Below are positions 1 through 64,000 of a DNA stretch of 64,000 nucleotides, piece by piece (positions within the stretch are counted from its first letter, which is position 1; every line of letters starts with the position of its first letter). The stretch is from assembly GCA_026003075.1 (NCBI GenBank), contig BPGO01000001.1, forward strand, positions 62,001 to 126,000. The letters run 5' to 3'. Position numbers and translations under genes: made by a program. The stretch is from Fimbriimonadales bacterium. Lineage in GTDB: Bacteria; Armatimonadota; Fimbriimonadia; Fimbriimonadales; GBS-DC. Under the pieces are notes generated by a model. That model had not been told where the DNA came from. It ran no database searches and saw only the letters and a list, made by a program, of their open reading frames with translations.

Positions 1-766
1 GCACGGGCAACAGCAAGAGATACGCGGGCAGCCAATCCACCGCCTGACCGACAAGCGTACCGAACCCTTGATCGGCAATTTGGGTACGCATCACCCACAT
101 GCGTCCCCCAACGGTCGCCACACATGCCACCGCCCAAAGAATTAACCCCCATGCCCACTGCTGTCGGCGACTGCGCCCCGAAATCTCCATCGCCTCCAGC
201 GCGATGCTTCCCAAGAGCGCGGTCGTGAACACCATCAGGTACAACATCGGGTAAATCAGCAGCGCCCATGCGCCGACCGCGGGCTGCTGCGCCATCGCCA
301 TCATGCGTAGGTTCGCCCCGCTAAACATCAGCAGATAGATGACCAACAGCAGCATAAAAAAGAGCGCCCCCAGCAGCCCCCGTATCAGAATCAGCCCCCG
401 AAACAGCGTGAGAGGCTTGAGCGGTGTCGTGAACAGGTAATGCACATCGCTTTCCTGCACCAGGATCTGCGCGGGGCGAAAGACGGAAGGAATCACGGTG
501 AACACGACATAAAACCAGTGGATAATCAGTATCACGCCCAGCAAGCGCGCCATGAGCGCCTCGGGCGGGAGTTCAGGGGTCGGCGCTTTGCCGCGCGCTG
601 GCTCTATCATCGCGCCCAGGATCGCCCCACCCCATCCACACAACACGAAGCTAATCACCAGCAAGGTAAGGACCGCGCGTACGGGATTGCCAAACGCGCG
701 GCGCAGACTGTTCACGAACACACGTAGGGTTTGGAAGAGCAGCACCCTCAGGACAAGGCGCGTCAT
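1..766 (-). CDS. Putative ABC exporter/ABC-2-like membrane protein (C-terminus cut by window edge)
   Basis: Reverse-strand frame opening with ATG at 766 (overlaps hslV stop as ATGA): MTRLVLRVLLFQTLRVFVNSLRRAFGNPVRAVLTLLVISFVLCGWGG...; several hydrophobic segments; open to position 1. Confidence 0.65.
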   Translation of the reverse strand, partial: MTRLVLRVLLFQTLRVFVNSLRRAFGNPVRAVLTLLVISFVLCGWGGAILGAMIEPARGKAPTPELPPEALMARLLGVILIIHWFYVVFTVIPSVFRPAQILVQESDVHYLFTTPLKPLTLFRGLILIRGLLGALFFMLLLVIYLLMFSGANLRMMAMAQQPAVGAWALLIYPMLYLMVFTTALLGSIALEAMEISGRSRRQQWAWGLILWAVACVATVGGRMWVMRTQIADQGFGTLVGQAVDWLPAYLLLLPV

Positions 767-1308
767 CGGCTCTCTATCACCTCGACGGTGATGTGATCAT
801 TCGTGTAGATACAGAGACGGGCAGCGATGCGGAGCGCCTCTTCGGCGATTTCGCGGGCGGATAAGTTCGTGTGTTTCAGCAACGCTTGCGCGGCGGCGTG
901 CGCGTACGCACCACCCGAGCCGATGCCCACCACCCCTTCGTCAGGCTCCAACACATTTCCATCCCCAGCGACCACCAGCATCGTGTCGGTGTCGGCGACC
1001 ACCATCAGCGCGTTTAGGTGGCGCAGCACGCGATCGGTGCGCCAGTCTTTCGCAAACTCCACCGCCGCACGGCGCAGGTTGCCCCCGGATGCCTCCAGCT
1101 TCGCCTCGAATCGGTCCATCAGCGCCTGCGCGTCTGCGGCGGAGCCTGCAATCCCCGCCAGCACGCGGTTTTGATAGAGCCAGCGCACTTTCCGCGCGGT
1201 ATGTTTCATCACGACCTCGCCGAAGGTCACCTGCCCATCGGCGGCGAAAGCGGTCTGTCCATCCCGTCGAACGGCTAAAACAGTGGTCGCGTGCATGGAT
1301 GTCGTCAT
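763..1308 (-). CDS. hslV: ATP-dependent protease proteolytic subunit HslV (ClpQ)
   Basis: TTVLAVRRDGQTAFAADGQVTFGEVVMKHTARKVR...; GSGGAYAHAAAQALL; classic HslV motifs. Confidence 0.95.
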   Translation of the reverse strand: MTTSMHATTVLAVRRDGQTAFAADGQVTFGEVVMKHTARKVRWLYQNRVLAGIAGSAADAQALMDRFEAKLEASGGNLRRAAVEFAKDWRTDRVLRHLNALMVVADTDTMLVVAGDGNVLEPDEGVVGIGSGGAYAHAAAQALLKHTNLSAREIAEEALRIAARLCIYTNDHITVEVIESR

Positions 1309-2204
1309 TCTTCCTCCTCCAGGCTCAGGCTGGGCAGAGCGCGGTTGACGGTCTGACGGAGCCGATCCAGCGTCAAATGCGTATAAATCTGCGTCGTGGT
1401 GAGTCGGCTATGTCCGAGCAATTCCTGCACCGTGCGCAAGTCCGCGCCCCCGTCCAGCATATGCGTCGCGAATGAATGGCGCAGGGTGTGCGGGCTGATG
1501 TCCACGCCGATTTGCTTGCCGTAGCGTTTCACGATTCGGTGCAAACTGCGCACAGTCAGTCGGTCGCCATACGCGTTCAGGAACAGGGCGCGTGTGGGCT
1601 TATCGGGGTTCAAGATCTGTGGGCGAGCGCGTTGCAAGTATTCCACCAGCGCTTCATGCGCCGCCTGCCCGAACAAGACAATACGCGCCTTGCCCCCCTT
1701 ACCACGTACACGCGCCGCCGACTGCTCCAAATCGAGCGCGGTGGTGTCCAAGCTCGCCAACTCACTCACACGCAGTCCCGTCGCATACAGCATCTCCAAA
1801 ATCGCGCGGTCACGCAAACGCAGAGGGTCATACTCGGGCTCGGGCTGTTGCACCAACTGCTCCGCTTGCGAAGCCGTGAGAAATCGCGGCAGGGGACGTT
1901 TCTGGATTGGCAAGGCAATCTCTGCGCTGGGGTCATGCGACAACCACTCCATCGCCCGACAGAACTTAAAAAACGCACGCAGACAGGCGAGTTTCCGCTC
2001 ACGGGTACGGCGACTTGCGGCGCGATGCGAGTCCATCCAACTGCGCACCAGCCGCTCGTTTAGATGCTCTACCTGCTCGATTCCTGCGCCCAGAGCGTAT
2101 TCTACAAACTGCGCAAGGTCGGTCCCATACGCTTTGAGCGTATGGGACGAGCGCGTCGCGCTCAGATGCGTCAGAAACCGCTCCACTGCCTCATCCAAGT
2201 GCAT
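1305..2204 (-). CDS. xerC: Tyrosine recombinase XerC/XerD
   Basis: ATGLRVSEL, HTLRHSFATHMLDGGADLRTVQELLGHSRLTTTQIYTHLT: catalytic R-H-R-Y motifs. Confidence 0.93.
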   Translation of the reverse strand: MHLDEAVERFLTHLSATRSSHTLKAYGTDLAQFVEYALGAGIEQVEHLNERLVRSWMDSHRAASRRTRERKLACLRAFFKFCRAMEWLSHDPSAEIALPIQKRPLPRFLTASQAEQLVQQPEPEYDPLRLRDRAILEMLYATGLRVSELASLDTTALDLEQSAARVRGKGGKARIVLFGQAAHEALVEYLQRARPQILNPDKPTRALFLNAYGDRLTVRSLHRIVKRYGKQIGVDISPHTLRHSFATHMLDGGADLRTVQELLGHSRLTTTQIYTHLTLDRLRQTVNRALPSLSLEEEE

Positions 2205-2421
2205 CAGGGGAATTGTACCTGACCGTGAGTGGATTGCGCAGGCAGCTTAGGAGGTTTTTCGGTGAGAGCCTGTTGAGGTGGGGGAAGGTGGATGGTGTCG
2301 TTCTGAGTGTAAGCTGGTTTATGGCTGCTCGATGGCACACCGTACTATTGAAGGTTACGACGAGGCGAAAACGCTCTCCTACAACATCCCTATTAATGGT
2401 ATAATTGATTCGTTCTGCGAA

Positions 2422-5400
2422 ATGTCTTTATCCGATACTCGATGGTATTTTCAGCTATTCGGAGGGTTCGAGGCGCGTCTGGGCACGCTTCGGGTTAATC
2501 GTTTCCGCACAGCGAAGACGACTTCGCTGCTGGGCTACTTGATCACTCACCCGCCCCATCGATTTGCGCGGGAGGTGCTTGCTGATCTGTTCTGGGGCGA
2601 CATGGAACCCGAGCGCGCCCGCAATAACCTCAGTGTTGCGCTTCACTCCCTGCGCTACGTGCTGGACATTCCTGGTACCCCTTCAGTCATCGAGGCGGAT
2701 TCACGGTGGGTTGGTCTCAGAGCAGGCTCTTATCTGGCGGATGTGCAAGAATTCGAACAAGCAATCCAGCTTGCCCTCGCTACTTCGGATCCCGCGCAGC
2801 AGTACGAGCGCCTCGCTTTTGCAGTACGCCTGTATCAAGGTGATTTTTTGCCGGGTCTCTACGACTCTTGGGTCGTGGACAAAGCGGCTGAACTGCAAGC
2901 GGAATGCCTGAACGCGCTGAAACAATTAGCTCGGTTTGATGCAGCGCGTGGGAACACTGAAGCGGAACGGGCATGGCTCACGCATGCGGTGAGCCTCAAC
3001 CCGTTAGACTGTGATTTGTCGGCGCGTTTGATCGAACTGCACTTGCAGGCGCGTCAATATGAAACGGCAGCGCGTTTGAGTATCGCGTGGATGGAGCAGT
3101 ATCAGCGACTCACGGGCGAACCACCACCCCCGCGCATCGTTGCCCTCTCCGAAGAGGCGCAACGCGGACGCATAAACCACCCCCACGGTGCTGTCTCTCT
3201 CTCAGAAACGCGCCCCGACAAGCCCGCGCTTCTGCCCCAAAACTCGGAAAAACCCTCCGAAGTCTTCACAACGCCTCCTGCGCTCCCTGCGCTGCCACGC
3301 ACCCGATTCATCGGGCGCGAAGAGGAAACCGTACAGTTAATGCAACTGCTGACCGATTCCACGGTTCCCTGCGTTGTGATTACGGGGCTGGGCGGTATGG
3401 GCAAAACGCGGCTCGCGTTGGAAGTGGCGCACTGCATCGCCGCCTCCCAGCAAATGTGCGTCCACTGGATTTGTCTGTCCGCAATTACGCGCCCAGAGCA
3501 AATTGTCCCTATGATTGTGCAGACGCTGGGACTGGCAGCAACAAACCATTTAACTGAATCTCTACGCCGCTACAGTGCCCAGTATCGCCCGCTTCTGTTT
3601 CTGGACAACTTCGAGCATTTACTCCCCGACGGTGCGCTGATTGTGTCCGAACTATTGCGCACCGTTCCCGAGATGCGTCTTTGCATTACCTCACGCCTAC
3701 CGTTGCGTATTGAGAGTGAAACCCTCTTTCCACTCACACCGTTGCCCTGTCCCGACGACATGGATTGCCCTGCCCTGACTCTGTTTGTGGACAGGGTGCG
3801 TCAGGTCTGCTATGATTTTCGCCTGACGGAACAGAATCGCCGTCTGATCTTAGAACTCTGTCGTTATTTGGACAACATTCCACTTGCGTTGGAGCTGGCG
3901 GCGGCGCGGCTGAACACGCTCTCGCTGAAGCAGCTGCTGGAGCGCGTTCACAGTCGCCTCCAGTGGCTAAAGACACGACGAGGCGACATCAAGGTACGCC
4001 ACCGCGCGATGTTGAGCGTGTTGGAAGCCACGCTGGCTACTGTGCCCCCCGATACCCGAAGAGCATTTGCGCAGTTGGGTCTTTTGCCCGATGTTTGGGA
4101 CATCGAACTCGCGCAGGCAACGGTCGGCATGCCCCCAGAACGCTTCATGGAGGTTCTGGAGACCCTGCGGGAGGCAAGCCTTATCGAGCGCGTTAGCGAT
4201 GAGCCAGCGCGTTATCGCATGCTGGAAATCGTGCGGGAATACGCCCAGAGCTTGCTCAGCGATGCCCGTCGCCGTGCCACCGAGAAGCGCCTGAGCGCTT
4301 GGATGTTGCGTACCGCTCTACGCCGTGCGGAGGAGGCGTATACGCCACGCCTGACCGAATGGCTCAGTTTCTGGGACTCTTACCGTACACCGCTCCTGCA
4401 CACGCTGGACCTACTGGAGCGCACGGGGCAATACCACGAAGCTATCCGCCTTTTGCGTGCCGTCGAGCGCTACCTCTATCTGCGCCCCCTACACGACAAT
4501 CTCCTAAACCGCCTCCAACACTGGCTCGATAAGGGCAAGCTGTCGTCGCGCGATACAGCGGATTTGCGCCTGCTTCTGGCGCGCCTGCTGTTCCAGGAGA
4601 GAGAGGGGCGTCAGGTTATGTCCACCGTGAGGGAGTTGACCCAAGCGGAACAGCACGACAAACGGCGCGGCTGGGCGCTCTACTGGATTGTACAAGCGGC
4701 GTTAATCATGTGCGATAAGCCCACAGCTCTGCGCTACTGGAAACGACTCCGTCGCTTCTACCCGTGCCCAGAACAGCCAGAACTACACTATGCAATCCAT
4801 TACTTGTGGAGTTATCTGGAGCCGATAGAGAATATAATAGCATGGCGTGAGGAGGGCGTGCGCTTCGCACAGCAGTCGGGAGACCCTGTCTTACTGGGCA
4901 ACGCACTCGACGCGCTCATCGAACAGCTCATCCTGCATGGGGACTATACCCGTGCGCTTAGTTATCTGGACGAGATGCAACAACTCTTTGCCCAACTCAA
5001 CACGCCCCTGCACTTGAACGGAGCCATGCATTACCGCGCCTATTGCCTCTTGCAACAAGGCGAGTTAGCCCAAGCGCAGCAAATCCTGAACGACTGCGCT
5101 GAGCGAGAAAGCAGACTGGGACTGCCTAAACACATTACCGACTGGTTGCAGGCGTTATTGTGGCGGTGGGAGGGGCGTTGCGTGCAGGCGCAACAGCTTG
5201 CGCTCTCCCGAACGGCTGAATTTGAACTCCACCAGCGTTGGCATTTGGGCGCGATGATGTGGGAGATTGCAGCCCTGTGCGCCGCCGAAATGGGCAACCT
5301 GGATGTAGCTTTGCGTTACGCTGCGGAAGCCGTGCGCCTGCGTGAACACGAAGACGACCTCCCCCGAAAGCACTTCACGCGGACTCACTACGCCTACTTG

Positions 5401-5646
5401 CGCGCTCGCGCAGGCGACCCAAACGCCCTGCAGGAACTGCAAGAGTGTCTTCAGTTTTGGCGAACACTCCACTGGCGCCCATGGCAGGCGACGACCCTGC
5501 TCTACCTTGCCGAAACCTATGCGCAACACGGCGAAATTCCTCGCGCCCACGCGGCGGTAGAAGAGGCGATTCAACTCAACCAGTCCATGGGACGCGCTTT
5601 CGCACTCCAAAAATGTCAAATTCTGAAAAATTCGCTCCCGATCTGA
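2422..5646 (+). CDS. BTAD-domain (SARP/AfsR-like) transcriptional regulator with NB-ARC/STAND ATPase and TPR-like repeats
   Basis: N-terminal winged helix plus BTAD, Walker A VITGLGGMGKTRLALE, LFLDNFEH Walker B, helical repeat C-terminus; start chosen at MSLSDTRWYFQLFGG rather than ORF-track 2278. Confidence 0.85.
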   Translation: MSLSDTRWYFQLFGGFEARLGTLRVNRFRTAKTTSLLGYLITHPPHRFAREVLADLFWGDMEPERARNNLSVALHSLRYVLDIPGTPSVIEADSRWVGLRAGSYLADVQEFEQAIQLALATSDPAQQYERLAFAVRLYQGDFLPGLYDSWVVDKAAELQAECLNALKQLARFDAARGNTEAERAWLTHAVSLNPLDCDLSARLIELHLQARQYETAARLSIAWMEQYQRLTGEPPPPRIVALSEEAQRGRINHPHGAVSLSETRPDKPALLPQNSEKPSEVFTTPPALPALPRTRFIGREEETVQLMQLLTDSTVPCVVITGLGGMGKTRLALEVAHCIAASQQMCVHWICLSAITRPEQIVPMIVQTLGLAATNHLTESLRRYSAQYRPLLFLDNFEHLLPDGALIVSELLRTVPEMRLCITSRLPLRIESETLFPLTPLPCPDDMDCPALTLFVDRVRQVCYDFRLTEQNRRLILELCRYLDNIPLALELAAARLNTLSLKQLLERVHSRLQWLKTRRGDIKVRHRAMLSVLEATLATVPPDTRRAFAQLGLLPDVWDIELAQATVGMPPERFMEVLETLREASLIERVSDEPARYRMLEIVREYAQSLLSDARRRATEKRLSAWMLRTALRRAEEAYTPRLTEWLSFWDSYRTPLLHTLDLLERTGQYHEAIRLLRAVERYLYLRPLHDNLLNRLQHWLDKGKLSSRDTADLRLLLARLLFQEREGRQVMSTVRELTQAEQHDKRRGWALYWIVQAALIMCDKPTALRYWKRLRRFYPCPEQPELHYAIHYLWSYLEPIENIIAWREEGVRFAQQSGDPVLLGNALDALIEQLILHGDYTRALSYLDEMQQLFAQLNTPLHLNGAMHYRAYCLLQQGELAQAQQILNDCAERESRLGLPKHITDWLQALLWRWEGRCVQAQQLALSRTAEFELHQRWHLGAMMWEIAALCAAEMGNLDVALRYAAEAVRLREHEDDLPRKHFTRTHYAYLRARAGDPNALQELQECLQFWRTLHWRPWQATTLLYLAETYAQHGEIPRAHAAVEEAIQLNQSMGRAFALQKCQILKNSLPI

Positions 5647-5723
5647 GCATGTAAGAGTCTCGTAAGACCTCATCTGTATAATGATTGTGTACGCTCCTGA
5701 CGGGCGTGCAAAGGAGGTTAACG

Positions 5724-7100
5724 ATGCGCAATCGGTTACAGACTTTCGGGCTTAGCGTGATTTTTGCGCTTTCGGCGATGAGCGGCGCCTTGGCGCAAGG
5801 CGTCTCGCAAGCGTTTACCTATCAGGGGTTCCTGCGTCAAGGAGGCGTGCCCCTGACCAACCCGTCCCAATCGATGACCTTTCGGATTTACGACGCGCTA
5901 ACCGGCGGAACGCTGTTGTGGAACTCCGGCGCGGTGACCGTCAATGTCAACAACGGGCTGTTTACTGTGCAGCTGAACGCGCCTGCCAGTGTGTGGAGCG
6001 GCGCGGAGCGGTATTTGGAGATCCAGGTCGGCGGCACGACGCTCTCGCCGCGTGTGCGTCTCACCCCAACCCCCTATGCGAACACCGCCACGCAGATAAA
6101 TATGTTCCAAAGCGGCGTCAGCAACCCCAACCGAATGGTGATTACCCACTCGCCTGATTACACCGACTGGGGCTTGCAGTACCGCGACAGCGACGATACC
6201 TTCCACTTTTTGGGGGGCGGCGCCTCGCAGGTGAGTATCAGCCTCGGCAGCGGACTGCTGACCGCCAAAGCGTTTCGGCTGCCTACGGGTGCAACAGCAG
6301 GGCATGTTCTCACCAGCGACGCCAGTGGCAACGCCAGCTGGCAAGCGTTACCTGCAGGTGCAAGCATTTGGGCAGTGAGCGGTGCGAACATCTATAACAC
6401 GAACACGGGGAAGGTCGGTATCGGCTCACCAACCGTAATGACCGCACAACTGAATGTCGTCGCCGATACCACTACCGGCAACGCTACTCTGCGCCTGCAC
6501 GAAACGGCTGCTGACTTCGCCCGACTGGAGTTCACCAACACGAACACCGCCCGTAAGTGGCACATTGCGGGGTTAATCGGCTCCACCCAGGCAGACGACC
6601 GTCTCAACTTCTGGAACAGCGCGGCGGGCGATATTATGAGCATTCGCGGCGACGGCACGGTGGCGGTGAAGGTGCTGGAAATCACGGGCGCGGACCTCGC
6701 CGAGAAGTTCCCCACCACCGACACTGTGGAACCTGGCATGGTCGTGGAGATTGACCCCGATCACCCCGGACACCTGCGCAAGGCGCGGGGCGCCTATAAC
6801 AAGCGCGTGGCGGGCGTGGTCGCCGGCGCGAATGGGCTGTCCAAAGGCATTATCTTGGGCAACCTCGAAGGCAGCGAGAGCCATACTCCCATCGCCATGA
6901 GCGGGCGCGTGTGGGTCTATGCCGATGCGACCGAGTGCGCGATTGAACCGGGCGATTTACTGACCACTGCGGACCGACCGGGTTATGCCATGGTGGCACG
7001 CGACAAGGCGCGTGCGCACGGCGCCATCCTCGGCAAAGCAATGACCCGTCTGGAAAAGGGCAAAACGGGCATGGTGCTGGTGCTGGTAAACCTGCAATAA
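5724..7100 (+). CDS. Secreted hypothetical protein, tail-fibre-like/collar-type repeat protein
   Basis: RBS AAAGGAGG before ATG 5724; signal peptide MRNRLQTFGLSVIFALSAMSGALAQ; YQGFLRQGGVPLTNPSQSMTFRIYDA motif. Confidence 0.75.
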   Translation: MRNRLQTFGLSVIFALSAMSGALAQGVSQAFTYQGFLRQGGVPLTNPSQSMTFRIYDALTGGTLLWNSGAVTVNVNNGLFTVQLNAPASVWSGAERYLEIQVGGTTLSPRVRLTPTPYANTATQINMFQSGVSNPNRMVITHSPDYTDWGLQYRDSDDTFHFLGGGASQVSISLGSGLLTAKAFRLPTGATAGHVLTSDASGNASWQALPAGASIWAVSGANIYNTNTGKVGIGSPTVMTAQLNVVADTTTGNATLRLHETAADFARLEFTNTNTARKWHIAGLIGSTQADDRLNFWNSAAGDIMSIRGDGTVAVKVLEITGADLAEKFPTTDTVEPGMVVEIDPDHPGHLRKARGAYNKRVAGVVAGANGLSKGIILGNLEGSESHTPIAMSGRVWVYADATECAIEPGDLLTTADRPGYAMVARDKARAHGAILGKAMTRLEKGKTGMVLVLVNLQ

Positions 7101-7112
7101 GGAGGTGCAAGA

Positions 7113-8693
7113 ATGAAACGCTGCTGGCTTATAGGATGCTGTGTCTTGCTGATGGGTTTTGGAATGGCTCAAGAGGGCGACGCGCCGTTCTTGGACGGAG
7201 CCATGCGCCCTCCAGCGGAAGAAAGTGTCCGCGCCAAGCCCCCGAAGTTGGTGGCGCCCCAGGCGAAACCCACGCAGATTACCCTGCCACCTACCCAGAT
7301 CCCTTACCGGGGCAATGGCTCAGATGGCGACAGTACTGCACAACCGAGACTGGTCGTGGGCTACTCCATCGATGCACCTCCGAACCTAATTGCCCGTGCC
7401 CAGTGGCAGCGCGTGCAAGGCGGAGGACAGTCTGTAGCAGGCTGGGTCGCGCATGTGCAGCTTCGCTCCCAAAACGCCGTCGGGCTGCGCCTGCAGCTGC
7501 AAGGACGCTCCCACCCCGACATTCAGATCAATATCTACGACCCGAATGGCGAGACCGTTCTGCCCGCTCGTGCGTACCCCGACGAGGAGGAGAAATGGTG
7601 GGCGCCTACCCTATGGTACAGCGACACCATAGGGATTGAAGTGTTTGTGCCCGATGGCGTCGACGCCCAGCGTGTACCTGAGATCGTCGCCGTCGGCTGC
7701 ATGTACACGGGCATTGAACCTGACTTCACCCCCGCCGAACTGGGCTGTCATCTGGATGTAACCTGCTACCCGGCTTATAACGATATTAAGCGAGGCGTAG
7801 CACGAATCCTGTATCCCGAAGGAAGCGGCTGGTTCCTCTGTACGGGGCAATTGCTCAATCGGACGAACACAGACTTTTCCCCAATCTTTATGACCGCCCA
7901 GCACTGCATCAGCATGCAGGCGTCGGCTCACGGGATGGAAGCCTACTGGTTTTACCAGACCGCAACCTGCAACGGGACCCCACCCAGTCTCAACTCAGTG
8001 CCGCGCACTATCGGGGCGCTGCTACTCAAACAACATGCAGACTCGGACTGGACGCTGCTGGGGCTGTATGAGCCGCCCGCAGGGAACTATTACTTCGGCT
8101 GGGATACAAATAGCTGGGCATCGGGCAGCAGCGGCAGCGCAGTGCATCATCCTGGTGGAACATTCAAGCGAATCACTTTCTTTACCACCGACGGTACCTG
8201 GGGCGGTTGCGGGCGCAGCCTGTGGTCGTCCCAAGTGTCTTTAGGAAATGGTACTATCGAAGGTGGTTCTTCGGGTTCAGCAGGACTGGATAGCGCGTTT
8301 CGGGTGCGAGGCAGTTGCTCCTGTGCCGAGACTGCAGGGAACGACGCGAATGGTAACCCCATTTGGAAATGTCCTACCAGCGGCGACCCTGTGTGGGTTG
8401 GCTGGGGGCGAATGGATCTGGCATTCCCGACTATCCGCTGGTACATCTTTGAGATGGCGAACCCGACCTTTGTGAACCGTGCGGTGGCGGGCGACCCTAA
8501 TAATGCAGGCGACAGCGAGCGCGGCGCTTCAGCCAATCCGTTCAACACGGTCTACGAGGGCACTTTCTGCGTGCCGACGGGCGGCACGGTGCGCATTGTG
8601 CCCGGCAACTACAACGAGCGATTCCGCGTGTGGCGTGCGATGCGACTGGAACGCAGCGGCACCTCGGGCGTCGTGGTCATCGGTAGACCCTAA
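7113..8693 (+). CDS. Secreted trypsin-like (lysyl-endopeptidase-like) serine protease
   Basis: Signal peptide; TAQHCIS (His), DSDWTLLGL (Asp), GGSSGSAG (Ser) catalytic motifs. Confidence 0.8.
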   Translation: MKRCWLIGCCVLLMGFGMAQEGDAPFLDGAMRPPAEESVRAKPPKLVAPQAKPTQITLPPTQIPYRGNGSDGDSTAQPRLVVGYSIDAPPNLIARAQWQRVQGGGQSVAGWVAHVQLRSQNAVGLRLQLQGRSHPDIQINIYDPNGETVLPARAYPDEEEKWWAPTLWYSDTIGIEVFVPDGVDAQRVPEIVAVGCMYTGIEPDFTPAELGCHLDVTCYPAYNDIKRGVARILYPEGSGWFLCTGQLLNRTNTDFSPIFMTAQHCISMQASAHGMEAYWFYQTATCNGTPPSLNSVPRTIGALLLKQHADSDWTLLGLYEPPAGNYYFGWDTNSWASGSSGSAVHHPGGTFKRITFFTTDGTWGGCGRSLWSSQVSLGNGTIEGGSSGSAGLDSAFRVRGSCSCAETAGNDANGNPIWKCPTSGDPVWVGWGRMDLAFPTIRWYIFEMANPTFVNRAVAGDPNNAGDSERGASANPFNTVYEGTFCVPTGGTVRIVPGNYNERFRVWRAMRLERSGTSGVVVIGRP

Positions 8694-8762
8694 AACTCGC
8701 CACGCTGAGAGGCAAAATTATTTGCCTCTCGGCAAACTACATTCAGTAAGGAGGCATTTGTG

Positions 8763-9182
8763 ATGAAAACACTCTTGAAGTGTCTGAACCTCTCGGCAGC
8801 CTTGCTGCTGAGCCTACTGTGCGCCAACGCCCAATCGGGCGGTGGGTATGACCTAACTTGGTGGACAATCGACGGGGGCGGCATCACTTTCGCGACAGGC
8901 GGGAGTTTTGAACTCGGCGGCACGATTGGTCAGCCTGACGCCACCTCACTCAACGAACTCGCGGGCGGCGCGTTCCGTATGACGGGCGGCTTCTGGTTCG
9001 TGTCGTGCCTTATTACCAACGGCGATGTGGACGGCAACGGTTGCGTAGATGATGCCGACCTGTTGCAGGTGCTGTTCAACTTCGGCGCGACGGGCTTCAA
9101 CCTCGCCGATGTGAACTGCGACGCAATCGTCGACGACGCCGACCTGCTGACCGTGCTGTTCAACTTCGGTAGCGGGTGTTAA
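8763..9182 (+). CDS. Secreted small protein with C-terminal dockerin-like calcium-binding repeats
   Basis: RBS AAGGAGG; signal peptide; NGDVDGNGCVDDADLLQVLFNFGATGFNLADVNCDAIVDDADLLTVLFNFGSGC duplicated repeat. Confidence 0.7.
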   Translation: MKTLLKCLNLSAALLLSLLCANAQSGGGYDLTWWTIDGGGITFATGGSFELGGTIGQPDATSLNELAGGAFRMTGGFWFVSCLITNGDVDGNGCVDDADLLQVLFNFGATGFNLADVNCDAIVDDADLLTVLFNFGSGC

Positions 9183-9240
9183 GGGATAATGGCTCGGAAG
9201 GGATTACTACTATGCTTCCTTCCGAGCCTTACAGCGCGGC

Positions 9241-9600
9241 TTAGAACGGCGGCGTCGGGGGCGGTGCGGTAATATTGCCCGTTTCACGAGTGTTGCCTGC
9301 GCGATCTTGGGCACGGATACGCACGCGCACCGTGTTCGCGGGCAGAGTCGCCTGATACTGGTGGTTGCCCTCGGCTTGCATGGCGATGGTCTGCTCGGTT
9401 GTGCCCACCGTCGCCAGCACGACGACGCTTGCCACGCCCGTCTCGGCGTCTTGCACGGTAGCGCGGGCGCGTACGCCATTGCCAGTATGTTCGAGCGCGA
9501 TGTTGCTAATCGCGGGCGGGACTGTGTCGGGGGGTAGCCCGCCCCCCCCACAGCCCGTGAGCAATACTGCGAGACTCCCAATCAGCCATTGGCGTCGCAT
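9241..9600 (-). CDS. Small lipoprotein with Ig-like fold
   Basis: MRRQWLIGSLAVLLTGCGGGG lipobox (LTGC); RBS on reverse strand (AAGGAGGTCACCCATG). Confidence 0.65.
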   Translation of the reverse strand: MRRQWLIGSLAVLLTGCGGGGLPPDTVPPAISNIALEHTGNGVRARATVQDAETGVASVVVLATVGTTEQTIAMQAEGNHQYQATLPANTVRVRIRAQDRAGNTRETGNITAPPPTPPF

Positions 9601-9611
9601 GGGTGACCTCC

Positions 9612-12600
9612 TTAGCGCGTGAGTGTAATCGGCGCGACCGCACGCACGATTTGACCGTCGTCTGTTTCCGCTTGAATCACGATTTGGTAGTTGCCTGGGG
9701 GCATGGCGCGTCCGTGCGCATCGCGCCCGTCCCATACCACCTGCTGCACGCCCCGATTGCGGCTGCGCCCTTGCTCCAGCGTGCGCACTGCCTGACCACC
9801 TACCTGCACGGTCACGCTGACGCGCGCGCTGTCCGACAAGGTGAACTGCACCGTATACTGATGCGTGCTGCGATTTGATTGCACCTGCACGCCCATGATT
9901 CGCACCAAGCGGCTGGTGTTGATGAGGCTGATCTCGTAGGTGCGGGTCAACCCCTCGGAGGGCACAGGGATTTGCCAACCTGTACTGTTGCGCAAGAAGC
10001 GGCGTTCACCTGTCTGAGTGTCGCGCAGCACAGGGTTCACGCCGCGCGGCAGGCGTGCCAAGTCGGGCGCGGTGATCAGCAGCGTGCGGGTACGCTCGTC
10101 GCTACTGGGGGGGACGTGCACCTCTAATGTCCAGCTCGGTGCGCGACGCGCGCGGGGCTGGATATCCGCCTCCATTGCTGTACCGTCGCGTGTCAGGCGC
10201 AATCGCACACCGCTATACGCGCTCCGTGTGGGCGGGTCTGGCGGGGCAACGACTTGCAGCCCATGCTCATTCCCCGAAACGCCCAGCAGCACCTCATCGT
10301 ACTGGTCGCCCAAGTGCGCAGCGATACGGAAACTCCAGCCACCATTCCGCTCCGTGGTGTAGCGGCGCGTTAGCCCTGTAAAGAGCGCCGCTTCCTCGGG
10401 TGTGGGCAGCTCCAGGGTGCATGCTTGGTGGGCGTAAATCCAGTAGCCCTGCCACGGTTGCAACGCGGTCTGCATACCAGGGAGAAGTTGCGCATCGGAG
10501 ACCAGCACATAGCGTCCTTGCGTGGGGTTGCTGGGGTTCGGCTCCCAGCCCCACAGGTAGGGTTCGACGAATTCACCGGCTTGGCTCAAGGGGCGTGCAA
10601 CGCCTTGCACCCGTACCTGCACCGCTTCGCGATGCCACACGAGCGGCTCCGTCCACGGGTTCGCAATCAGGTTCCAGCCGGGTTGCAAGTCAATTAGGTA
10701 GTGCGATTCAGGGTCCGGCAGCGTGCCGACAAGGTTCGGCTGGACGGCGTTCGGCAGCGCCACCCAAATCCCGCGTCCGGGCACAGGCGCAGCGCCCGCG
10801 TCGGGATATTGCACATACTGCCCCGTGACAGGGTTATAGGTTGCCCACTGGTTGTTTTGGAACCCGAACAGCGATTGCGGGTTGTTCGCATCAGGCAACA
10901 CGGGAATCCCGATGAGGTGCAAGCCTGCGCGGAACTGCGGCGGTTGCCCCATGCGAATGGCGGCGACGGGTTCTGTTTGTAGCGAGTTGGCATTGCCCAC
11001 GCGGTCGCGCGAGCGGGCAAACAGACGCGTTTCCTCGCCGAACCGTCGGGCACGGATGAGTACCTCGCCGTTTTCCGTGCGCGCGCCTGCCGCACGGGTG
11101 AATCCGATACGGCGCGTGTTCTCGCCCTCCTGTGCCCAAATCTCCACCTCCTCGACGCCAGAGGCATCGTCGGAGGCGCTCCAACGCAAGCGCGCTTTCG
11201 TCTCGGGGACAGCACTGGCAGGCACTTCGACCACCACCTGCGGCGGCTGCCCATCCAGCGTGATGGTGTGGGTGTTGGTCACGATGGGCGGATTCGCCTG
11301 CAGGTGCGGGTCAAAAGTAATTACTGCCTGATTGTTGACCACCGTGCCAGACGCCACATTACTGCGCGGGCGAATTTGGAACACTACTTTGCCCTCGCCC
11401 TGCGGCGGAGTCTGGTTCGGTGGGAGGAAGCCCTCCGCATAATAACTGTTCGTCCTGGGGTCAATACCGCTGAGTCGGACACTGAGCTTGCGCGTCGCTG
11501 AATCGTAGTTGCTGGTGACCCGCACAACCACGGGCAACTGCGGACTCAGGTCAATCGTGTGGTTGAGCGTGGTGGTGTTCTCGGGCAGGGTCAAGCGTTG
11601 AGACCCCACCTGAACCCACAGAAACTGCAGGGTCGATTCGTCCAGCGATTCGGGCAGTGTGTCCTCAAGAAGCACTTCCTGCGCTCCTGCCGTTGCCGTC
11701 GCTAAGTTTTCGAACAGCAGTTCGTAGACGATCGTACTATCCGTGCGCACATACCCATCGATTCCAACGCTGCCACGCTTCTCGTTGGGATCCCACGAGT
11801 TTCGGACGCGCCGTGGGGCAGGAGGCTCCAGGCGATCAAAAAGACGGTCCGCAGCGCGCGCCAAGCTCAAACATCTCGACGCGGTATTGAGGAAGGTAGA
11901 CAACCCTACATTCAGGATAATGCCATAAGTGTTCGGCAAGTAGTTTGCGAGATCGATGCCGTCTGGTGGCTCGAGTACATTTTCGTTGAAGGCATACTGA
12001 AGCAGCAGCCCATTGAGTTCGTTAACTGCGTTTTGATAAGTTGCTGCGACACTGTTCGGATCGGACGCCTCACCGATTTGCTTGTAGCCTTCATACGCGC
12101 GTACGAACGCATCGGCGAGCGGGTCAATCATCTCTTCGGGGATGTTGTAGCGGTTGAGCTTTTTCCTCAACACGCGTGTGCCAACATCCTTAGCTGCCTG
12201 TTGCAAAGCACTTCCGCCGGCGCTCAGTGCCTCCTGTCCAATAGAGGTCAGCATGTACTCAAAGATACTCTTGCGATCCATCGTGTACAAATCCATCAGG
12301 CGTCGCACATTGTCGCGGTCAAGGAGCCAGTCTGCCCACGCCCCCGCTTGACTTACCCCTGCAGAATCAAGAGCGTCCATAACAGCCCCCGTCAATTGGA
12401 GGTTGTAGCTGCTGAAAAAGTCGCATCCTGCCTGAAGCACATAGGAGCCAACAGCAAGGATTGTCGCTGCCCCAAGAACTACGACTATTGGGGCGACTCT
12501 CGATCGCGAGTCGCGTAGAACGGGCGTTTCGATGGAAGTGCGCCCGCGTGCAACAAAACGCACATACACATCTACATAACGCACCGCAAAGGGAGGTATC

Positions 12601-15600
12601 GGCGAGAGCTGGGCAATCAACAAGGTGTTTTCGGGGGTCAGCTCGCGACGCCCGCTGCTAATCACACGGCGGTTCGCCCAAGAGGTGTACTCCTCGATGC
12701 GATACTCCATATCCCACAGTCCCGAATCAATATCTTGCTCACTGACAGGAACTGTAAAGACAAGCACAGGCGCCTCGGGTAGCGCGCCTGTGCTGATTCT
12801 GAAAGTGAAGGTATCGCCTGCCCCCGCACGGAAGAAGGAAGGAACCGACCAGAGCGCGAGTTCAATCTTGGGGACACCAATCGGGTGATAGTCATAAGCT
12901 GTAGCCGTCTCGGTATAGGGCGAGTAGACCTCATAACGCATATAAGCGGTATCGCGCAGGTGGTCGGCGAAGCGGAAGCGTGCCTTGATCTCAGTGCCTT
13001 GCTCGTTGACTTGCACCTCGTCTGCTTCGATAACGCGCGTATCCACGACGCTCTGCTCATCGTTAATCACCGCGCGTACGCGCATCACGGGGGCAAACGA
13101 ACTCCCCTGAATCGTAACGAGGTGCGACTCTTGCCACGACAGTCTCGATGTAAGAGACAAGGAGTTTATCTGAGGTCGCCCGCGCGTAATCTGCACGGCG
13201 TTTTCAATACGCGCAACCTGAGTCTCGCTATAGCGTACCTCTGCTGTCCAGTCGCCGAGATCCTCCAGACGAATGGGGAACTGGGCTTCTATCTGCGTGA
13301 CGCCCACCAGCCATCCATCTGGGGTGCGCGAAAGTCTGCTCGGTTCGATGACGCGATCGCCCTGACGCAAAACCACCGTTACCGCAGGGGAGTCGTTCGT
13401 GACTTGGAGATAGAGCCGCACGGGACTTGTGAGGTTGTTTTGTTGAATGGGATAGTTGATCCGTGCAGCATAGGGGCGGTAGAGGGTCAACAGCGCATCG
13501 TCACGCCGTCCCATGTGATTAATATACACTCTCCCCGTATCGGCGAAGTTGCTGGGCAGGGCGCCTTCCGCCGGGAAGGTCAAACGCCACCGTCGATTGC
13601 CTAGCGGCTGCACTTGTGAAGGCGCAATACGATGCTCTTGCCCACCCCGCAGCGTCACGCGATATTCTGCACGCAGCGGCTCGGAGTCGAGGGCATTGGT
13701 CACCTCGACTTCCACCGTGAAGTTAGGGGTATCCTGTGTCAGCTCCAGTGAGCGTACATTTGCCGACACATCAATTGCTGGGAACTGCAGGACCCAGTTC
13801 ACCAAGTTGCTCGTCTGCTGGTTCGGGTTGCGTACCTGCAGGCGGGCAGTCAGCGTGTCGCTGTTGCTCTCTATCTGCTGATAGGGTGCTAAGTTGAAGG
13901 TGGCGCGGATCTGGGTTTGAGACAGATACTCGACACTGGTGGCGTTGAGGGGGTCTACCGAGACGCTCGTGGGAGGCAGCAAGGTGACCTGAGCGCCGGG
14001 CACAAACAGGCTCCCTGTAATCGTCACCGTGAAAGTGGACAGCGGGCGTGCGCCTCCGGGCGACACCGTGGCGATGTTGGGAACCGCTTCCACGATACTG
14101 AAGCCGTTCGCCAAACGCGCCTCCGAGTTGTTCGGTAAGCGCACCACCACATCCCACTGCGTGCCCACAGGTTCGCCGTTGAACTGGAAGGTAGCGTTAA
14201 GGCGCGTAGCACTGACGAACTCCACATCCGTCGCAAGAATTTGCATGCTACCGCGCTCTAAGCGCACCGTTGCCCCAGGCTCAAACCCTGCCCCCGTAAT
14301 CGCGACGCGTAAACTCCCTTGGTTTGCGCCCTGGGCAGGGGTAAGTCCCGAAACGGAAAGCGTCGGCCCCCCGAAGAGCGTATTGCGGTACAGCACCAAT
14401 CCCTCTTCACGCCCCGCGCCCAACACCTGCTCGCCATTGAAACTGAGCCGATACATACGGCGATTCAGGGTCATTGCCACAGGATTCAGGGTCGGGAAAT
14501 CAGATACGCGGAACAGAAAGACCTTACGATTGTTCCCATCGTAGGCGTAGAACACATTCACTGCAGGGTCATATCCCAGTTGCACCATGGAAACACCGCT
14601 GAGTGAATAGGTAGCTACAACCTGCGGGTTGGTGCGTACCCGTGCGTCCACCAAAGCGAGATTGCCTTGCCAGTCGGTCGTGAGTACATAACCGCCGCCA
14701 GCCGCAACATCACTGATGAACTGCGACTGAGGCAAATCCACACTGGCAAGTTGAACGGGGTTGTTAGGGTCGGTCAGATCATACACGCGTAGCGAGCGCG
14801 GGGTTGCACTAACAGCAAGGTAAAGCGTGTTCTCCTCGAGGTCAAAATTTTTCGTGGCGGGGGAGATGCTCCCAGCGCGTTGGGGCGCGGTAGGGTTCGA
14901 AATATCGTATATCTGGATCTGGTTCTGTCGGGTCGCCATCGCTAAAAAAGCGGCGCTGCCGAGTCGGATACGATCGCTGAAGCCCGGCGACGAAAAACCG
15001 CCCGGATCGTCCTGAAAGAGGAGGTTCAACGAGTTGCCTACTTGTTCGTAGAGATGCAGTACGCCGTTGATAGCCACCGCCACGCGCCCACTGCCGATGA
15101 GCGCTAAATCGGTACCCGAGGTGCGCTGCAACGGCAAGAACGCTGTGCCGCGTACTGTGGGCATAGAAGGGTTCGTGATGTCCAGCGCGGTCAATCGCTG
15201 CTCTTCGGCATAGAAAACGGTAGTGCCTTGCTGCACCACCGCCAGCGGGTAGGGATACGTCACAATGTTCGTTCCCTGAGTCGCGGGGTGATACAGTGCC
15301 AAGATAGACTGTCCTTGAATCAACACCTTGCCTGACAGGGGGTCGGCGTTTTGGACATCGCTATAGGTCAGCACGCGCACCGAAGTAGGAGCGGAGGGCG
15401 TACTCACATCCACCACATCCGTACCGCGCTCATAGCCCGACAGAAAGACGAAATTCCCCACGGCTGCCAGCCCTGACACACGCTCGGTGGCGTAGGCGCC
15501 CACTTGCGTGGGAGAGTCGGGGTTGGTTAAGTCAAAAATATAGAGTTGGAGGGGGGGATTACTGGTTTTGAGCGCGTAAAGCTTACCCCCGGAGACGGTG

Positions 15601-16271
15601 ACGCGGCGTACATTCGTGCCCGCGCCTACCGAGCCGATTCGGGTCGGGTTGTCCGGTTGGCTAATATCCCATACCCCAATCCCGTTCGCCGGCTCTGCTG
15701 TGTAAAGGCGGTTGCCAACGACCACTCCCCCCGCAGCGGTCGCGTTCACTAAACGCACCTGCGTGGGATTGGCTGGATTAGAAACATTCACCACAGCGAA
15801 GTTCCCCTCGTAGGGAAACAGGTAGAGGAAGTTGCCCGATTTCGCGAAGTTGAGATAAAACGGGTCGGTGCTGGGGAATGCTAATTCGCCTGCGAGTTGC
15901 GGCATGTCGGGGTCCGACACATCGACCACTGCCAGGCGGACATTATCGCTCGGACCGCTCGTGGCTACATACAGCACATAGGCATAGTTGCCCTCCACCA
16001 GGATGCTAATTCCTTGCCTTGGGGTATTGCCGGGATAGTTCAAGCGTCCCCGCAGTGTCGGGGATGCGCCACTGAAATCGTAAATCGCCAGCATCACCTC
16101 GCTGCTGGTCACCACATAGACGCGATTATTGTAGGCATACGAGGTACTGTAAGAGCGCACTTCTCCGCGTGCCAAGATACGGTCTTCTACTAACTGCGCC
16201 CAACTTGGCGCACCAATACCTAACGCCCAGATGATGAGTGTCCACCACCAGAAAGCCTTTCGGTATTGCAT
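9612..16271 (-). CDS. Giant secreted surface protein: LVIVD-type beta-propeller repeats, IPT/TIG-like domains, internal helical module, WDPN(E/D)K module, FlgD-like Ig C-terminus
   Basis: Start MQYRKAFWWWTLIIWALGIGAPSWA with GGAGGT RBS; N-terminal repeats of the type LAVVDVSDPDMPQLAGEL; C-terminal VVWDGRDAHGRAMPPGNYQI. Confidence 0.8.
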   Translation of the reverse strand: MQYRKAFWWWTLIIWALGIGAPSWAQLVEDRILARGEVRSYSTSYAYNNRVYVVTSSEVMLAIYDFSGASPTLRGRLNYPGNTPRQGISILVEGNYAYVLYVATSGPSDNVRLAVVDVSDPDMPQLAGELAFPSTDPFYLNFAKSGNFLYLFPYEGNFAVVNVSNPANPTQVRLVNATAAGGVVVGNRLYTAEPANGIGVWDISQPDNPTRIGSVGAGTNVRRVTVSGGKLYALKTSNPPLQLYIFDLTNPDSPTQVGAYATERVSGLAAVGNFVFLSGYERGTDVVDVSTPSAPTSVRVLTYSDVQNADPLSGKVLIQGQSILALYHPATQGTNIVTYPYPLAVVQQGTTVFYAEEQRLTALDITNPSMPTVRGTAFLPLQRTSGTDLALIGSGRVAVAINGVLHLYEQVGNSLNLLFQDDPGGFSSPGFSDRIRLGSAAFLAMATRQNQIQIYDISNPTAPQRAGSISPATKNFDLEENTLYLAVSATPRSLRVYDLTDPNNPVQLASVDLPQSQFISDVAAGGGYVLTTDWQGNLALVDARVRTNPQVVATYSLSGVSMVQLGYDPAVNVFYAYDGNNRKVFLFRVSDFPTLNPVAMTLNRRMYRLSFNGEQVLGAGREEGLVLYRNTLFGGPTLSVSGLTPAQGANQGSLRVAITGAGFEPGATVRLERGSMQILATDVEFVSATRLNATFQFNGEPVGTQWDVVVRLPNNSEARLANGFSIVEAVPNIATVSPGGARPLSTFTVTITGSLFVPGAQVTLLPPTSVSVDPLNATSVEYLSQTQIRATFNLAPYQQIESNSDTLTARLQVRNPNQQTSNLVNWVLQFPAIDVSANVRSLELTQDTPNFTVEVEVTNALDSEPLRAEYRVTLRGGQEHRIAPSQVQPLGNRRWRLTFPAEGALPSNFADTGRVYINHMGRRDDALLTLYRPYAARINYPIQQNNLTSPVRLYLQVTNDSPAVTVVLRQGDRVIEPSRLSRTPDGWLVGVTQIEAQFPIRLEDLGDWTAEVRYSETQVARIENAVQITRGRPQINSLSLTSRLSWQESHLVTIQGSSFAPVMRVRAVINDEQSVVDTRVIEADEVQVNEQGTEIKARFRFADHLRDTAYMRYEVYSPYTETATAYDYHPIGVPKIELALWSVPSFFRAGAGDTFTFRISTGALPEAPVLVFTVPVSEQDIDSGLWDMEYRIEEYTSWANRRVISSGRRELTPENTLLIAQLSPIPPFAVRYVDVYVRFVARGRTSIETPVLRDSRSRVAPIVVVLGAATILAVGSYVLQAGCDFFSSYNLQLTGAVMDALDSAGVSQAGAWADWLLDRDNVRRLMDLYTMDRKSIFEYMLTSIGQEALSAGGSALQQAAKDVGTRVLRKKLNRYNIPEEMIDPLADAFVRAYEGYKQIGEASDPNSVAATYQNAVNELNGLLLQYAFNENVLEPPDGIDLANYLPNTYGIILNVGLSTFLNTASRCLSLARAADRLFDRLEPPAPRRVRNSWDPNEKRGSVGIDGYVRTDSTIVYELLFENLATATAGAQEVLLEDTLPESLDESTLQFLWVQVGSQRLTLPENTTTLNHTIDLSPQLPVVVRVTSNYDSATRKLSVRLSGIDPRTNSYYAEGFLPPNQTPPQGEGKVVFQIRPRSNVASGTVVNNQAVITFDPHLQANPPIVTNTHTITLDGQPPQVVVEVPASAVPETKARLRWSASDDASGVEEVEIWAQEGENTRRIGFTRAAGARTENGEVLIRARRFGEETRLFARSRDRVGNANSLQTEPVAAIRMGQPPQFRAGLHLIGIPVLPDANNPQSLFGFQNNQWATYNPVTGQYVQYPDAGAAPVPGRGIWVALPNAVQPNLVGTLPDPESHYLIDLQPGWNLIANPWTEPLVWHREAVQVRVQGVARPLSQAGEFVEPYLWGWEPNPSNPTQGRYVLVSDAQLLPGMQTALQPWQGYWIYAHQACTLELPTPEEAALFTGLTRRYTTERNGGWSFRIAAHLGDQYDEVLLGVSGNEHGLQVVAPPDPPTRSAYSGVRLRLTRDGTAMEADIQPRARRAPSWTLEVHVPPSSDERTRTLLITAPDLARLPRGVNPVLRDTQTGERRFLRNSTGWQIPVPSEGLTRTYEISLINTSRLVRIMGVQVQSNRSTHQYTVQFTLSDSARVSVTVQVGGQAVRTLEQGRSRNRGVQQVVWDGRDAHGRAMPPGNYQIVIQAETDDGQIVRAVAPITLTR

Positions 16272-16451
16272 GACTTCAATACCTCCGTGCTTCAAGTCCC
16301 GTGTGAAATATTACCCGATCTTCGGCTTGGATAGGAATCTATTTCCCCATTTTTAGGGGACTGACTGAGCCTTTGAACCATATGCTTCGGAGCGACTCAG
16401 CAGGAATCCGTCTATTGAAGTACAATTTACCCACTGGAGGCAAGCGTTGGT

Positions 16452-17843
16452 TTGGACTATGCAGAGCAGCCTGCATGGGGCGTGTGGTTAGCGGGGTTGG
16501 AACAGGGCGCGCCCCCGGGCGAGGCGATTGAAAACGCGCTGCGCTGGCTGGTAGAGCAGACCCAGTCGCAGCGAGGGATTTTGCTACTCCCCGACCCCCG
16601 TGGTGAACAGGTGGAGTTCGCTTATGTTGTCGGGGAACGCGCTACAGAGCTCCACGGGTTCCGATTACGCTCCCAAGACACGATTTTGGAGCCGACGCTG
16701 CTGCATCGCGAGGTCTGGGAGTACCACGCCCAAACACATCAAGAGCCACTTGGCGCCATCATGACGGGGCTTGCTGTGCCGTTGCCCACATTGCCCCTGA
16801 GTGCGCTCGTGTTGCTCAATCGCCCCGAGCCTTATGCGCCGTCCCATCGTGCGCTGCTTGCGCAATTCGCGACGCCGTTAGAGTTGCTCGCTCGGTTGAA
16901 CCATGCAAGGCAACAGTTAGAACAGCGTGAGCGTGCCCTCAAATGGCTCGGTCGACTGCCCAACCGACTGGGCTCCGAACTCAGCCTACAACGCGCTCTG
17001 GAAGCCGTAGAGTCGTTGATGCGAAAAGCGGCGCCTGAAGGTGGCGGCGTATGGCTCTACGACGAGAATCATCAGGTGCTGCTGCAGGCGCTCCAATACG
17101 GCGCGTCGCCTCTGCCCGCACGGATAGACATTGCCACCCTTCCCCCCGAATGGAAAACGGTCGTGACGGAGCAGCACTGGGCAGGACGCCCCTATCGTGT
17201 CTACGCGCTCACGCTTAACGAACAGCCGCTGGGATTGCTCGCGCTTGCCATCCCCGCCGATACGCCCGATGCCTTCGATTGGATTTCCCCACTGCTGGGT
17301 CATATCGCGCTCATCCTCTCCAACGCCCTGCTCTTCGAACAGACGGCGCAACGCGCCCAGCACATGGCAAAACTCTACGACCTCTCGCTGCAACTGGGTG
17401 AAACGCACAGCCTGCGTGAGGTGCTGAGCCTGCTCTGTCGCACGGCGCACGAACTTATCCCCCACGACTACACGGTGATTTATCTGCCGAGTCGTCGGGA
17501 ACCAGACCGCCTGACGCCCGCTTATGTGGAACCACATTCAGAAACCCTCTTGAGCCACACTCCCGACGCGCAATATAGCCTGCCGGGTTGGGTGTACGCC
17601 TTCAACGCGCCCATCGCCGCGCCCGACCTACCGCAGCACCCGCAGAATCTCAAAGAACCCCTCCCCGGCGGATACGCTTCTGCGCTCGCCGTGCCGTTGC
17701 AGGTCGCCGAACGCACGCTCGGCGTGATGACCTTGCTTACGGCGACTCCGCGCGAGTTCACCCTCTCGGAAGTGGAACTCCTCTTCACGCTCGCCAACAC
17801 GGGCGCGCTGCGCCTACACACTCTGGAGCGCCTCCATGCGTAA
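16452..17843 (+). CDS. GAF-domain-containing protein
   Basis: TTG start after CTGGAGG; repeated GAF-like segments (ALNEQPLGLLALAIP, ASALAVPLQVAERTLGVMTLL). Confidence 0.65.
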   Translation: MDYAEQPAWGVWLAGLEQGAPPGEAIENALRWLVEQTQSQRGILLLPDPRGEQVEFAYVVGERATELHGFRLRSQDTILEPTLLHREVWEYHAQTHQEPLGAIMTGLAVPLPTLPLSALVLLNRPEPYAPSHRALLAQFATPLELLARLNHARQQLEQRERALKWLGRLPNRLGSELSLQRALEAVESLMRKAAPEGGGVWLYDENHQVLLQALQYGASPLPARIDIATLPPEWKTVVTEQHWAGRPYRVYALTLNEQPLGLLALAIPADTPDAFDWISPLLGHIALILSNALLFEQTAQRAQHMAKLYDLSLQLGETHSLREVLSLLCRTAHELIPHDYTVIYLPSRREPDRLTPAYVEPHSETLLSHTPDAQYSLPGWVYAFNAPIAAPDLPQHPQNLKEPLPGGYASALAVPLQVAERTLGVMTLLTATPREFTLSEVELLFTLANTGALRLHTLERLHA

Positions 17844-18606
17844 GCCGACCTTCAGCCCCACGAAACTCACCACCTATCTCACCTGTCGAATCAAGTATCA
17901 CTGGGCGTACATGACCCCGTATGGCAAATGGATGCGCCGTCAGCACCCCGCTTTCGCGTTCGGCACGAACCTGCATCGCGCGTTGCAGTACTTTCACAGT
18001 GCGGGCGGCGCCGAAAAACTCTCGCCAGACGAGTTCCACCAAGCCATCCACCAACTCTGGAGCCACGCGGGCTTCGAAACCACCGAACAGAGCGAGGCAT
18101 TCAAACAAACAGGGCTGGAACTGGCGCAGCAATACTATCAGACTCAACGCGAGCAACCTGCGGAAGCCATCGTGCTGTTCACCGAGCGGATGCTACGCCG
18201 GGACATGGGACGCTATGTGCTTATCGGGCGCATCGACCGCGTGGACGAATACCCCGACGGGACGCTGGAGATTATCGATTACAAAAGCGGACGCTCGCAG
18301 GTATCGGAGGAGCAGGTGCGCAACGAATTCGCGTTGCACTGCTACGCACTGCTCGTGCAAGAGCATTACCCCGACCGCCCCCTGAAAATCGCCATCTATG
18401 CCCTGCGCCCGAACAAAAAAGTCTCCCTATCGCTCAGCGCAGAGACTCTGGAAGAGTTTCGCGCACTGCTCAATCGCCTCGTGGAACAGATTCTGGAGGA
18501 AGACTGGAGCCTGTTGAATCCGCACTGGATTCCAGAATGCGCCGAGTGCGAATTTAGAGAGTTATGCGTGCGCAAATTAGGACTAAATCTCCCCAATCCG
18601 TTGTAA
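17836..18606 (+). CDS. PD-(D/E)XK nuclease superfamily protein (RecB-like)
   Basis: SPTKLTTYLTCRIKYHWAYM, GRIDRVDEYPDGTLEIIDYKSG, C-terminal Cys cluster PECAECEFRELCVRKLG. Confidence 0.85.
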   Translation: MRKPTFSPTKLTTYLTCRIKYHWAYMTPYGKWMRRQHPAFAFGTNLHRALQYFHSAGGAEKLSPDEFHQAIHQLWSHAGFETTEQSEAFKQTGLELAQQYYQTQREQPAEAIVLFTERMLRRDMGRYVLIGRIDRVDEYPDGTLEIIDYKSGRSQVSEEQVRNEFALHCYALLVQEHYPDRPLKIAIYALRPNKKVSLSLSAETLEEFRALLNRLVEQILEEDWSLLNPHWIPECAECEFRELCVRKLGLNLPNPL

Positions 18607-18660
18607 AACTGGCAGGAATTCTATACAGCCTGTGGTATAGTTTGGCAACGGAGCGGAGAC

Positions 18661-18948
18661 ATGGCTCGTACAGGGAGGTCATATCGGGGCTGGAGCCTTG
18701 GGCTCTGGCTGGTGGCTTTGGCTTTAGCCATTAACATTACGCCTCGCACAGTGCGACACTACACGCAGTGGCGTCAGTTGCGCCAAGAGACTGCGCAACT
18801 CCAGCAGGAGTTGTATGCGCTTCGGCAACAGGAGCGCACGCTTCAGGCAGAGTTGCAACGGGTACAAACCGACCCCGGGCGCGAATCGCTGGCGCGACAA
18901 CGCGGCTGGATTCGAAAAGGCGAGGAGCCGTTGCGCATTAACCCCTAA
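18661..18948 (+). CDS. FtsB/DivIC-like septum formation initiator family protein
   Basis: Single TM helix, coiled coil, DPGRESLARQRGWIRKGEEPL. Confidence 0.6.
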   Translation: MARTGRSYRGWSLGLWLVALALAINITPRTVRHYTQWRQLRQETAQLQQELYALRQQERTLQAELQRVQTDPGRESLARQRGWIRKGEEPLRINP

Positions 18949-19463
18949 AACACATAGGGCGCCGTCTCCGGATTCGCACGCAACGCCTGCCATTCGGCTT
19001 CCGAGACAGGCTGCGGTTTGTCGCGCTCCGCGTCCGCAGGACACAGGAAGCCAAACGGCTCGCTGTAAGGGTTTATCCAACGGTGCGGCGTGTTTGGCGG
19101 CACATAGAGAATATCGAACGGCTTAAGTTCGACCACGCGCTCGCCCACCAGTGCGCGTCCCCGCCCGCGAATCACTACGACCAGATGCACATGCGCATGC
19201 TTCTCCAAGCTGGAGTAGCCGTCTGGCGCAATCTCAAAGTAGCGCAACGCAAATCGCGCTTCCACATAGGGCGGGCGTCCCAGACTATAGCGCGTCACTC
19301 CACGCCAGTTCATCCCAGGCGCGTCGCCCGCATGCTCCTTGTACTCCAGCGGCTGGATCCCCACCCAGGCGAACTGCGCCTCATCGAACGGGATGTGCAG
19401 GCGTTGCAACGCTTGCTGCAACGCCTGCGCTGCTTGCGCCAACGCCTCTGCACTCGGTTTCAT
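18945..19463 (-). CDS. Cupin domain protein
   Basis: SSLEKHAHVHLVVVIRGRGRALVGERVVELKPFDILYVPPNTPHRWIN; start MKPSAEALAQ. Confidence 0.8.
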   Translation of the reverse strand: MKPSAEALAQAAQALQQALQRLHIPFDEAQFAWVGIQPLEYKEHAGDAPGMNWRGVTRYSLGRPPYVEARFALRYFEIAPDGYSSLEKHAHVHLVVVIRGRGRALVGERVVELKPFDILYVPPNTPHRWINPYSEPFGFLCPADAERDKPQPVSEAEWQALRANPETAPYVF

Positions 19464-21043
19464 CGCCGACGCTGTAAGTCCTCCAACTTCACCCGCGCGG
19501 GGCGTTCGGGTGAGTCGGCTAACTCCCACGCCAAACCAAACACCGTACGCGCCACACGCGCCATCTTGTCGAAGTCAATCTTGTCCACCGAGTCGCTGAC
19601 CTGATGATAATCCTCATGCAGACCACTGAAGAAGAAGACCGCAGGAATCCCTTTAGACACGAAGCTGTAGTGGTCGCTGCGGAAGTAGAGCTGCTCCGGA
19701 TGGTTGAGGGAGTCGTACATCGGGTTCAGCGTCATCTTCAGGTACTGGTCGTTCACCGCGTTGAGGATTTTGCCCAGGTCAGGACTGGCGACGTTGGGGC
19801 CAATCACATACACCTCGTTCGGTCCCGACAAGTAGCGGTTGCGGGGATTGTTGTCGTTGGGCGATTTACTGCGCCCCACCATGTCTAAGTTGAGATTCAC
19901 GATGATATTCTGCAAAGGCACAGTGGGGCGTTCCACAAATAGGCGCGAGCCGAGCAAGCCTTTCTCTTCACCGGCGTACCAGAGCAGCAGGATAGAACGC
20001 TTTGGGCGCGGGCCTGTGGCAAACGCTTCCGCAATCTCCAACAGCGCGACACTCCCCGAACCGTTGTCGTCGGCGCCGTTATAGATACGGTCTTCCCCAC
20101 TGCGGGCAATGCCCACATGGTCTAAGTGCGCCCCAATTGAGACATATTCCTGCTTCAGCACAGGGTCGGAACCCTCAATCACCCCAACAATATTTCGGGC
20201 GACCTCTTTTTGGGTCTGTACGCTAAGGTTGATTGCGATTCGCTTGTCGGGATTCAGCGCGAAAGAGGGGGCAGGCTCTCCGCTGTCGGCGCGCTGGATG
20301 AGTTCCGCCGCAGAGATCGGCTCGCCTGCAAAAATCGCCTCCAACAGCGGCTGTGAGGCGACAATCACGGGGATGTTGCTTATCGGTTGCAACCCTTCCA
20401 CGGCGCGTCGCTGGCTCCACGCGCGGGCGATACGCTCGATGCGCCCCATGTCGGTCGGGTCGATGCGCACAATGGCCACCGCGCCTTTTTGCTCGGCGTT
20501 TTGCTCTGGAGAAAGCCAGCCCGCCTGCGCGGCGGCATTGAAACCCAACTCTATGACCTCCTTCGGGTAGCCTGCCTGCACGACCAGCACGGCGCCGCGC
20601 ACTTCCAAGCCCGCGTAGGGGTCTATGCCTTTGGAGGGGTTTGACCAACCGTAGCCTACATAGACGAGCGGTGCGCTTGTGTTTAGCGGGACTGCACGCG
20701 CCACAAATCCCACGCCATATTCAAAACTGCGCCCTCCAAGCTGAATGCGCGATTCGCTCACATTGACGGTATCAACGCGATAGGTGAGCGTTTGATAGTA
20801 CGTTCCATTCTCACCGGCAGGCTTCACGCCCCAACGCTGCAAGTGCGACACGATATACATCCCCGCGAGATCCAGACCGCGCGAGGGGGTATCACGCCCT
20901 TCCAACTCATCCGAAGCAATAAACTCCAAGTGAGCGCGTAAATCGGTCAGCGTAATCGTCTCGGCGCGGCTCACCCAGAGCGGTCGATCCGCCCACGCAA
21001 ACAGCAACAGCACACTCAGGCTCAGCGACAGAAAGCGTTTCAT
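19460..21043 (-). CDS. M28-family zinc aminopeptidase with PA insert
   Basis: SIGAHLDHVGIA, NGADDNGSGSVALLEIA, WYAGEEKGLLGS; signal peptide MKRFLSLSLSVLLLFAWA. Confidence 0.88.
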   Translation of the reverse strand: MKRFLSLSLSVLLLFAWADRPLWVSRAETITLTDLRAHLEFIASDELEGRDTPSRGLDLAGMYIVSHLQRWGVKPAGENGTYYQTLTYRVDTVNVSESRIQLGGRSFEYGVGFVARAVPLNTSAPLVYVGYGWSNPSKGIDPYAGLEVRGAVLVVQAGYPKEVIELGFNAAAQAGWLSPEQNAEQKGAVAIVRIDPTDMGRIERIARAWSQRRAVEGLQPISNIPVIVASQPLLEAIFAGEPISAAELIQRADSGEPAPSFALNPDKRIAINLSVQTQKEVARNIVGVIEGSDPVLKQEYVSIGAHLDHVGIARSGEDRIYNGADDNGSGSVALLEIAEAFATGPRPKRSILLLWYAGEEKGLLGSRLFVERPTVPLQNIIVNLNLDMVGRSKSPNDNNPRNRYLSGPNEVYVIGPNVASPDLGKILNAVNDQYLKMTLNPMYDSLNHPEQLYFRSDHYSFVSKGIPAVFFFSGLHEDYHQVSDSVDKIDFDKMARVARTVFGLAWELADSPERPARVKLEDLQRRR

Positions 21044-21147
21044 AGCGGTATTGTACCTGCTGGAACGCCTAATTCCTGCGACACGCCTTTGAATAGCCCT
21101 CTTCGGTCTTGAAACCACCGAGGTACTTGGCAAGCGAATCGGAAGTG

Positions 21148-23571
21148 TTAGCCACCCGGCGCGTGGCTATCGTTCTCGATAATCGTTTTCAACTTTCCCA
21201 AAACCGTCATCAGCGTCTCCAGCGGATGTTTACCCAGGGGCGCGGTAATCTCATCGGGTTGGGTGCGTATGCCGGGCACTGCCTTCTGCATCGCCAGCTG
21301 CCAGCGCGCCTTGAGTTTGCGATCGGGTTTGAACTTGAGTATCAGCCGCTTGTCTTCCACACAGATGCTCTGCACGCCGAGTCCATAGGCGAGGATTCGC
21401 TGCTCCATCAGCCGAATGAGGTTCTTTAGGGGGACGGGCAGCTCGCCATACCGATCGCGCAACTCCCGCACCAGCGACTTCAGTTCCTCGCGTGTGCGAC
21501 TGCCTGCAATCCGCTTGTAGTAGCCCAGTCGCTGCGCCACATCCGCGATATAGTCGTGCGGAATGTAGGCGTGCACGGGCAACTTGCTCGCGTCGGGCAG
21601 GTCTTCTTGCACGGGGGCTTCGAGGTTCCAGCTCGTTTCGCCACGGCGCAATCGGCGTATCGCGTCGCGCAACATCGCTTGATACAGTTCCAACCCCACC
21701 GAGCGCATCGCGCCGTGCTGCTCCTCGCCCAGCAAGTTGCCCGCGCCTCGTATTTCCAAATCCCTCAGCGCCAGCGCGAACCCTGAGCCTAAATGCGAGA
21801 ACTCCCGCAACGCCTGCAAGCGTTCCTCGGCTTTTTCGGTCAGCCTGCCCGTCCGAAACAGAAAATACGCATAGGCTTGTCTGTCAGAACGCCCCACACG
21901 ACCCCGCAACTGATACAACTGCCCTAAGCCGAATCGCTCCGCACCTTCCACAATCAGTGTGTTCACATTGGGCATATCCAGCCCGTTCTCGATAATCGTC
22001 GTACTGACCAGCACATCGTACTCGTGATGGTAAAATGCCAGCACGATGCTCTCCACTTCCTGCGGTGGCATCTGACCGTGGGCGACGCAAATCCGTGCGT
22101 GGGGCGCCAGTTTCTGCAACCGCTCCGCGACATGCGTGATCCCCTGAATGCGCGGCACGACATAGAACACCTGCCCACTGCGCTGCAACTCGCGGAGAAT
22201 CGCCTCGCGTACCATCCAATCGGTATAGGGCGCAACGACGGTGCGTATCGGCAGCCGACCTGGGGGTGGGTCGGTAATCATACTCATGTCGCGTATCTCG
22301 GTGAGCGCCATATACAGCGTGCGCGGTATGGGCGTCGCGCTCATGGACAGCACATCCACGGTACCCCGCAGTTTTTTGAATCGCTCTTTCTGCATCACGC
22401 CGAAGCGTTGCTCCTCGTCGATAATCACCAGCCCCAGATTCTTGAACTGCACATCTGCAGAGAGGAGCCGATGCGTGCCGATGACCATATCGATCGCACC
22501 TGTCTTAAGCCCGTGCAGAATACGCTTCTGTTCGGCGGGGGTAATGAGGCGGCTCAGCAACGCCACCTGCGCCCCGAACGGCTCAAACCGCTCCTTGAAG
22601 GTCTGATAGTGCTGATACGCCAGTATCGTAGTAGGGCATAGCAGGGCGACCTGTCGCTCAGCCATAATCGCCTTGAATGCTGCGCGAATCGCCACCTCCG
22701 TCTTACCGAAGCCGACATCGCCAATCAGTAGCCTGTCCATCGGATGGGGCGATTCTAAATCAGCCTTCACTTCCTGAATCGCGCGGAGTTGTCCCTCGGT
22801 CTCGATGTAGGGGAACATCGCCTCCATCTCGGCTTGCCACGGGGTGTCCTCGCCGTAGGGCGGGCGGGTGGCTTTCTCACGCAGAGCGTAGAGACGCACT
22901 AGCTCTTCGGCAACCTCTTTCGCTTTCTGACGGGCTTTGGCGACGGTGCGTGCCCACGCCGTGCTGCTGAGGCGCTTGATTTCAGGCGGTCTGTCGTCAG
23001 GCGCGATATATTTCTGAATACGGTCTAACTGATCCACAGGCACGAAGATCCGGTCGGGATGGGCATACTCAATCAGCAGGTACTCGCGCTTGACCCCTTC
23101 GCGCTCCAGTGTGGTAAGTCCCTTGAAGACACCTACCCCATGATAGATATGCACCACATAATCGCCCGGCTGCAAATCCATAATCGAGGTGATAGGCACA
23201 CCTTCGTTAAAGCGTCGTGGAGGCAAGCGCAGGCGACGGTTCTCAAACAGTTCAGCATCGGTAATCAGCACGAACTTCTGGGCGTCCCACACGAAGCCCC
23301 CGCCGAGATTGCCTTTTTGAAGGAGGATGTGGCTCTCCTCACCCCCCTGCGTCTCCAGAGCCTTCTGAACCTGAGTGGGTCTGTCGGTCGCAATTACAAT
23401 TGTGTAGCCTGCTTTCTGCCAGTTGGCGATGCGGTGCCAGATATCCGCGCCGCTGGAGACGGTACGCAGGGAGCGCGTGTTGAGGACATACTCTTGGCAC
23501 GGGCAGTCTTCACCGTGCCCTATGCTCGGACGGGATGGCAGCGCAGGTACCGGCTGAGTTGCGTCGTGCAT
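21148..23571 (-). CDS. mfd: Transcription-repair coupling factor Mfd, N-terminally short (no UvrB-like D1a-D2-D1b module)
   Basis: RID GDYVVHIYHGVGVFKGL; helicase GDVGFGKTEVAIRAAFKA, DEEQRFGV, RGRVGRSDRQAYAYF; C-terminal TRCF domain; about 807 aa from ATG 23571. Confidence 0.9.
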   Translation of the reverse strand: MHDATQPVPALPSRPSIGHGEDCPCQEYVLNTRSLRTVSSGADIWHRIANWQKAGYTIVIATDRPTQVQKALETQGGEESHILLQKGNLGGGFVWDAQKFVLITDAELFENRRLRLPPRRFNEGVPITSIMDLQPGDYVVHIYHGVGVFKGLTTLEREGVKREYLLIEYAHPDRIFVPVDQLDRIQKYIAPDDRPPEIKRLSSTAWARTVAKARQKAKEVAEELVRLYALREKATRPPYGEDTPWQAEMEAMFPYIETEGQLRAIQEVKADLESPHPMDRLLIGDVGFGKTEVAIRAAFKAIMAERQVALLCPTTILAYQHYQTFKERFEPFGAQVALLSRLITPAEQKRILHGLKTGAIDMVIGTHRLLSADVQFKNLGLVIIDEEQRFGVMQKERFKKLRGTVDVLSMSATPIPRTLYMALTEIRDMSMITDPPPGRLPIRTVVAPYTDWMVREAILRELQRSGQVFYVVPRIQGITHVAERLQKLAPHARICVAHGQMPPQEVESIVLAFYHHEYDVLVSTTIIENGLDMPNVNTLIVEGAERFGLGQLYQLRGRVGRSDRQAYAYFLFRTGRLTEKAEERLQALREFSHLGSGFALALRDLEIRGAGNLLGEEQHGAMRSVGLELYQAMLRDAIRRLRRGETSWNLEAPVQEDLPDASKLPVHAYIPHDYIADVAQRLGYYKRIAGSRTREELKSLVRELRDRYGELPVPLKNLIRLMEQRILAYGLGVQSICVEDKRLILKFKPDRKLKARWQLAMQKAVPGIRTQPDEITAPLGKHPLETLMTVLGKLKTIIENDSHAPGG

Positions 23572-23614
23572 AGCAAACAGTAGGTGGATTATACCTGCTT
23601 GGGCGTACTGCGTG

Positions 23615-25075
23615 CTATGCAACACTGGCAACGGTTTCGTTGGGCGCCGACTCTAAGAGAGGCGGCGCCGGAAACACACATACGAAGGTGGTTCCCTGCC
23701 CGACTTCGGACTGAACATGAATCACGCCCTGATGTTTCTCGATCGCGCGTTGCACCAACATCAGCCCGATCCCGCTTCCCCCTTGCTTCGTGGTGATAGC
23801 ACGCTCAAACAGGTGATCGCGCACTTCGGGGGGCATTCCCGGACCCGTGTCCCGAATGACCAGAATTGTTTGCTCGGGATGCTCGACCCAATCGTACTCA
23901 ATCCGCCGCTCGCCGTTCCAACCGCGCATCGCCTGAATCGCGTTCAGGGTCAAGTTCAGGAATAGTTGCATTAGGTAGCGGCGGTCGGCGCGCATGCGCA
24001 GGTTCAGCGGGATGTTGTTGACAATCTGTATCGGTGGATTCAGCAGACGCGCCCCCGATAATCGTTCCACCTCACGCGCTACCTGTGCAGGGACCACCTC
24101 ATCGAGTTCCACATCGCCCTCCTCGTGAGTCATCGCCAGCAAATCCATCAGATACTGGTGTGCCTGCTGCGTGGCGTTGCGGATATTCTCAAAGTAGCGT
24201 GCCGAATCGAACTGGGGGTCTTTGCGCGCGCGCATGATTCCGACATCCGAGAGCGACTGTACATTGTTGAAAAAATTCTTCAGGTCATGGATAATGCCCC
24301 GCACAACTTGCCCGATAGTGCTAAGCCGTTCGTGTTCCACCATTTGCCGGTAGGCGTTCTGTAGCTCAAGGTTCGCCTGCGCCAAATCGTGGGTCAGCTG
24401 GTAAATCTGCGCATTGAGCCGCAGCGAGAACGCCAGCGAGACCACCCAGTAGTTGTAGTTCCAAGTGGGCAGGAAAGCGACCATCCCGTAGTAGACAAGC
24501 ATGTCAACGGTCACTAACGGGATCATCAGGCTCAGCACGCCCAGCAATATCCGATCCTGCGCCCCGTAGCAACGCCATCGCCGATAAGCAACAGCAAAAC
24601 TCCCCAGAAACGCAAGCAAGTACACTATAGAGTAGCCGAGCCCCAGTGGGGTGCTATCCCCTTGAATATAGTAGCCACCTAAGAGAATCGGGCGCGCCTC
24701 AAAATTCGGCTGCACAATCCAGCCCAGCAAAGCAAACACAGGGAGCGGCAGCGTAATCAACCACAACGCACGCATCAGACGCTGAATGCCCAGTTTCAGA
24801 AGATCGTTCATCAAATGAACAAACAACACGGCGCATAGAGAAGAGGTCAAGAACTGCCCTATCGCATAGGTATAGGCGTTTTGTGGGGGGTGCGGAGTCG
24901 GCTGATACATTCGTACATCCACAAAACTGAAAATGAGACAGCATATCAAGAAGGCAATCAGCCACAGGTTGCGCACTCGCTCTTTTGAGAGAGAGGCTTG
25001 CAACCCATGATGAACGATAAGATAACCATATAACCCCGCACTCAGCCATAGTATTGCCTGTGCCCAGTTTTGCAT
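23615..25075 (-). CDS. Membrane sensor histidine kinase
   Basis: Multiple TM segments; GIIHDLKNFFNN H-box; NLTLNAIQAM N-box; DTGPGMPPEV and GSGIGLMLVQRAIEKHQG. Confidence 0.85.
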   Translation of the reverse strand: MQNWAQAILWLSAGLYGYLIVHHGLQASLSKERVRNLWLIAFLICCLIFSFVDVRMYQPTPHPPQNAYTYAIGQFLTSSLCAVLFVHLMNDLLKLGIQRLMRALWLITLPLPVFALLGWIVQPNFEARPILLGGYYIQGDSTPLGLGYSIVYLLAFLGSFAVAYRRWRCYGAQDRILLGVLSLMIPLVTVDMLVYYGMVAFLPTWNYNYWVVSLAFSLRLNAQIYQLTHDLAQANLELQNAYRQMVEHERLSTIGQVVRGIIHDLKNFFNNVQSLSDVGIMRARKDPQFDSARYFENIRNATQQAHQYLMDLLAMTHEEGDVELDEVVPAQVAREVERLSGARLLNPPIQIVNNIPLNLRMRADRRYLMQLFLNLTLNAIQAMRGWNGERRIEYDWVEHPEQTILVIRDTGPGMPPEVRDHLFERAITTKQGGSGIGLMLVQRAIEKHQGVIHVQSEVGQGTTFVCVFPAPPLLESAPNETVASVA

Positions 25076-25236
25076 GACGCCACTCCCGAAAAGATTTTCC
25101 AAAACCAAGCACATTATCGGTTTTTGCGCGGCATATCTTGCCCCTAAAACGCGCCGAAAATAGGCTTGGGAAATCCCACTTGCCCCGCAGAAATACGGAA
25201 TTCCCACCGAATTCGCTCCAAACACCCCCTTACCCC

Positions 25237-25266
25237 TTGACAAACCTTGTTGCCATAGGGTATAAA
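25237..25266 (+). promoter_or_regulatory. Promoter of groESL (-35 TTGACA, -10 TATAAA, 18-bp spacer)
   Basis: TTGACA at 25237-25242 and TATAAA at 25261-25266. Confidence 0.75.
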
Positions 25267-25276
25267 TGAATCGCTT

Positions 25277-25303
25277 TCAGCACTCGCTCGGCGCGAGTGC
25301 TAA
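25277..25303 (+). promoter_or_regulatory. CIRCE element (HrcA operator)
   Basis: TCAGCACTC-N9-GAGTGCTAA, one mismatch from consensus TTAGCACTC-N9-GAGTGCTAA, directly upstream of groES. Confidence 0.93.
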
Positions 25304-25346
25304 ATTTATGAAGTAATGCAGCATCACCTACGGAGAAGGAGGTGTT

Positions 25347-25640
25347 GTGGAAATGTTGAAACCGATTGGCGACCGTGTCGTGGTACGACCCAAGTCCGCT
25401 GAAGAAACTACTCAGAGCGGGATTATCCTGCCCGACACTGCGAAAGAGCGACCTCAGGAGGGCGAGGTCATGGCAGTGGGCACAGGACGCATTATGGACG
25501 ATGGAAAGGTCGTCCCTCTTGCCGTGAAAGTCGGCGATAAGGTACTTTTTTCGAAGTATGGTGGTACAGAAATCAAAATCGGTGGCGAAGAGTATATCAT
25601 TTTACGCGAAGACGATATTTTAGCGATTTTGGAGAACTAA
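25347..25640 (+). CDS. groES: Co-chaperonin GroES
   Basis: [41 protein letters not shown]. Confidence 0.97.
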
Positions 25641-25663
25641 ACGCACGGAGGTGATAGCAAGCG

Positions 25664-27274
25664 ATGGCAGCGAAGGAAATTTTATATACTGAGCAAGCGC
25701 GACAGGCGCTGGAGCGAGGCGTAGATACAATCGCTAACGCAGTTAAAGTCACTCTCGGACCGCGAGGTAGAAATGTCGTTTTAGAGAAAAAGTTCGGCTC
25801 TCCCACCGTTATCAACGATGGCGTGACCATCGCGAAAGAGATTGAATTAGAAGACCGCTTTGAGAATATGGGCGCGCAACTCGTGCGCGAGGTAGCGTCC
25901 AAAACCAACGATGTCGCCGGCGACGGCACGACCACCGCTACAGTGCTGGCGCAAGCCATTTTCAAAGAGGGGCTAAAAGCCGTCGCTGCCGGGGCGAACC
26001 CGATGTATGTCAAACGCGGCATCGATAAAGCGGTCGAAGCAGCGGTGAAATTCATTCAAGAGACCGCTACGCCCGTGGAAGGGCGCGCCGCTGTGGAGCA
26101 AGTGGCGACTATCTCGGCGAATGACCCCGCAATCGGCAAAGTCGTCGCCGACGCCATCGAAAAGGTCACTAAAGACGGCGTGATTACCGTCGAAGAATCC
26201 AAAGGTACGGAAACCACGCTCGAGGTGGTGGAAGGCATGCGCTTCGACCGTGGGTATATCTCCCCCTACTTCATCACCGACCCCGAGCGCATGGAAGCCG
26301 TGCTGGAAGAGCCGTACATTTTACTCTACGAGAAGAAAATCAGCGCGGCGCAGGATCTAATCCCTGTGTTGGAGCAAGTGGTGCGTGCAGGGCGCCCGCT
26401 GTTGGTGATTGCTGAAGATGTGGAAGGCGAGGCGCTGGCGACGCTGGTCGTCAACAAACTGCGCGGCGTGTTCCAGTGCGCCGCTGTGAAAGCCCCCGGC
26501 TTCGGTGAGCGACGCAAAGCGATGATGGAAGACATCGCTATCCTCACAGGCGGTACCTTTATCACCGAAGACCTCGGCATCAAACTGGAGAATGTGAAAC
26601 TCGACCAACTCGGTCGCGCCGAGAAGGTGGTCATCGAGAAAGAGTACACCACCATCGTCGGCGGCAAGGGGCGACCTGAAGCCATTCAAGGGCGCATCCA
26701 GCAAATCCGTAAGCAGATTGAGACCACCGAATCCGACTACGACCGCGAGAAACTGCAGGAGCGTCTGGCGAAACTCGCGGGTGGCGTGGCGGTCATCAAA
26801 GTCGGCGCTGCCACCGAGACCGAACTGAAAGAGAAGAAAGCGCGCTTTGAAGACGCGATCAACGCCACCAAAGCCGCGCTGGAAGAGGGCATCGTACCCG
26901 GTGGCGGCGTGACGCTGGTGAACGCGATCAAAGCACTCGATACGCTGCAGGTGGAAGGCGACGAGAAAATCGGTGTCCACATCATCCGCCGCGCTCTCGA
27001 AGAGCCACTGCGCCAAATCGCTCATAACGCCGGCGCGGAAGGCTCCGTAATCGTCGAGAAAGTTAAGGAATTGCCGCACGGTCAGGGCTACAACGCCGCT
27101 ACGGGCGAGTTCGTGAATATGATCGAGGCAGGGGTTATCGACCCGGCGAAGGTAACCCGCACTGCGCTGGAAAACGCCGCGTCGATCGCGTCGATGCTGC
27201 TCACCACTGAGGCGCTCGTGGCGGAAATCCCTGAAGAGAAAAACGGCAAGAAGACTTCACCATCCCCCTACTGA
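25664..27274 (+). CDS. groEL: Chaperonin GroEL
   Basis: [69 protein letters not shown]. Confidence 0.98.
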
Positions 27275-27301
27275 CACACACAGACCACTCACCCCCCAAT
27301 A

Positions 27302-27331
27302 GCCGGGGCTGAAAAGCCCCGGCATTTTTTT
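27302..27331 (+). terminator. Rho-independent terminator after groEL
   Basis: GCCGGGGCT GAAA AGCCCCGGC followed by ATTTTTTT. Confidence 0.9.
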
Positions 27332-27427
27332 CTATCAAGAATACGCGCCATAACCCCGAAAAGTTTCCAAAGGGTATAACGCACTTTACCCTATGAAAAT
27401 GAGGTATAATCGCGCTGGTGATCAACG

Positions 27428-28273
27428 ATGATGAAGCGACGCGGTTTTACACTGATCGAGCTACTGGTGGTAATAGCGATTATCGCAATCCTTGCCGCTA
27501 TTCTGTTCCCTGTGTTTGCACAAGCGCGTGAAAAAGCGCGTCAAACGCAGTGTCTAAGCCAGAACAAGCAAATCGGCATCGCTGCGATGATGTATGTGCA
27601 GGACTACGACGAGACCTTCCCACTTGCTGAGAACCAGTTGATCCCTCCGCCGGGATTTTGTGGGGGCGGCTATACAAGCTGTACTTCCATTGGCTATTTG
27701 TATTGGCTCCAGCCGTATTCCAAAGATAATCTGTACTCCCGCTGTCCTTCGGCGAAGCCGATTGCCAATCCCGATTCGGCGACGGGGCGGCGTCTTCTCT
27801 GTGAAGGGCGCGTCGGCTACGGTGCGGCGTATCCCTCGCCGATGGGGTTCTCCGCCGGCTGCTCTTTCCCCCCTCAAGTGTTCCCGCCAAGCAAATCTCT
27901 GGCGCAACTCTCTGCCCCAGCGAACCATGTGATGGTGATGGATGGTGTCCCTTCGGGCATACAAAGTCGTCCGCTCTGGGAGCAGCAAGGGTTCTATATG
28001 AATGTCGTTCACTCGCCCTTTATGCGTACTGAGTGGCAGCATTACGGTTTCAGTACCGTGCCAGGCTTCCCCCCCGCGTTCCATCAACGCCCTCACGGAC
28101 GCCACCAACGGCAAGTCACCGTGACCTACGCCGACGGGCACACCAAAGCCACACCGTTTGAAGCGCTCTACGGACTACCTGAGAGCGAATGCGAGCGGAA
28201 CAATAACACCTTCTGCTCCTCGGTAGAGTACACCCGCACTCAGCGTCCCGACCTATGGGAGAGGTGGGATTGA
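27428..28273 (+). CDS. Prepilin-type N-terminal cleavage/methylation domain protein (H-X9-DG, DUF1559-like)
   Basis: [63 protein letters not shown]. Confidence 0.9.
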
Positions 28274-28400
28274 ACTGTTTCATTCCTTGTTCCCCTCTTC
28301 CGCTACTGTGGGGAGGGGAAACTTGATTAATTCCCGTAATATCATCATAACGCGCCCCTGCCAAGCGTGGCATAATCGATTCAGCAGTCCAGAAGGGGAG

Positions 28401-28499
28401 GTGGATCGATTGGTTTCAGCCTTAGCCTTGGCTCTTGCCGTTGCCTGTCTCGTGGGGGCTTATAGCCTGCTGCGCGACGCACTCGATGAGGTCTGGTAA
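28401..28499 (+). CDS. Putative very small membrane protein
   Basis: GGGGAGG then GTG (or TTG 28411): VDRLVSALALALAVACLVGAYSLLRDALDEVW; one hydrophobic helix. Confidence 0.3.
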   Translation: MDRLVSALALALAVACLVGAYSLLRDALDEVW

Positions 28500-28556
28500 T
28501 CGAAGCGCGGACATCCCTGTCCGTGTGTGGTGGACGCGCGCCACCGAGAACCGGTG

Positions 28557-28844
28557 CTAAGTATCGATCGGTTCCACATAAATCAGGCTCGCGAGTTGCG
28601 CGTCCACGGCGATTGTAGACAGCCCCACTCGTACGGCGTAGGTCGGGAAGCGTTGCTGCAAGTAGAGCCTTGCGCCGGGCACGATGCCCAGCGCGCTTAA
28701 CTTGCGCCAGTGCCCATCGTGGTCAGGGACGACCCGTACGATGCGCGCCTGGGCGCCTGTCGGCAGCTGCGTCAATGGGAGGGCGCGTCCTGCGCTCTCC
28801 CCGTCCGCTTCCGCCGTGCCCATTCGACTAAGCTCTTGATCCAT
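28557..28844 (-). CDS. feoA: FeoA ferrous iron transport protein A (SH3-like)
   Basis: ARIVRVVPDHDGHWRKLSALGIVPGARLYLQQRFPTYAVRVGLSTIAVDAQLASLIYV; next to FeoB. Confidence 0.85.
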   Translation of the reverse strand: MDQELSRMGTAEADGESAGRALPLTQLPTGAQARIVRVVPDHDGHWRKLSALGIVPGARLYLQQRFPTYAVRVGLSTIAVDAQLASLIYVEPIDT

Positions 28845-28978
28845 TTCGGCTCCTGCGGTTGCTCATAGCCACAACGCGGGCACTTGACGAGTCGGCAGCC
28901 GCCGAACGCCGCACACCCACGACACGCCTTTTCAATACCTTCCTCGGTCAACTCGTGCCCGCAAAAACTGCATCTCAT
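28772..28978 (-). CDS. Cysteine-rich zinc-ribbon protein in feo operon
   Basis: MRCSFCGHELTEEGIEKACRGCAAFGGCRLVKCPRCGYEQPQEPKW; ATGA overlap with upstream gene. Confidence 0.7.
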   Translation of the reverse strand: MRCSFCGHELTEEGIEKACRGCAAFGGCRLVKCPRCGYEQPQEPKWIKSLVEWARRKRTGRAQDAPSH

Positions 28979-30441
28979 CCGACCTGCACCCCCAACCCAC
29001 TGAGTAGTCGACTGAGCGCGAACCCGACACCAAACGCGACGGTCATCGCAATTGCGAACATGCCCAGCGCCGTCTTCCAGCCGCGCTCCTTAATCGTAAC
29101 CAGAAACTGCGCCACGCACGGCACAAACAGGGTCAGCACAACTGCCGTAATCAGCATATCGTTGCCTGAGAGCATCCCCTTCTCGTGGAGGTCATACAAT
29201 CCGGCTGCGCCGTAATCGCGTCGGAAGAAGCCGAACAGGAACGCTACGCTCGCTTCAGCAGGCAGATTCAGCAACCGTGTGAGCGGCGCCAGTAAGCGTA
29301 GTGCCAAATCGAATAGCCCCGTCAACTGCCCCACCCAGATAAGCACGCTGGCAATCAAAAACAGCGGGAGCACCTCCATGAAATACCACTGCAGCCGTGC
29401 CAGCGTTTTGAGCAGCACATTCGACAGGCTCGGCAAGCGCATCGGGGGTATTTCCATATAGAACGGCGTGGCGCGTCCGGGCAACACCTGCGCCGCCAGC
29501 CAGCCCGCAAGCAGAAACACCAGCACAATCACCCCTGCCCAAATCGCCAAGCCCAACGGATACGCCGACAGCAGCGCCAGCACGACGCCCAACTGTGCCG
29601 AGCAGGGAATCGTCAGAGTCAGTAAGAGCGTTGTGATAATCCGTTCGCGGCGCGTCTCCAGCACCCGCGTCACAACGGTCGCCATCGTATCGCAACCGAA
29701 GCCCAGCACGATGGGAATCACTGCCCGCCCATTCAGCCCCAGCGACTTGAATGCTCGATCAATCAGCATCGCCAAACGGGGCAGATAGCCCGTGTCTTCC
29801 AAGAGAGCGAACACCAGAAAGAAGAAGGTCACAATCGGCAGTATGAGCGCGATGGCGTAGGTCACGCCAAGTGTCCATACCCCATACTCCCCCACCAACA
29901 ACTCCTGAATCGGCGTCCACGGAACCACAGAGCGCACCAGATTCTCCACAAACGGATTGATGTGCCCCCCAAACAGATCCTCTTCAATCCATCCGACGAC
30001 CGTCCCGGCACCGAACACGCCCACGAACTGATACAGTCCAAAATAAAGCACGAGCGCGAGGATGGGAAATCCCGTCCACGGATTCATACAGAGCCAACCT
30101 ATCCAGTCGGCAAGGGTTTGCGGGCGTGGCGAACGAGTTGCTTGCGTGACCTGTGCCGCGATTTGCCGACCCCACTGCTGCCGCTGTTGCTCAATCTGCC
30201 ACGCGAGGGGCGTCTCACTCATTTGCTCCAATGTATCCTTGAGGCTGCGAATCCGCTCGACGGTTCCCCTGCCCTCCTGCGCCTCGACCTCATCCCAGAT
30301 TTCGGGGTCGCCTTGCAGCAGTAGCAATGCCATCGTTCGTGAGCTGAGCGCGTAGTCGCCGCGCAGCAGCTCGCCGATTTGCGCGATGGCATGTTCAATC
30401 GCGGGTGGGTAGGTCGGCGCAGGCGGCGGTGAGACGCTCAT
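28975..30441 (-). CDS. feoB: FeoB membrane (permease) part, separate ORF
   Basis: Helical linker, NGRAVIPIVLGFGCDTMATVVTRVLETRRERIITTLLLTLTIPCSAQLGV; own SD AAGGAG 7 nt before ATG 30441. Confidence 0.85.
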   Translation of the reverse strand: MSVSPPPAPTYPPAIEHAIAQIGELLRGDYALSSRTMALLLLQGDPEIWDEVEAQEGRGTVERIRSLKDTLEQMSETPLAWQIEQQRQQWGRQIAAQVTQATRSPRPQTLADWIGWLCMNPWTGFPILALVLYFGLYQFVGVFGAGTVVGWIEEDLFGGHINPFVENLVRSVVPWTPIQELLVGEYGVWTLGVTYAIALILPIVTFFFLVFALLEDTGYLPRLAMLIDRAFKSLGLNGRAVIPIVLGFGCDTMATVVTRVLETRRERIITTLLLTLTIPCSAQLGVVLALLSAYPLGLAIWAGVIVLVFLLAGWLAAQVLPGRATPFYMEIPPMRLPSLSNVLLKTLARLQWYFMEVLPLFLIASVLIWVGQLTGLFDLALRLLAPLTRLLNLPAEASVAFLFGFFRRDYGAAGLYDLHEKGMLSGNDMLITAVVLTLFVPCVAQFLVTIKERGWKTALGMFAIAMTVAFGVGFALSRLLSGLGVQVG

Positions 30442-30964
30442 AGATTAACTCCTTCACAGCTTCCACGCCCTGCCCTGAGAGGCAGACCGTCGGCAGCACA
30501 GGCACGCCTAACTGGTGCGCCAGCGTATCAATTTGGATACTCAGCCCAGCGCGCTCCAGCTCATCCATCATATTCAGCACCACCGCAACAGGCACACCCG
30601 TCTCCACCAACTGCATCGTCAGCGGCAGCATCCGAGCGAGATTCTTGGCGTCGATCACATGAAGCACCAGTGCGGGACGTTCGCGCAGCAAGATACGCCG
30701 CGCCACACGCTCCTCATCGGTAATCGGCATCAGTGAATACATGCCAGGCGAGTCGATAATCACGAATTCGCGTCCACGATAGCGCATCAACCCACGCGCG
30801 ACCTCCACCGTTGTGCCAGGGTAGTTTGATACCGTCACATAGCGTCCTGTCAGTTTATGGAACAGCACGCTTTTGCCCACATTCGGGTTGCCGACAATCA
30901 AAACGGTCGGTCTTGGACGCGCCTGCCTGCGCATCGGCTCCTCAACAACAGTAGCGGTTGCCAT
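30395..30964 (-). CDS. feoB: FeoB GTPase (G-domain) part, separate ORF
   Basis: IVGNPNVGKSVLFHKLTGRYVTVSNYPGTTVEVARG, IDSPGMYSL, VLNMMDE. Confidence 0.9.
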   Translation of the reverse strand: MATATVVEEPMRRQARPRPTVLIVGNPNVGKSVLFHKLTGRYVTVSNYPGTTVEVARGLMRYRGREFVIIDSPGMYSLMPITDEERVARRILLRERPALVLHVIDAKNLARMLPLTMQLVETGVPVAVVLNMMDELERAGLSIQIDTLAHQLGVPVLPTVCLSGQGVEAVKELIYERLTAACADLPTRD

Positions 30965-31017
30965 TTTCCATAAATATACCCTTTAGCGTGGCTAAATATC
31001 AAGGGGGGCACGAGGGT

Positions 31018-31131
31018 GTTCGAAAAATCGCGTGGCAGGGAATAGAAGGGCGCACCCGCAGGTGCGCCCCTACACAACGACCTGTAGGGGCAGACCTGCG
31101 TGTCTGCCCCGCGCAAAGAGAATTTTCGAAC
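31018..31131. repeat. MITE-like element: GTTCGAAAA terminal inverted repeats enclosing two nested palindromes
   Basis: Left GTTCGAAAA, right TTTTCGAAC; inner GGGCGCACCcgcaGGTGCGCCC (31048-31069) and GGGGCAGACctgcgtGTCTGCCCC (31087-31110). Confidence 0.55.
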
Positions 31132-31151
31132 TCTCAGGGGGGCATAGCGTG

Positions 31152-31934
31152 TTAGGAAACCCCAGACGATGTTTTCAGCTCTACAACCTGCCCGTCATAT
31201 GCCAGTTCAATCCCATCGGGCAGCGCGGCGTTGGTGGACTCGTAGTCCAAATCGTGCGTTAGGTGCGTGAAGAGCGTGCGCTCTGCCTTAAGCTGCAGGG
31301 CGACCTCCACCGCCTTCTCGAAGTGGAAGTGGGTGGGATGAGGTTCGCGGCGCAAAGCGTCCAGGATCAACAATTTCAATCCGTGCAGCCGCTCCCAAGT
31401 GTCGGGAGGGATATAGCTCACATCGGTCACATAGGCAAATGCGCCGATACGAAACGCTAAGATAGGCATCTCCCCGTGAAATACGCGCAGTGGCTCAATG
31501 GTGAGGTCGCCTATTTGCAACACGCCATTAATCTCGCGGAACTCGATCTGGGGGGTGCTGACACCAGGCGGGTACGGGAAAAAGATGTATCGAAACACGC
31601 GCTTAAGGTCGTCTAACGCGCTGGGTTCGGCGTAGACAGGCACGGTGCGTCCCGTGTAGAGGGTGAAGCCGCGGAGATCGTCCAACCCCATGATGTGGTC
31701 GGCATGGGTATGGGTAATCAGCACGGCGTCCAGATGCTGGTCTAATCCCGTGCGCAGGAGTTGCAGACGCAGTTCAGGAGGCGTATCGATGAGAATCTGC
31801 GTTTCACCGTGCTGGATATGAACGCTGGGTCGGGTGCGGTGATTGCGTGGGTCTGAGGAGGTGCAGACGGCGCAGCGGCATCCCAGTTGCGGCACGCCCA
31901 TCGATGTGCCACAGCCCAGAATGGTGATCCGCAC
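31152..31934 (-). CDS. MBL-fold metallo-hydrolase (PhnP-like)
   Basis: ILGCGTSMGVPQLGCRCAVCTSSDPRNHRTRPSVHI; THTHADHIMGLDDLRGF. Confidence 0.87.
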   Translation of the reverse strand: MRITILGCGTSMGVPQLGCRCAVCTSSDPRNHRTRPSVHIQHGETQILIDTPPELRLQLLRTGLDQHLDAVLITHTHADHIMGLDDLRGFTLYTGRTVPVYAEPSALDDLKRVFRYIFFPYPPGVSTPQIEFREINGVLQIGDLTIEPLRVFHGEMPILAFRIGAFAYVTDVSYIPPDTWERLHGLKLLILDALRREPHPTHFHFEKAVEVALQLKAERTLFTHLTHDLDYESTNAALPDGIELAYDGQVVELKTSSGVS

Positions 31935-31940
31935 CGCGTG

Positions 31941-32948
31941 TTAGCCCTCCTTTTCTTGGTGGAGCAAGGTGAGCGCGTGGCGGAGCGTGGGAATGAGCCG
32001 ATTCGCCACGGCTTGCGCCGCCACAGAAATCGCTTGGCGCACGGCGTAGCTGTCGGAGCGCCCATGCCCGATGATGCAGACCCCATCCACGCCCAGTAAC
32101 GGTGCGCCACCCCATTCCCGATAATCCAGCCGCCGTTTGATGCGCCCGAACGCCGGTCGCAGCAGCGCGAGGGGGAGTTTATTCAGCACATTGCGGGTGA
32201 GCTCCTCCTTGACGACCTTCAACACGATTTCCGCCACGCCCTCGCTGGTCTTCAAAAAGACATTGCCCACGAACCCGTCGCACACCACCACATCGGCGAT
32301 GCCCTCAAAGAAGGTTTTGCCCTCCACGTTGCCCACGAACTCCTCGCCAAGCTGGCTCTGGAGGAGTTGGTACGCTTCTTTGGTGACGCTGTTGCCTTTG
32401 GTGGCTTCCTCGCCGATGTTGAGCAATCCGACGCGCGGGTTGGGGATTTCCAGCACCTGCGCGGCGTAGATTTGACCCATCAGCGCGAAATCAAGCAAGT
32501 GGCGCGGGGAGCAGTCGACCGTTGCGCCGCTATCGAGCAATACGCACCGCCCCGTATAAGTGGGCAGTACCGTCGCGATGGCGGGGCGATCAACATAGGG
32601 CAGCCCACCCCAGAGCAGCTTCGCCGTGACCCCGACCGCGCCCGTGTTGCCCATCGACACCAGTGCGTCCGCCTTGCCCTCTTTGACAAGTTTGGCAGCG
32701 ACCACCAGCGACGAGTCGCGCTTGCGCCGAATCGCCATCACAGGCGCGTCGTCCATCGTAATCACCTGTGAGGCGTGATGGACGAGCAGGTTCGCAGGGC
32801 GTCCGCGTTTGGGCAGCAGCGGTTCGATTTGGGCAGTATCACCCACCAGCAGGATTTCAAAGCTCACCTGCCGCGCGGTCTCCAGCGCACCCGCTACGAT
32901 TTCTTGAGGGGCATAATCGCCCCCCATCGCGTCGACGGCGATACGCAT
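31941..32948 (-). CDS. plsX: Phosphate acyltransferase PlsX
   Basis: MRIAVDAMGGDYAPQEIVAGALE; SMGNTGAVG; NIGEEATKGN. Confidence 0.95.
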   Translation of the reverse strand: MRIAVDAMGGDYAPQEIVAGALETARQVSFEILLVGDTAQIEPLLPKRGRPANLLVHHASQVITMDDAPVMAIRRKRDSSLVVAAKLVKEGKADALVSMGNTGAVGVTAKLLWGGLPYVDRPAIATVLPTYTGRCVLLDSGATVDCSPRHLLDFALMGQIYAAQVLEIPNPRVGLLNIGEEATKGNSVTKEAYQLLQSQLGEEFVGNVEGKTFFEGIADVVVCDGFVGNVFLKTSEGVAEIVLKVVKEELTRNVLNKLPLALLRPAFGRIKRRLDYREWGGAPLLGVDGVCIIGHGRSDSYAVRQAISVAAQAVANRLIPTLRHALTLLHQEKEG

Positions 32949-32951
32949 CGC

Positions 32952-33152
32952 TTACTCGTCAGTGGGCACCGATTCCGTAATCGCCGCTTCGTATTTACGC
33001 TTCTTGTAGTAGCCGCACACGGGACAAGCGCGATGCGGTAATACCATCGCGCCGCAGTGGGTGCAACGGCTCAAGCCGGGCATCTCCAGTTTATAGTGCG
33101 TGCGGCGTTTTGCGCCCCGCGCGTGCGAATGTCGTCGTTTCGGGTTTGCCAT
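32952..33152 (-). CDS. rpmF: 50S ribosomal protein L32
   Basis: MANPKRRHSHARGAKRRTHYKLEMPGLSRCTHCGAMVLPHRACPVCGYYKKRK. Confidence 0.95.
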   Translation of the reverse strand: MANPKRRHSHARGAKRRTHYKLEMPGLSRCTHCGAMVLPHRACPVCGYYKKRKYEAAITESVPTDE

Positions 33153-33168
33153 CGTTTGCCTCCTTGTC

Positions 33169-33705
33169 TTACTCCTCGCTATACCAAGCGCGCGCCAGCG
33201 CCTCGAATGCAGGATGTCCCGCTCGTGGCGCACAGTCGCAAGCGCCTTCGTTCAGGTTCTGCCCGCAGGTCGGACACAAGCCCTTGCAATCCGCCCTGCA
33301 TACAGGCGCTATCGGCAACTCCAGCAACAGATATTGCCGTAGCAAATCATCGGCGTACAGATAGTTCCCCTCGAACACGGGGAACGAGTCCCGATCTTCC
33401 ACTTCGGCGTAGCCATACGCGCTCAAGCCCGCAGGAGTGCCCACTAAGGGGAACTCTTCGTGAATCTCGAACGCGACGGGCAGCTGAAAGTAGCTAAGGC
33501 AGCGTCCGCACTCCAGCCATACAATGGTTTCAAACCTACCTGCAAGGCGCAGAATGCGTCCACCGCTCTCCGCGACCAGCGTCCCGTGAATTGGTTCCGC
33601 CAGCGGGGGAGCCTCTTCCCGCTCCAACCAGATTTCGATCGGGTACTCTACGCGCCGTCCAGGATGCTGGACGACATCATTTAAATCTAATCGATACCCA
33701 TTCAT
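33169..33705 (-). CDS. YceD/DUF177-family protein
   Basis: Upstream of rpmF; CRADCKGLCPTCGQNLNEGACDC. Confidence 0.85.
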   Translation of the reverse strand: MNGYRLDLNDVVQHPGRRVEYPIEIWLEREEAPPLAEPIHGTLVAESGGRILRLAGRFETIVWLECGRCLSYFQLPVAFEIHEEFPLVGTPAGLSAYGYAEVEDRDSFPVFEGNYLYADDLLRQYLLLELPIAPVCRADCKGLCPTCGQNLNEGACDCAPRAGHPAFEALARAWYSEE

Positions 33706-33718
33706 GGCAGCTCCCCCT

Positions 33719-33734
33719 GTAGCCTGCAGGCTAC
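33719..33734. repeat. 16-bp perfect palindrome GTAGCCTGCAGGCTAC
   Basis: Intergenic between yceD-like gene and nadD. Confidence 0.6.
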
Positions 33735-33773
33735 GAATAGAAAGTATACCCTATCCCATGCCTTCGCGCAATA

Positions 33774-34412
33774 TTGATAGGAAAAACGCCGCGCGGAGCG
33801 AACCTCAAACGCGTGCGTCTGGGGATCTTCGGCGGCACATTTGACCCTGTGCATTACGGACACTTACGCCTTGCGGAAGAGGCACGGGAGGCGGCGAACC
33901 TGGAGCGTGTGCTGTTTGTGCCTGCTTCCGTGTCGCCGTTTCGAACCAATGAACCACTCAGCGCGGCGGAAGCCCGCGTGCAGATGGCGCGCCTCGCCGT
34001 GCAACACAACCCCCACTTCGAAATCTCCGAGATAGAGGTTAGGCGTGGGGGCGTTTCCTACACGGTCGATACCGTGCGCGTCATTCGCCAACAGTACCCC
34101 GAAGCGGAGCTGTTTCTCATTCTGGGCGCCGACGCGCTGCAGGGCTTTATGGACTGGCGTGAGCCGTACTTAATCGCTCACGAATGCCACCTGCTGGTGG
34201 GTGTGCGTCCAAACTACGACCTGCGGAAGACGCTGAAACAACTCCCGGAACCCATCCGACAGCGCGTGCAACGGGTACCGATGACCCCGATGGGCATCAG
34301 CGCAAGCAATATCCGAGAGCACGTGCGCACAGGGCGATCGATTCGCTATCTGACACCCCAAGATGTGATAGAATATATCCAGCAACATCGGCTGTATCGG
34401 GAGCCAGAGTGA
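33774..34412 (+). CDS. nadD: Nicotinate-nucleotide adenylyltransferase NadD (start may be GTG 33813)
   Basis: LGIFGGTFDPVHYGHLRLAEEA; ISASNIREHVRTGRSIRYLTPQDVIEYI. Confidence 0.93.
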   Translation: MIGKTPRGANLKRVRLGIFGGTFDPVHYGHLRLAEEAREAANLERVLFVPASVSPFRTNEPLSAAEARVQMARLAVQHNPHFEISEIEVRRGGVSYTVDTVRVIRQQYPEAELFLILGADALQGFMDWREPYLIAHECHLLVGVRPNYDLRKTLKQLPEPIRQRVQRVPMTPMGISASNIREHVRTGRSIRYLTPQDVIEYIQQHRLYREPE

Positions 34413-34413
34413 T

Positions 34414-34812
34414 ATGACAACGGAACAGAAGCGTCAAATGATTCAGAATGCAGCAGAAGACGCCAAGGCAGAGCGCATCAACGCGCTCGATTTACACGGC
34501 AAAACCCTGATCGCGGACTATTTTATCGTGTGCAGTGGCAACTCGGATGTGCATATCCGTACCATCGCGGATAAGATCCAGGACGCCCTGCGCGATCAAG
34601 GCGAGCGCGTCCTGCGCGTAGAGGGCTACCGCGAGGCGACTTGGGTGCTCCTGGACTATGGCGATGTGGTGGTGCATATCATGCGGGAGGAAGCGCGTCA
34701 GCACTATGGACTGGAGGCGTTCTGGCAGAACGCGCCACTGATTGAGAGTCTCAGGGAACATACGAGCGATGAACCTCGGAAGCGAGCTAGATCCGAAACG
34801 GGAAGAGATTGA
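34414..34812 (+). CDS. rsfS: Ribosomal silencing factor RsfS
   Basis: LDLHGKTLIADYFIVCSGNSDVHIRTIADKIQDALR; WVLLDYGDVVVHIM. Confidence 0.93.
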   Translation: MTTEQKRQMIQNAAEDAKAERINALDLHGKTLIADYFIVCSGNSDVHIRTIADKIQDALRDQGERVLRVEGYREATWVLLDYGDVVVHIMREEARQHYGLEAFWQNAPLIESLREHTSDEPRKRARSETGRD

Positions 34813-35437
34813 GCGATTGCTCCGTCTGGCGCATATCCATCAGGTGCGCGGCGAGCGGAGCAAAGCAAAAGAACTACTCCAGCAAGCGTTGGAGCTGGAC
34901 GCCGAGAACGCGGCTGTATGGGAGCTGCTGGGCGATTACCAGCGCGAAGCAGGCGACTGGCAAAGCGCACACGACGCCTATAAAAAAGCGCACGAGCTGG
35001 ACCCCAGCAACGCCCCCGTCGAGCGGAAATATGCCGAAGCCGTCCTGCAACTCACACGCCAGCAAGAGCAATATCAGCAGTGGGAGCGCGCCTTGGAAGG
35101 AAAAGGTACGGGCGACGCGATCGCTCTTCCCCGCAATCCGGGGCTGGCGTTCCTGCTCTCACTGCTCATGCCAGGCGTGGGACAACTCTATAACGGACAG
35201 TTCGTCAAAGGGGGCGTTATTTTGGGGATTATGGTGGTGGGGGTTATCATCTTCCTGACCACGCCCGGGGGAAGTGACTTCATCTATAACCTGCTGGCGT
35301 ATTTAGTAAACCCATCGCGCGTGCGCGGCGGGATGAGCGGGGTGCAACTCTTCGCTGCGCTGATGATGTTCCTCGCGTGGGTCTACGCCTTTATCGACGC
35401 TCCGCTCAGCGCCGCCGCACGCAACCGATTGATTTAG
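34769..35437 (+). CDS. Tetratricopeptide repeat protein with C-terminal TM segments
   Basis: ATG 34769 MNLGSELDPKREEIERLLRLAHIHQVRGERSKAKELLQQALELDAENAAVWELLGDYQRE. Confidence 0.7.
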   Translation: MNLGSELDPKREEIERLLRLAHIHQVRGERSKAKELLQQALELDAENAAVWELLGDYQREAGDWQSAHDAYKKAHELDPSNAPVERKYAEAVLQLTRQQEQYQQWERALEGKGTGDAIALPRNPGLAFLLSLLMPGVGQLYNGQFVKGGVILGIMVVGVIIFLTTPGGSDFIYNLLAYLVNPSRVRGGMSGVQLFAALMMFLAWVYAFIDAPLSAAARNRLI

Positions 35438-35479
35438 CGGGGCGCGTCTCACCGGACTTCCACAGGGAGCAATTCGTTC

Positions 35480-35683
35480 CTAAGGACCACTTGCGCCCGT
35501 GCCTGGTTGTACGCCCGTGGGTGGTGCTTGATTGCCAAACGGGTTCGACTCGCTGCCGAAGGTCTTTTCCACCACCGTATCCCTGCTTCCCTTCCCTGTG
35601 TTCGAGAAATACCATGCGCCCACTAAGCCCAGTACCAGCACGATAGCCACAATCACTGCCCAAGTCGGGATCTCTTTCTTCAT
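35480..35683 (-). CDS. Small single-TM protein
   Basis: RBS GGAG; MKKEIPTWAVIVAIVLVLGLVGAWYFSNTGKG. Confidence 0.6.
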   Translation of the reverse strand: MKKEIPTWAVIVAIVLVLGLVGAWYFSNTGKGSRDTVVEKTFGSESNPFGNQAPPTGVQPGTGASGP

Positions 35684-35729
35684 AACGGACTCCTTCAGAA
35701 TATAGGGGGGCATAGCCCCCCATATGCGA

Positions 35730-36040
35730 CTACATCGTCGGTTGACAGCGTTGGTCAATGGACGGATTATCGCCTGGGTAAGCGACCATCGGGTTCCAAT
35801 GAACGCCCGCAGGGTTGTAGTTAACACAGGTGAAGTTCTGGGCACCGGAACTCACACGCTCCTGCACCATGCCACGATGCTGAGTTGACGAGAGGCGCAG
35901 ATTCGGGTCGGTCTGTGTGAGCCACGACTCGGTCGCACGAAGCGGATACCATTTGCTGTGTCCGTCAGCGAAAGTAATGTTGTGCCCCTCGTGACGCCCA
36001 GAAATACCGAAGAGCGAGTTAACTGGACCCGACACATTAG
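35730..36040 (-). pseudogene. C-terminal remnant of a prepilin-type (H-X9-DG) protein truncated at an IS element
   Basis: SNVSGPVNSLFGISGRHEGHNITFADGHSKWYPL...; no prepilin N-terminus; frame stops at the IS edge. Confidence 0.75.
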
Positions 36041-36805
36041 AGACTGTTTAGAAACCATTGCTTGCAAGATACCGCATTAACCGCCGTATCCCTGACAGCC
36101 AAATCCAAGCCTCCTCCACCTCACACAACACATCCCAACACCGAGACAAACAAGTACGGGTACGGCATGCCGTACCCCAACAACCACTCCAACAAACCCT
36201 CCCGATCATACGCCCTATCCGCTATCACCACCCGCACCGAACGATACCGACCCAACACCCCGTCCAAAACCCCATACGCCCCACGCGCATCCGACACATC
36301 GGCACCCGTCACCATCACCCCTAACAAGTTCCCCAGTGAGTCCACCACTATGTGCCGTTTGCGCCCTTTGATTTTCTTGCCACCGTCGTACCCACGCACC
36401 CCCCTTTTTGCGTGGTCGGCACACTCTGACTGTCCACCGCCACCGTCTTGGGCTGTCCGCGTCGCTCCCGCCGACGCGACCTTGCCGCCAGCGCGTGTTG
36501 TACTTGTTCAAACACCCCCAACGCTTGCCAACGACGAAAGTGGTAATAGACGGTTTGCCACGGGGGCAGGTCGCGGGGGAGGTCGCGCCAACGGATGCCG
36601 TTGACAAGCACATAGAGCATGGCTCGGTACAGGTCGTAGAGGCTGTATCGTCGGGGTGCGCCGATGGGTTTGCGTTTGCGTCCATAGAGGGCGCGTTTGA
36701 GGACGGGTTCGATGATGTCCCACTGTTGGGGCGTTGGGTCTGACGGATAGGTTGGTTGAACACTCATACCGTGATTATACCCCACCTACCTTCTTAAACA
36801 GCCCC
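36041..36805 (-). mobile_element. IS5-family insertion sequence
   Basis: Imperfect terminal inverted repeats GAGACTGTTTAGAAACC / GGGGCTGTTTAAGAAGG (right end reverse complemented); transposase reading frames inside. Confidence 0.85.
36121..36785 (-). CDS. IS5-family DDE transposase in two frames (36348..36785 then 36121..36399)
   Basis: QWDIIEPVLKRALYGRKRKPIGAPRRYSLYDLYRAMLYVLVNGIRWRDLPRDLPPWQTVYYHFRRW; VAVDSQSV; second frame RGYDGGKKIKGRKRHIVVDSLGNLLGVMVTGADVSDARGA; -1 shift at A5G6. Confidence 0.88.
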
Positions 36806-36810
36806 TAAGA

Positions 36811-36847
36811 ACAGACAAGTGGAAGGTTGTAGTCTCCACTTGTCTGT
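36811..36847 (-). terminator. 13-bp-stem hairpin downstream of prepilin gene
   Basis: ACAGACAAGTGGA...TCCACTTGTCTGT; no clear U-tract. Confidence 0.5.
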
Positions 36848-36888
36848 GTGCAGTTAGTACGACACGCCCAACTTTACACAGTCTTCTC

Positions 36889-37707
36889 TCAGTACATGCA
36901 CTGAGGAGCGTTGGGAATGGGGGCTCGCGGCGGGATGTCTGCGCCCCACATCTGCGGGTCGTTTAAGAACCGTTTATAGTGAACCCACTTCGCATGCCCA
37001 TCCGCAAATACTACCCCCATTCCGTCAACATGACGCCGCGCTCCTGCCACATTGTACCAGCGCGTCTTGTCCGTGCAGCTACCCAAACCAGCATTCATGT
37101 CAGGAATATCGTCATCTGTGTCGCAGTTTGTATTGAACGGCCAATCTTGAGGATTGAAGAACAGCAGTGAACCGTTCGAGTCCGTTATCACGGCAACATT
37201 AGCTGGTGAAGGGATCTCAGGGAGCGACGCGGAGTTGACCAAGTTATTATTGATGCAAGCAATCCTCAAAACGCCATAGCGCTCCCCATAGTTGGCGCCG
37301 TAAGACATCTGACAAAACGGTCCAGCCGTTGGGCTGGGACAGTTGAAGACATACGGACCGGAATAACTCGGGCAGCGATAAATCTGATGATTCTTGATAT
37401 ACGGATGGAGTAAGCCCGGCCAACGACAGGTGTGGAGCGGACAGTTGACCAATACATTTGGATCATCGTAGCTCGGCCAACGAAGACGACTGTAAGGGAA
37501 CCCATATGCAAAGGGAACCAGAGTCTCGTCGTAGTCCTGGGTGTACATGTAAACGCCGGTCGCGATTTGCTTGGCATTAGAGACGCATTGGGTTTGTCTC
37601 GCCTTTTCACGCGCCCGCGCGAACACAGGGAATAGAATCGCCGCTAAAATCGCGATAATCGCGATGACGACCAATAGCTCAATCAAAGTGAAACCGCTTC
37701 GTCGCAT
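36889..37707 (-). CDS. Prepilin-type N-terminal cleavage/methylation domain protein (H-X9-DG)
   Basis: RBS GGAGG before ATG 37707; [71 protein letters not shown]. Confidence 0.92.
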
Positions 37708-37819
37708 ACGAAACCTCCTCTGCCTTAAATAAGCCAGCATTTTGCCGATTCCTGCCATAAAAACGGACAAATTGCTGCCTTCACCGTCCTATCCAAGTGA
37801 TTCCCCTGTGCATTTTACC

Positions 37820-38995
37820 CTATGACTTGTCCTGCAATACGGCAACGCCTGGCAAAACGCGTCCTTCCAGAAACTCCAGCGACGCACCGCCGCCGGTGGA
37901 GATGTGGGTTATTTTGTCGGCAAAGCCGAGTTGCTCCGCCGCGGCTGCGGTATCGCCCCCACCCAGAATCGAAACGGCGCCCGACTCTGCCAACGCTTGC
38001 AACACGGCGCGTGTGCCCTGCTCGAACGGGGGAGTCTCAAACGCGCCCAGCGGACCGTTCCAGACCACCGTACGCGCCGATTTCACCGTCTCGCCAAACG
38101 CGCGGGCAGTCTCGGAACCAATATCCAGCCCCATCTGGTCCGCAGGTATCGCGCTTACAGGAACGGTCCGCACGGGCACATTCGGCTCTAAAGCAGGCGC
38201 CACCACGACATCCGTCGGGAGCGCGATTTTGTCGCCGGCCTGCTGTAGCATCTGCGCAGCGAACTCCAAGCTCTCCGCGTCCAGTAGCGACTTACCGATT
38301 TCGTAGCCCTGTGCCTTTAGGAAAGTGAACGCCATTCCACCGCCGATGAGCAACCGATCGACTTTCGGCAGCAGGTTCTGGATAACGCCGATTTTATCAT
38401 GCACCTTCGCGCCGCCGAGAATCGCGATGAAGGGGCGCTCGGGGTGGGTGAGCGCTTGCCCCAGATAGCGCAACTCTTTTTCCATCAGCAGCCCGGCGAC
38501 GGCAGGCAGGTAATGCGCCACGCCCTCGGTGGAGGCGTGTGCCCGATGCGCGGAGCCGAAAGCGTCGTTCACATAAATCTCTCCCAACCGCGCCAGCGCA
38601 CGGGCAAATTCGGGGTCGTTCGCCTCCTCCTGCGGGTAGAAGCGCACATTTTCCAGAAGCGCAACGGAGTTCGGGGGCAGTTGGCGTATGCCTTGCTCCA
38701 CCACCTCGCCAATACAGTCGTCAAAGAACTGCACTGGTCGCCTGAGCAGCTGACAGAGCCGCTCGGCAACGGGACGGAGGCTGAACTCCGGAGTGCGCTG
38801 TCCCTTCGGGCGCCCCAAGTGCGACATCAGAATCACCGTCGCGCCCTGCTCCAGCAGGTACTGAATCGTGGGCAGCGACTCACGAATGCGTCGATCATCC
38901 GTTATCTGACCGTTCTGCATTGGCACATTGAAATCCACGCGCACCAGCACGCGCTTGCCACGCACATCGATATCGCGAACTGTTTTCTTATTCAT
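37820..38995 (-). CDS. pgk: Phosphoglycerate kinase
   Basis: [63 protein letters not shown]. Confidence 0.97.
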
Positions 38996-39004
38996 GATTG
39001 ACCC

Positions 39005-39502
39005 TCACTTCCCATGGTGGGCTGCGTATAAGCCGCGAATGTAGATAATCTGCCCTGCGTGATACACATCGTGTTCCGCGAGCATCAGAAACAGGTCGCC
39101 TGTGGGCATGCGTCCACCGCCCCAGTAGGGGCGTTCCACTTCGAGGTCATCGTCGGTCAGGGGCGCAAGCGCATCGAGGGTGGTCTCGTAGCCTTCCTGT
39201 GCAATCTGTAGCGCGGCGTTCAAATTGCCCCCCATCGCGCGGAAACGATGCTCCATCGCCTGCCAGTCGACACCCCCTTCGCCGAACGCGGTTGAAATCT
39301 GCACCAGTTTATCCGCGCCGAGGTGGAAGATAATTTTCAGGATCGAGCCGTCCGCCCAGCGATAGCCCTTGTAGCCCGTGGGCGGAATCCAACGCGCCTC
39401 TTCCTCGCTCAGGTTGCGCACAGCGGTCTTGAAACTGTGCCATGGGCTGCCCTCGTAGCTGCGTATCAGCAGTTCCTTTAGAAAGTTCACTCGCGTCTTC
39501 AT
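39005..39502 (-). CDS. DinB-family protein
   Basis: KIIFHLGADKLVQIS; LAEHDVYHAGQIIYIRGLY. Confidence 0.8.
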   Translation of the reverse strand: MKTRVNFLKELLIRSYEGSPWHSFKTAVRNLSEEEARWIPPTGYKGYRWADGSILKIIFHLGADKLVQISTAFGEGGVDWQAMEHRFRAMGGNLNAALQIAQEGYETTLDALAPLTDDDLEVERPYWGGGRMPTGDLFLMLAEHDVYHAGQIIYIRGLYAAHHGK

Positions 39503-39595
39503 CGGTGTTCCCCTACAGATTGTACCATGAGGGGGTTCCTCGGCAGGAGTCGCACCTGCACGGGCGAAAATTGCCTGCCCGGCAGGAGACGAGCG

Positions 39596-41797
39596 ATGCT
39601 TATCGAAACCCTACTCACGACAGGACTATTGAGTATGCAACCGCCGACCTACAAACTGCAGCCCTATCTACAGGATCGGAGTGTCTACTACACGGTTCAG
39701 CATGGGTTGCCGGATGCGCCTGTGCTGGCGATTACGATTGCAGGCGATCGGCTCTACGCGGGTACCTCCAAAGGCGTCGCCGTTGCGCTCCTCGGTCAGC
39801 CTAATCAGTGGCGTGTTGGCTCTACCCAGCCCCTGCGTGCCCTTGCGACCGACAACGCAGGCAACGTGTACGGAATTGGGGGCGCGTCGCTGTATCAGAT
39901 TACGCCACACGGTGAGACGCGCTTGCTGTATACTGCTGACGACGAACTCATCGGGCTACAGCCAGCGCGCGAGGGAGGGTGGTGGCTACTCACCGCAAAT
40001 CGGCTCCTGCGCTACGAGGGCGACTCCATCCGCGAAACTTACGACGCACCCGCTAATCGGCAGTTCCGCTGGTTCCACCAAGACGCGCGCGGGCGCATTT
40101 TCGCGTTTGCTGAGGGAGAATTAGAACGGCGCTGTTATCGCTTGGAGGGCGGGCAGTGGCGATTGCTGGAGGTCAGCGATAATCGGGGGCGCTATTACGA
40201 CGATGTTTGGCTCTGCGCCGCCAGCGACGCCATCGGGCACCTCTGGATAGGCGCACGGTCGGGACTAATTCTCAGCGATGGCGAGGGCTGGTTCCTTGCA
40301 CGCGAGGTGTATGACGGCGTCCCCACGGTTCCCGCCGCGCCCACAACCGAACTGATTCCCCCCTACGGCTTCATTCGCTGCCTCGCGTTCGCTCCGAATG
40401 GCGACCTCTGGGCAGGAACGCCCGAGGGCGCGTGCCGACTGCGCGACGGCAAATGGAGCTACTTCTGGGGCAAACGCTGGCTACCGGGCAACCAAGTGTA
40501 TGCCATCGCTCTCGACGCCCAGAACCGCGCCTGGATCGCCACCGATAAAGGCGTCGCGTGTATCGAATCGGTGACGATGACCCTGCGCGAGAAAGCGGAA
40601 CACTATGAGCGACTCATCGCCCTGCGCCACAATCGGAATGGCTTCGTGACCAACTGCGACTGGGACGACCCCAACGATCCCGACAGTTGGAAAATCGAGG
40701 CGAGCGATAACGACGGGCTGTGGACGGCGGTTTACTGCGCCGCGCAGGTGTTTCAATACGCCACTACAAAAGACCCTGCCGCCCGCGAGCGCGCCCGCAA
40801 ATCGTTCAACGCTCTGCTGGAACTGGAGCGGCTCACAGGCATTCCCGGCTTCCCCGCTCGCAGCATCATCCGCAAAGACGAAACCCGCTACCACCAATCT
40901 ACGGGCGAATGGCACGAATCGCCCGTAGACCCCAACTTCATTTGGAAAGGCGACACCAGTTCCGACGAACTGGATGGGCACTACTTTATCTGGGCGGTCT
41001 ATTACGACCTGTGCGCCGATGATGCCGAAAAAGAGCGCATTCGCGGTGTGGTGCGGCGCGTCACAGACCACCTGATGCAAAACAACTGGCGACTCATCGA
41101 CAAAGACGGAAAACCCACCCGCTGGGCGATTTTCAATCCCGAAGCGGTTAACGACGACCCCGTTTGGGAAGAAGAGCGTGGGCTAAACTCACTTTCCCTA
41201 CTCTCGCACCTCAAAGTGGCTTATCACATCACAGGCGACGCAAAGTACCAGCAGGCGTATGAGGAGCTGATTCGCAAACACCACTATCTCCTCAACGCCG
41301 TGACGCAAAAGATGCTCCCCCCCTACTCTATCAACCACTCCGATGACCAGCTGGCGTTTTTGTGCTATTATCCCTTCCTGCTCTACGAGACGAACCCCAA
41401 CTATCGGCGTCTCTGGCTGATGAGTTTGGAGCGCAGTTGGCAGATTGAGCGACCGGAGCGGAGTCCCCTGTTCAATTTCATCTATGGCGCACTTACAGGC
41501 AAGCCTTGCGATGTGGAAGCGGCGGTCCAGACGCTGCAGGAGTGGCCCCTCGACCTGCGCAACTGGGAGTGCCGCAACAGTCATCGGCTCGACATCACGC
41601 TGGATACCAGCAAAGGACGCTTTGGTGAGTGGCAGTCGGTGCAGATTGTGCCCTACAGCGAGCGCGTCGTAATGCGCTGGAACGGCAACCCGTACCGACT
41701 GGACGGCGGCGACCCGCGGGGCAGGCGTGAAGACGACGGCAGCGCATTCCTCCTCCCCTACTGGATGGGCAGGTACCACCGACTAATCGAAGAGTAG
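39596..41797 (+). CDS. Protein with two-component-regulator-type propeller repeats and C-terminal alpha/alpha-barrel-like region
   Basis: GHLWIGARSGLILSDGEGW, GDLWAGTPEGACRLRDGKW, NRAWIATDKGVACIE. Confidence 0.65.
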   Translation: MLIETLLTTGLLSMQPPTYKLQPYLQDRSVYYTVQHGLPDAPVLAITIAGDRLYAGTSKGVAVALLGQPNQWRVGSTQPLRALATDNAGNVYGIGGASLYQITPHGETRLLYTADDELIGLQPAREGGWWLLTANRLLRYEGDSIRETYDAPANRQFRWFHQDARGRIFAFAEGELERRCYRLEGGQWRLLEVSDNRGRYYDDVWLCAASDAIGHLWIGARSGLILSDGEGWFLAREVYDGVPTVPAAPTTELIPPYGFIRCLAFAPNGDLWAGTPEGACRLRDGKWSYFWGKRWLPGNQVYAIALDAQNRAWIATDKGVACIESVTMTLREKAEHYERLIALRHNRNGFVTNCDWDDPNDPDSWKIEASDNDGLWTAVYCAAQVFQYATTKDPAARERARKSFNALLELERLTGIPGFPARSIIRKDETRYHQSTGEWHESPVDPNFIWKGDTSSDELDGHYFIWAVYYDLCADDAEKERIRGVVRRVTDHLMQNNWRLIDKDGKPTRWAIFNPEAVNDDPVWEEERGLNSLSLLSHLKVAYHITGDAKYQQAYEELIRKHHYLLNAVTQKMLPPYSINHSDDQLAFLCYYPFLLYETNPNYRRLWLMSLERSWQIERPERSPLFNFIYGALTGKPCDVEAAVQTLQEWPLDLRNWECRNSHRLDITLDTSKGRFGEWQSVQIVPYSERVVMRWNGNPYRLDGGDPRGRREDDGSAFLLPYWMGRYHRLIEE

Positions 41798-41813
41798 CCC
41801 CCGTTGTGCCCGG

Positions 41814-42551
41814 CTAATTCCAAGGCGTGGGCACGCGGTTGGGGTCTTCGATGCGCCGCGTTTCCACCAGCACGCCTTGCTCGCTCAGCTCGCGGGCATG
41901 GCTCTCTGCCTTCCGTCGGGGCAGGTTCGTGAGCAGTGTTACGGGAACCGTCTCTAACAGTTTCTTCACATCGGGGCGGTTCAGGTCTAAAAACCGCTCC
42001 AGCGCCAAAATCGCCTGCTCCTCTTTGAGACGATCTACCCCCAATAGCACCAACTCGTACGGCGTCGGGTCGTCTTGGGGCAAGGGCATTCCAACGGGTA
42101 CGCGCCCCGTTGTGCGGATGGGGAACTCACGCTGACACTGTTCACAGATCGCCGCCGCCGCCTTCACTGATACCTGCTCCATCGAGCCACAGTGGGGACA
42201 CTTGACCGCAATCACCTCCATCACGCGCCCGTTCTCAATCGGCACGCGCTTGAGGCAGTGTTCGCAAGTGAAGTCCATCTGAGGCGGCGCAACCAGTATG
42301 GTCTCTTTATGGCAGAAGGGACACTCCACCGGGTAGGCAGGGACTTTGGTGGTTTTGTAGTACGACCACCCTGCATAGCCCCACGCGCCGAGCCAGATCA
42401 GTGCAAACCCCCAAGAGAACGAGTAAAACATCCCGCCATATCGCCAAAACAGAAAAGTCAGCGCCAACGCCACCAGCCCGACAATACCGTAAATCACTGC
42501 TTGGGTCAGTTCCTTCTCTACAGCGTCGGAACGCTTAATCGGTTCGTCCAC
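41814..42551 (-). CDS. Membrane protein with zinc-ribbon-like CxxC pairs
   Basis: Two TM segments; CPFCHKE...CEHCLKR, CPHCGSM...CEQCQRE. Confidence 0.6.
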   Translation of the reverse strand: MDEPIKRSDAVEKELTQAVIYGIVGLVALALTFLFWRYGGMFYSFSWGFALIWLGAWGYAGWSYYKTTKVPAYPVECPFCHKETILVAPPQMDFTCEHCLKRVPIENGRVMEVIAVKCPHCGSMEQVSVKAAAAICEQCQREFPIRTTGRVPVGMPLPQDDPTPYELVLLGVDRLKEEQAILALERFLDLNRPDVKKLLETVPVTLLTNLPRRKAESHARELSEQGVLVETRRIEDPNRVPTPWN

Positions 42552-42648
42552 GCTCTCGCCTCCTGGCTATAGATACGGCGGTTCAGCAGGCGATTCCTGC
42601 CACTCCGTGGCACAAAGACGAGTACTTTCAACGAATGGCTCGCCCAGA

Positions 42649-43737
42649 CTACTCGGCAGTACTATAAGCGCGGACGTTCGAGCCTGCCCCCAGCACGGCG
42701 TTCCGTAGGCGTACATGGGGTTCAATTACGCACTCGTCGTCGAGGATGCAGTCTACCAACTGGCAACCGTCGCCGATTTGCACGCGCTCGCCCAAGATAC
42801 AGCCATGCAACGTGCTGCCCCCCCCGATAGCGCATCCCGCCCCGACCACCGTGTAGCCGCTGAGCCGCACACGCGATTCGATAGTGACATTGTCACCGAT
42901 TTGGCAGCCGGGTTCAATTTCGGCGTCGGGGGCAATCTCCACTTCCGAGCCAAGCCAGTAGCCGTGTTCAGTGCAGCGTCCTGCAGGGGGTAGAGCGGTC
43001 TTGACCGCGCCGCTGAGCAGGGCGCGCGTGGCACGAATGTACTGCGCGGGGCGCCCGATATCGAGCCAGAAGCCCACGCCCTCCACCCCATACACGGGCA
43101 CACCTTCCGCCAGAATCTGCGGATAGAACTCACGCTCAATCGAGCAAGGGCGCAGGGGAATGCGTGCCAGCGTCTCAGGCTCCATCACATAGATCCCTGC
43201 GTTGATGAAGTCGCTGCCCTCCATCGGCTCGCCTCGATCGGCGGCGCGTTTCTGCTCTTCGGTGGGTTCCATAAACGCCTGCACGCGCCCATCCTCGGCG
43301 ACCTGAATCACTCCGTAGGGGTGCGGTCGCTGCACGCGGTAGAGGGTGAGCGTGACCTGCGCTCGGTTCTCGATATGTCGGCGCACGATACTGCCGATGT
43401 CGAAATCGGTGAGGATGTCGCCGTTGAACACAATCGCGCGGTCGGGGGGTAAGCCTTCGACGGCGTTGCGGATGGCGCCTGCTGTGCCCAGCGGCTCGCG
43501 TTCTACGGCATAGCGCATCCGCACGCCGAACCGACTGCCGTCGCCAAAGTGCGCTTCGATTCGGTCGGCAAGGTAGTTCGTAGCGAACACGATTTCGTCC
43601 GCGCCTGCGGCTTTGAGTTGCGCCACCTGATACTCCAGAAACGCGCGGTTGGCGACGGGCATCAACGGTTTCGGGCGGCGCAAAGTGAGCGGGCGCAACC
43701 GCGTGCCGAACCCACCTGCGATAATCACACCTCTCAA
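42649..43737 (-). CDS. NDP-sugar pyrophosphorylase / nucleotidyltransferase with left-handed beta-helix
   Basis: MRGVIIAGGFGTRLRPLTLRRPKPLMPVANRAFLEYQ; hexapeptide repeats at C-terminus. Confidence 0.9.
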   Translation of the reverse strand: MRGVIIAGGFGTRLRPLTLRRPKPLMPVANRAFLEYQVAQLKAAGADEIVFATNYLADRIEAHFGDGSRFGVRMRYAVEREPLGTAGAIRNAVEGLPPDRAIVFNGDILTDFDIGSIVRRHIENRAQVTLTLYRVQRPHPYGVIQVAEDGRVQAFMEPTEEQKRAADRGEPMEGSDFINAGIYVMEPETLARIPLRPCSIEREFYPQILAEGVPVYGVEGVGFWLDIGRPAQYIRATRALLSGAVKTALPPAGRCTEHGYWLGSEVEIAPDAEIEPGCQIGDNVTIESRVRLSGYTVVGAGCAIGGGSTLHGCILGERVQIGDGCQLVDCILDDECVIEPHVRLRNAVLGAGSNVRAYSTAE

Positions 43738-43842
43738 CGGTCAGTTCCTCCCAGCATCGGGTTCAAGTGTACCTTATGGGACAGGCGGTGCGTGCAAGCA
43801 CCGCTGGGAACACGACCACTTCCACATCCAACGGCTGCTCGC

Positions 43843-44023
43843 TCATAGTGATAAGATACCCGCTATCTGAAGATGTTCCTGCTGGTGCTGCCGCAGGATG
43901 AACCGAACCTCCTCCAAAGTGCGCATCGTGTTGGAATCATACCCCACTCCTCTCCTGCGTAAACGCGGCGATGGCATCCCCCACATCCAGCATGTCCCTC
44001 AAAAAGAGGTGTATGTCGCGGCT
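43843..44023 (-). pseudogene. Possible relic of HepT (HEPN) and MntA (nucleotidyltransferase) genes
   Basis: Reverse-strand peptides SRDIHLFLRDMLDVGDAIAAFTQERSGV* and MRTLEEVRFILRQHQQEHLQIAGILSL* resemble N-termini of HepT/DUF86 and MNT-type proteins. Confidence 0.3.
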
Positions 44024-44068
44024 CACGGGCGCACCAAATCGGTAGCATGTTCTCTCGGATTTCGGCAT

Positions 44069-44104
44069 GCGTTGAAGGTGGTTGGAAAGCATCCCCCGCT
44101 CAGC
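44069..44104. repeat. 36-bp direct repeat, copy A
   Basis: GCGTTGAAGGTGGTTGGAAAGCATCCCCCGCTCAGC identical at 46046-46081. Confidence 0.9.
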
Positions 44105-44355
44105 GGTCAGGTTTTTGATGAATTTTAAGGAGTATAATGAAATCGAGAGGCAATGCGGGGTGCGCGTTGCCCAAAACAGACAAACAATCAGTGGACGCCG
44201 CGTGGTCGCGGCGGCGCGGTGGTCTTCCACGACAGTGGATCTGCTGCAGGGCGATGGCCTCTCAGGGGCTTTGGGACTGCGGGGAAGCGCCGCCAATGGG
44301 AAGGGGTTTCCTTTCCCAATCAGAAACCCAATACCAAAAAAGGAGGCTCAGAACG

Positions 44356-45076
44356 ATGAAACGAGAGCGCAGTATCTGGCTTGTGTTGAGCGTGTTGGTG
44401 AGCGTGGTGCTGGGTGCAGGCACCCGTGTCTGTGCGCAATCGCTGACCTGGCTGGGCACGCTGGGAGGTGGTTTGAGCTATGCGAATGGCGTCTCTTCGG
44501 ACGGCGCGGTGGTGGTCGGCTGGGCACACAACGCCAGCGGGCTATGCCGTGCCTTTCGCTGGACCTCATCGGGCGGGATGCAGGATCTCGGCACGCTGGG
44601 CGGTGCATGAGAGCTGTGCGTATGGCGTTTCTGCGGACGGCGCGGTGGTGGTCGGCTGGCACATTCACTGCCAGCGCGGTTATGGTCGTGCCTTTCGCTG
44701 GACTTCATCGGGCGGGATGCAGAATCTCGGCACGCTGGGCGGTGCTGGGAGCGCTGCGCGTTGGCGTCTCTGCGGACGGCTCGGTGGTGGTCGGCTGGGC
44801 ACAAAACGCCAGCGGGCAAGCCGTGCCTTTCGCTGGACGGCGTCGGGCGGCATGGAAGACCTGAATAGCACCTACGCCAGCCTGCTCACCAATGGCTCAG
44901 TGCTTGTGGCTGCTTACGCCATCTCGCCCGACGGACGCTATATTGTGGGGCAGGGCTACAACGCCGCCACTGGACGCAGGGAAGCGTTCCTGCTGGATAC
45001 GGTGCCGGAGCCTGCCAGCCTGTTGGCGTTAGGGGCGGGACTGGCGGGGCTGCTGGTTCGGCGTCGGCGTTGCTAA
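44356..45076 (+). pseudogene. HAF-repeat extracellular protein with PEP-CTERM anchor, frameshifted
   Basis: RBS AAAGGAGG; signal peptide; WLGTLGG..SYANGVSSDGAVVVGWAHN..AFRWTSSGGMQDLGTLGG repeats spread over three frames; ends VPEPASLLALGAGLAGLLVRRRRC. Confidence 0.75.
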
Positions 45077-45123
45077 CGCGCGCCTCCCCTGCGCCTTCTG
45101 CGCCACGAAGACCGATGCGAGTG

Positions 45124-45147
45124 GGGGCAGACCTGCGTGTCTGCCCC
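45124..45147. repeat. Palindrome GGGGCAGACCTGCGTGTCTGCCCC (second copy of 31087-31110)
   Basis: 24/24 identical to the copy at 31087; lies between convergent genes. Confidence 0.85.
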
Positions 45148-45165
45148 CTTTCCCTATTGGTTCGG

Positions 45166-45810
45166 TTAGCCTCCCAAAGTCACGGCTTCTTCGGGGCTGG
45201 GCGTGCCGAGGTCGCGTTCGCGTGTGCCCCGATACGCCACCCGAAAATAGAACCGCTGCGGCGCGCCCCGATATTCCCACACATAGGGGCTTGCCGTGTC
45301 GAACGCCAGCAGGCGATAGTCGCTCTCGCCCTCCGCGCGCACATAGATGTTCGCCCCAATCGCCCAGTCGGGCTTGCCGTTGCGGGTCTCGTCGTCGGGG
45401 TTCGTGCCGAAATGCACCGTCACGCGCCCCGCATCCACCTCCAGCCGCACGCCAGGGATTTCAGGACCGACGCCCCGACGCTGGCGCGGTTTGGGCACAT
45501 TCAAGCCCAGATTCGCCCGCAGCGCGTCGGTCATATTCGGGTGGCGGTTAATCCGTTGCGCCATCTGTCGGAAGAGCCGTTCCGCCGCGTCGCGCGAGTC
45601 GGTTTTGGCTTCCGACGCCGTGCGGTAGGCAATCAGCGCGTTCTGAAAGGCGCCCAACTTCGTCTGGAAGTCGTTGCGGGCGTTGGTCAGCGGGGTCAAG
45701 TCCGCCGCCACCAGCCCGAAGGTCGCCAAGTTCGCGTTCAGCACCGTCAGAAAGTTGTTCATCCACGCCAGAAGGTCCTGGTCGCTCTTTGGAATATAGT
45801 CGCGTGCCAT
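45166..45810 (-). CDS. Conserved hypothetical protein
   Basis: RBS GGAGG before ATG 45810; MARDYIPKSDQDLLAWMNNFLTVLNANLATFGL... Confidence 0.65.
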   Translation of the reverse strand: MARDYIPKSDQDLLAWMNNFLTVLNANLATFGLVAADLTPLTNARNDFQTKLGAFQNALIAYRTASEAKTDSRDAAERLFRQMAQRINRHPNMTDALRANLGLNVPKPRQRRGVGPEIPGVRLEVDAGRVTVHFGTNPDDETRNGKPDWAIGANIYVRAEGESDYRLLAFDTASPYVWEYRGAPQRFYFRVAYRGTRERDLGTPSPEEAVTLGG

Positions 45811-45888
45811 CACTGTGCCTCCTATAGGGATTGGTGTTCCACCTGGCATCGCCATCTCCTGCTATGATGTGTCCGATCGAGGGTTAGG

Positions 45889-46051
45889 AAGTTCCCCGTC
45901 GTTGAGGTTATCGTTTCCGTCGTCGAGGTTATCGTTTCCGTCGTCAAGGTTATCGTTTCCGTCGTCAAGGTTATCGTTTCCATCGCCTACGTTATCGATT
46001 CCGTCGTCAAGGTTATCGTTTCCGTCGTCAAGGTTATCGTTTCTGGCGTTG
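45889..46051. repeat. Minisatellite, 21-bp unit AGGTTATCGTTTCCGTCGTCA, about 7 units
   Basis: Units begin at 45905, 45926, 45947, 45968, 45989, 46010, 46031; degenerate first half-unit. Confidence 0.95.
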
Positions 46052-46081
46052 AAGGTGGTTGGAAAGCATCCCCCGCTCAGC
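46046..46081. repeat. 36-bp direct repeat, copy B (overlaps histidine kinase stop codon)
   Basis: Identical to 44069-44104. Confidence 0.9.
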
Positions 46082-47831
46082 TGTGCGGTTTAGGGAACAC
46101 CAGCGTGGCGGTCGTGCGTCCGTTTTCGCTAACCATCGTGAATTTGCCGCGCAGGGTGCCGCGCGTGAGGTTGTCGATAATCTTCAGCCCCAGCGTGTTG
46201 CTTTTGCTGGGGTCAAAGTGGGGGGGCAGGGGCGCGCCGTCGTTGGCGACCTGCAGGGTGATTTCGTTTTCGACTTCGCACACCTGCACTTCGATGTGCC
46301 CGATTTCTTGCTCGCGGAAGCCGTGTTCGATGGCGTTTTGGATGAGCTCGTTGAGAATCAGCGCGACGGCGGTGGCGTGTTGCAAAGGCAGCAGCACCTC
46401 GTCGCCTTCCACGCGCGAGTGGATGTGCTTGCCTGGTGGGGTGAGCGCTTGCTTGGTGTTGTGGAGAATGCCCGACGCAATCTTGCGCAGGCTCACCATG
46501 TCCAAGTCCTCACGCGAGAGCAGTTCGTGTACCTGAGCAATTGCCAAAATGCGGCTGAGGCTGTCGTGGATGACCTCTTCGATGGTCTTGTAGCGCGAGT
46601 AGTGCATTTGCAGGCGCATCAGGCTGGCGATTTGTTGCAGGTTGTTTTTCACGCGGTGGTGCATCTCTTGCAGGATGGCGCTGCGCACCATCAGTTTGGC
46701 GTGGTCGATGGCGAGGGCGGCTTGGCTGGCGACGGCTTCCAGCGTGCGCAGCTCCTCGTCGCTGAACAGGTGGGGGCGGTCGGTGTAGCAGTTCAGCACG
46801 CCGATGACCTGCTCGCGCACGCGCAGGGGGACGCAGACCATCGTGTGGAGTCCTTCGCGCTTGGCGAGGTCGGGGAAGCGATAGTCGGGGTGCGCTTGCA
46901 CATCGGGCACGACGAGGATGCGGTCTTCGGCGACGGCGCGCCCCGCGATACTTTCCCCCAGGCGCAGGGGCGGTTTCTGGCGGTACTCCTCGCTCTCGGC
47001 TTGGGTGGCTTTGACCTCCAGCACGCCTTTCTCCTCATCCAGCAGCATCACGGTCACGATTTTGTAGCCCAGCGTGCGCGCGGTCATATGCACGAGTAGC
47101 TGCAGCACCTCTTCCAGATAGAGGTTGCCCGTGAGCGTGCGACTGATTTCCGACAGGGTGGCGACCTGCGTGGCGGTGCGCTCCAGTTGTTCGATACGGC
47201 TGAGTTGGTTCAACGCGCCGGCGAGGTGGCTCGCGATACCCGAAAGCAGGCGGATTTCGTCCTGCTGATACTCTTTGGGGGCACGGGTGCGCACGCTAAT
47301 CACGCCAAACACCTCGTTGCGGGCAAGCAGAGGAACGGCAAGCATACTCTCATACGCCTCTTCGCGCAGGTCGGGGTAGAGTTTGAAGCGGGGGTCTCGG
47401 TAGGCTTCGCGAGCGATAGCGACGGGTTTGCGTTCCCGTGCCACCCAGCCGATGATGCCCTCCCCCGGCTGCAGGCGGATTTGGTTCACATAGCGCGCGT
47501 CCTCACCCGTCGCCGCACGCAAAATCAGCTCGGTGCGCGTCTCGTCGTACAAAAAGATGTGGCAGATGTCGGTCTCGGTGATGCGCGTGGCGATTTCGGC
47601 GATGGACTGGAGCATGCTCTCGGACGCGAGTGCGCTGCCTGTAGCTTCGCTGATGCGCTGTAACGCCTCGATTTCGGCTTCGCGGTCGGCCAGGCGATGC
47701 TGCAGGGCGTGGATGACGCGTCGTGCCTCCTGCAACTCCAGTTCGCGTTGCTGCAGCGCCATCTTCAACGCATTCGGATCGTCGATATTGAGCGGGGCTT
47801 GCCGCCGCCGCCACGAACGCAGGTATCGCAT
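46077..47831 (-). CDS. Sensor histidine kinase with two GAF domains (HisKA_2/HWE-like)
   Basis: GAF motifs; LQEMHHRVKNNLQQIASLMRLQ H-box; LILNELIQNAIEHGF. Confidence 0.88.
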   Translation of the reverse strand: MRYLRSWRRRQAPLNIDDPNALKMALQQRELELQEARRVIHALQHRLADREAEIEALQRISEATGSALASESMLQSIAEIATRITETDICHIFLYDETRTELILRAATGEDARYVNQIRLQPGEGIIGWVARERKPVAIAREAYRDPRFKLYPDLREEAYESMLAVPLLARNEVFGVISVRTRAPKEYQQDEIRLLSGIASHLAGALNQLSRIEQLERTATQVATLSEISRTLTGNLYLEEVLQLLVHMTARTLGYKIVTVMLLDEEKGVLEVKATQAESEEYRQKPPLRLGESIAGRAVAEDRILVVPDVQAHPDYRFPDLAKREGLHTMVCVPLRVREQVIGVLNCYTDRPHLFSDEELRTLEAVASQAALAIDHAKLMVRSAILQEMHHRVKNNLQQIASLMRLQMHYSRYKTIEEVIHDSLSRILAIAQVHELLSREDLDMVSLRKIASGILHNTKQALTPPGKHIHSRVEGDEVLLPLQHATAVALILNELIQNAIEHGFREQEIGHIEVQVCEVENEITLQVANDGAPLPPHFDPSKSNTLGLKIIDNLTRGTLRGKFTMVSENGRTTATLVFPKPHS

Positions 47832-47915
47832 CGATTAATAGTATGGCATGCCTTACCCATCGTGGGAACGCTTTTAACACGCGCTTAACATTCGGAGCAG
47901 GTATCCTTTAATTCG

Positions 47916-48725
47916 GTGGAGCGAGTGATTCAAGAGATGCAATCGGCGACCTCAAGTGCGCAGGCGACGCCCCCTGCGCGCATGTCCACACGCAAACTGA
48001 ACCTCTATTACGGCGATTTCCACGCTTTGAAAGATATCGATCTCGAGATCCGCACAAACAGCATCACCGCGCTCATCGGTCCGTCGGGTTGCGGCAAAAG
48101 TACCTTTCTGCGCTGCCTGAACCGCATGAATGACCTGATCGAAGGCGTGCGTATCACAGGTGAAGTGACTTTAGACGGTAAGAGTATCTACGCCCCCGAT
48201 GTCGATGTGGTGGATCTGCGCAAGCGTGTGGGCATGGTGTTCCAGAAGCCGAACCCGTTTCCGATGAGCATCTACGACAATGTCGCCTATGGCCCTCGCA
48301 TGCACGGCATTCGCGACCGGCGGATTCTCGATCAGATTGTGGAAACCAGTTTGCGTCAGGCGGCGTTATGGAACGAGGTGAAAGATAAACTCCGCCAGTC
48401 TGGCTTGGCGCTTTCAGGCGGGCAGCAGCAGCGTCTGTGCATCGCCCGCGTGCTGGCGGTCAATCCCGAAGTAATCCTACTGGACGAACCGACTTCTGCC
48501 CTTGACCCCACCGCGACTTTCTATATCGAAGAGCTCCTGACCGAGCTGAAAAAGGACTACACCATCGTTATCGTCACCCACGGAATGCAACAAGCAGCCC
48601 GAATCTCCGACTATACAGGCTTCTTTTTGATGGGCGCATTGCACGAATTTGACACCACTGAGAAAATCTTCACCAACCCCAGCAAAAAAGAGACGGAAGA
48701 CTACATCCGCGGAAGGTTCGGTTAG
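47916..48725 (+). CDS. pstB: Phosphate ABC transporter ATP-binding protein PstB
   Basis: [55 protein letters not shown]. Confidence 0.93.
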
Positions 48726-48788
48726 ACCCGCATCCACGCAGCAGGAGCTTTTTCCCTCGCGTCGAACTGTCCCCGCGAGGTGAACTCT

Positions 48789-49427
48789 ATGGCAAAACGC
48801 GAATCGGGTCGGGTTTTAGGGATTTTGGTGGTTCTCCTGCTGCTGGCAGGGCTGGGCGTCGGCGCGTGGTACTTCTTGGTCTACACGAAGTCGCCCCAGT
48901 ATGCGCTGAACCAATTCTTCGAAGCGGCAAAAGCCAACGACACCCAAAAAGTAGAGCAGTATATAGACAAGTCGGGTGCAATCGTGGGCATGATTTCAGC
49001 AGCGGCGGCGATGAATCCGAACATGGCAGGCGCAGACCCCGTGCGCGCCATCTACCCAGGCTATCTTGATGCCTCATTGGGACAAACACAAAAGGTCACG
49101 ATTGAGTCCATCTCCGTCGAAGGCGACACGGCAAAAGCAAAGGTCGTGATGGAGGTCGCCATCGATGGCAAGGTGGAGACCATCAAGCCGACCTATGTGT
49201 TGAAAAAGACCGAGAACGGCTGGAAGGTGCAGGTGCAAGATACGATGTTCGGCTCGTTCAACCAGTTCGTTACTCCCCGTGCGCGCCAGATGATGGTGCG
49301 CCAGCTACGCGCTATTAGCAACAGTCCGATGGGCGCGATGGCGAAGGCGCAGCTGCAGGGTATCCGCGCCGAGATTGACAAGTATCCTGAATTCGCGGCT
49401 ATCCTCAAACAAGCGGGATTGCTCTAA
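48789..49427 (+). CDS. Membrane-anchored hypothetical protein (DUF4878-like)
   Basis: MAKRESGRVLGILVVLLLLAGLGVGAWYFLVYTKSPQYALNQFFEAAKANDTQKVEQYI. Confidence 0.6.
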   Translation: MAKRESGRVLGILVVLLLLAGLGVGAWYFLVYTKSPQYALNQFFEAAKANDTQKVEQYIDKSGAIVGMISAAAAMNPNMAGADPVRAIYPGYLDASLGQTQKVTIESISVEGDTAKAKVVMEVAIDGKVETIKPTYVLKKTENGWKVQVQDTMFGSFNQFVTPRARQMMVRQLRAISNSPMGAMAKAQLQGIRAEIDKYPEFAAILKQAGLL

Positions 49428-50720
49428 ATGTCGGTTGACCCCGAAGCGCGCCCGAAGCGTTGGTATCACGGGCTGACGGGCTACCATTGGCTCGTGCTGA
49501 CCGTCGCCGCGTTGGGCTGGCTGTTCGACACGATGGATCAGTGGCTCTATGTGCTGGCGCGTCAGCCCGCCATGACCGAGCTGCTGGGTCCCAACGCCCC
49601 CAAAGAGCAAGTGGCGTACTATTCGGGGATCGTGCAGATGATTTTCATCGCAGGCTGGGCGACGGGGGGATTCTTATTCGGCATTATCGGCGACAAACTG
49701 GGACGTACGCGCACGATGATGATCACCGTGCTGATGTACGCAGGGTTTACCGGGCTGAGTGCGCTGGCGCAGACCTGGGAACAGTTCGCCATCTTGCGTT
49801 TTCTGGTGGGGTTGGGAATTGGCGGCGAGTTCGCAGCAGGCGCGGCGCTGGTCGCGGAGACCTTTCCCAACCATGCGCGCCCCACCGCGCTCGGAATTAT
49901 GCAAGCATGCTCGGCGATTGGCAACCTGCTCGCTGCGGTGACTTATCTACTAATAGGCGCGAATCCGAACCTCGGTTGGCGCTGGGCGTTCGCGGTCGGT
50001 TTCCTCCCTGCCCTGCTGGTATTCGTCATCCGTCTTTTTGTACGCGAGCCTGAGAGTTGGCATCGCGCCCGCGCGATTGGCGAAAAACTCGGCTCCTTCG
50101 CCGAACTGTTCCAAGACCCACGCTGGCGCCGCCACACACTTGTCGGCGTGGGGCTGGCGGCGGTGGGTGTGATTGGATTCTGGGGAATTGGCACATGGTC
50201 GCCCGAACTGCTCAAGCAAGCCATCAACCCGCAAGGCGACCCTGCGCTGAACCAGCGTGTAGAAGAGCAGAAAACCTACGCCGTGATGCTACAACAGGTC
50301 GGCGCGTTTTTCGGGATGCTCGGCTGGGCAATCCTTGCACAACGCATCGGGAGGAGACCCACTTTTGCGCTCACTTTCATCGCGTGCCTGATAGTCGTGC
50401 CGGCGACTTTTTTCCTAACGACCTCGTTCGAACGCGCGTTGTTGCTGTACCCATTGCTGGGCTTCTTCACGACATCCCTCTTTGCGGGCTATGCGGTCTA
50501 CTTCCCCGAACTGTTCCCCACCCGCCTGCGTGCCACGGGCGTCGGCTTCTGCTACAATGTCGCACGCTATATTGCTATCGTGGGTCCTTATACTTTCGGT
50601 TTGCTCACTGCCCTCTATAGCATTCAGTGGGCGGCGACGATTCTGTCGAGTGTGTTCCTGCTGGGGCTGATCATTTTACTGTTCGCGCCCGAAACCCATG
50701 GTAAGCCGTTGCCTGAATAA
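49428..50720 (+). CDS. Major facilitator superfamily transporter
   Basis: 12-TM-like; GDKLGRTRTMMITVLMYAGFTGLSALAQ. Confidence 0.88.
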   Translation: MSVDPEARPKRWYHGLTGYHWLVLTVAALGWLFDTMDQWLYVLARQPAMTELLGPNAPKEQVAYYSGIVQMIFIAGWATGGFLFGIIGDKLGRTRTMMITVLMYAGFTGLSALAQTWEQFAILRFLVGLGIGGEFAAGAALVAETFPNHARPTALGIMQACSAIGNLLAAVTYLLIGANPNLGWRWAFAVGFLPALLVFVIRLFVREPESWHRARAIGEKLGSFAELFQDPRWRRHTLVGVGLAAVGVIGFWGIGTWSPELLKQAINPQGDPALNQRVEEQKTYAVMLQQVGAFFGMLGWAILAQRIGRRPTFALTFIACLIVVPATFFLTTSFERALLLYPLLGFFTTSLFAGYAVYFPELFPTRLRATGVGFCYNVARYIAIVGPYTFGLLTALYSIQWAATILSSVFLLGLIILLFAPETHGKPLPE

Positions 50721-50752
50721 AAACGGGCAGACGCTTCCGCGTAGGTGAGCCT

Positions 50753-52249
50753 TCAATCGTACAGCGCATCCAGATAGCGCTTCAGCACTTCGTCCACCAC
50801 GCCCCGAAACGGCAACGAGTTCGCCATGCCGTAAATCGGCGCCATTTCCCCTTTCTCATCGGGATGCGCCTTAACATAGTCCACCGCGTCGCGCAGGTCG
50901 CGCAGGAACGCCTCAGCAACGCCCGGCTGGGCGTGGCGAATCGTAACGGCGAAATGTAATCCGGGCGGGCGCTGCAACGCCGTCAGACGCCAGCCCCGCA
51001 GTGCCATCTGATCGAAAACCTGGTAGATGTTCAGTTTCTCTTGCGCGTTGGTGAACGCAATCAGAAACAGCGGCTCGCCCATCAATTTGAGTTCGGGCAT
51101 CTGCTCAATCCCCTTGCGTATCTGCTTGGCGGTCTCCATAATTGGGCGAGCGCACTCCAGATAGCCCTGCTTACCGATAGAGACCATTGCCGCCCAGCCT
51201 GCCACGCTCAACGCGCCGGGACGACTGCCTGGCAAGGTCGGAGAGGCATATAAACCGCCCTGCCAGTCGGTTGCCGTGAAATACTGGTAGCGTCGCAACC
51301 GCCGCCCACGATATAACACAACCGACAGCCCTTTTGGGGTGTAGCCGTACTTATGCGGGTCTACCGAAATGGAGGTCACACCTTCCACTCGGAAGTCGAA
51401 CGGAGTCACGGGGTAGCCCAACGCCTCAATAAACGGCAGCAGAAATCCCCCTAAGCAACCGTCTACATGCATCCCTATCCCGTACTGTTTCGCCATCTGC
51501 GCGATCTGCGGGATGGGGTCAATCACGCCGTGCGGATAGCCCGGTGCGGAGCCGACCAGCGCAATCGTGTTGCGCGTGATCGCCCGATGCATCGCCTCCA
51601 AGTTCGCCTTGAAGTCGTCGCCGACGGGGGTGCGAATCAATTTGATACAGAACAGGTGCGCCGCCTTATCGAAGGCGGGATGTGCCGTTTCCGGGGCGAT
51701 GACTTCTGGCTCGGTAATTCCCTTCTCCGCATGCGCCCAGTCGCGGTAGGTCTTCATCGCCAGCAGAATGCTCTCTGTGCCTCCTGAAGTGGTTGTGCCC
51801 ACCACTTGCTGTTCGGGGTCATCTGTAGCGGGTGCGTTGAGCAGGTTCGCTGTCATCCGCACAATCTCCGCTTCGAACTTAATCGTGCTTGGGAACAGGT
51901 CGGCGTGGAGGGGGTTGCTTTGGGAATGGAGGGCGTAGACTTGGCTCAGGAACGCGCTATGCTCGGCGCCGCCGTGATAGACCGTTCCCGACACGCGCCC
52001 CTGTTCCCAGACGGGGGTCTCCTGCTGACGCAAGTGTTGAAGCCACTCCAGAATCTGCTCTTGAGGAATGCCCTGTTCAGGCAGTTGGTCAAAATCGGGC
52101 AGCGTCTCCAGTTTGGGGCGCATTTTGGATCGTACCATCGCCTCCACCTGTGCGTACTCCGCTTCCAACCGCCGCTGCACGGCAGGAATCCGCTGTGCTG
52201 CCTTCTCCGCGCCCCGCACCACACCCTGCCAAATGCGTTTCAGCCCCAT
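50753..52249 (-). CDS. PLP-dependent decarboxylase/lyase (glutamate decarboxylase / sphingosine-1-phosphate lyase-like)
   Basis: [57 protein letters not shown] (PLP lysine). Confidence 0.88.
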
Positions 52250-52274
52250 AACGCGAGGGATTGTACCCGAACCC

Positions 52275-52356
52275 CACCCCCTTGACGCGCAGGAGAAAGA
52301 GCGGGTATAATAGTGGCGTCTAAGGAAGGCGAAGGAGACGCACATCAGTGGAGGAA
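52275..52356 (+). repeat. 82-bp direct repeat, copy 1 (atp promoter/leader/start duplicate upstream of RM genes)
   Basis: CACCCCCTTGACGCGCAGGAGAAAGAGCGGGTATAATAGTGGCGTCTAAGGAAGGCGAAGGAGACGCACATCAGTGGAGGAA, identical to 54867-54948. Confidence 0.97.
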
Positions 52357-52419
52357 GTCTGCCCCACCGAACACCTACGATGCGTTAGCAACCAGCGCGG
52401 CAGTCTCAGCAGGTTCTGA
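52348..52419 (+). CDS. Chimeric leader peptide: first three atpB codons fused to foreign sequence
   Basis: GTG GAG GAA GTC...: [23 protein letters not shown]; stop 16 nt before the methyltransferase ATG. Confidence 0.35.
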
Positions 52420-52435
52420 GGAAGGGACGCAGGCA

Positions 52436-53875
52436 ATGATAGGTAATGCAAGCGAGCGAAAACGACGGCGCGCTTTAGGTGAGCATCTTACGCCCAGTCA
52501 GGTCTTTCAGGACTATGTGCTGCCTGCACTGATGCCCCTGCGTACGCACTATCGCTGGGTAGATATGTTTGCAGGCGCAGGCGACCTAATCTTCCCCCTG
52601 CTGGAACAGACGCCTCACGAAGAACGTACCGAGTTCTTTCGCGAGCATATCTTTTTGTATGATATACAGCCAGAAATGGTGGAGCGGTGTGTGCAGCGAG
52701 CAATTCAGTTGGGAATCCCTGAACAGGTTGCGCGTCAGAACATCCGCTGTCAGGATACGCTCGCGCATTATCCCACTGAAATTCTTGACAGCCGCCTGCC
52801 GGTCTATCATGTAACAAATCCCCCCTATCTCTACCTGGGGTATATCGTCAAGCACCCTGAGACACAACCATACTTACACTATTTCAAGGGCATGAACGAG
52901 GGTTATCAGGACCTATATCAAATTGCGCTCATCAACGACTTGAGACACAATCTACCGCGCATGGTCTACATCATTCCCACCAACTTTCTGTTTGGGTTCT
53001 CCAACTCTAACAAAATCCGCGATGACTTCCTGCCGTTCTACGCGATAGAAAAGGCGATTATTCTGGAGAAGGATTTGTTCGAGTATACGGGCGTGCATGT
53101 GGCAGTCTGTTTTTTCAGGCGCAAAACAAAACCCGCTCGCGAAGTGCAGACATTCGAAGGGCTGAAAATCAACCATGCGGTACAATCACGCTTGTACCGC
53201 CTCTCGCCTGCCTATCACTACCGTGCAGGTGCCGAATTTGAGGAGTTTACTACGCAGTTTCGCGCCTCCCGTCCTCTCAGGGTGGAATACTACCTGTATC
53301 AATCGACAGTGGAGCAACACCCAGGAGAACACCGTCTCTGTCTTGTGGATGCGAATGAGTTCACGGGTAGGGATTACCGCCGATTCACAGCGCCAGTAGA
53401 TGAGGTTCTTTTCTCTCGTGTACGGGCTAATCCGCTCTTTGTGCGCACTCTGGACACTGGAACAGCAGACGGACGCGCTGGACTGTATTTAATCCCTGAG
53501 GTGTTTCAAGCGGATGGAATCGTAATCACTCGATCGCCCTACCGTACTCATCCGATCCATGTCTTTCTGGAGCCGACCTTGCCCTATGAGGATGTGATTC
53601 TGCTACGCGATTATTTCAACCTTCTGCTCGAGCATTTTCGCTCTCGCACAGATAGCGAATTCCTGACAACCTACAAATATTCCGAAAGTGCATACACACG
53701 CAAATATCTGGGACTCTCTCAAGCAAGAGCGCTGATAGAAACTTTTCCGTATTGTGACATATCGCTTGCACAGCGTGAGGCGCTTAGAGAGGCTGTGAAC
53801 GAGCGCGATGCAGAAAAAGTGATAGCGCTCTTGGAGAGCTTTCGGAACAGTGGCAACCTGCGACTATGCCTATGA
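52436..53875 (+). CDS. Type II restriction-modification N6-adenine DNA methyltransferase (gamma-class)
   Basis: ERKRRRALGEHLTPSQVFQDYVLPAL; motif I WVDMFAGAGDLIFPL; motif IV HVTNPPYLYLGY. Confidence 0.88.
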   Translation: MIGNASERKRRRALGEHLTPSQVFQDYVLPALMPLRTHYRWVDMFAGAGDLIFPLLEQTPHEERTEFFREHIFLYDIQPEMVERCVQRAIQLGIPEQVARQNIRCQDTLAHYPTEILDSRLPVYHVTNPPYLYLGYIVKHPETQPYLHYFKGMNEGYQDLYQIALINDLRHNLPRMVYIIPTNFLFGFSNSNKIRDDFLPFYAIEKAIILEKDLFEYTGVHVAVCFFRRKTKPAREVQTFEGLKINHAVQSRLYRLSPAYHYRAGAEFEEFTTQFRASRPLRVEYYLYQSTVEQHPGEHRLCLVDANEFTGRDYRRFTAPVDEVLFSRVRANPLFVRTLDTGTADGRAGLYLIPEVFQADGIVITRSPYRTHPIHVFLEPTLPYEDVILLRDYFNLLLEHFRSRTDSEFLTTYKYSESAYTRKYLGLSQARALIETFPYCDISLAQREALREAVNERDAEKVIALLESFRNSGNLRLCL

Positions 53876-54858
53876 AGCAGAATATCGAGTATTGGGTTCT
53901 CTCCCTTACGCACCCTGAAATAACAGGCGAAAGTGTTTACGGTCGCGATGAGATTATTGTCCAAGATAGTGCCTATCTGGAAGCAGTGAATCGCCTGAGA
54001 GAGCATATTACTGCTTATTGCGTCCTGAAAGAGTTAGGCGAGAACAACGAAACGAGGCGGCGAGTGTTGATCGAAATCGACGCTCTCCTGCGCAGCGTGG
54101 ATAAGATCCAATACACCGAGTTTGTCGCTTACTGGAAATGCTTGGATTTTACCTTCAGTATTTACCTTAAGATTTCCGACGACCCGCAGCGATACACACT
54201 GCTTGAAAACGCCCTTGAGAACTATTGTGAACACAGACGCAGGCTTTATGATAGACTGGGCTACACTCCTGTGATTCAACAGGCTCTCTACGACAGTGCA
54301 AAAGCACGTTCACAGGGAGTTTCAGGTTTTCAGAAGCTCCAGCAAATCTTGCAACAAGCGATTGGCAAGGAAGTGCCTACCGTGAGCTGCCTCACAGATT
54401 TTGTCTCATGTCAGCTCTGTCAGTTCGTACCGAGCAGCAACAAACAGGAACTATTTCGCGAGATTATGCAGAGCCTGCACGCCAAATACGAATTTGGAGC
54501 AATGTATCAGAAAAAGGTTCCTGACCTCATGGTGAAGGTGAGGGAGAAGGTCTTCGTGATAGAGGCAAAACACATCAAAGAACCAGGCGGTGCCCAGAAT
54601 AAGCAGATAGCGGAGCTGATCAGCTACATTCGGCAAAAGGAGGGCAGGCAATCGCCCGTTCGCTACATAGCGTTTCTCGATGGGCTTTATTTCAACCTAC
54701 TTGCTGGCGCCACAGAGAACACGAAACTCGCGCATCAGCGTCAAGAGATAGTGGACGCACTCAAAGAAAACCCATGCAACTACTTTGTGAATACAGTCGG
54801 TTTGCTACACCTATTTCAAGACGCTTTCTCAGAGACGCTCCAGGGCAAAGCCAAGTGA
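53866..54858 (+). CDS. Type II restriction endonuclease (PD-(D/E)XK)
   Basis: Overlaps methyltransferase 3' end; PDLMVKVREKVFVIEAKHIKEPGGAQNKQIAELISYIRQKEG. Confidence 0.75.
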   Translation: MPMKQNIEYWVLSLTHPEITGESVYGRDEIIVQDSAYLEAVNRLREHITAYCVLKELGENNETRRRVLIEIDALLRSVDKIQYTEFVAYWKCLDFTFSIYLKISDDPQRYTLLENALENYCEHRRRLYDRLGYTPVIQQALYDSAKARSQGVSGFQKLQQILQQAIGKEVPTVSCLTDFVSCQLCQFVPSSNKQELFREIMQSLHAKYEFGAMYQKKVPDLMVKVREKVFVIEAKHIKEPGGAQNKQIAELISYIRQKEGRQSPVRYIAFLDGLYFNLLAGATENTKLAHQRQEIVDALKENPCNYFVNTVGLLHLFQDAFSETLQGKAK

Positions 54859-54866
54859 TGCCGCTA

Positions 54867-54948
54867 CACCCCCTTGACGCGCAGGAGAAAGAGCGGGTAT
54901 AATAGTGGCGTCTAAGGAAGGCGAAGGAGACGCACATCAGTGGAGGAA
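54867..54948 (+). repeat. 82-bp direct repeat, copy 2 (native atpB promoter, leader and start)
   Basis: Identical to 52275-52356. Confidence 0.97.
54874..54903 (+). promoter_or_regulatory. Putative sigma70-type promoter of atp operon (TTGACG ... TATAAT)
   Basis: -35 TTGACG, 18-bp spacer, -10 TATAAT inside the repeat. Confidence 0.65.
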
Positions 54949-55695
54949 CAGCTGAACACGATTTGGCTTTTGACTCAGACGGGCATCGGAGCGCATGTGC
55001 CACCGCCCGTTTTTTCTGTGCTATCGGGCATCGCGGCGCTGGCGCTGCTGGTCTTTGCATTCGCTGCCACGCGCAATCTACAAAAGCGTCCAGGCCGCCT
55101 GCAGAACCTCGCCGAGGTCATCTATGAATTCTTCGATAACCTCGCTGTGAGCGTTGTGGGCGAACACGGGCGCAAATATGTCCCCCTCGCAGGCACGATT
55201 TTCCTGTTTGTTCTGTTCAGCAATCTGATGGGCTTAATTCCTCCGGGCATCGCTCCCACCGCCAGCCTCAACACGACGATTGCCCTCGCATTGATTGTAA
55301 TTATCTATGTTCAATACGAGGGGATACGGGCGCGTGGGATTATCGGCTACCTAAAGCATTTCGCACGGTGGGGCGAAGTGCCTGTGCTGCTTTCGCCCTT
55401 GCTGTTTATCATCGAAATCGTCAGTGAGTTAGCAAAGCCGGTATCGCTCTCCATCCGTCTGTATGCCAACATGTTTGGCAAGGAGCAGGTCACGATGGCG
55501 CTGATTACCGCGCTGGCGATGCCTATCTTCAAGGCGATTTACCTGCCCTTGCCCATCCAATTCCCGGTGATGCTGCTCGGAGTGCTGGTGGCGTTTGTGC
55601 AGGCGTTTGTGTTCTCCATTCTGACGCTCATTTATCTGGCGCTGGCGACCGAACACCACGAGGAACATCACGGCGAACACGCCCATGCGCATTAA
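54940..55695 (+). CDS. atpB: F-type ATP synthase subunit a
   Basis: NLMGLIPPGIAPTASLNTTIALALIV; ELAKPVSLSIRLYANMFGKEQV. Confidence 0.95.
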   Translation: MEEQLNTIWLLTQTGIGAHVPPPVFSVLSGIAALALLVFAFAATRNLQKRPGRLQNLAEVIYEFFDNLAVSVVGEHGRKYVPLAGTIFLFVLFSNLMGLIPPGIAPTASLNTTIALALIVIIYVQYEGIRARGIIGYLKHFARWGEVPVLLSPLLFIIEIVSELAKPVSLSIRLYANMFGKEQVTMALITALAMPIFKAIYLPLPIQFPVMLLGVLVAFVQAFVFSILTLIYLALATEHHEEHHGEHAHAH

Positions 55696-55701
55696 AGGCT
55701 T

Positions 55702-55796
55702 GGACACTTGTGTCCTAAAAAGGCACGGAATAATGCTTGTGCCACAGGAAGATTTCCTCTCAAACGAGAGGAGAACCTCCGCACGGAAGCGCGGAG
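55702..55796 (+). promoter_or_regulatory. Cluster of four hairpins in atpB-atpE intergenic region
   Basis: GGACACttGTGTCC; GGCAC..GTGCC; CCTCTCaaacGAGAGG; CTCCGC..GCGGAG. Confidence 0.55.
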
Positions 55797-55829
55797 CATT
55801 TGAACGACTAAACAAGGAGGATAGCGGAT

Positions 55830-56096
55830 ATGCAATTCGAAGTAGGTACTGGACTCTATCTGATGGGATTGGCGCTCGCCGTTGGGCTGGGTCTGCCGCT
55901 GGCGGTGATCGGCGCAGGCTTGGGTCAAGGACGCGCGGTTGCGGGCGCGATGGAAGGGATGGCGCGACAGCCCGAACTGGCAGGACGCATTCAGACGGGT
56001 ATGATTATCGGTCTGGCGTTCATCGAGTCGCTCGTGCTGTTCTCGTTCGTTATCTTCTTCCTGCTGCAGGGACGCCTGCCTACCGTCGGTCAGTAA
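55830..56096 (+). CDS. atpE: F-type ATP synthase subunit c
   Basis: [53 protein letters not shown]. Confidence 0.95.
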
Positions 56097-56146
56097 ACGA
56101 TTAGTCGGGGGCGGCGTGCGTCGCCCCCGCAGGAGGTTTATAGGCG

Positions 56147-56704
56147 ATGTTCGATATCTACTCGTATCTACCAAACCTGCTCGGCGCCGCAGAAGGCGGG
56201 GGCGGCGGACTGCTGGAACTCCTTGGCATCGACTTCAATATCTTGGTTATCCAGCTGGTCGGCTTCCTCGTGCTGCTGTGGGTGATGACCAAGTTTTTCT
56301 GGAAGCCGCTGGAGGCGATGCTGGAAGCGCGACGGCAGGACATTAACGCGACCTACGATAAAATCGAAGCCGACCGTCGCGCGATGGAGCAACTGCGCAG
56401 CGAGTACGAAGCGCGACTGGCGCAAATCGAAGCCGAAGCGCGCGAGCGGATCCAGCAAGCCGTCGGCGAGGCGCAGCAACTGCGCGACCAAATCGTCGCC
56501 GATGCCCGTCGCCAAGCGGACGAAATCGTCGCCCGCGCCCAAGAGCAGGCAAAGCTGGAAAGCGAGAAACTGCGCAGCGAACTGCAAACCTATGTCGCGG
56601 AACTGACCCTGCGCACAACCGAACGCCTGCTGCGCGAGGAAATGACCGACGAACGCCATCGCCGACTCGTGCAAGAGTTTATTCAAACGGCGGAGGTGCG
56701 CTGA
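56147..56704 (+). CDS. atpF: F-type ATP synthase subunit b
   Basis: N-terminal TM, long amphipathic helix, position between atpE and atpH. Confidence 0.93.
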   Translation: MFDIYSYLPNLLGAAEGGGGGLLELLGIDFNILVIQLVGFLVLLWVMTKFFWKPLEAMLEARRQDINATYDKIEADRRAMEQLRSEYEARLAQIEAEARERIQQAVGEAQQLRDQIVADARRQADEIVARAQEQAKLESEKLRSELQTYVAELTLRTTERLLREEMTDERHRRLVQEFIQTAEVR

Positions 56705-57280
56705 ATGGTCGATATTCGCGTCGCCCGACGGTATGCCCGCGCGCTGTTCGAAGTCGCGCTCAAGCAGCAGCTGCTCCAGCAGACCGCGGATGATTTGGCG
56801 TCGCTGCGCACGCTGATGGAGCAGTCGAGCGAGTGGCGTGCATTCTTCTACAGCCCACTGATCCCACGCGACCGCAAAGTCGCCCGCCTGCGCGAAGCGT
56901 TCAGCACACAAGTTCAACCTCACACCCTACGCCTGTTAGAATTGCTGGTCGAAAAGCGGCGCGAGAAGTTCCTCGAAGCGGTCTGCGAGGAGTTCCAACG
57001 CCTTCAGGAAGCCTATCAGGGCGTGGTGCGCGCGACGATCGAGTCCGCAGCCCCGCTCAGTGAAACCGAGCAGAACGCCCTCGTGCAAAAGCTCGAGCAA
57101 AGCACAGGCAAACGAATTATTCCCAACTACGAGGTGAATCCCGAACTCATCGGCGGCGTGCGTGTGCAGATGGGCGACTACCAGATTGACGGAACCCTGC
57201 GCGGAGCGTTAGACCGCCTGCGCGACCATATCATGCTGGAAATTGAGCGGCGCGGGGCGCGCGTCGCTAACACAGAGTAA
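56705..57280 (+). CDS. atpH: F-type ATP synthase subunit delta
   Basis: [46 protein letters not shown]. Confidence 0.95.
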
Positions 57281-57294
57281 AGCGAGGTGCGATT

Positions 57295-58839
57295 ATGGCT
57301 ATCCGACCCGAAGAGATTACGAGCATCTTAGCGAAGGAAATAGAGACCGCCGACGGTAAGCCCGTCGCGGAAAGCGTCGGCACGATTTTGCAAGTCGGCG
57401 ACGGCATCGCGCGCGTGTACGGATTGCCCGACGCGCAGATGGGCGAACTGCTGGAGTTTCCTCACGAAGTGATGGGCATGGTGCTGAACCTCGAAGAGGA
57501 CAGCATCGGCGTGATTGTGTTGGGTTCGGACGAGGAACTCAAAGAGGGCGACCCCGTCAAACGCACGGGACGCATCGCGGAAGTACCTGTCGGCAAAGCG
57601 CTGCTGGGGCGTGTGGTGGACGCGCTCGGACGACCGCTGGACGGTAAGGGTCCCATCGTCGCCGAAGAGTACCGCCGTATCGATGTGATTGCGCCGGGCG
57701 TCATCACCCGTCAGCCCGTCAAACAGCCCCTCCAAACAGGCATCAAAGCAATCGACGCGATGATTCCCATCGGACGCGGGCAACGCGAACTGATTATCGG
57801 CGACCGCTCCACGGGCAAGACCGCGATTATTCTCGACACCATCATCAACCAGAAATACACTCACGAATCGCCCGAAGAGAGACCGGTCTACTGTATCTAT
57901 GTTGCGGTCGGGCAGAAAATGGCAGCCGTGGCGCGCTTTGTGGACACTCTGGAACGCTACGGCGCGATGCAATACACCACCGTTGTTGTGGCGTCCGCCA
58001 GCGACCCGAACAGTCTGCAATATATCGCCCCGTACGCCGGCTGCGCCATGGGGGAATACTTCCGCGATAACGGTATGGATGCGCTGGTGGTGTACGATGA
58101 CTTATCGAAACACGCGCAAGCGTATCGTGCCGTGTCGCTGCTGCTGCGTCGCCCCCCAGGGCGCGAGGCGTATCCGGGGGATGTGTTCTACCTGCACTCG
58201 CGCCTGCTGGAGCGCGCCGCGAAAATGTCCGACGAGTACGGCGGTGGCTCGCTTACCGCGCTCCCTATCATCGAAACGCAGGCAGGCGATGTGTCGGCGT
58301 ACATCCCTACCAATGTCATCTCGATTACGGACGGACAAATCTACCTGGAGCCAAGCCTATTCTACGCAGGTATCCGCCCCGCGATTAATGTGGGCATCTC
58401 GGTGAGCCGCGTGGGCGGCGACGCGCAGATCCGCGCTATGAAGCAGGTCGCAGGTCGCCTGCGCCTGGAGATGGCGCAGTTCCGCGAGGTGCAGGCGTTC
58501 GCGCAGTTCGCCTCCGACTTAGACCGCGCCACCCAGCTCCAGCTCGCGCGCGGCTTGCGCCTGCAGGAGTTGCTGAAGCAGCCCCAATTCGCGCCGATGC
58601 CCGTGGAAGAGCAAGTGATGATTATCTTCGCGGGCACGCAGGGCTACCTGGACGACCTCCCCGTCGAGAAGGTGCGTGCGTTTGAGGAAGGCTTCCACCC
58701 CTATATGCGCGAGAAGTATCCCGAACTCGGTGAGAAAATCCGACGCGAGAAGAAACTCGACGAGGACACCGAGCGCACGCTGCGCGCGGCGATCGAAGAG
58801 TATAAAGCGAAGTTCGTGAAGGAGCAGGGCATCGCATGA
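57295..58839 (+). CDS. atpA: F-type ATP synthase subunit alpha
   Basis: [44 protein letters not shown]. Confidence 0.98.
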
Positions 58840-59702
58840 GAACACTACGCGGGATGCGTGCGCGGATACGCGCCGCGAAGAGTATCCAGCAAATCACGCG
58901 GGCGATGAAGTTGGTCTCGGCAGCGCGCCTGCGACGGGCGCAAGACCGCGTGCTGGCGGCGCGCCCCTACGCCCAACGCATGCACGATGTACTGCAGGAA
59001 CTCGGACGCGCCGGCGAACTACCCGACCATCCGCTGCTGCAAAAACGCGAGCCACGCACCTACGGCTTTGTGCTGGCAACCTCCGACCGCGGACTGTGTG
59101 GCTCCTACAACATGAACCTCATTCGTACCCTCCAAAACGCCATTCGCGATAGGGGGCTGCGCCCAGAACAGGTGAAACTGCTCTGCATCGGGCGACGGGG
59201 CTACCAGTTCTTCAGCAAGCGCGGCTATGACATTGCGTTCTACCGCTCGATGCCCACGGCGGGCGCAGGGTTGGAAGACGCCCGTGCAGTCGCTGACGCC
59301 GTCCAAGAGATGTTCATCAACGGCGCCGTCGACCGCGTCTACCTCATCTACTCGCAGTTTATCAACCCCGTGACGCAGCGCCCCACCGTGCTACCCCTGC
59401 TGCCCATCGAGCCGCCCTCCGGCGACGAAGATGGCAAAACCTACGACTTCGTGTTCGAACCCTCGGCAGAACAACTGCTCCAACGCCTCCTGCCGCGCTA
59501 CCTGCTAACGGAAGTCCTGCAGGCACTTTTGGAAGCCAGCGCGAGCGAACACGGGGCGCGTATGACCGCCATGTCGATGGCGAGCGATAATGCAGGCAAA
59601 ATGATTCAGGAACTCACGCTCACTATGAACCGCCTGCGCCAAGCGGCGATTACCAAAGAAATCGCCGAAGTGGTCGGCGGCGCAGAGGCGTTGAAAGGTT
59701 AA
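58836..59702 (+). CDS. atpG: F-type ATP synthase subunit gamma
   Basis: [47 protein letters not shown]-terminal [22 protein letters not shown]. Confidence 0.97.
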
Positions 59703-59777
59703 TAAGCCTTGCATAGGGGCGCGGGTGTGCGCCCCTCCCCCCTCAAACAGGTCGCTCATCGGGTATAAATTAGCCTG

Positions 59778-60251
59778 ATGAGCCATTTCGAAGGCAACCT
59801 GAACGCGCAGGGCTTACGCTTCGCGATTATCGTGAGCCGCTACAACGAACTAATTACCGACCGCCTGAAGGAGGGAGCCATCCAAACCCTCTTGCGACAC
59901 GGCGCAGACCCCAACGCCATCGATATCTACACCGTGCCCGGCAGTTGGGAAATCCCCGTGGTGGCACGGGAGTGTGCCCACTCCAACGAATACGACGCCC
60001 TCATCTGCCTCGGCGCGGTACTTCAAGGGGAGACCAGCCACGCCCAGCACATCAGCAGCGCGGTCTGTTCCGCCCTCATGCACCTGATGCTGGAAACGGG
60101 CAAACCCATCGCGCTGGGCATCCTGACCGACGCCACTTTTGAGCAGGGGCTGGCGCGGTCAGGCGGTAAGATGGGCAACAAAGGCAGCGAAGCCGCCCTC
60201 AGCGCCATCGAAATGGCAAACCTGATGCACCGTACAGGAGAGACCCTATGA
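59778..60251 (+). CDS. ribH: 6,7-dimethyl-8-ribityllumazine synthase
   Basis: FAIIVSRYNELITDRLKEGAI; VPGSWEIPVVA; GAVLQGETSHAQHI; GNKGSEAALSAIEMANL. Confidence 0.95.
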   Translation: MSHFEGNLNAQGLRFAIIVSRYNELITDRLKEGAIQTLLRHGADPNAIDIYTVPGSWEIPVVARECAHSNEYDALICLGAVLQGETSHAQHISSAVCSALMHLMLETGKPIALGILTDATFEQGLARSGGKMGNKGSEAALSAIEMANLMHRTGETL

Positions 60252-61306
60252 GAGCAGAATCGTTGGCGTTTCTGAAGGCTATCGTGAACGCACCGTCCCC
60301 CTCGGGCTATGAGCAACGCGCGGCAGAAGTCTACCGCGCCTACACCCGTGAGTTCGCCGACCGCGTCTATACCGATGTGATGGGCAACACCATCGCCGTC
60401 CTCAACGAACAGGGCGCGCCACGCGTGATGTTCGCAGGGCATATGGACGAAATTGGATTCATCGTGAAGTATATCTCCGAGGAAGGTTTCCTCTACTTCG
60501 GTCCGATTGGCGGACACGACCCCGTGATCCCTGTCGGGCAGCGCGTGTTGGTACATACGAAACACGGCTCCATCCCCGGCGTCATCGGCAAAAAACCCAT
60601 CCACCTGCTCGATGACGACGAGCGCGGGAAAGCCCCCAAACTGCACGACCTGTGGATCGACATCGGCGCGAAGGACAAGGAAGACGCCCAATCCAAAGTA
60701 CGCATCGGCGACCCGGTGACAATTGCCGTGGAGTTCCAAGAACTGCAGAACGGCTTCGCCACCGCGCGTGGGTTCGACAATAAAATGGGTTCGTTTATCG
60801 TGGCGGAGGCGCTGCGCCTATTATCGGAAGACCGTCCCACCGCCGCGGTGTATGCCGTCGCCACTGTCCAAGAGGAGATCGGCTTGCGGGGCGCGCGCAC
60901 CAGCGCCTACGGCGTCGACGCACCCGTCGGCATCGCTGTCGATGTGACGCACGCCTCCGACTATCCCTCGGTAGACAAGCGGCGCGTGGGCGAACTGCGC
61001 CCCGGCAAAGGACCCGTAATTTGTCGCGGCGCGAACATCAACCCCCGCGTGTTCGAGATGCTGGTGGAAGCTGCCGAAGCGGAAGGAATCCCCTACCAGC
61101 TGGAGGCGGCTGGCGGCGGCACTGGCACCGACGCAAACGCGATGCAACTCAACAAGGCAGGCATGGCGACTGGGCTGGTCTCGGTACCGCTGCGCTACAT
61201 GCACACCCCGTGCGAGCTACTTCACTTAGACGATGTGGAGAACGCCGCGCGTCTCCTGGCAGCCTTCACTCGGCGCGTGAAACCCGACACGAACTTCATT
61301 CCCTAA
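60248..61306 (+). CDS. M42-family metallopeptidase
   Basis: SPSGYEQRAAEVYRAYT; MFAGHMDEIGFIVKYI; GFDNKMGSF; VATVQEEIGLRGARTSA. Confidence 0.93.
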   Translation: MRAESLAFLKAIVNAPSPSGYEQRAAEVYRAYTREFADRVYTDVMGNTIAVLNEQGAPRVMFAGHMDEIGFIVKYISEEGFLYFGPIGGHDPVIPVGQRVLVHTKHGSIPGVIGKKPIHLLDDDERGKAPKLHDLWIDIGAKDKEDAQSKVRIGDPVTIAVEFQELQNGFATARGFDNKMGSFIVAEALRLLSEDRPTAAVYAVATVQEEIGLRGARTSAYGVDAPVGIAVDVTHASDYPSVDKRRVGELRPGKGPVICRGANINPRVFEMLVEAAEAEGIPYQLEAAGGGTGTDANAMQLNKAGMATGLVSVPLRYMHTPCELLHLDDVENAARLLAAFTRRVKPDTNFIP

Positions 61307-61314
61307 ATCCCTTC

Positions 61315-61339
61315 GGTGCGACGCCGAGGGCGTCGCACC
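61315..61339 (+). terminator. Perfect 11-bp-stem hairpin between M42 peptidase and DNA methylase genes
   Basis: GGTGCGACGCC GAG GGCGTCGCACC. Confidence 0.6.
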
Positions 61340-61391
61340 AGCATTCTAAGTGAGAGGAACTTTCAATACCTCGCCGAACAGTATAAACACT

Positions 61392-63182
61392 ATGACAGAA
61401 AAGGAACGATTGGAGCAAGAACCAGAACTCACCGAACCGATCGAAACCGATGCCGAGCCAGAACCGCTGCCCGAACAGGAGGAGTTCTGGCGTCCGCCTG
61501 TGCGCTTCGGAAGCGTTCCCGTCGAAAAAGAGCCGCTCGGCTGGGATCGGCGTAAGGGCTTTTACAAGCTCTACCCGCGCGTCAGCCTGCCGTTCCAAAT
61601 CGTGGAGCGCGTCTCGTTCGGCAATCCCAACCTGCCGCCCAATCGACTTATCTGGGGCGACAACCTGCATGTGATGCGCCAACTGCCCAGCGAAAGCATC
61701 GACCTCATCTATATCGACCCGCCGTTCTTCTCGGGCAGGCAATACAATGTGATTTTCGGCGACCAGAACGAGGTGCGCTCCTTCAACGACATCTGGGAGG
61801 GCGGAATGCCCGGCTACCTCGTGTGGCTGAACGCCCGCCTCTACGAAATGAAACGCCTACTGAAAAAGACAGGCAGCATCTATGTCCACTGCGACTGGCA
61901 CGCCAGCCACTACATCAAAGTGGAAATGGATAAGATTTTTGGGTATGAGAATTTTTTGAATGAAATTATATGGCATTATGACTATGGGGCGAGAAGCAAA
62001 CGGTATTTCGGTAGGAAACACGATTGCATACTTTGGTACAAGAAAACCAATGAATATAATTTCTACTCGGAAAATATTCTGGTTCCCTATGAAAGCAAGA
62101 TGACCCTATGGCGATACACAAAGGGTGGGCAAGCAGGCAAACCTATGCCTCAGGGCAAAATTCCATCAGATGTTTGGGACATCAAAATTAACGCTATGTC
62201 AAAAGAACGCATTGGCTACCCCACCCAAAAGCCCGAAGCCTTAATTGAACGCATCATCAAAGCCTCTACGAAGGAAGGCGATATTGTCGCAGACTTTTTC
62301 TGTGGGGGTGGCACGACGCCTGCGGTGGCGCAGCGTCTGGGCAGGCGGTGGATTGCGTGCGATCAGTCGCGCGTGGCGATTGCGGTCACTGCTGATCGCT
62401 TGGTTCGCGGCGCGGAGCAGCTGACCACCGATAACCCCACGCCCGACTTCACGATTGAATACTGGGGCGTGTATGAGGCGCGACGCTTGCAGAAAATGCC
62501 CCCGAACGAGTTTCGCGCCTTCATCCTGCGGTGCTTTGGGGCGCGCCCAGAAAACAAGTTTGCCGGGATTCATGGCTTCAAAGGGAGCGTGCCCGTGTGG
62601 GTGTGCGAGCCAGACCCGAAGCGGCGTGTGGAACCGCAGGATGTGGTGCAGTTCGCCAACGCCATCCGCCGCACGCCACACTATCAGCAGGCGAACCTGC
62701 GCGACGGCATCATGCTGGGCTGGGCGTTCAACCACAAAGCCCAAACAGCCGCCGAACAACTCCGCGCCCGCCAAAATACCGACATCCACTTCATCCGACT
62801 GGAGCTGATACGCATCGATTCACCCCGATTCCGCGAGCATATCACTCGCCTCTCCACCGACCACGCCGACTATGAGAACTTTCTCACCTTCGTGTTGCCG
62901 CCGCTGGTCTCGGTTGCCTACAAACGCATCGCCCCCCTCACTTACAAGTTCGATATTAGCGACACAACGGTGCAGAACCCAGGCGCGAATTTAATCAATG
63001 TGCAGTGGGACTTCAACTACGACGGCAGGCGGTTCCGCAGTGCGCAGGGCTACGCGCTTAAGAAGGCAGCCGAACCTGTGGTCTATAAGTTCCCATGTGC
63101 AGGGCGCTATGTGGTTGCCTGCAAGGTGCAAGACGACAAGGGCGGCGAAGGCTTCTGGTCAGAAGAGATTGCGGTGAGTTGA
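61392..63182 (+). CDS. Site-specific DNA methyltransferase (beta-class N4/N6), apparently orphan, with long C-terminal extension
   Basis: IDLIYIDPPFFSGRQYNVIFGD (motif IV) before IGYPTQKPEALIERII...VADFFCGGGTTPAVAQRLGRRWIACDQS (motif I). Confidence 0.88.
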   Translation: MTEKERLEQEPELTEPIETDAEPEPLPEQEEFWRPPVRFGSVPVEKEPLGWDRRKGFYKLYPRVSLPFQIVERVSFGNPNLPPNRLIWGDNLHVMRQLPSESIDLIYIDPPFFSGRQYNVIFGDQNEVRSFNDIWEGGMPGYLVWLNARLYEMKRLLKKTGSIYVHCDWHASHYIKVEMDKIFGYENFLNEIIWHYDYGARSKRYFGRKHDCILWYKKTNEYNFYSENILVPYESKMTLWRYTKGGQAGKPMPQGKIPSDVWDIKINAMSKERIGYPTQKPEALIERIIKASTKEGDIVADFFCGGGTTPAVAQRLGRRWIACDQSRVAIAVTADRLVRGAEQLTTDNPTPDFTIEYWGVYEARRLQKMPPNEFRAFILRCFGARPENKFAGIHGFKGSVPVWVCEPDPKRRVEPQDVVQFANAIRRTPHYQQANLRDGIMLGWAFNHKAQTAAEQLRARQNTDIHFIRLELIRIDSPRFREHITRLSTDHADYENFLTFVLPPLVSVAYKRIAPLTYKFDISDTTVQNPGANLINVQWDFNYDGRRFRSAQGYALKKAAEPVVYKFPCAGRYVVACKVQDDKGGEGFWSEEIAVS

Positions 63183-63207
63183 CGGCTACTGTAGTGTATA
63201 ATCAGCA

Positions 63208-63882
63208 GTGATGGGTGAACAAGTGAAGCCAGGGCTGGGCTATGGCGTCTACTCGTATGCGGAGGTGGCGCGATTGCTGGGGATTACGCCCCATCGGGTG
63301 GCGCGCTGGGCGGACGGCTACCTGTTTCCGTTGAAGTGGGGACAGGGCTACTCTGCGCCTGTGCTGCAGTCGCATACTCATCAGCGGGGCGTGCTTTCCT
63401 TCCCCGAGCTCATCGAACTGATGTTCGTGCGCGAGTTTGTGGCACTGGGCGTCTCATTGCCCCATGTGCGAGCGACAGCGGAGGCGCTGGCGCAAGAAGT
63501 GGGCGATTATCCGTTCACGCGCAGGCGTGTACTGGTGGGAGGGCGTGAATTGCTGGTGCGCGAGACGGAACACATCTTGCGCCGACCCGATATCGGGCAA
63601 CTCGTGGCGGATTTCGCTGAAACACTGGCAACGCAAATAGAGATAGAGGACGACCATGTGCGCAGATACTATCCACCACAGTACGCACGGCAAGTCTACT
63701 TAGACCGAGCCATTCGTGGCGGTGAACCCGTGGTGTCCGAGCATGCGATACCCACGCGCGTCATCTACGCCCTCTGGGAGCAGGAACATGATTTGGAGCG
63801 TGTTGCGGATTACTTTGATCTACCTATCGAATCCATCTCCGCAGCCGTCCGCTACGAGGGCGAGTGGCGCTTGAGCGCGTAA
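63208..63882 (+). CDS. VapB45-like antitoxin (MerR-type HTH plus DUF433)
   Basis: YSYAEVARLLGITPHRVARWADGYLFP; ISAAVRYEGEWRLSA; VYLDRAIRGGEPVVSEHAIPTRVIYALWEQEHDLERVADYFDLPIESI. Confidence 0.8.
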   Translation: MMGEQVKPGLGYGVYSYAEVARLLGITPHRVARWADGYLFPLKWGQGYSAPVLQSHTHQRGVLSFPELIELMFVREFVALGVSLPHVRATAEALAQEVGDYPFTRRRVLVGGRELLVRETEHILRRPDIGQLVADFAETLATQIEIEDDHVRRYYPPQYARQVYLDRAIRGGEPVVSEHAIPTRVIYALWEQEHDLERVADYFDLPIESISAAVRYEGEWRLSA

Positions 63883-63909
63883 AATTTGGCACAACGCTGT
63901 ATATCGCTT

Positions 63910-64000
63910 GTGAAGAAACTACTTTTCGATGAGAATATCTCGCAGCGACTGGTGGAATTCGTTAACCGCGAGTCGCGTCTTGTCGAAATGGCGCATATTC
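63910..64000 (+). CDS. DUF5615/VapC45-like toxin (PIN-like), truncated by window end
   Basis: VKKLLFDENISQRLVEFVNRESRLVEMAHI. Confidence 0.7.
   Translation, partial: MKKLLFDENISQRLVEFVNRESRLVEMAHI

What the first reader, a model, noticed from the sequence alone, without database searches (positions are those of the whole stretch)
52275..54948. RM system inserted with an 82-bp target duplication that captured the ATP synthase promoter
An 82-bp perfect direct repeat (52275-52356 and 54867-54948, period 2592 bp) brackets a two-gene restriction-modification cassette. The repeat is the whole atp promoter (TTGACG-18-TATAAT), leader, Shine-Dalgarno region and first three atpB codons (GTG GAG GAA). 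Copy 2 still drives atpB and copy 1 now sits upstream of the methyltransferase. No transposase, integrase or terminal inverted repeats are visible. Insertion with long target duplication has been described for RM loci (from memory, Helicobacter pylori); here the duplicated target is an essential-operon promoter. It would give the RM genes housekeeping-level expression and leave atp intact. Homologous recombination across the repeat would excise the cassette precisely, which could also trigger post-segregational killing.
Basis: partly seen in the sequence, partly recalled or inferred. Interest (0 to 1): 0.85.

Follow-up and report, generated by a model that had tools for sequence, protein, structure and literature searches.

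The report
Restriction-modification cassette duplicated ATP-synthase promoter
A two-gene DNA-cutting/DNA-protecting cassette has inserted at the promoter of a bacterium's ATP synthase operon and doubled that promoter, so the newcomer gets an expression signal while the essential operon keeps its own; the same genome holds two more such insertions at other essential genes, so this looks like a recurrent way for these selfish genes to move without a known transposase.

Summary
An exact 82-bp direct repeat (52275-52356, 54867-54948; only two copies in the genome) brackets a complete two-gene type II-like R-M cassette between a decarboxylase gene and atpB. A close relative (G005) has the predicted empty site: decarboxylase gene, same left flank, one promoter copy, atpB. 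The promoter reading is supported by conservation in relatives. The insert holds no transposase, integrase or terminal inverted repeats.

Beyond the finding, I scanned 1.94 of 2.60 Mb of the same genome for two-copy direct repeats. Two further R-M pairs lie between duplicated host sequence: the leuS 5' end (about 74 bp; empty site in G005) and the polA 3' end (85 bp; shared with G005, absent in nine congeners). A HEPN-MNT module and a VapBC-type module are also bracketed by diverged, apparently host-derived repeats. In all three R-M cases the first R-M gene starts at or just after the stop of a host reading frame, so host signals probably drive it.

R-M insertion with long target duplication (about 100 bp) is already described. 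What is new is its recurrence in one Fimbriimonadales genome, the capture of essential-gene 5' ends, and a possible extension to toxin-antitoxin modules. Integration enzymology, expression and excision are untested.

The parts
50753..52249 (-). left flanking host gene, pyridoxal-dependent decarboxylase (group II), divergent from the cassette
   Evidence: PF00282 3.6e-23; present in nearly all congeners
52260..52265 (-). probable -10 box (TACAAT) of the decarboxylase gene; marks the undisturbed left flank of copy 1
   Evidence: ATTGTACC conserved just upstream of the decarboxylase start in most congeners; function inferred
52275..52356 (+). copy 1 of the 82-bp direct repeat: atp promoter, leader, SD region, first three atpB codons; its left flank is the ancestral one
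52282..52311 (+). promoter in copy 1, TTGACG-18-TATAAT, the only strong promoter found ahead of the methyltransferase
   Evidence: conserved in relatives at atpB
52348..52419 (+). 23-codon minigene started by the copied atpB GTG codon ([23 protein letters not shown]), ending 16 nt before the methyltransferase ATG
   Evidence: translation and coupling inferred
52357..54866 (+). inserted segment (2510 bp), R-M cassette without its own recognisable promoter, ends 8 bp after the nuclease stop
52436..53875 (+). DNA adenine/cytosine-N4 methyltransferase (motifs FAGAG and NPPY), 479 aa
   Evidence: PF02384 1.1e-8; homologues 56-75% identical in 9 relatives at other loci
53872..54858 (+). restriction endonuclease, Tsp45I-like, PD-(D/E)XK motif (P217 D218 ... 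E231-x-K233 invariant)
   Evidence: PF06300 7e-4 below cut-off; three-way alignment with 43% and 26% identical homologues
54867..54948 (+). copy 2 of the 82-bp repeat, still leading atpB
54940..55695 (+). atpB (F0 subunit a), first gene of the atp operon, intact
   Evidence: PF00119 6.9e-60

Best explanation
A mobile type II-like R-M unit (methyltransferase then nuclease, translationally coupled) inserted between the decarboxylase gene and atpB and duplicated 82 bp of target, namely the whole atp promoter, leader, ribosome-binding site and first three atpB codons. Copy 2 rebuilds an intact atp operon. Copy 1 supplies the otherwise promoterless cassette with transcription and with a short translated minigene that stops 16 nt before the methyltransferase. 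Shown by sequence: the repeat, its two-copy status, the empty site in a close relative, the intact genes, and the lack of transposase or inverted repeats. Inferred: that the duplication arose during insertion (for example by a widely staggered break, by microhomology-driven replication, or by homologous integration of a circle carrying the promoter), and that copy 1 is active. The same architecture at leuS and polA in this genome suggests one recurrent process, filtered by selection for insertions that leave essential genes intact and that put the cassette under host signals.
For: Exact repeat and two-copy status. Empty site in G005 with the same left flank and a single promoter; G009 also has decarboxylase gene next to atpB with one promoter, separated by a different 340-bp insert. 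Neither gene's homologue found in G005. Promoter conservation. R-M identity. Foreign composition, 50.1% versus 58.5% G+C, and the closest methyltransferase relative in another genus (75%). Second and third cases in the same genome: leuS with empty site in G005 and polA. Unbiased repeat survey: 3 of 18 two-copy direct repeats bracket a DNA methyltransferase against 0.31 expected, P 0.0027; leaving out the prompting case the excess is two cases and weaker. Minigene or stop-start arrangement in all three. Known precedent for R-M units: PMC3874152.
Against: Metagenome-assembled genome, no reads available, so an assembly or strain-mixture cause is not formally excluded. No transcript data. The chemistry of insertion is not shown. 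An empty site could also be produced by precise excision rather than be ancestral. In G005 the two polA copies differ in a coding-like pattern (10 of 14 differences at third codon positions), which a simple duplicate-then-decay model does not explain.
Confidence: 0.85

Rival explanations
1. Campbell-type integration: a circular R-M molecule that already carried an atp-promoter copy, from the same or a very close population, integrated by a single homologous crossover, giving the same repeat structure.
For: Produces identical flanks without transposase. The two 85-bp polA copies in G005 look like two different polA lineages in their middle part, as recombination between donor and host sequence might give.
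Against: Needs an earlier event that joined the promoter to the cassette. Three unrelated R-M pairs each match a different host locus, so each would need its own captured host segment. 82 bp is short for homologous integration.
Confidence: 0.15
2. A mobile element with a lost or trans-acting transposase/integrase, the repeats being its target-site or att duplication.
For: The polA 3'-end site resembles att sites used by integrases, which often lie at gene 3' ends (general knowledge).
Against: No transposase or integrase gene and no terminal inverted repeats in the insert. Duplication length and sequence differ among the three cases (82, 85, about 74 bp), two lie at 5' ends and one at a 3' end. 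Known transposase target duplications are far shorter.
Confidence: 0.07
3. Assembly artefact or chimaera: one promoter copied by the assembler when strains with and without the cassette were merged.
For: Metagenome-assembled genome with 84% completeness. The G005 assembly itself breaks at this promoter.
Against: The locus lies deep inside a 556-kb contig. The left flank of copy 1 and the right flank of copy 2 are exactly those joined in G005. Two more loci show the same architecture, and the polA case is also present in an independently assembled relative.
Confidence: 0.04

Closest known systems
R-M units inserted with long target duplication (Nobusato et al. 2000 Gene 259:99; Furuta et al. 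2010 NAR 38:2428), as summarised in PMC3874152 and PMC3031569
   Same: Complete R-M unit, no linked mobile element, flanked by direct repeats of host sequence in the order of 100 bp and of variable length, single copy at the empty site of a relative.
   Different: Different phylum (Armatimonadota). Targets here are the 5' ends of atpB and leuS, so promoter, ribosome-binding site and start codon are duplicated and feed the cassette, and a polA 3' end. Whether the original papers include promoter-capturing cases could not be checked, as they are not held in the library.
R-M units with short target duplications and imperfect terminal inverted repeats (MITE-like), mentioned in PMC3874152
   Same: R-M unit moves on its own.
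   Different: No inverted repeats at the ends and a duplication far longer.
IS-flanked composite R-M transposons and IS-linked R-M movement (PMC3031569)
   Same: R-M genes between direct repeats that could recombine.
   Different: The repeats are host promoter or gene ends, not IS copies; 82 bp, two copies in the genome.

Membership tests
R-M insertion with long target duplication | complete R-M gene unit as the inserted DNA | tested here: met
   MTase plus PD-(D/E)XK nuclease, both intact, insert limited to them
R-M insertion with long target duplication | flanking direct repeats of host sequence, order of 100 bp | tested here: met
   82 bp exact, is the host atp promoter
R-M insertion with long target duplication | empty site with one copy in a related genome | tested here: met
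   G005 C258/C297 joined by a 99-bp overlap
R-M insertion with long target duplication | no associated transposase, integrase or IS | tested here: met
   ORF list and Pfam of the insert
R-M insertion with long target duplication | duplication created by the insertion event itself | not testable with these tools
   needs a laboratory insertion or population reads
Type II restriction-modification system | DNA methyltransferase with SAM-binding and catalytic motifs | tested here: met
   PF02384 1.1e-8, FAGAG and NPPY motifs
Type II restriction-modification system | cognate restriction endonuclease | tested here: inconclusive
   PF06300 Tsp45I 7e-4, below curated cut-off; PD...ExK invariant in three homologues; paired with an MTase homologue in G016 as well
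Type II restriction-modification system | methylation and cleavage of a shared site | not testable with these tools
   needs methylome data or purified enzymes
Composite transposon / IS element | IS copies or terminal inverted repeats with transposase | tested here: not met

The most novel reading that the evidence does not exclude
This lineage has a transposase-free integration route for addiction modules in general (R-M pairs and toxin-antitoxin pairs) that duplicates roughly 60-90 bp of target. Because only insertions that rebuild essential genes survive, modules accumulate under captured 5' signals of essential genes, with the truncated host coding start translated as a leader coupled to the first module gene.
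Probability: 0.35. Interest if true: 0.8.

Novelty: new variant of a known kind. Interest (0 to 1): 0.66.

Why it matters
How R-M systems spread without a transposase has been an open question since long target duplications were first reported. Here one genome offers three R-M cases, two with an empty site in the same close relative, and a shared polA case whose two copies can be compared between species. Promoter and start-codon capture from essential genes would explain how a promoterless cassette is expressed in a new position, and why a long duplication is tolerated or even required at essential operons. If the toxin-antitoxin cases hold, the phenomenon belongs to addiction modules as a class rather than to R-M only.

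Tried and rejected
(1) A 97-bp exact repeat near trpA (C1:353900/354844) and an 81-bp repeat (C5:33230/33958) bracket PIN toxins, but the repeat is the antitoxin gene's own 5' end, so they were not counted as target duplications. (2) C5:68356/69046 is a Uma2-type paralogue duplication; the other two-copy repeats looked like repeat proteins, paralogues or undefined sequence. (3) The idea that the 79 bp before the methyltransferase is the 3' end of an ECF sigma gene (which precedes the MTase homologue in G008/G011/G012): only an 11-bp match at a similar distance and no significant DNA hit; not adopted. (4) Flanking repeats at the nine MTase homologue loci of relatives: none beyond a local tandem repeat. 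(5) Carriage of the nuclease on viral contigs or plasmids: none found; genome-contig scan with the MTase: none. (6) Dating by repeat identity: rejected as a clock because the polA copies are identical in G000 although the insertion is shared with G005 at 91% nucleotide identity. (7) Dispersed-family and IS explanations for the 82-mer: rejected. (9) Structure prediction was not run: only window or certain fetched proteins are admitted, and a single-sequence model would add little to the motif evidence.

Full report
WHAT IS THERE. The window lies in a 556-kb contig of a metagenome-assembled genome (2.60 Mb, 18 contigs, 84% complete) whose congeners are hot-spring Fimbriimonadales/Armatimonadota (for example KatS3mg018, JP3_11). 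The exact 82-bp repeat at 52275-52356 and 54867-54948 occurs only twice in the genome. Each copy holds TTGACG-18-TATAAT, a leader and GTG GAG GAA of atpB. In relatives the -35 and extended -10 boxes and the leader just before atpB are conserved while the spacer drifts, so the block is the atp promoter. The insert between the copies (52357-54866) is 50.1% G+C against 58.5% for the window and codes for a DNA methyltransferase (PF02384, 1.1e-8) followed, with an ATGA overlap, by a Tsp45I-like nuclease (PF06300, weak). In an alignment with two homologues (43% and 26% identical) the nuclease keeps P218-region PD and E-x-K residues (P217, D218, E231, K233). The insert ends 8 bp after the nuclease stop. 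No other enzyme gene, transposase or terminal inverted repeat is present.

EMPTY SITE. In G005 (decarboxylase 97% identical by amino acid) contig C258 ends, and contig C297 begins, inside a shared stretch of exactly 99 bp; the named record labels its contigs k99, so the two contigs are neighbours in the assembly graph. Joined, they give decarboxylase gene, GGATTGTACC-TAACCCCACCCC, one promoter copy and atpB. The left flank is that of copy 1 and the right flank that of copy 2 in the window, exactly as expected before insertion. G005 has no homologue of either cassette gene in the searches made. In G009 the decarboxylase gene is also next to atpB with one promoter, but a different 340-bp piece lies between, bracketed by a 14-bp repeat GATTGTACCTGATA. 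Methyltransferase homologues (56-75% identical) are in nine relatives at unrelated loci, the nearest in another genus; a nuclease homologue sits beside it only in G016, and a remnant is in G010. This fits horizontal movement.

HOW IT PROBABLY WORKS. Copy 2 leaves atpB with its full promoter and start. Copy 1 is the only strong promoter-like site ahead of the methyltransferase. Four homologues elsewhere carry an extended -10 box about 10 bp before their start, which the 79-bp leader here lacks. The copied atpB start codon opens a 23-codon minigene that stops 16 nt before the methyltransferase ATG, with GAGGAAGG between. Transcription from copy 1 and translational coupling are inferred. Copy 1 also leaves undisturbed the probable -10 box (TACAAT) of the divergent decarboxylase gene. 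Excision by recombination and post-segregational killing are plausible from general knowledge of R-M systems but untested.

THE SAME THING ELSEWHERE IN THE GENOME. I read 1.94 Mb of this genome and listed all two-copy direct repeats of 38-400 bp, at least 80% identical, 0.6-9 kb apart: 18 pairs. Three bracket a DNA methyltransferase; random placement of the same intervals gives 0.31 on average, P 0.0027. The atp case prompted the search, so the independent excess is two. (i) polA: an 85-bp exact repeat, the last 28 codons plus stop of DNA polymerase I, brackets a methyltransferase (PF01555, 3.7e-41) and a downstream 329-aa ORF without Pfam hit, read here as the nuclease; the methyltransferase ATG follows the polA stop within about 5 nt and its likely Shine-Dalgarno lies inside the repeat. 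Nine congeners with the polA end show no R-M there; G005 has the same insertion at 91% identity. (ii) leuS: about 74 bp (92% identical) holding the -10 box and first 19 codons of leucyl-tRNA synthetase brackets a 472-aa ORF (no Pfam hit) and a 591-aa methyltransferase (PF01555 4.6e-8, UPF0020 7e-12). The leuS fragment in copy 1 forms a 25-codon minigene whose TGA overlaps the start of the first cassette gene, and the cassette ends at the methyltransferase stop within a few bases of copy 2. G005 again has the empty site with the copy-1 left flank and a single copy. (iii) Weaker: a HEPN-MNT pair (PF05168 2.7e-24, PF01909 1.6e-10) lies inside an 85-bp, 85%-identical repeat ending in a GGTACAAT box ahead of a downstream gene, and a PIN/antitoxin pair lies inside a diverged duplicate of the 5' end of an oxidoreductase gene (MRQVLQNYRTGEVRV). 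No empty site was checked for these two.

A RECURRENT SLOT? An unrelated dcm-like C5 methyltransferase/vsr/DUF4928 system occurs in only three of the congeners searched: directly beside the decarboxylase gene in G007 and G010, and directly before the atp promoter in G008, whose relative G011 has the same left neighbour and no R-M. A 650-bp contig from another assembly also has a DUF4928 C-terminus-like reading frame running into an atp promoter. Since this genome is very rich in R-M genes (26 PF01555 matches), recurrence at this site is suggestive only.

LIMITS. No reads, so mixed-strain assembly cannot be formally excluded. Identity of copies is not a clock: in G000 the polA copies are identical although the insertion is shared with G005, whose copies differ at 14 of 85 positions, 10 of them third codon positions (P 0.004). 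Gene conversion in G000, or replacement of one copy in G005, could explain this.

RELATION TO KNOWN SYSTEMS. A review by Mruk and Kobayashi states that some R-M systems insert with long and variable (order of 100 bp) target duplications, without linked mobile elements (PMC3874152; also PMC3031569). The window's locus meets every feature of that class that I could test. What I did not find described in the open papers searched is capture of essential-gene 5' ends as expression signals and recurrence across R-M and possibly toxin-antitoxin modules in one genome; the two primary papers are not held, so priority cannot be claimed.

VERDICT. Observation confirmed, interpretation supported, known kind with a functionally interesting variant and unexpected recurrence.

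Noticed in passing
G000 C1:260407-262487 (L163): Second R-M pair with an 85-bp exact duplication of the polA 3' end; shared with G005, where the two copies differ in a coding-like pattern.
   Followed up: yes
G000 C2:121445-124677 (L184): Third R-M pair between about 74-bp duplicates of the leuS promoter and first 19 codons; empty site in G005 C218 (L308).
   Followed up: yes
G000 C2:124621-124740: Relative to G005, leuS in this genome carries two single-base insertions soon after the start, so the native start codon and the body of the gene are in different frames; either assembly error or an altered start.
   Followed up: partly
G000 C2:144544-145648 and C5:136010-137072: HEPN-MNT and PIN/antitoxin modules inside diverged direct repeats that look host-derived (promoter region; 5' end of an oxidoreductase gene).
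   Followed up: partly
L054 (G008), L097 (G007), L098 (G010), L112: Unrelated dcm-like/vsr/DUF4928 R-M system placed directly beside the decarboxylase gene or directly before the atp promoter in congeners.
   Followed up: partly
L049 (G009), 340 bp between decarboxylase gene and atp promoter: Different small insert at the same spot, bracketed by a 14-bp direct repeat GATTGTACCTGATA; short ORF without Pfam match.
   Followed up: partly
window 61350-63182: Another N6/N4 DNA methyltransferase gene (PF01555, 1.1e-51) a few kb downstream of the atp operon; the genome has 26 PF01555 matches.
   Followed up: no
G000 C6:36623-49655: Near-perfect tandem direct duplication with a 6516-bp period that includes a transposase-like segment, next to two methyltransferase genes; could be real or an assembly effect.
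   Followed up: no
G000 C1:353900-354940 and C5:33230-34038: PIN toxins bracketed by exact or near-exact duplicates of the antitoxin gene's 5' end; cause unclear.
   Followed up: partly
window 45875-46070: Tandem 21-bp repeat array (CCGTCGTCAAGGTTATCGTTT), also seen in the repeat scan.
   Followed up: no
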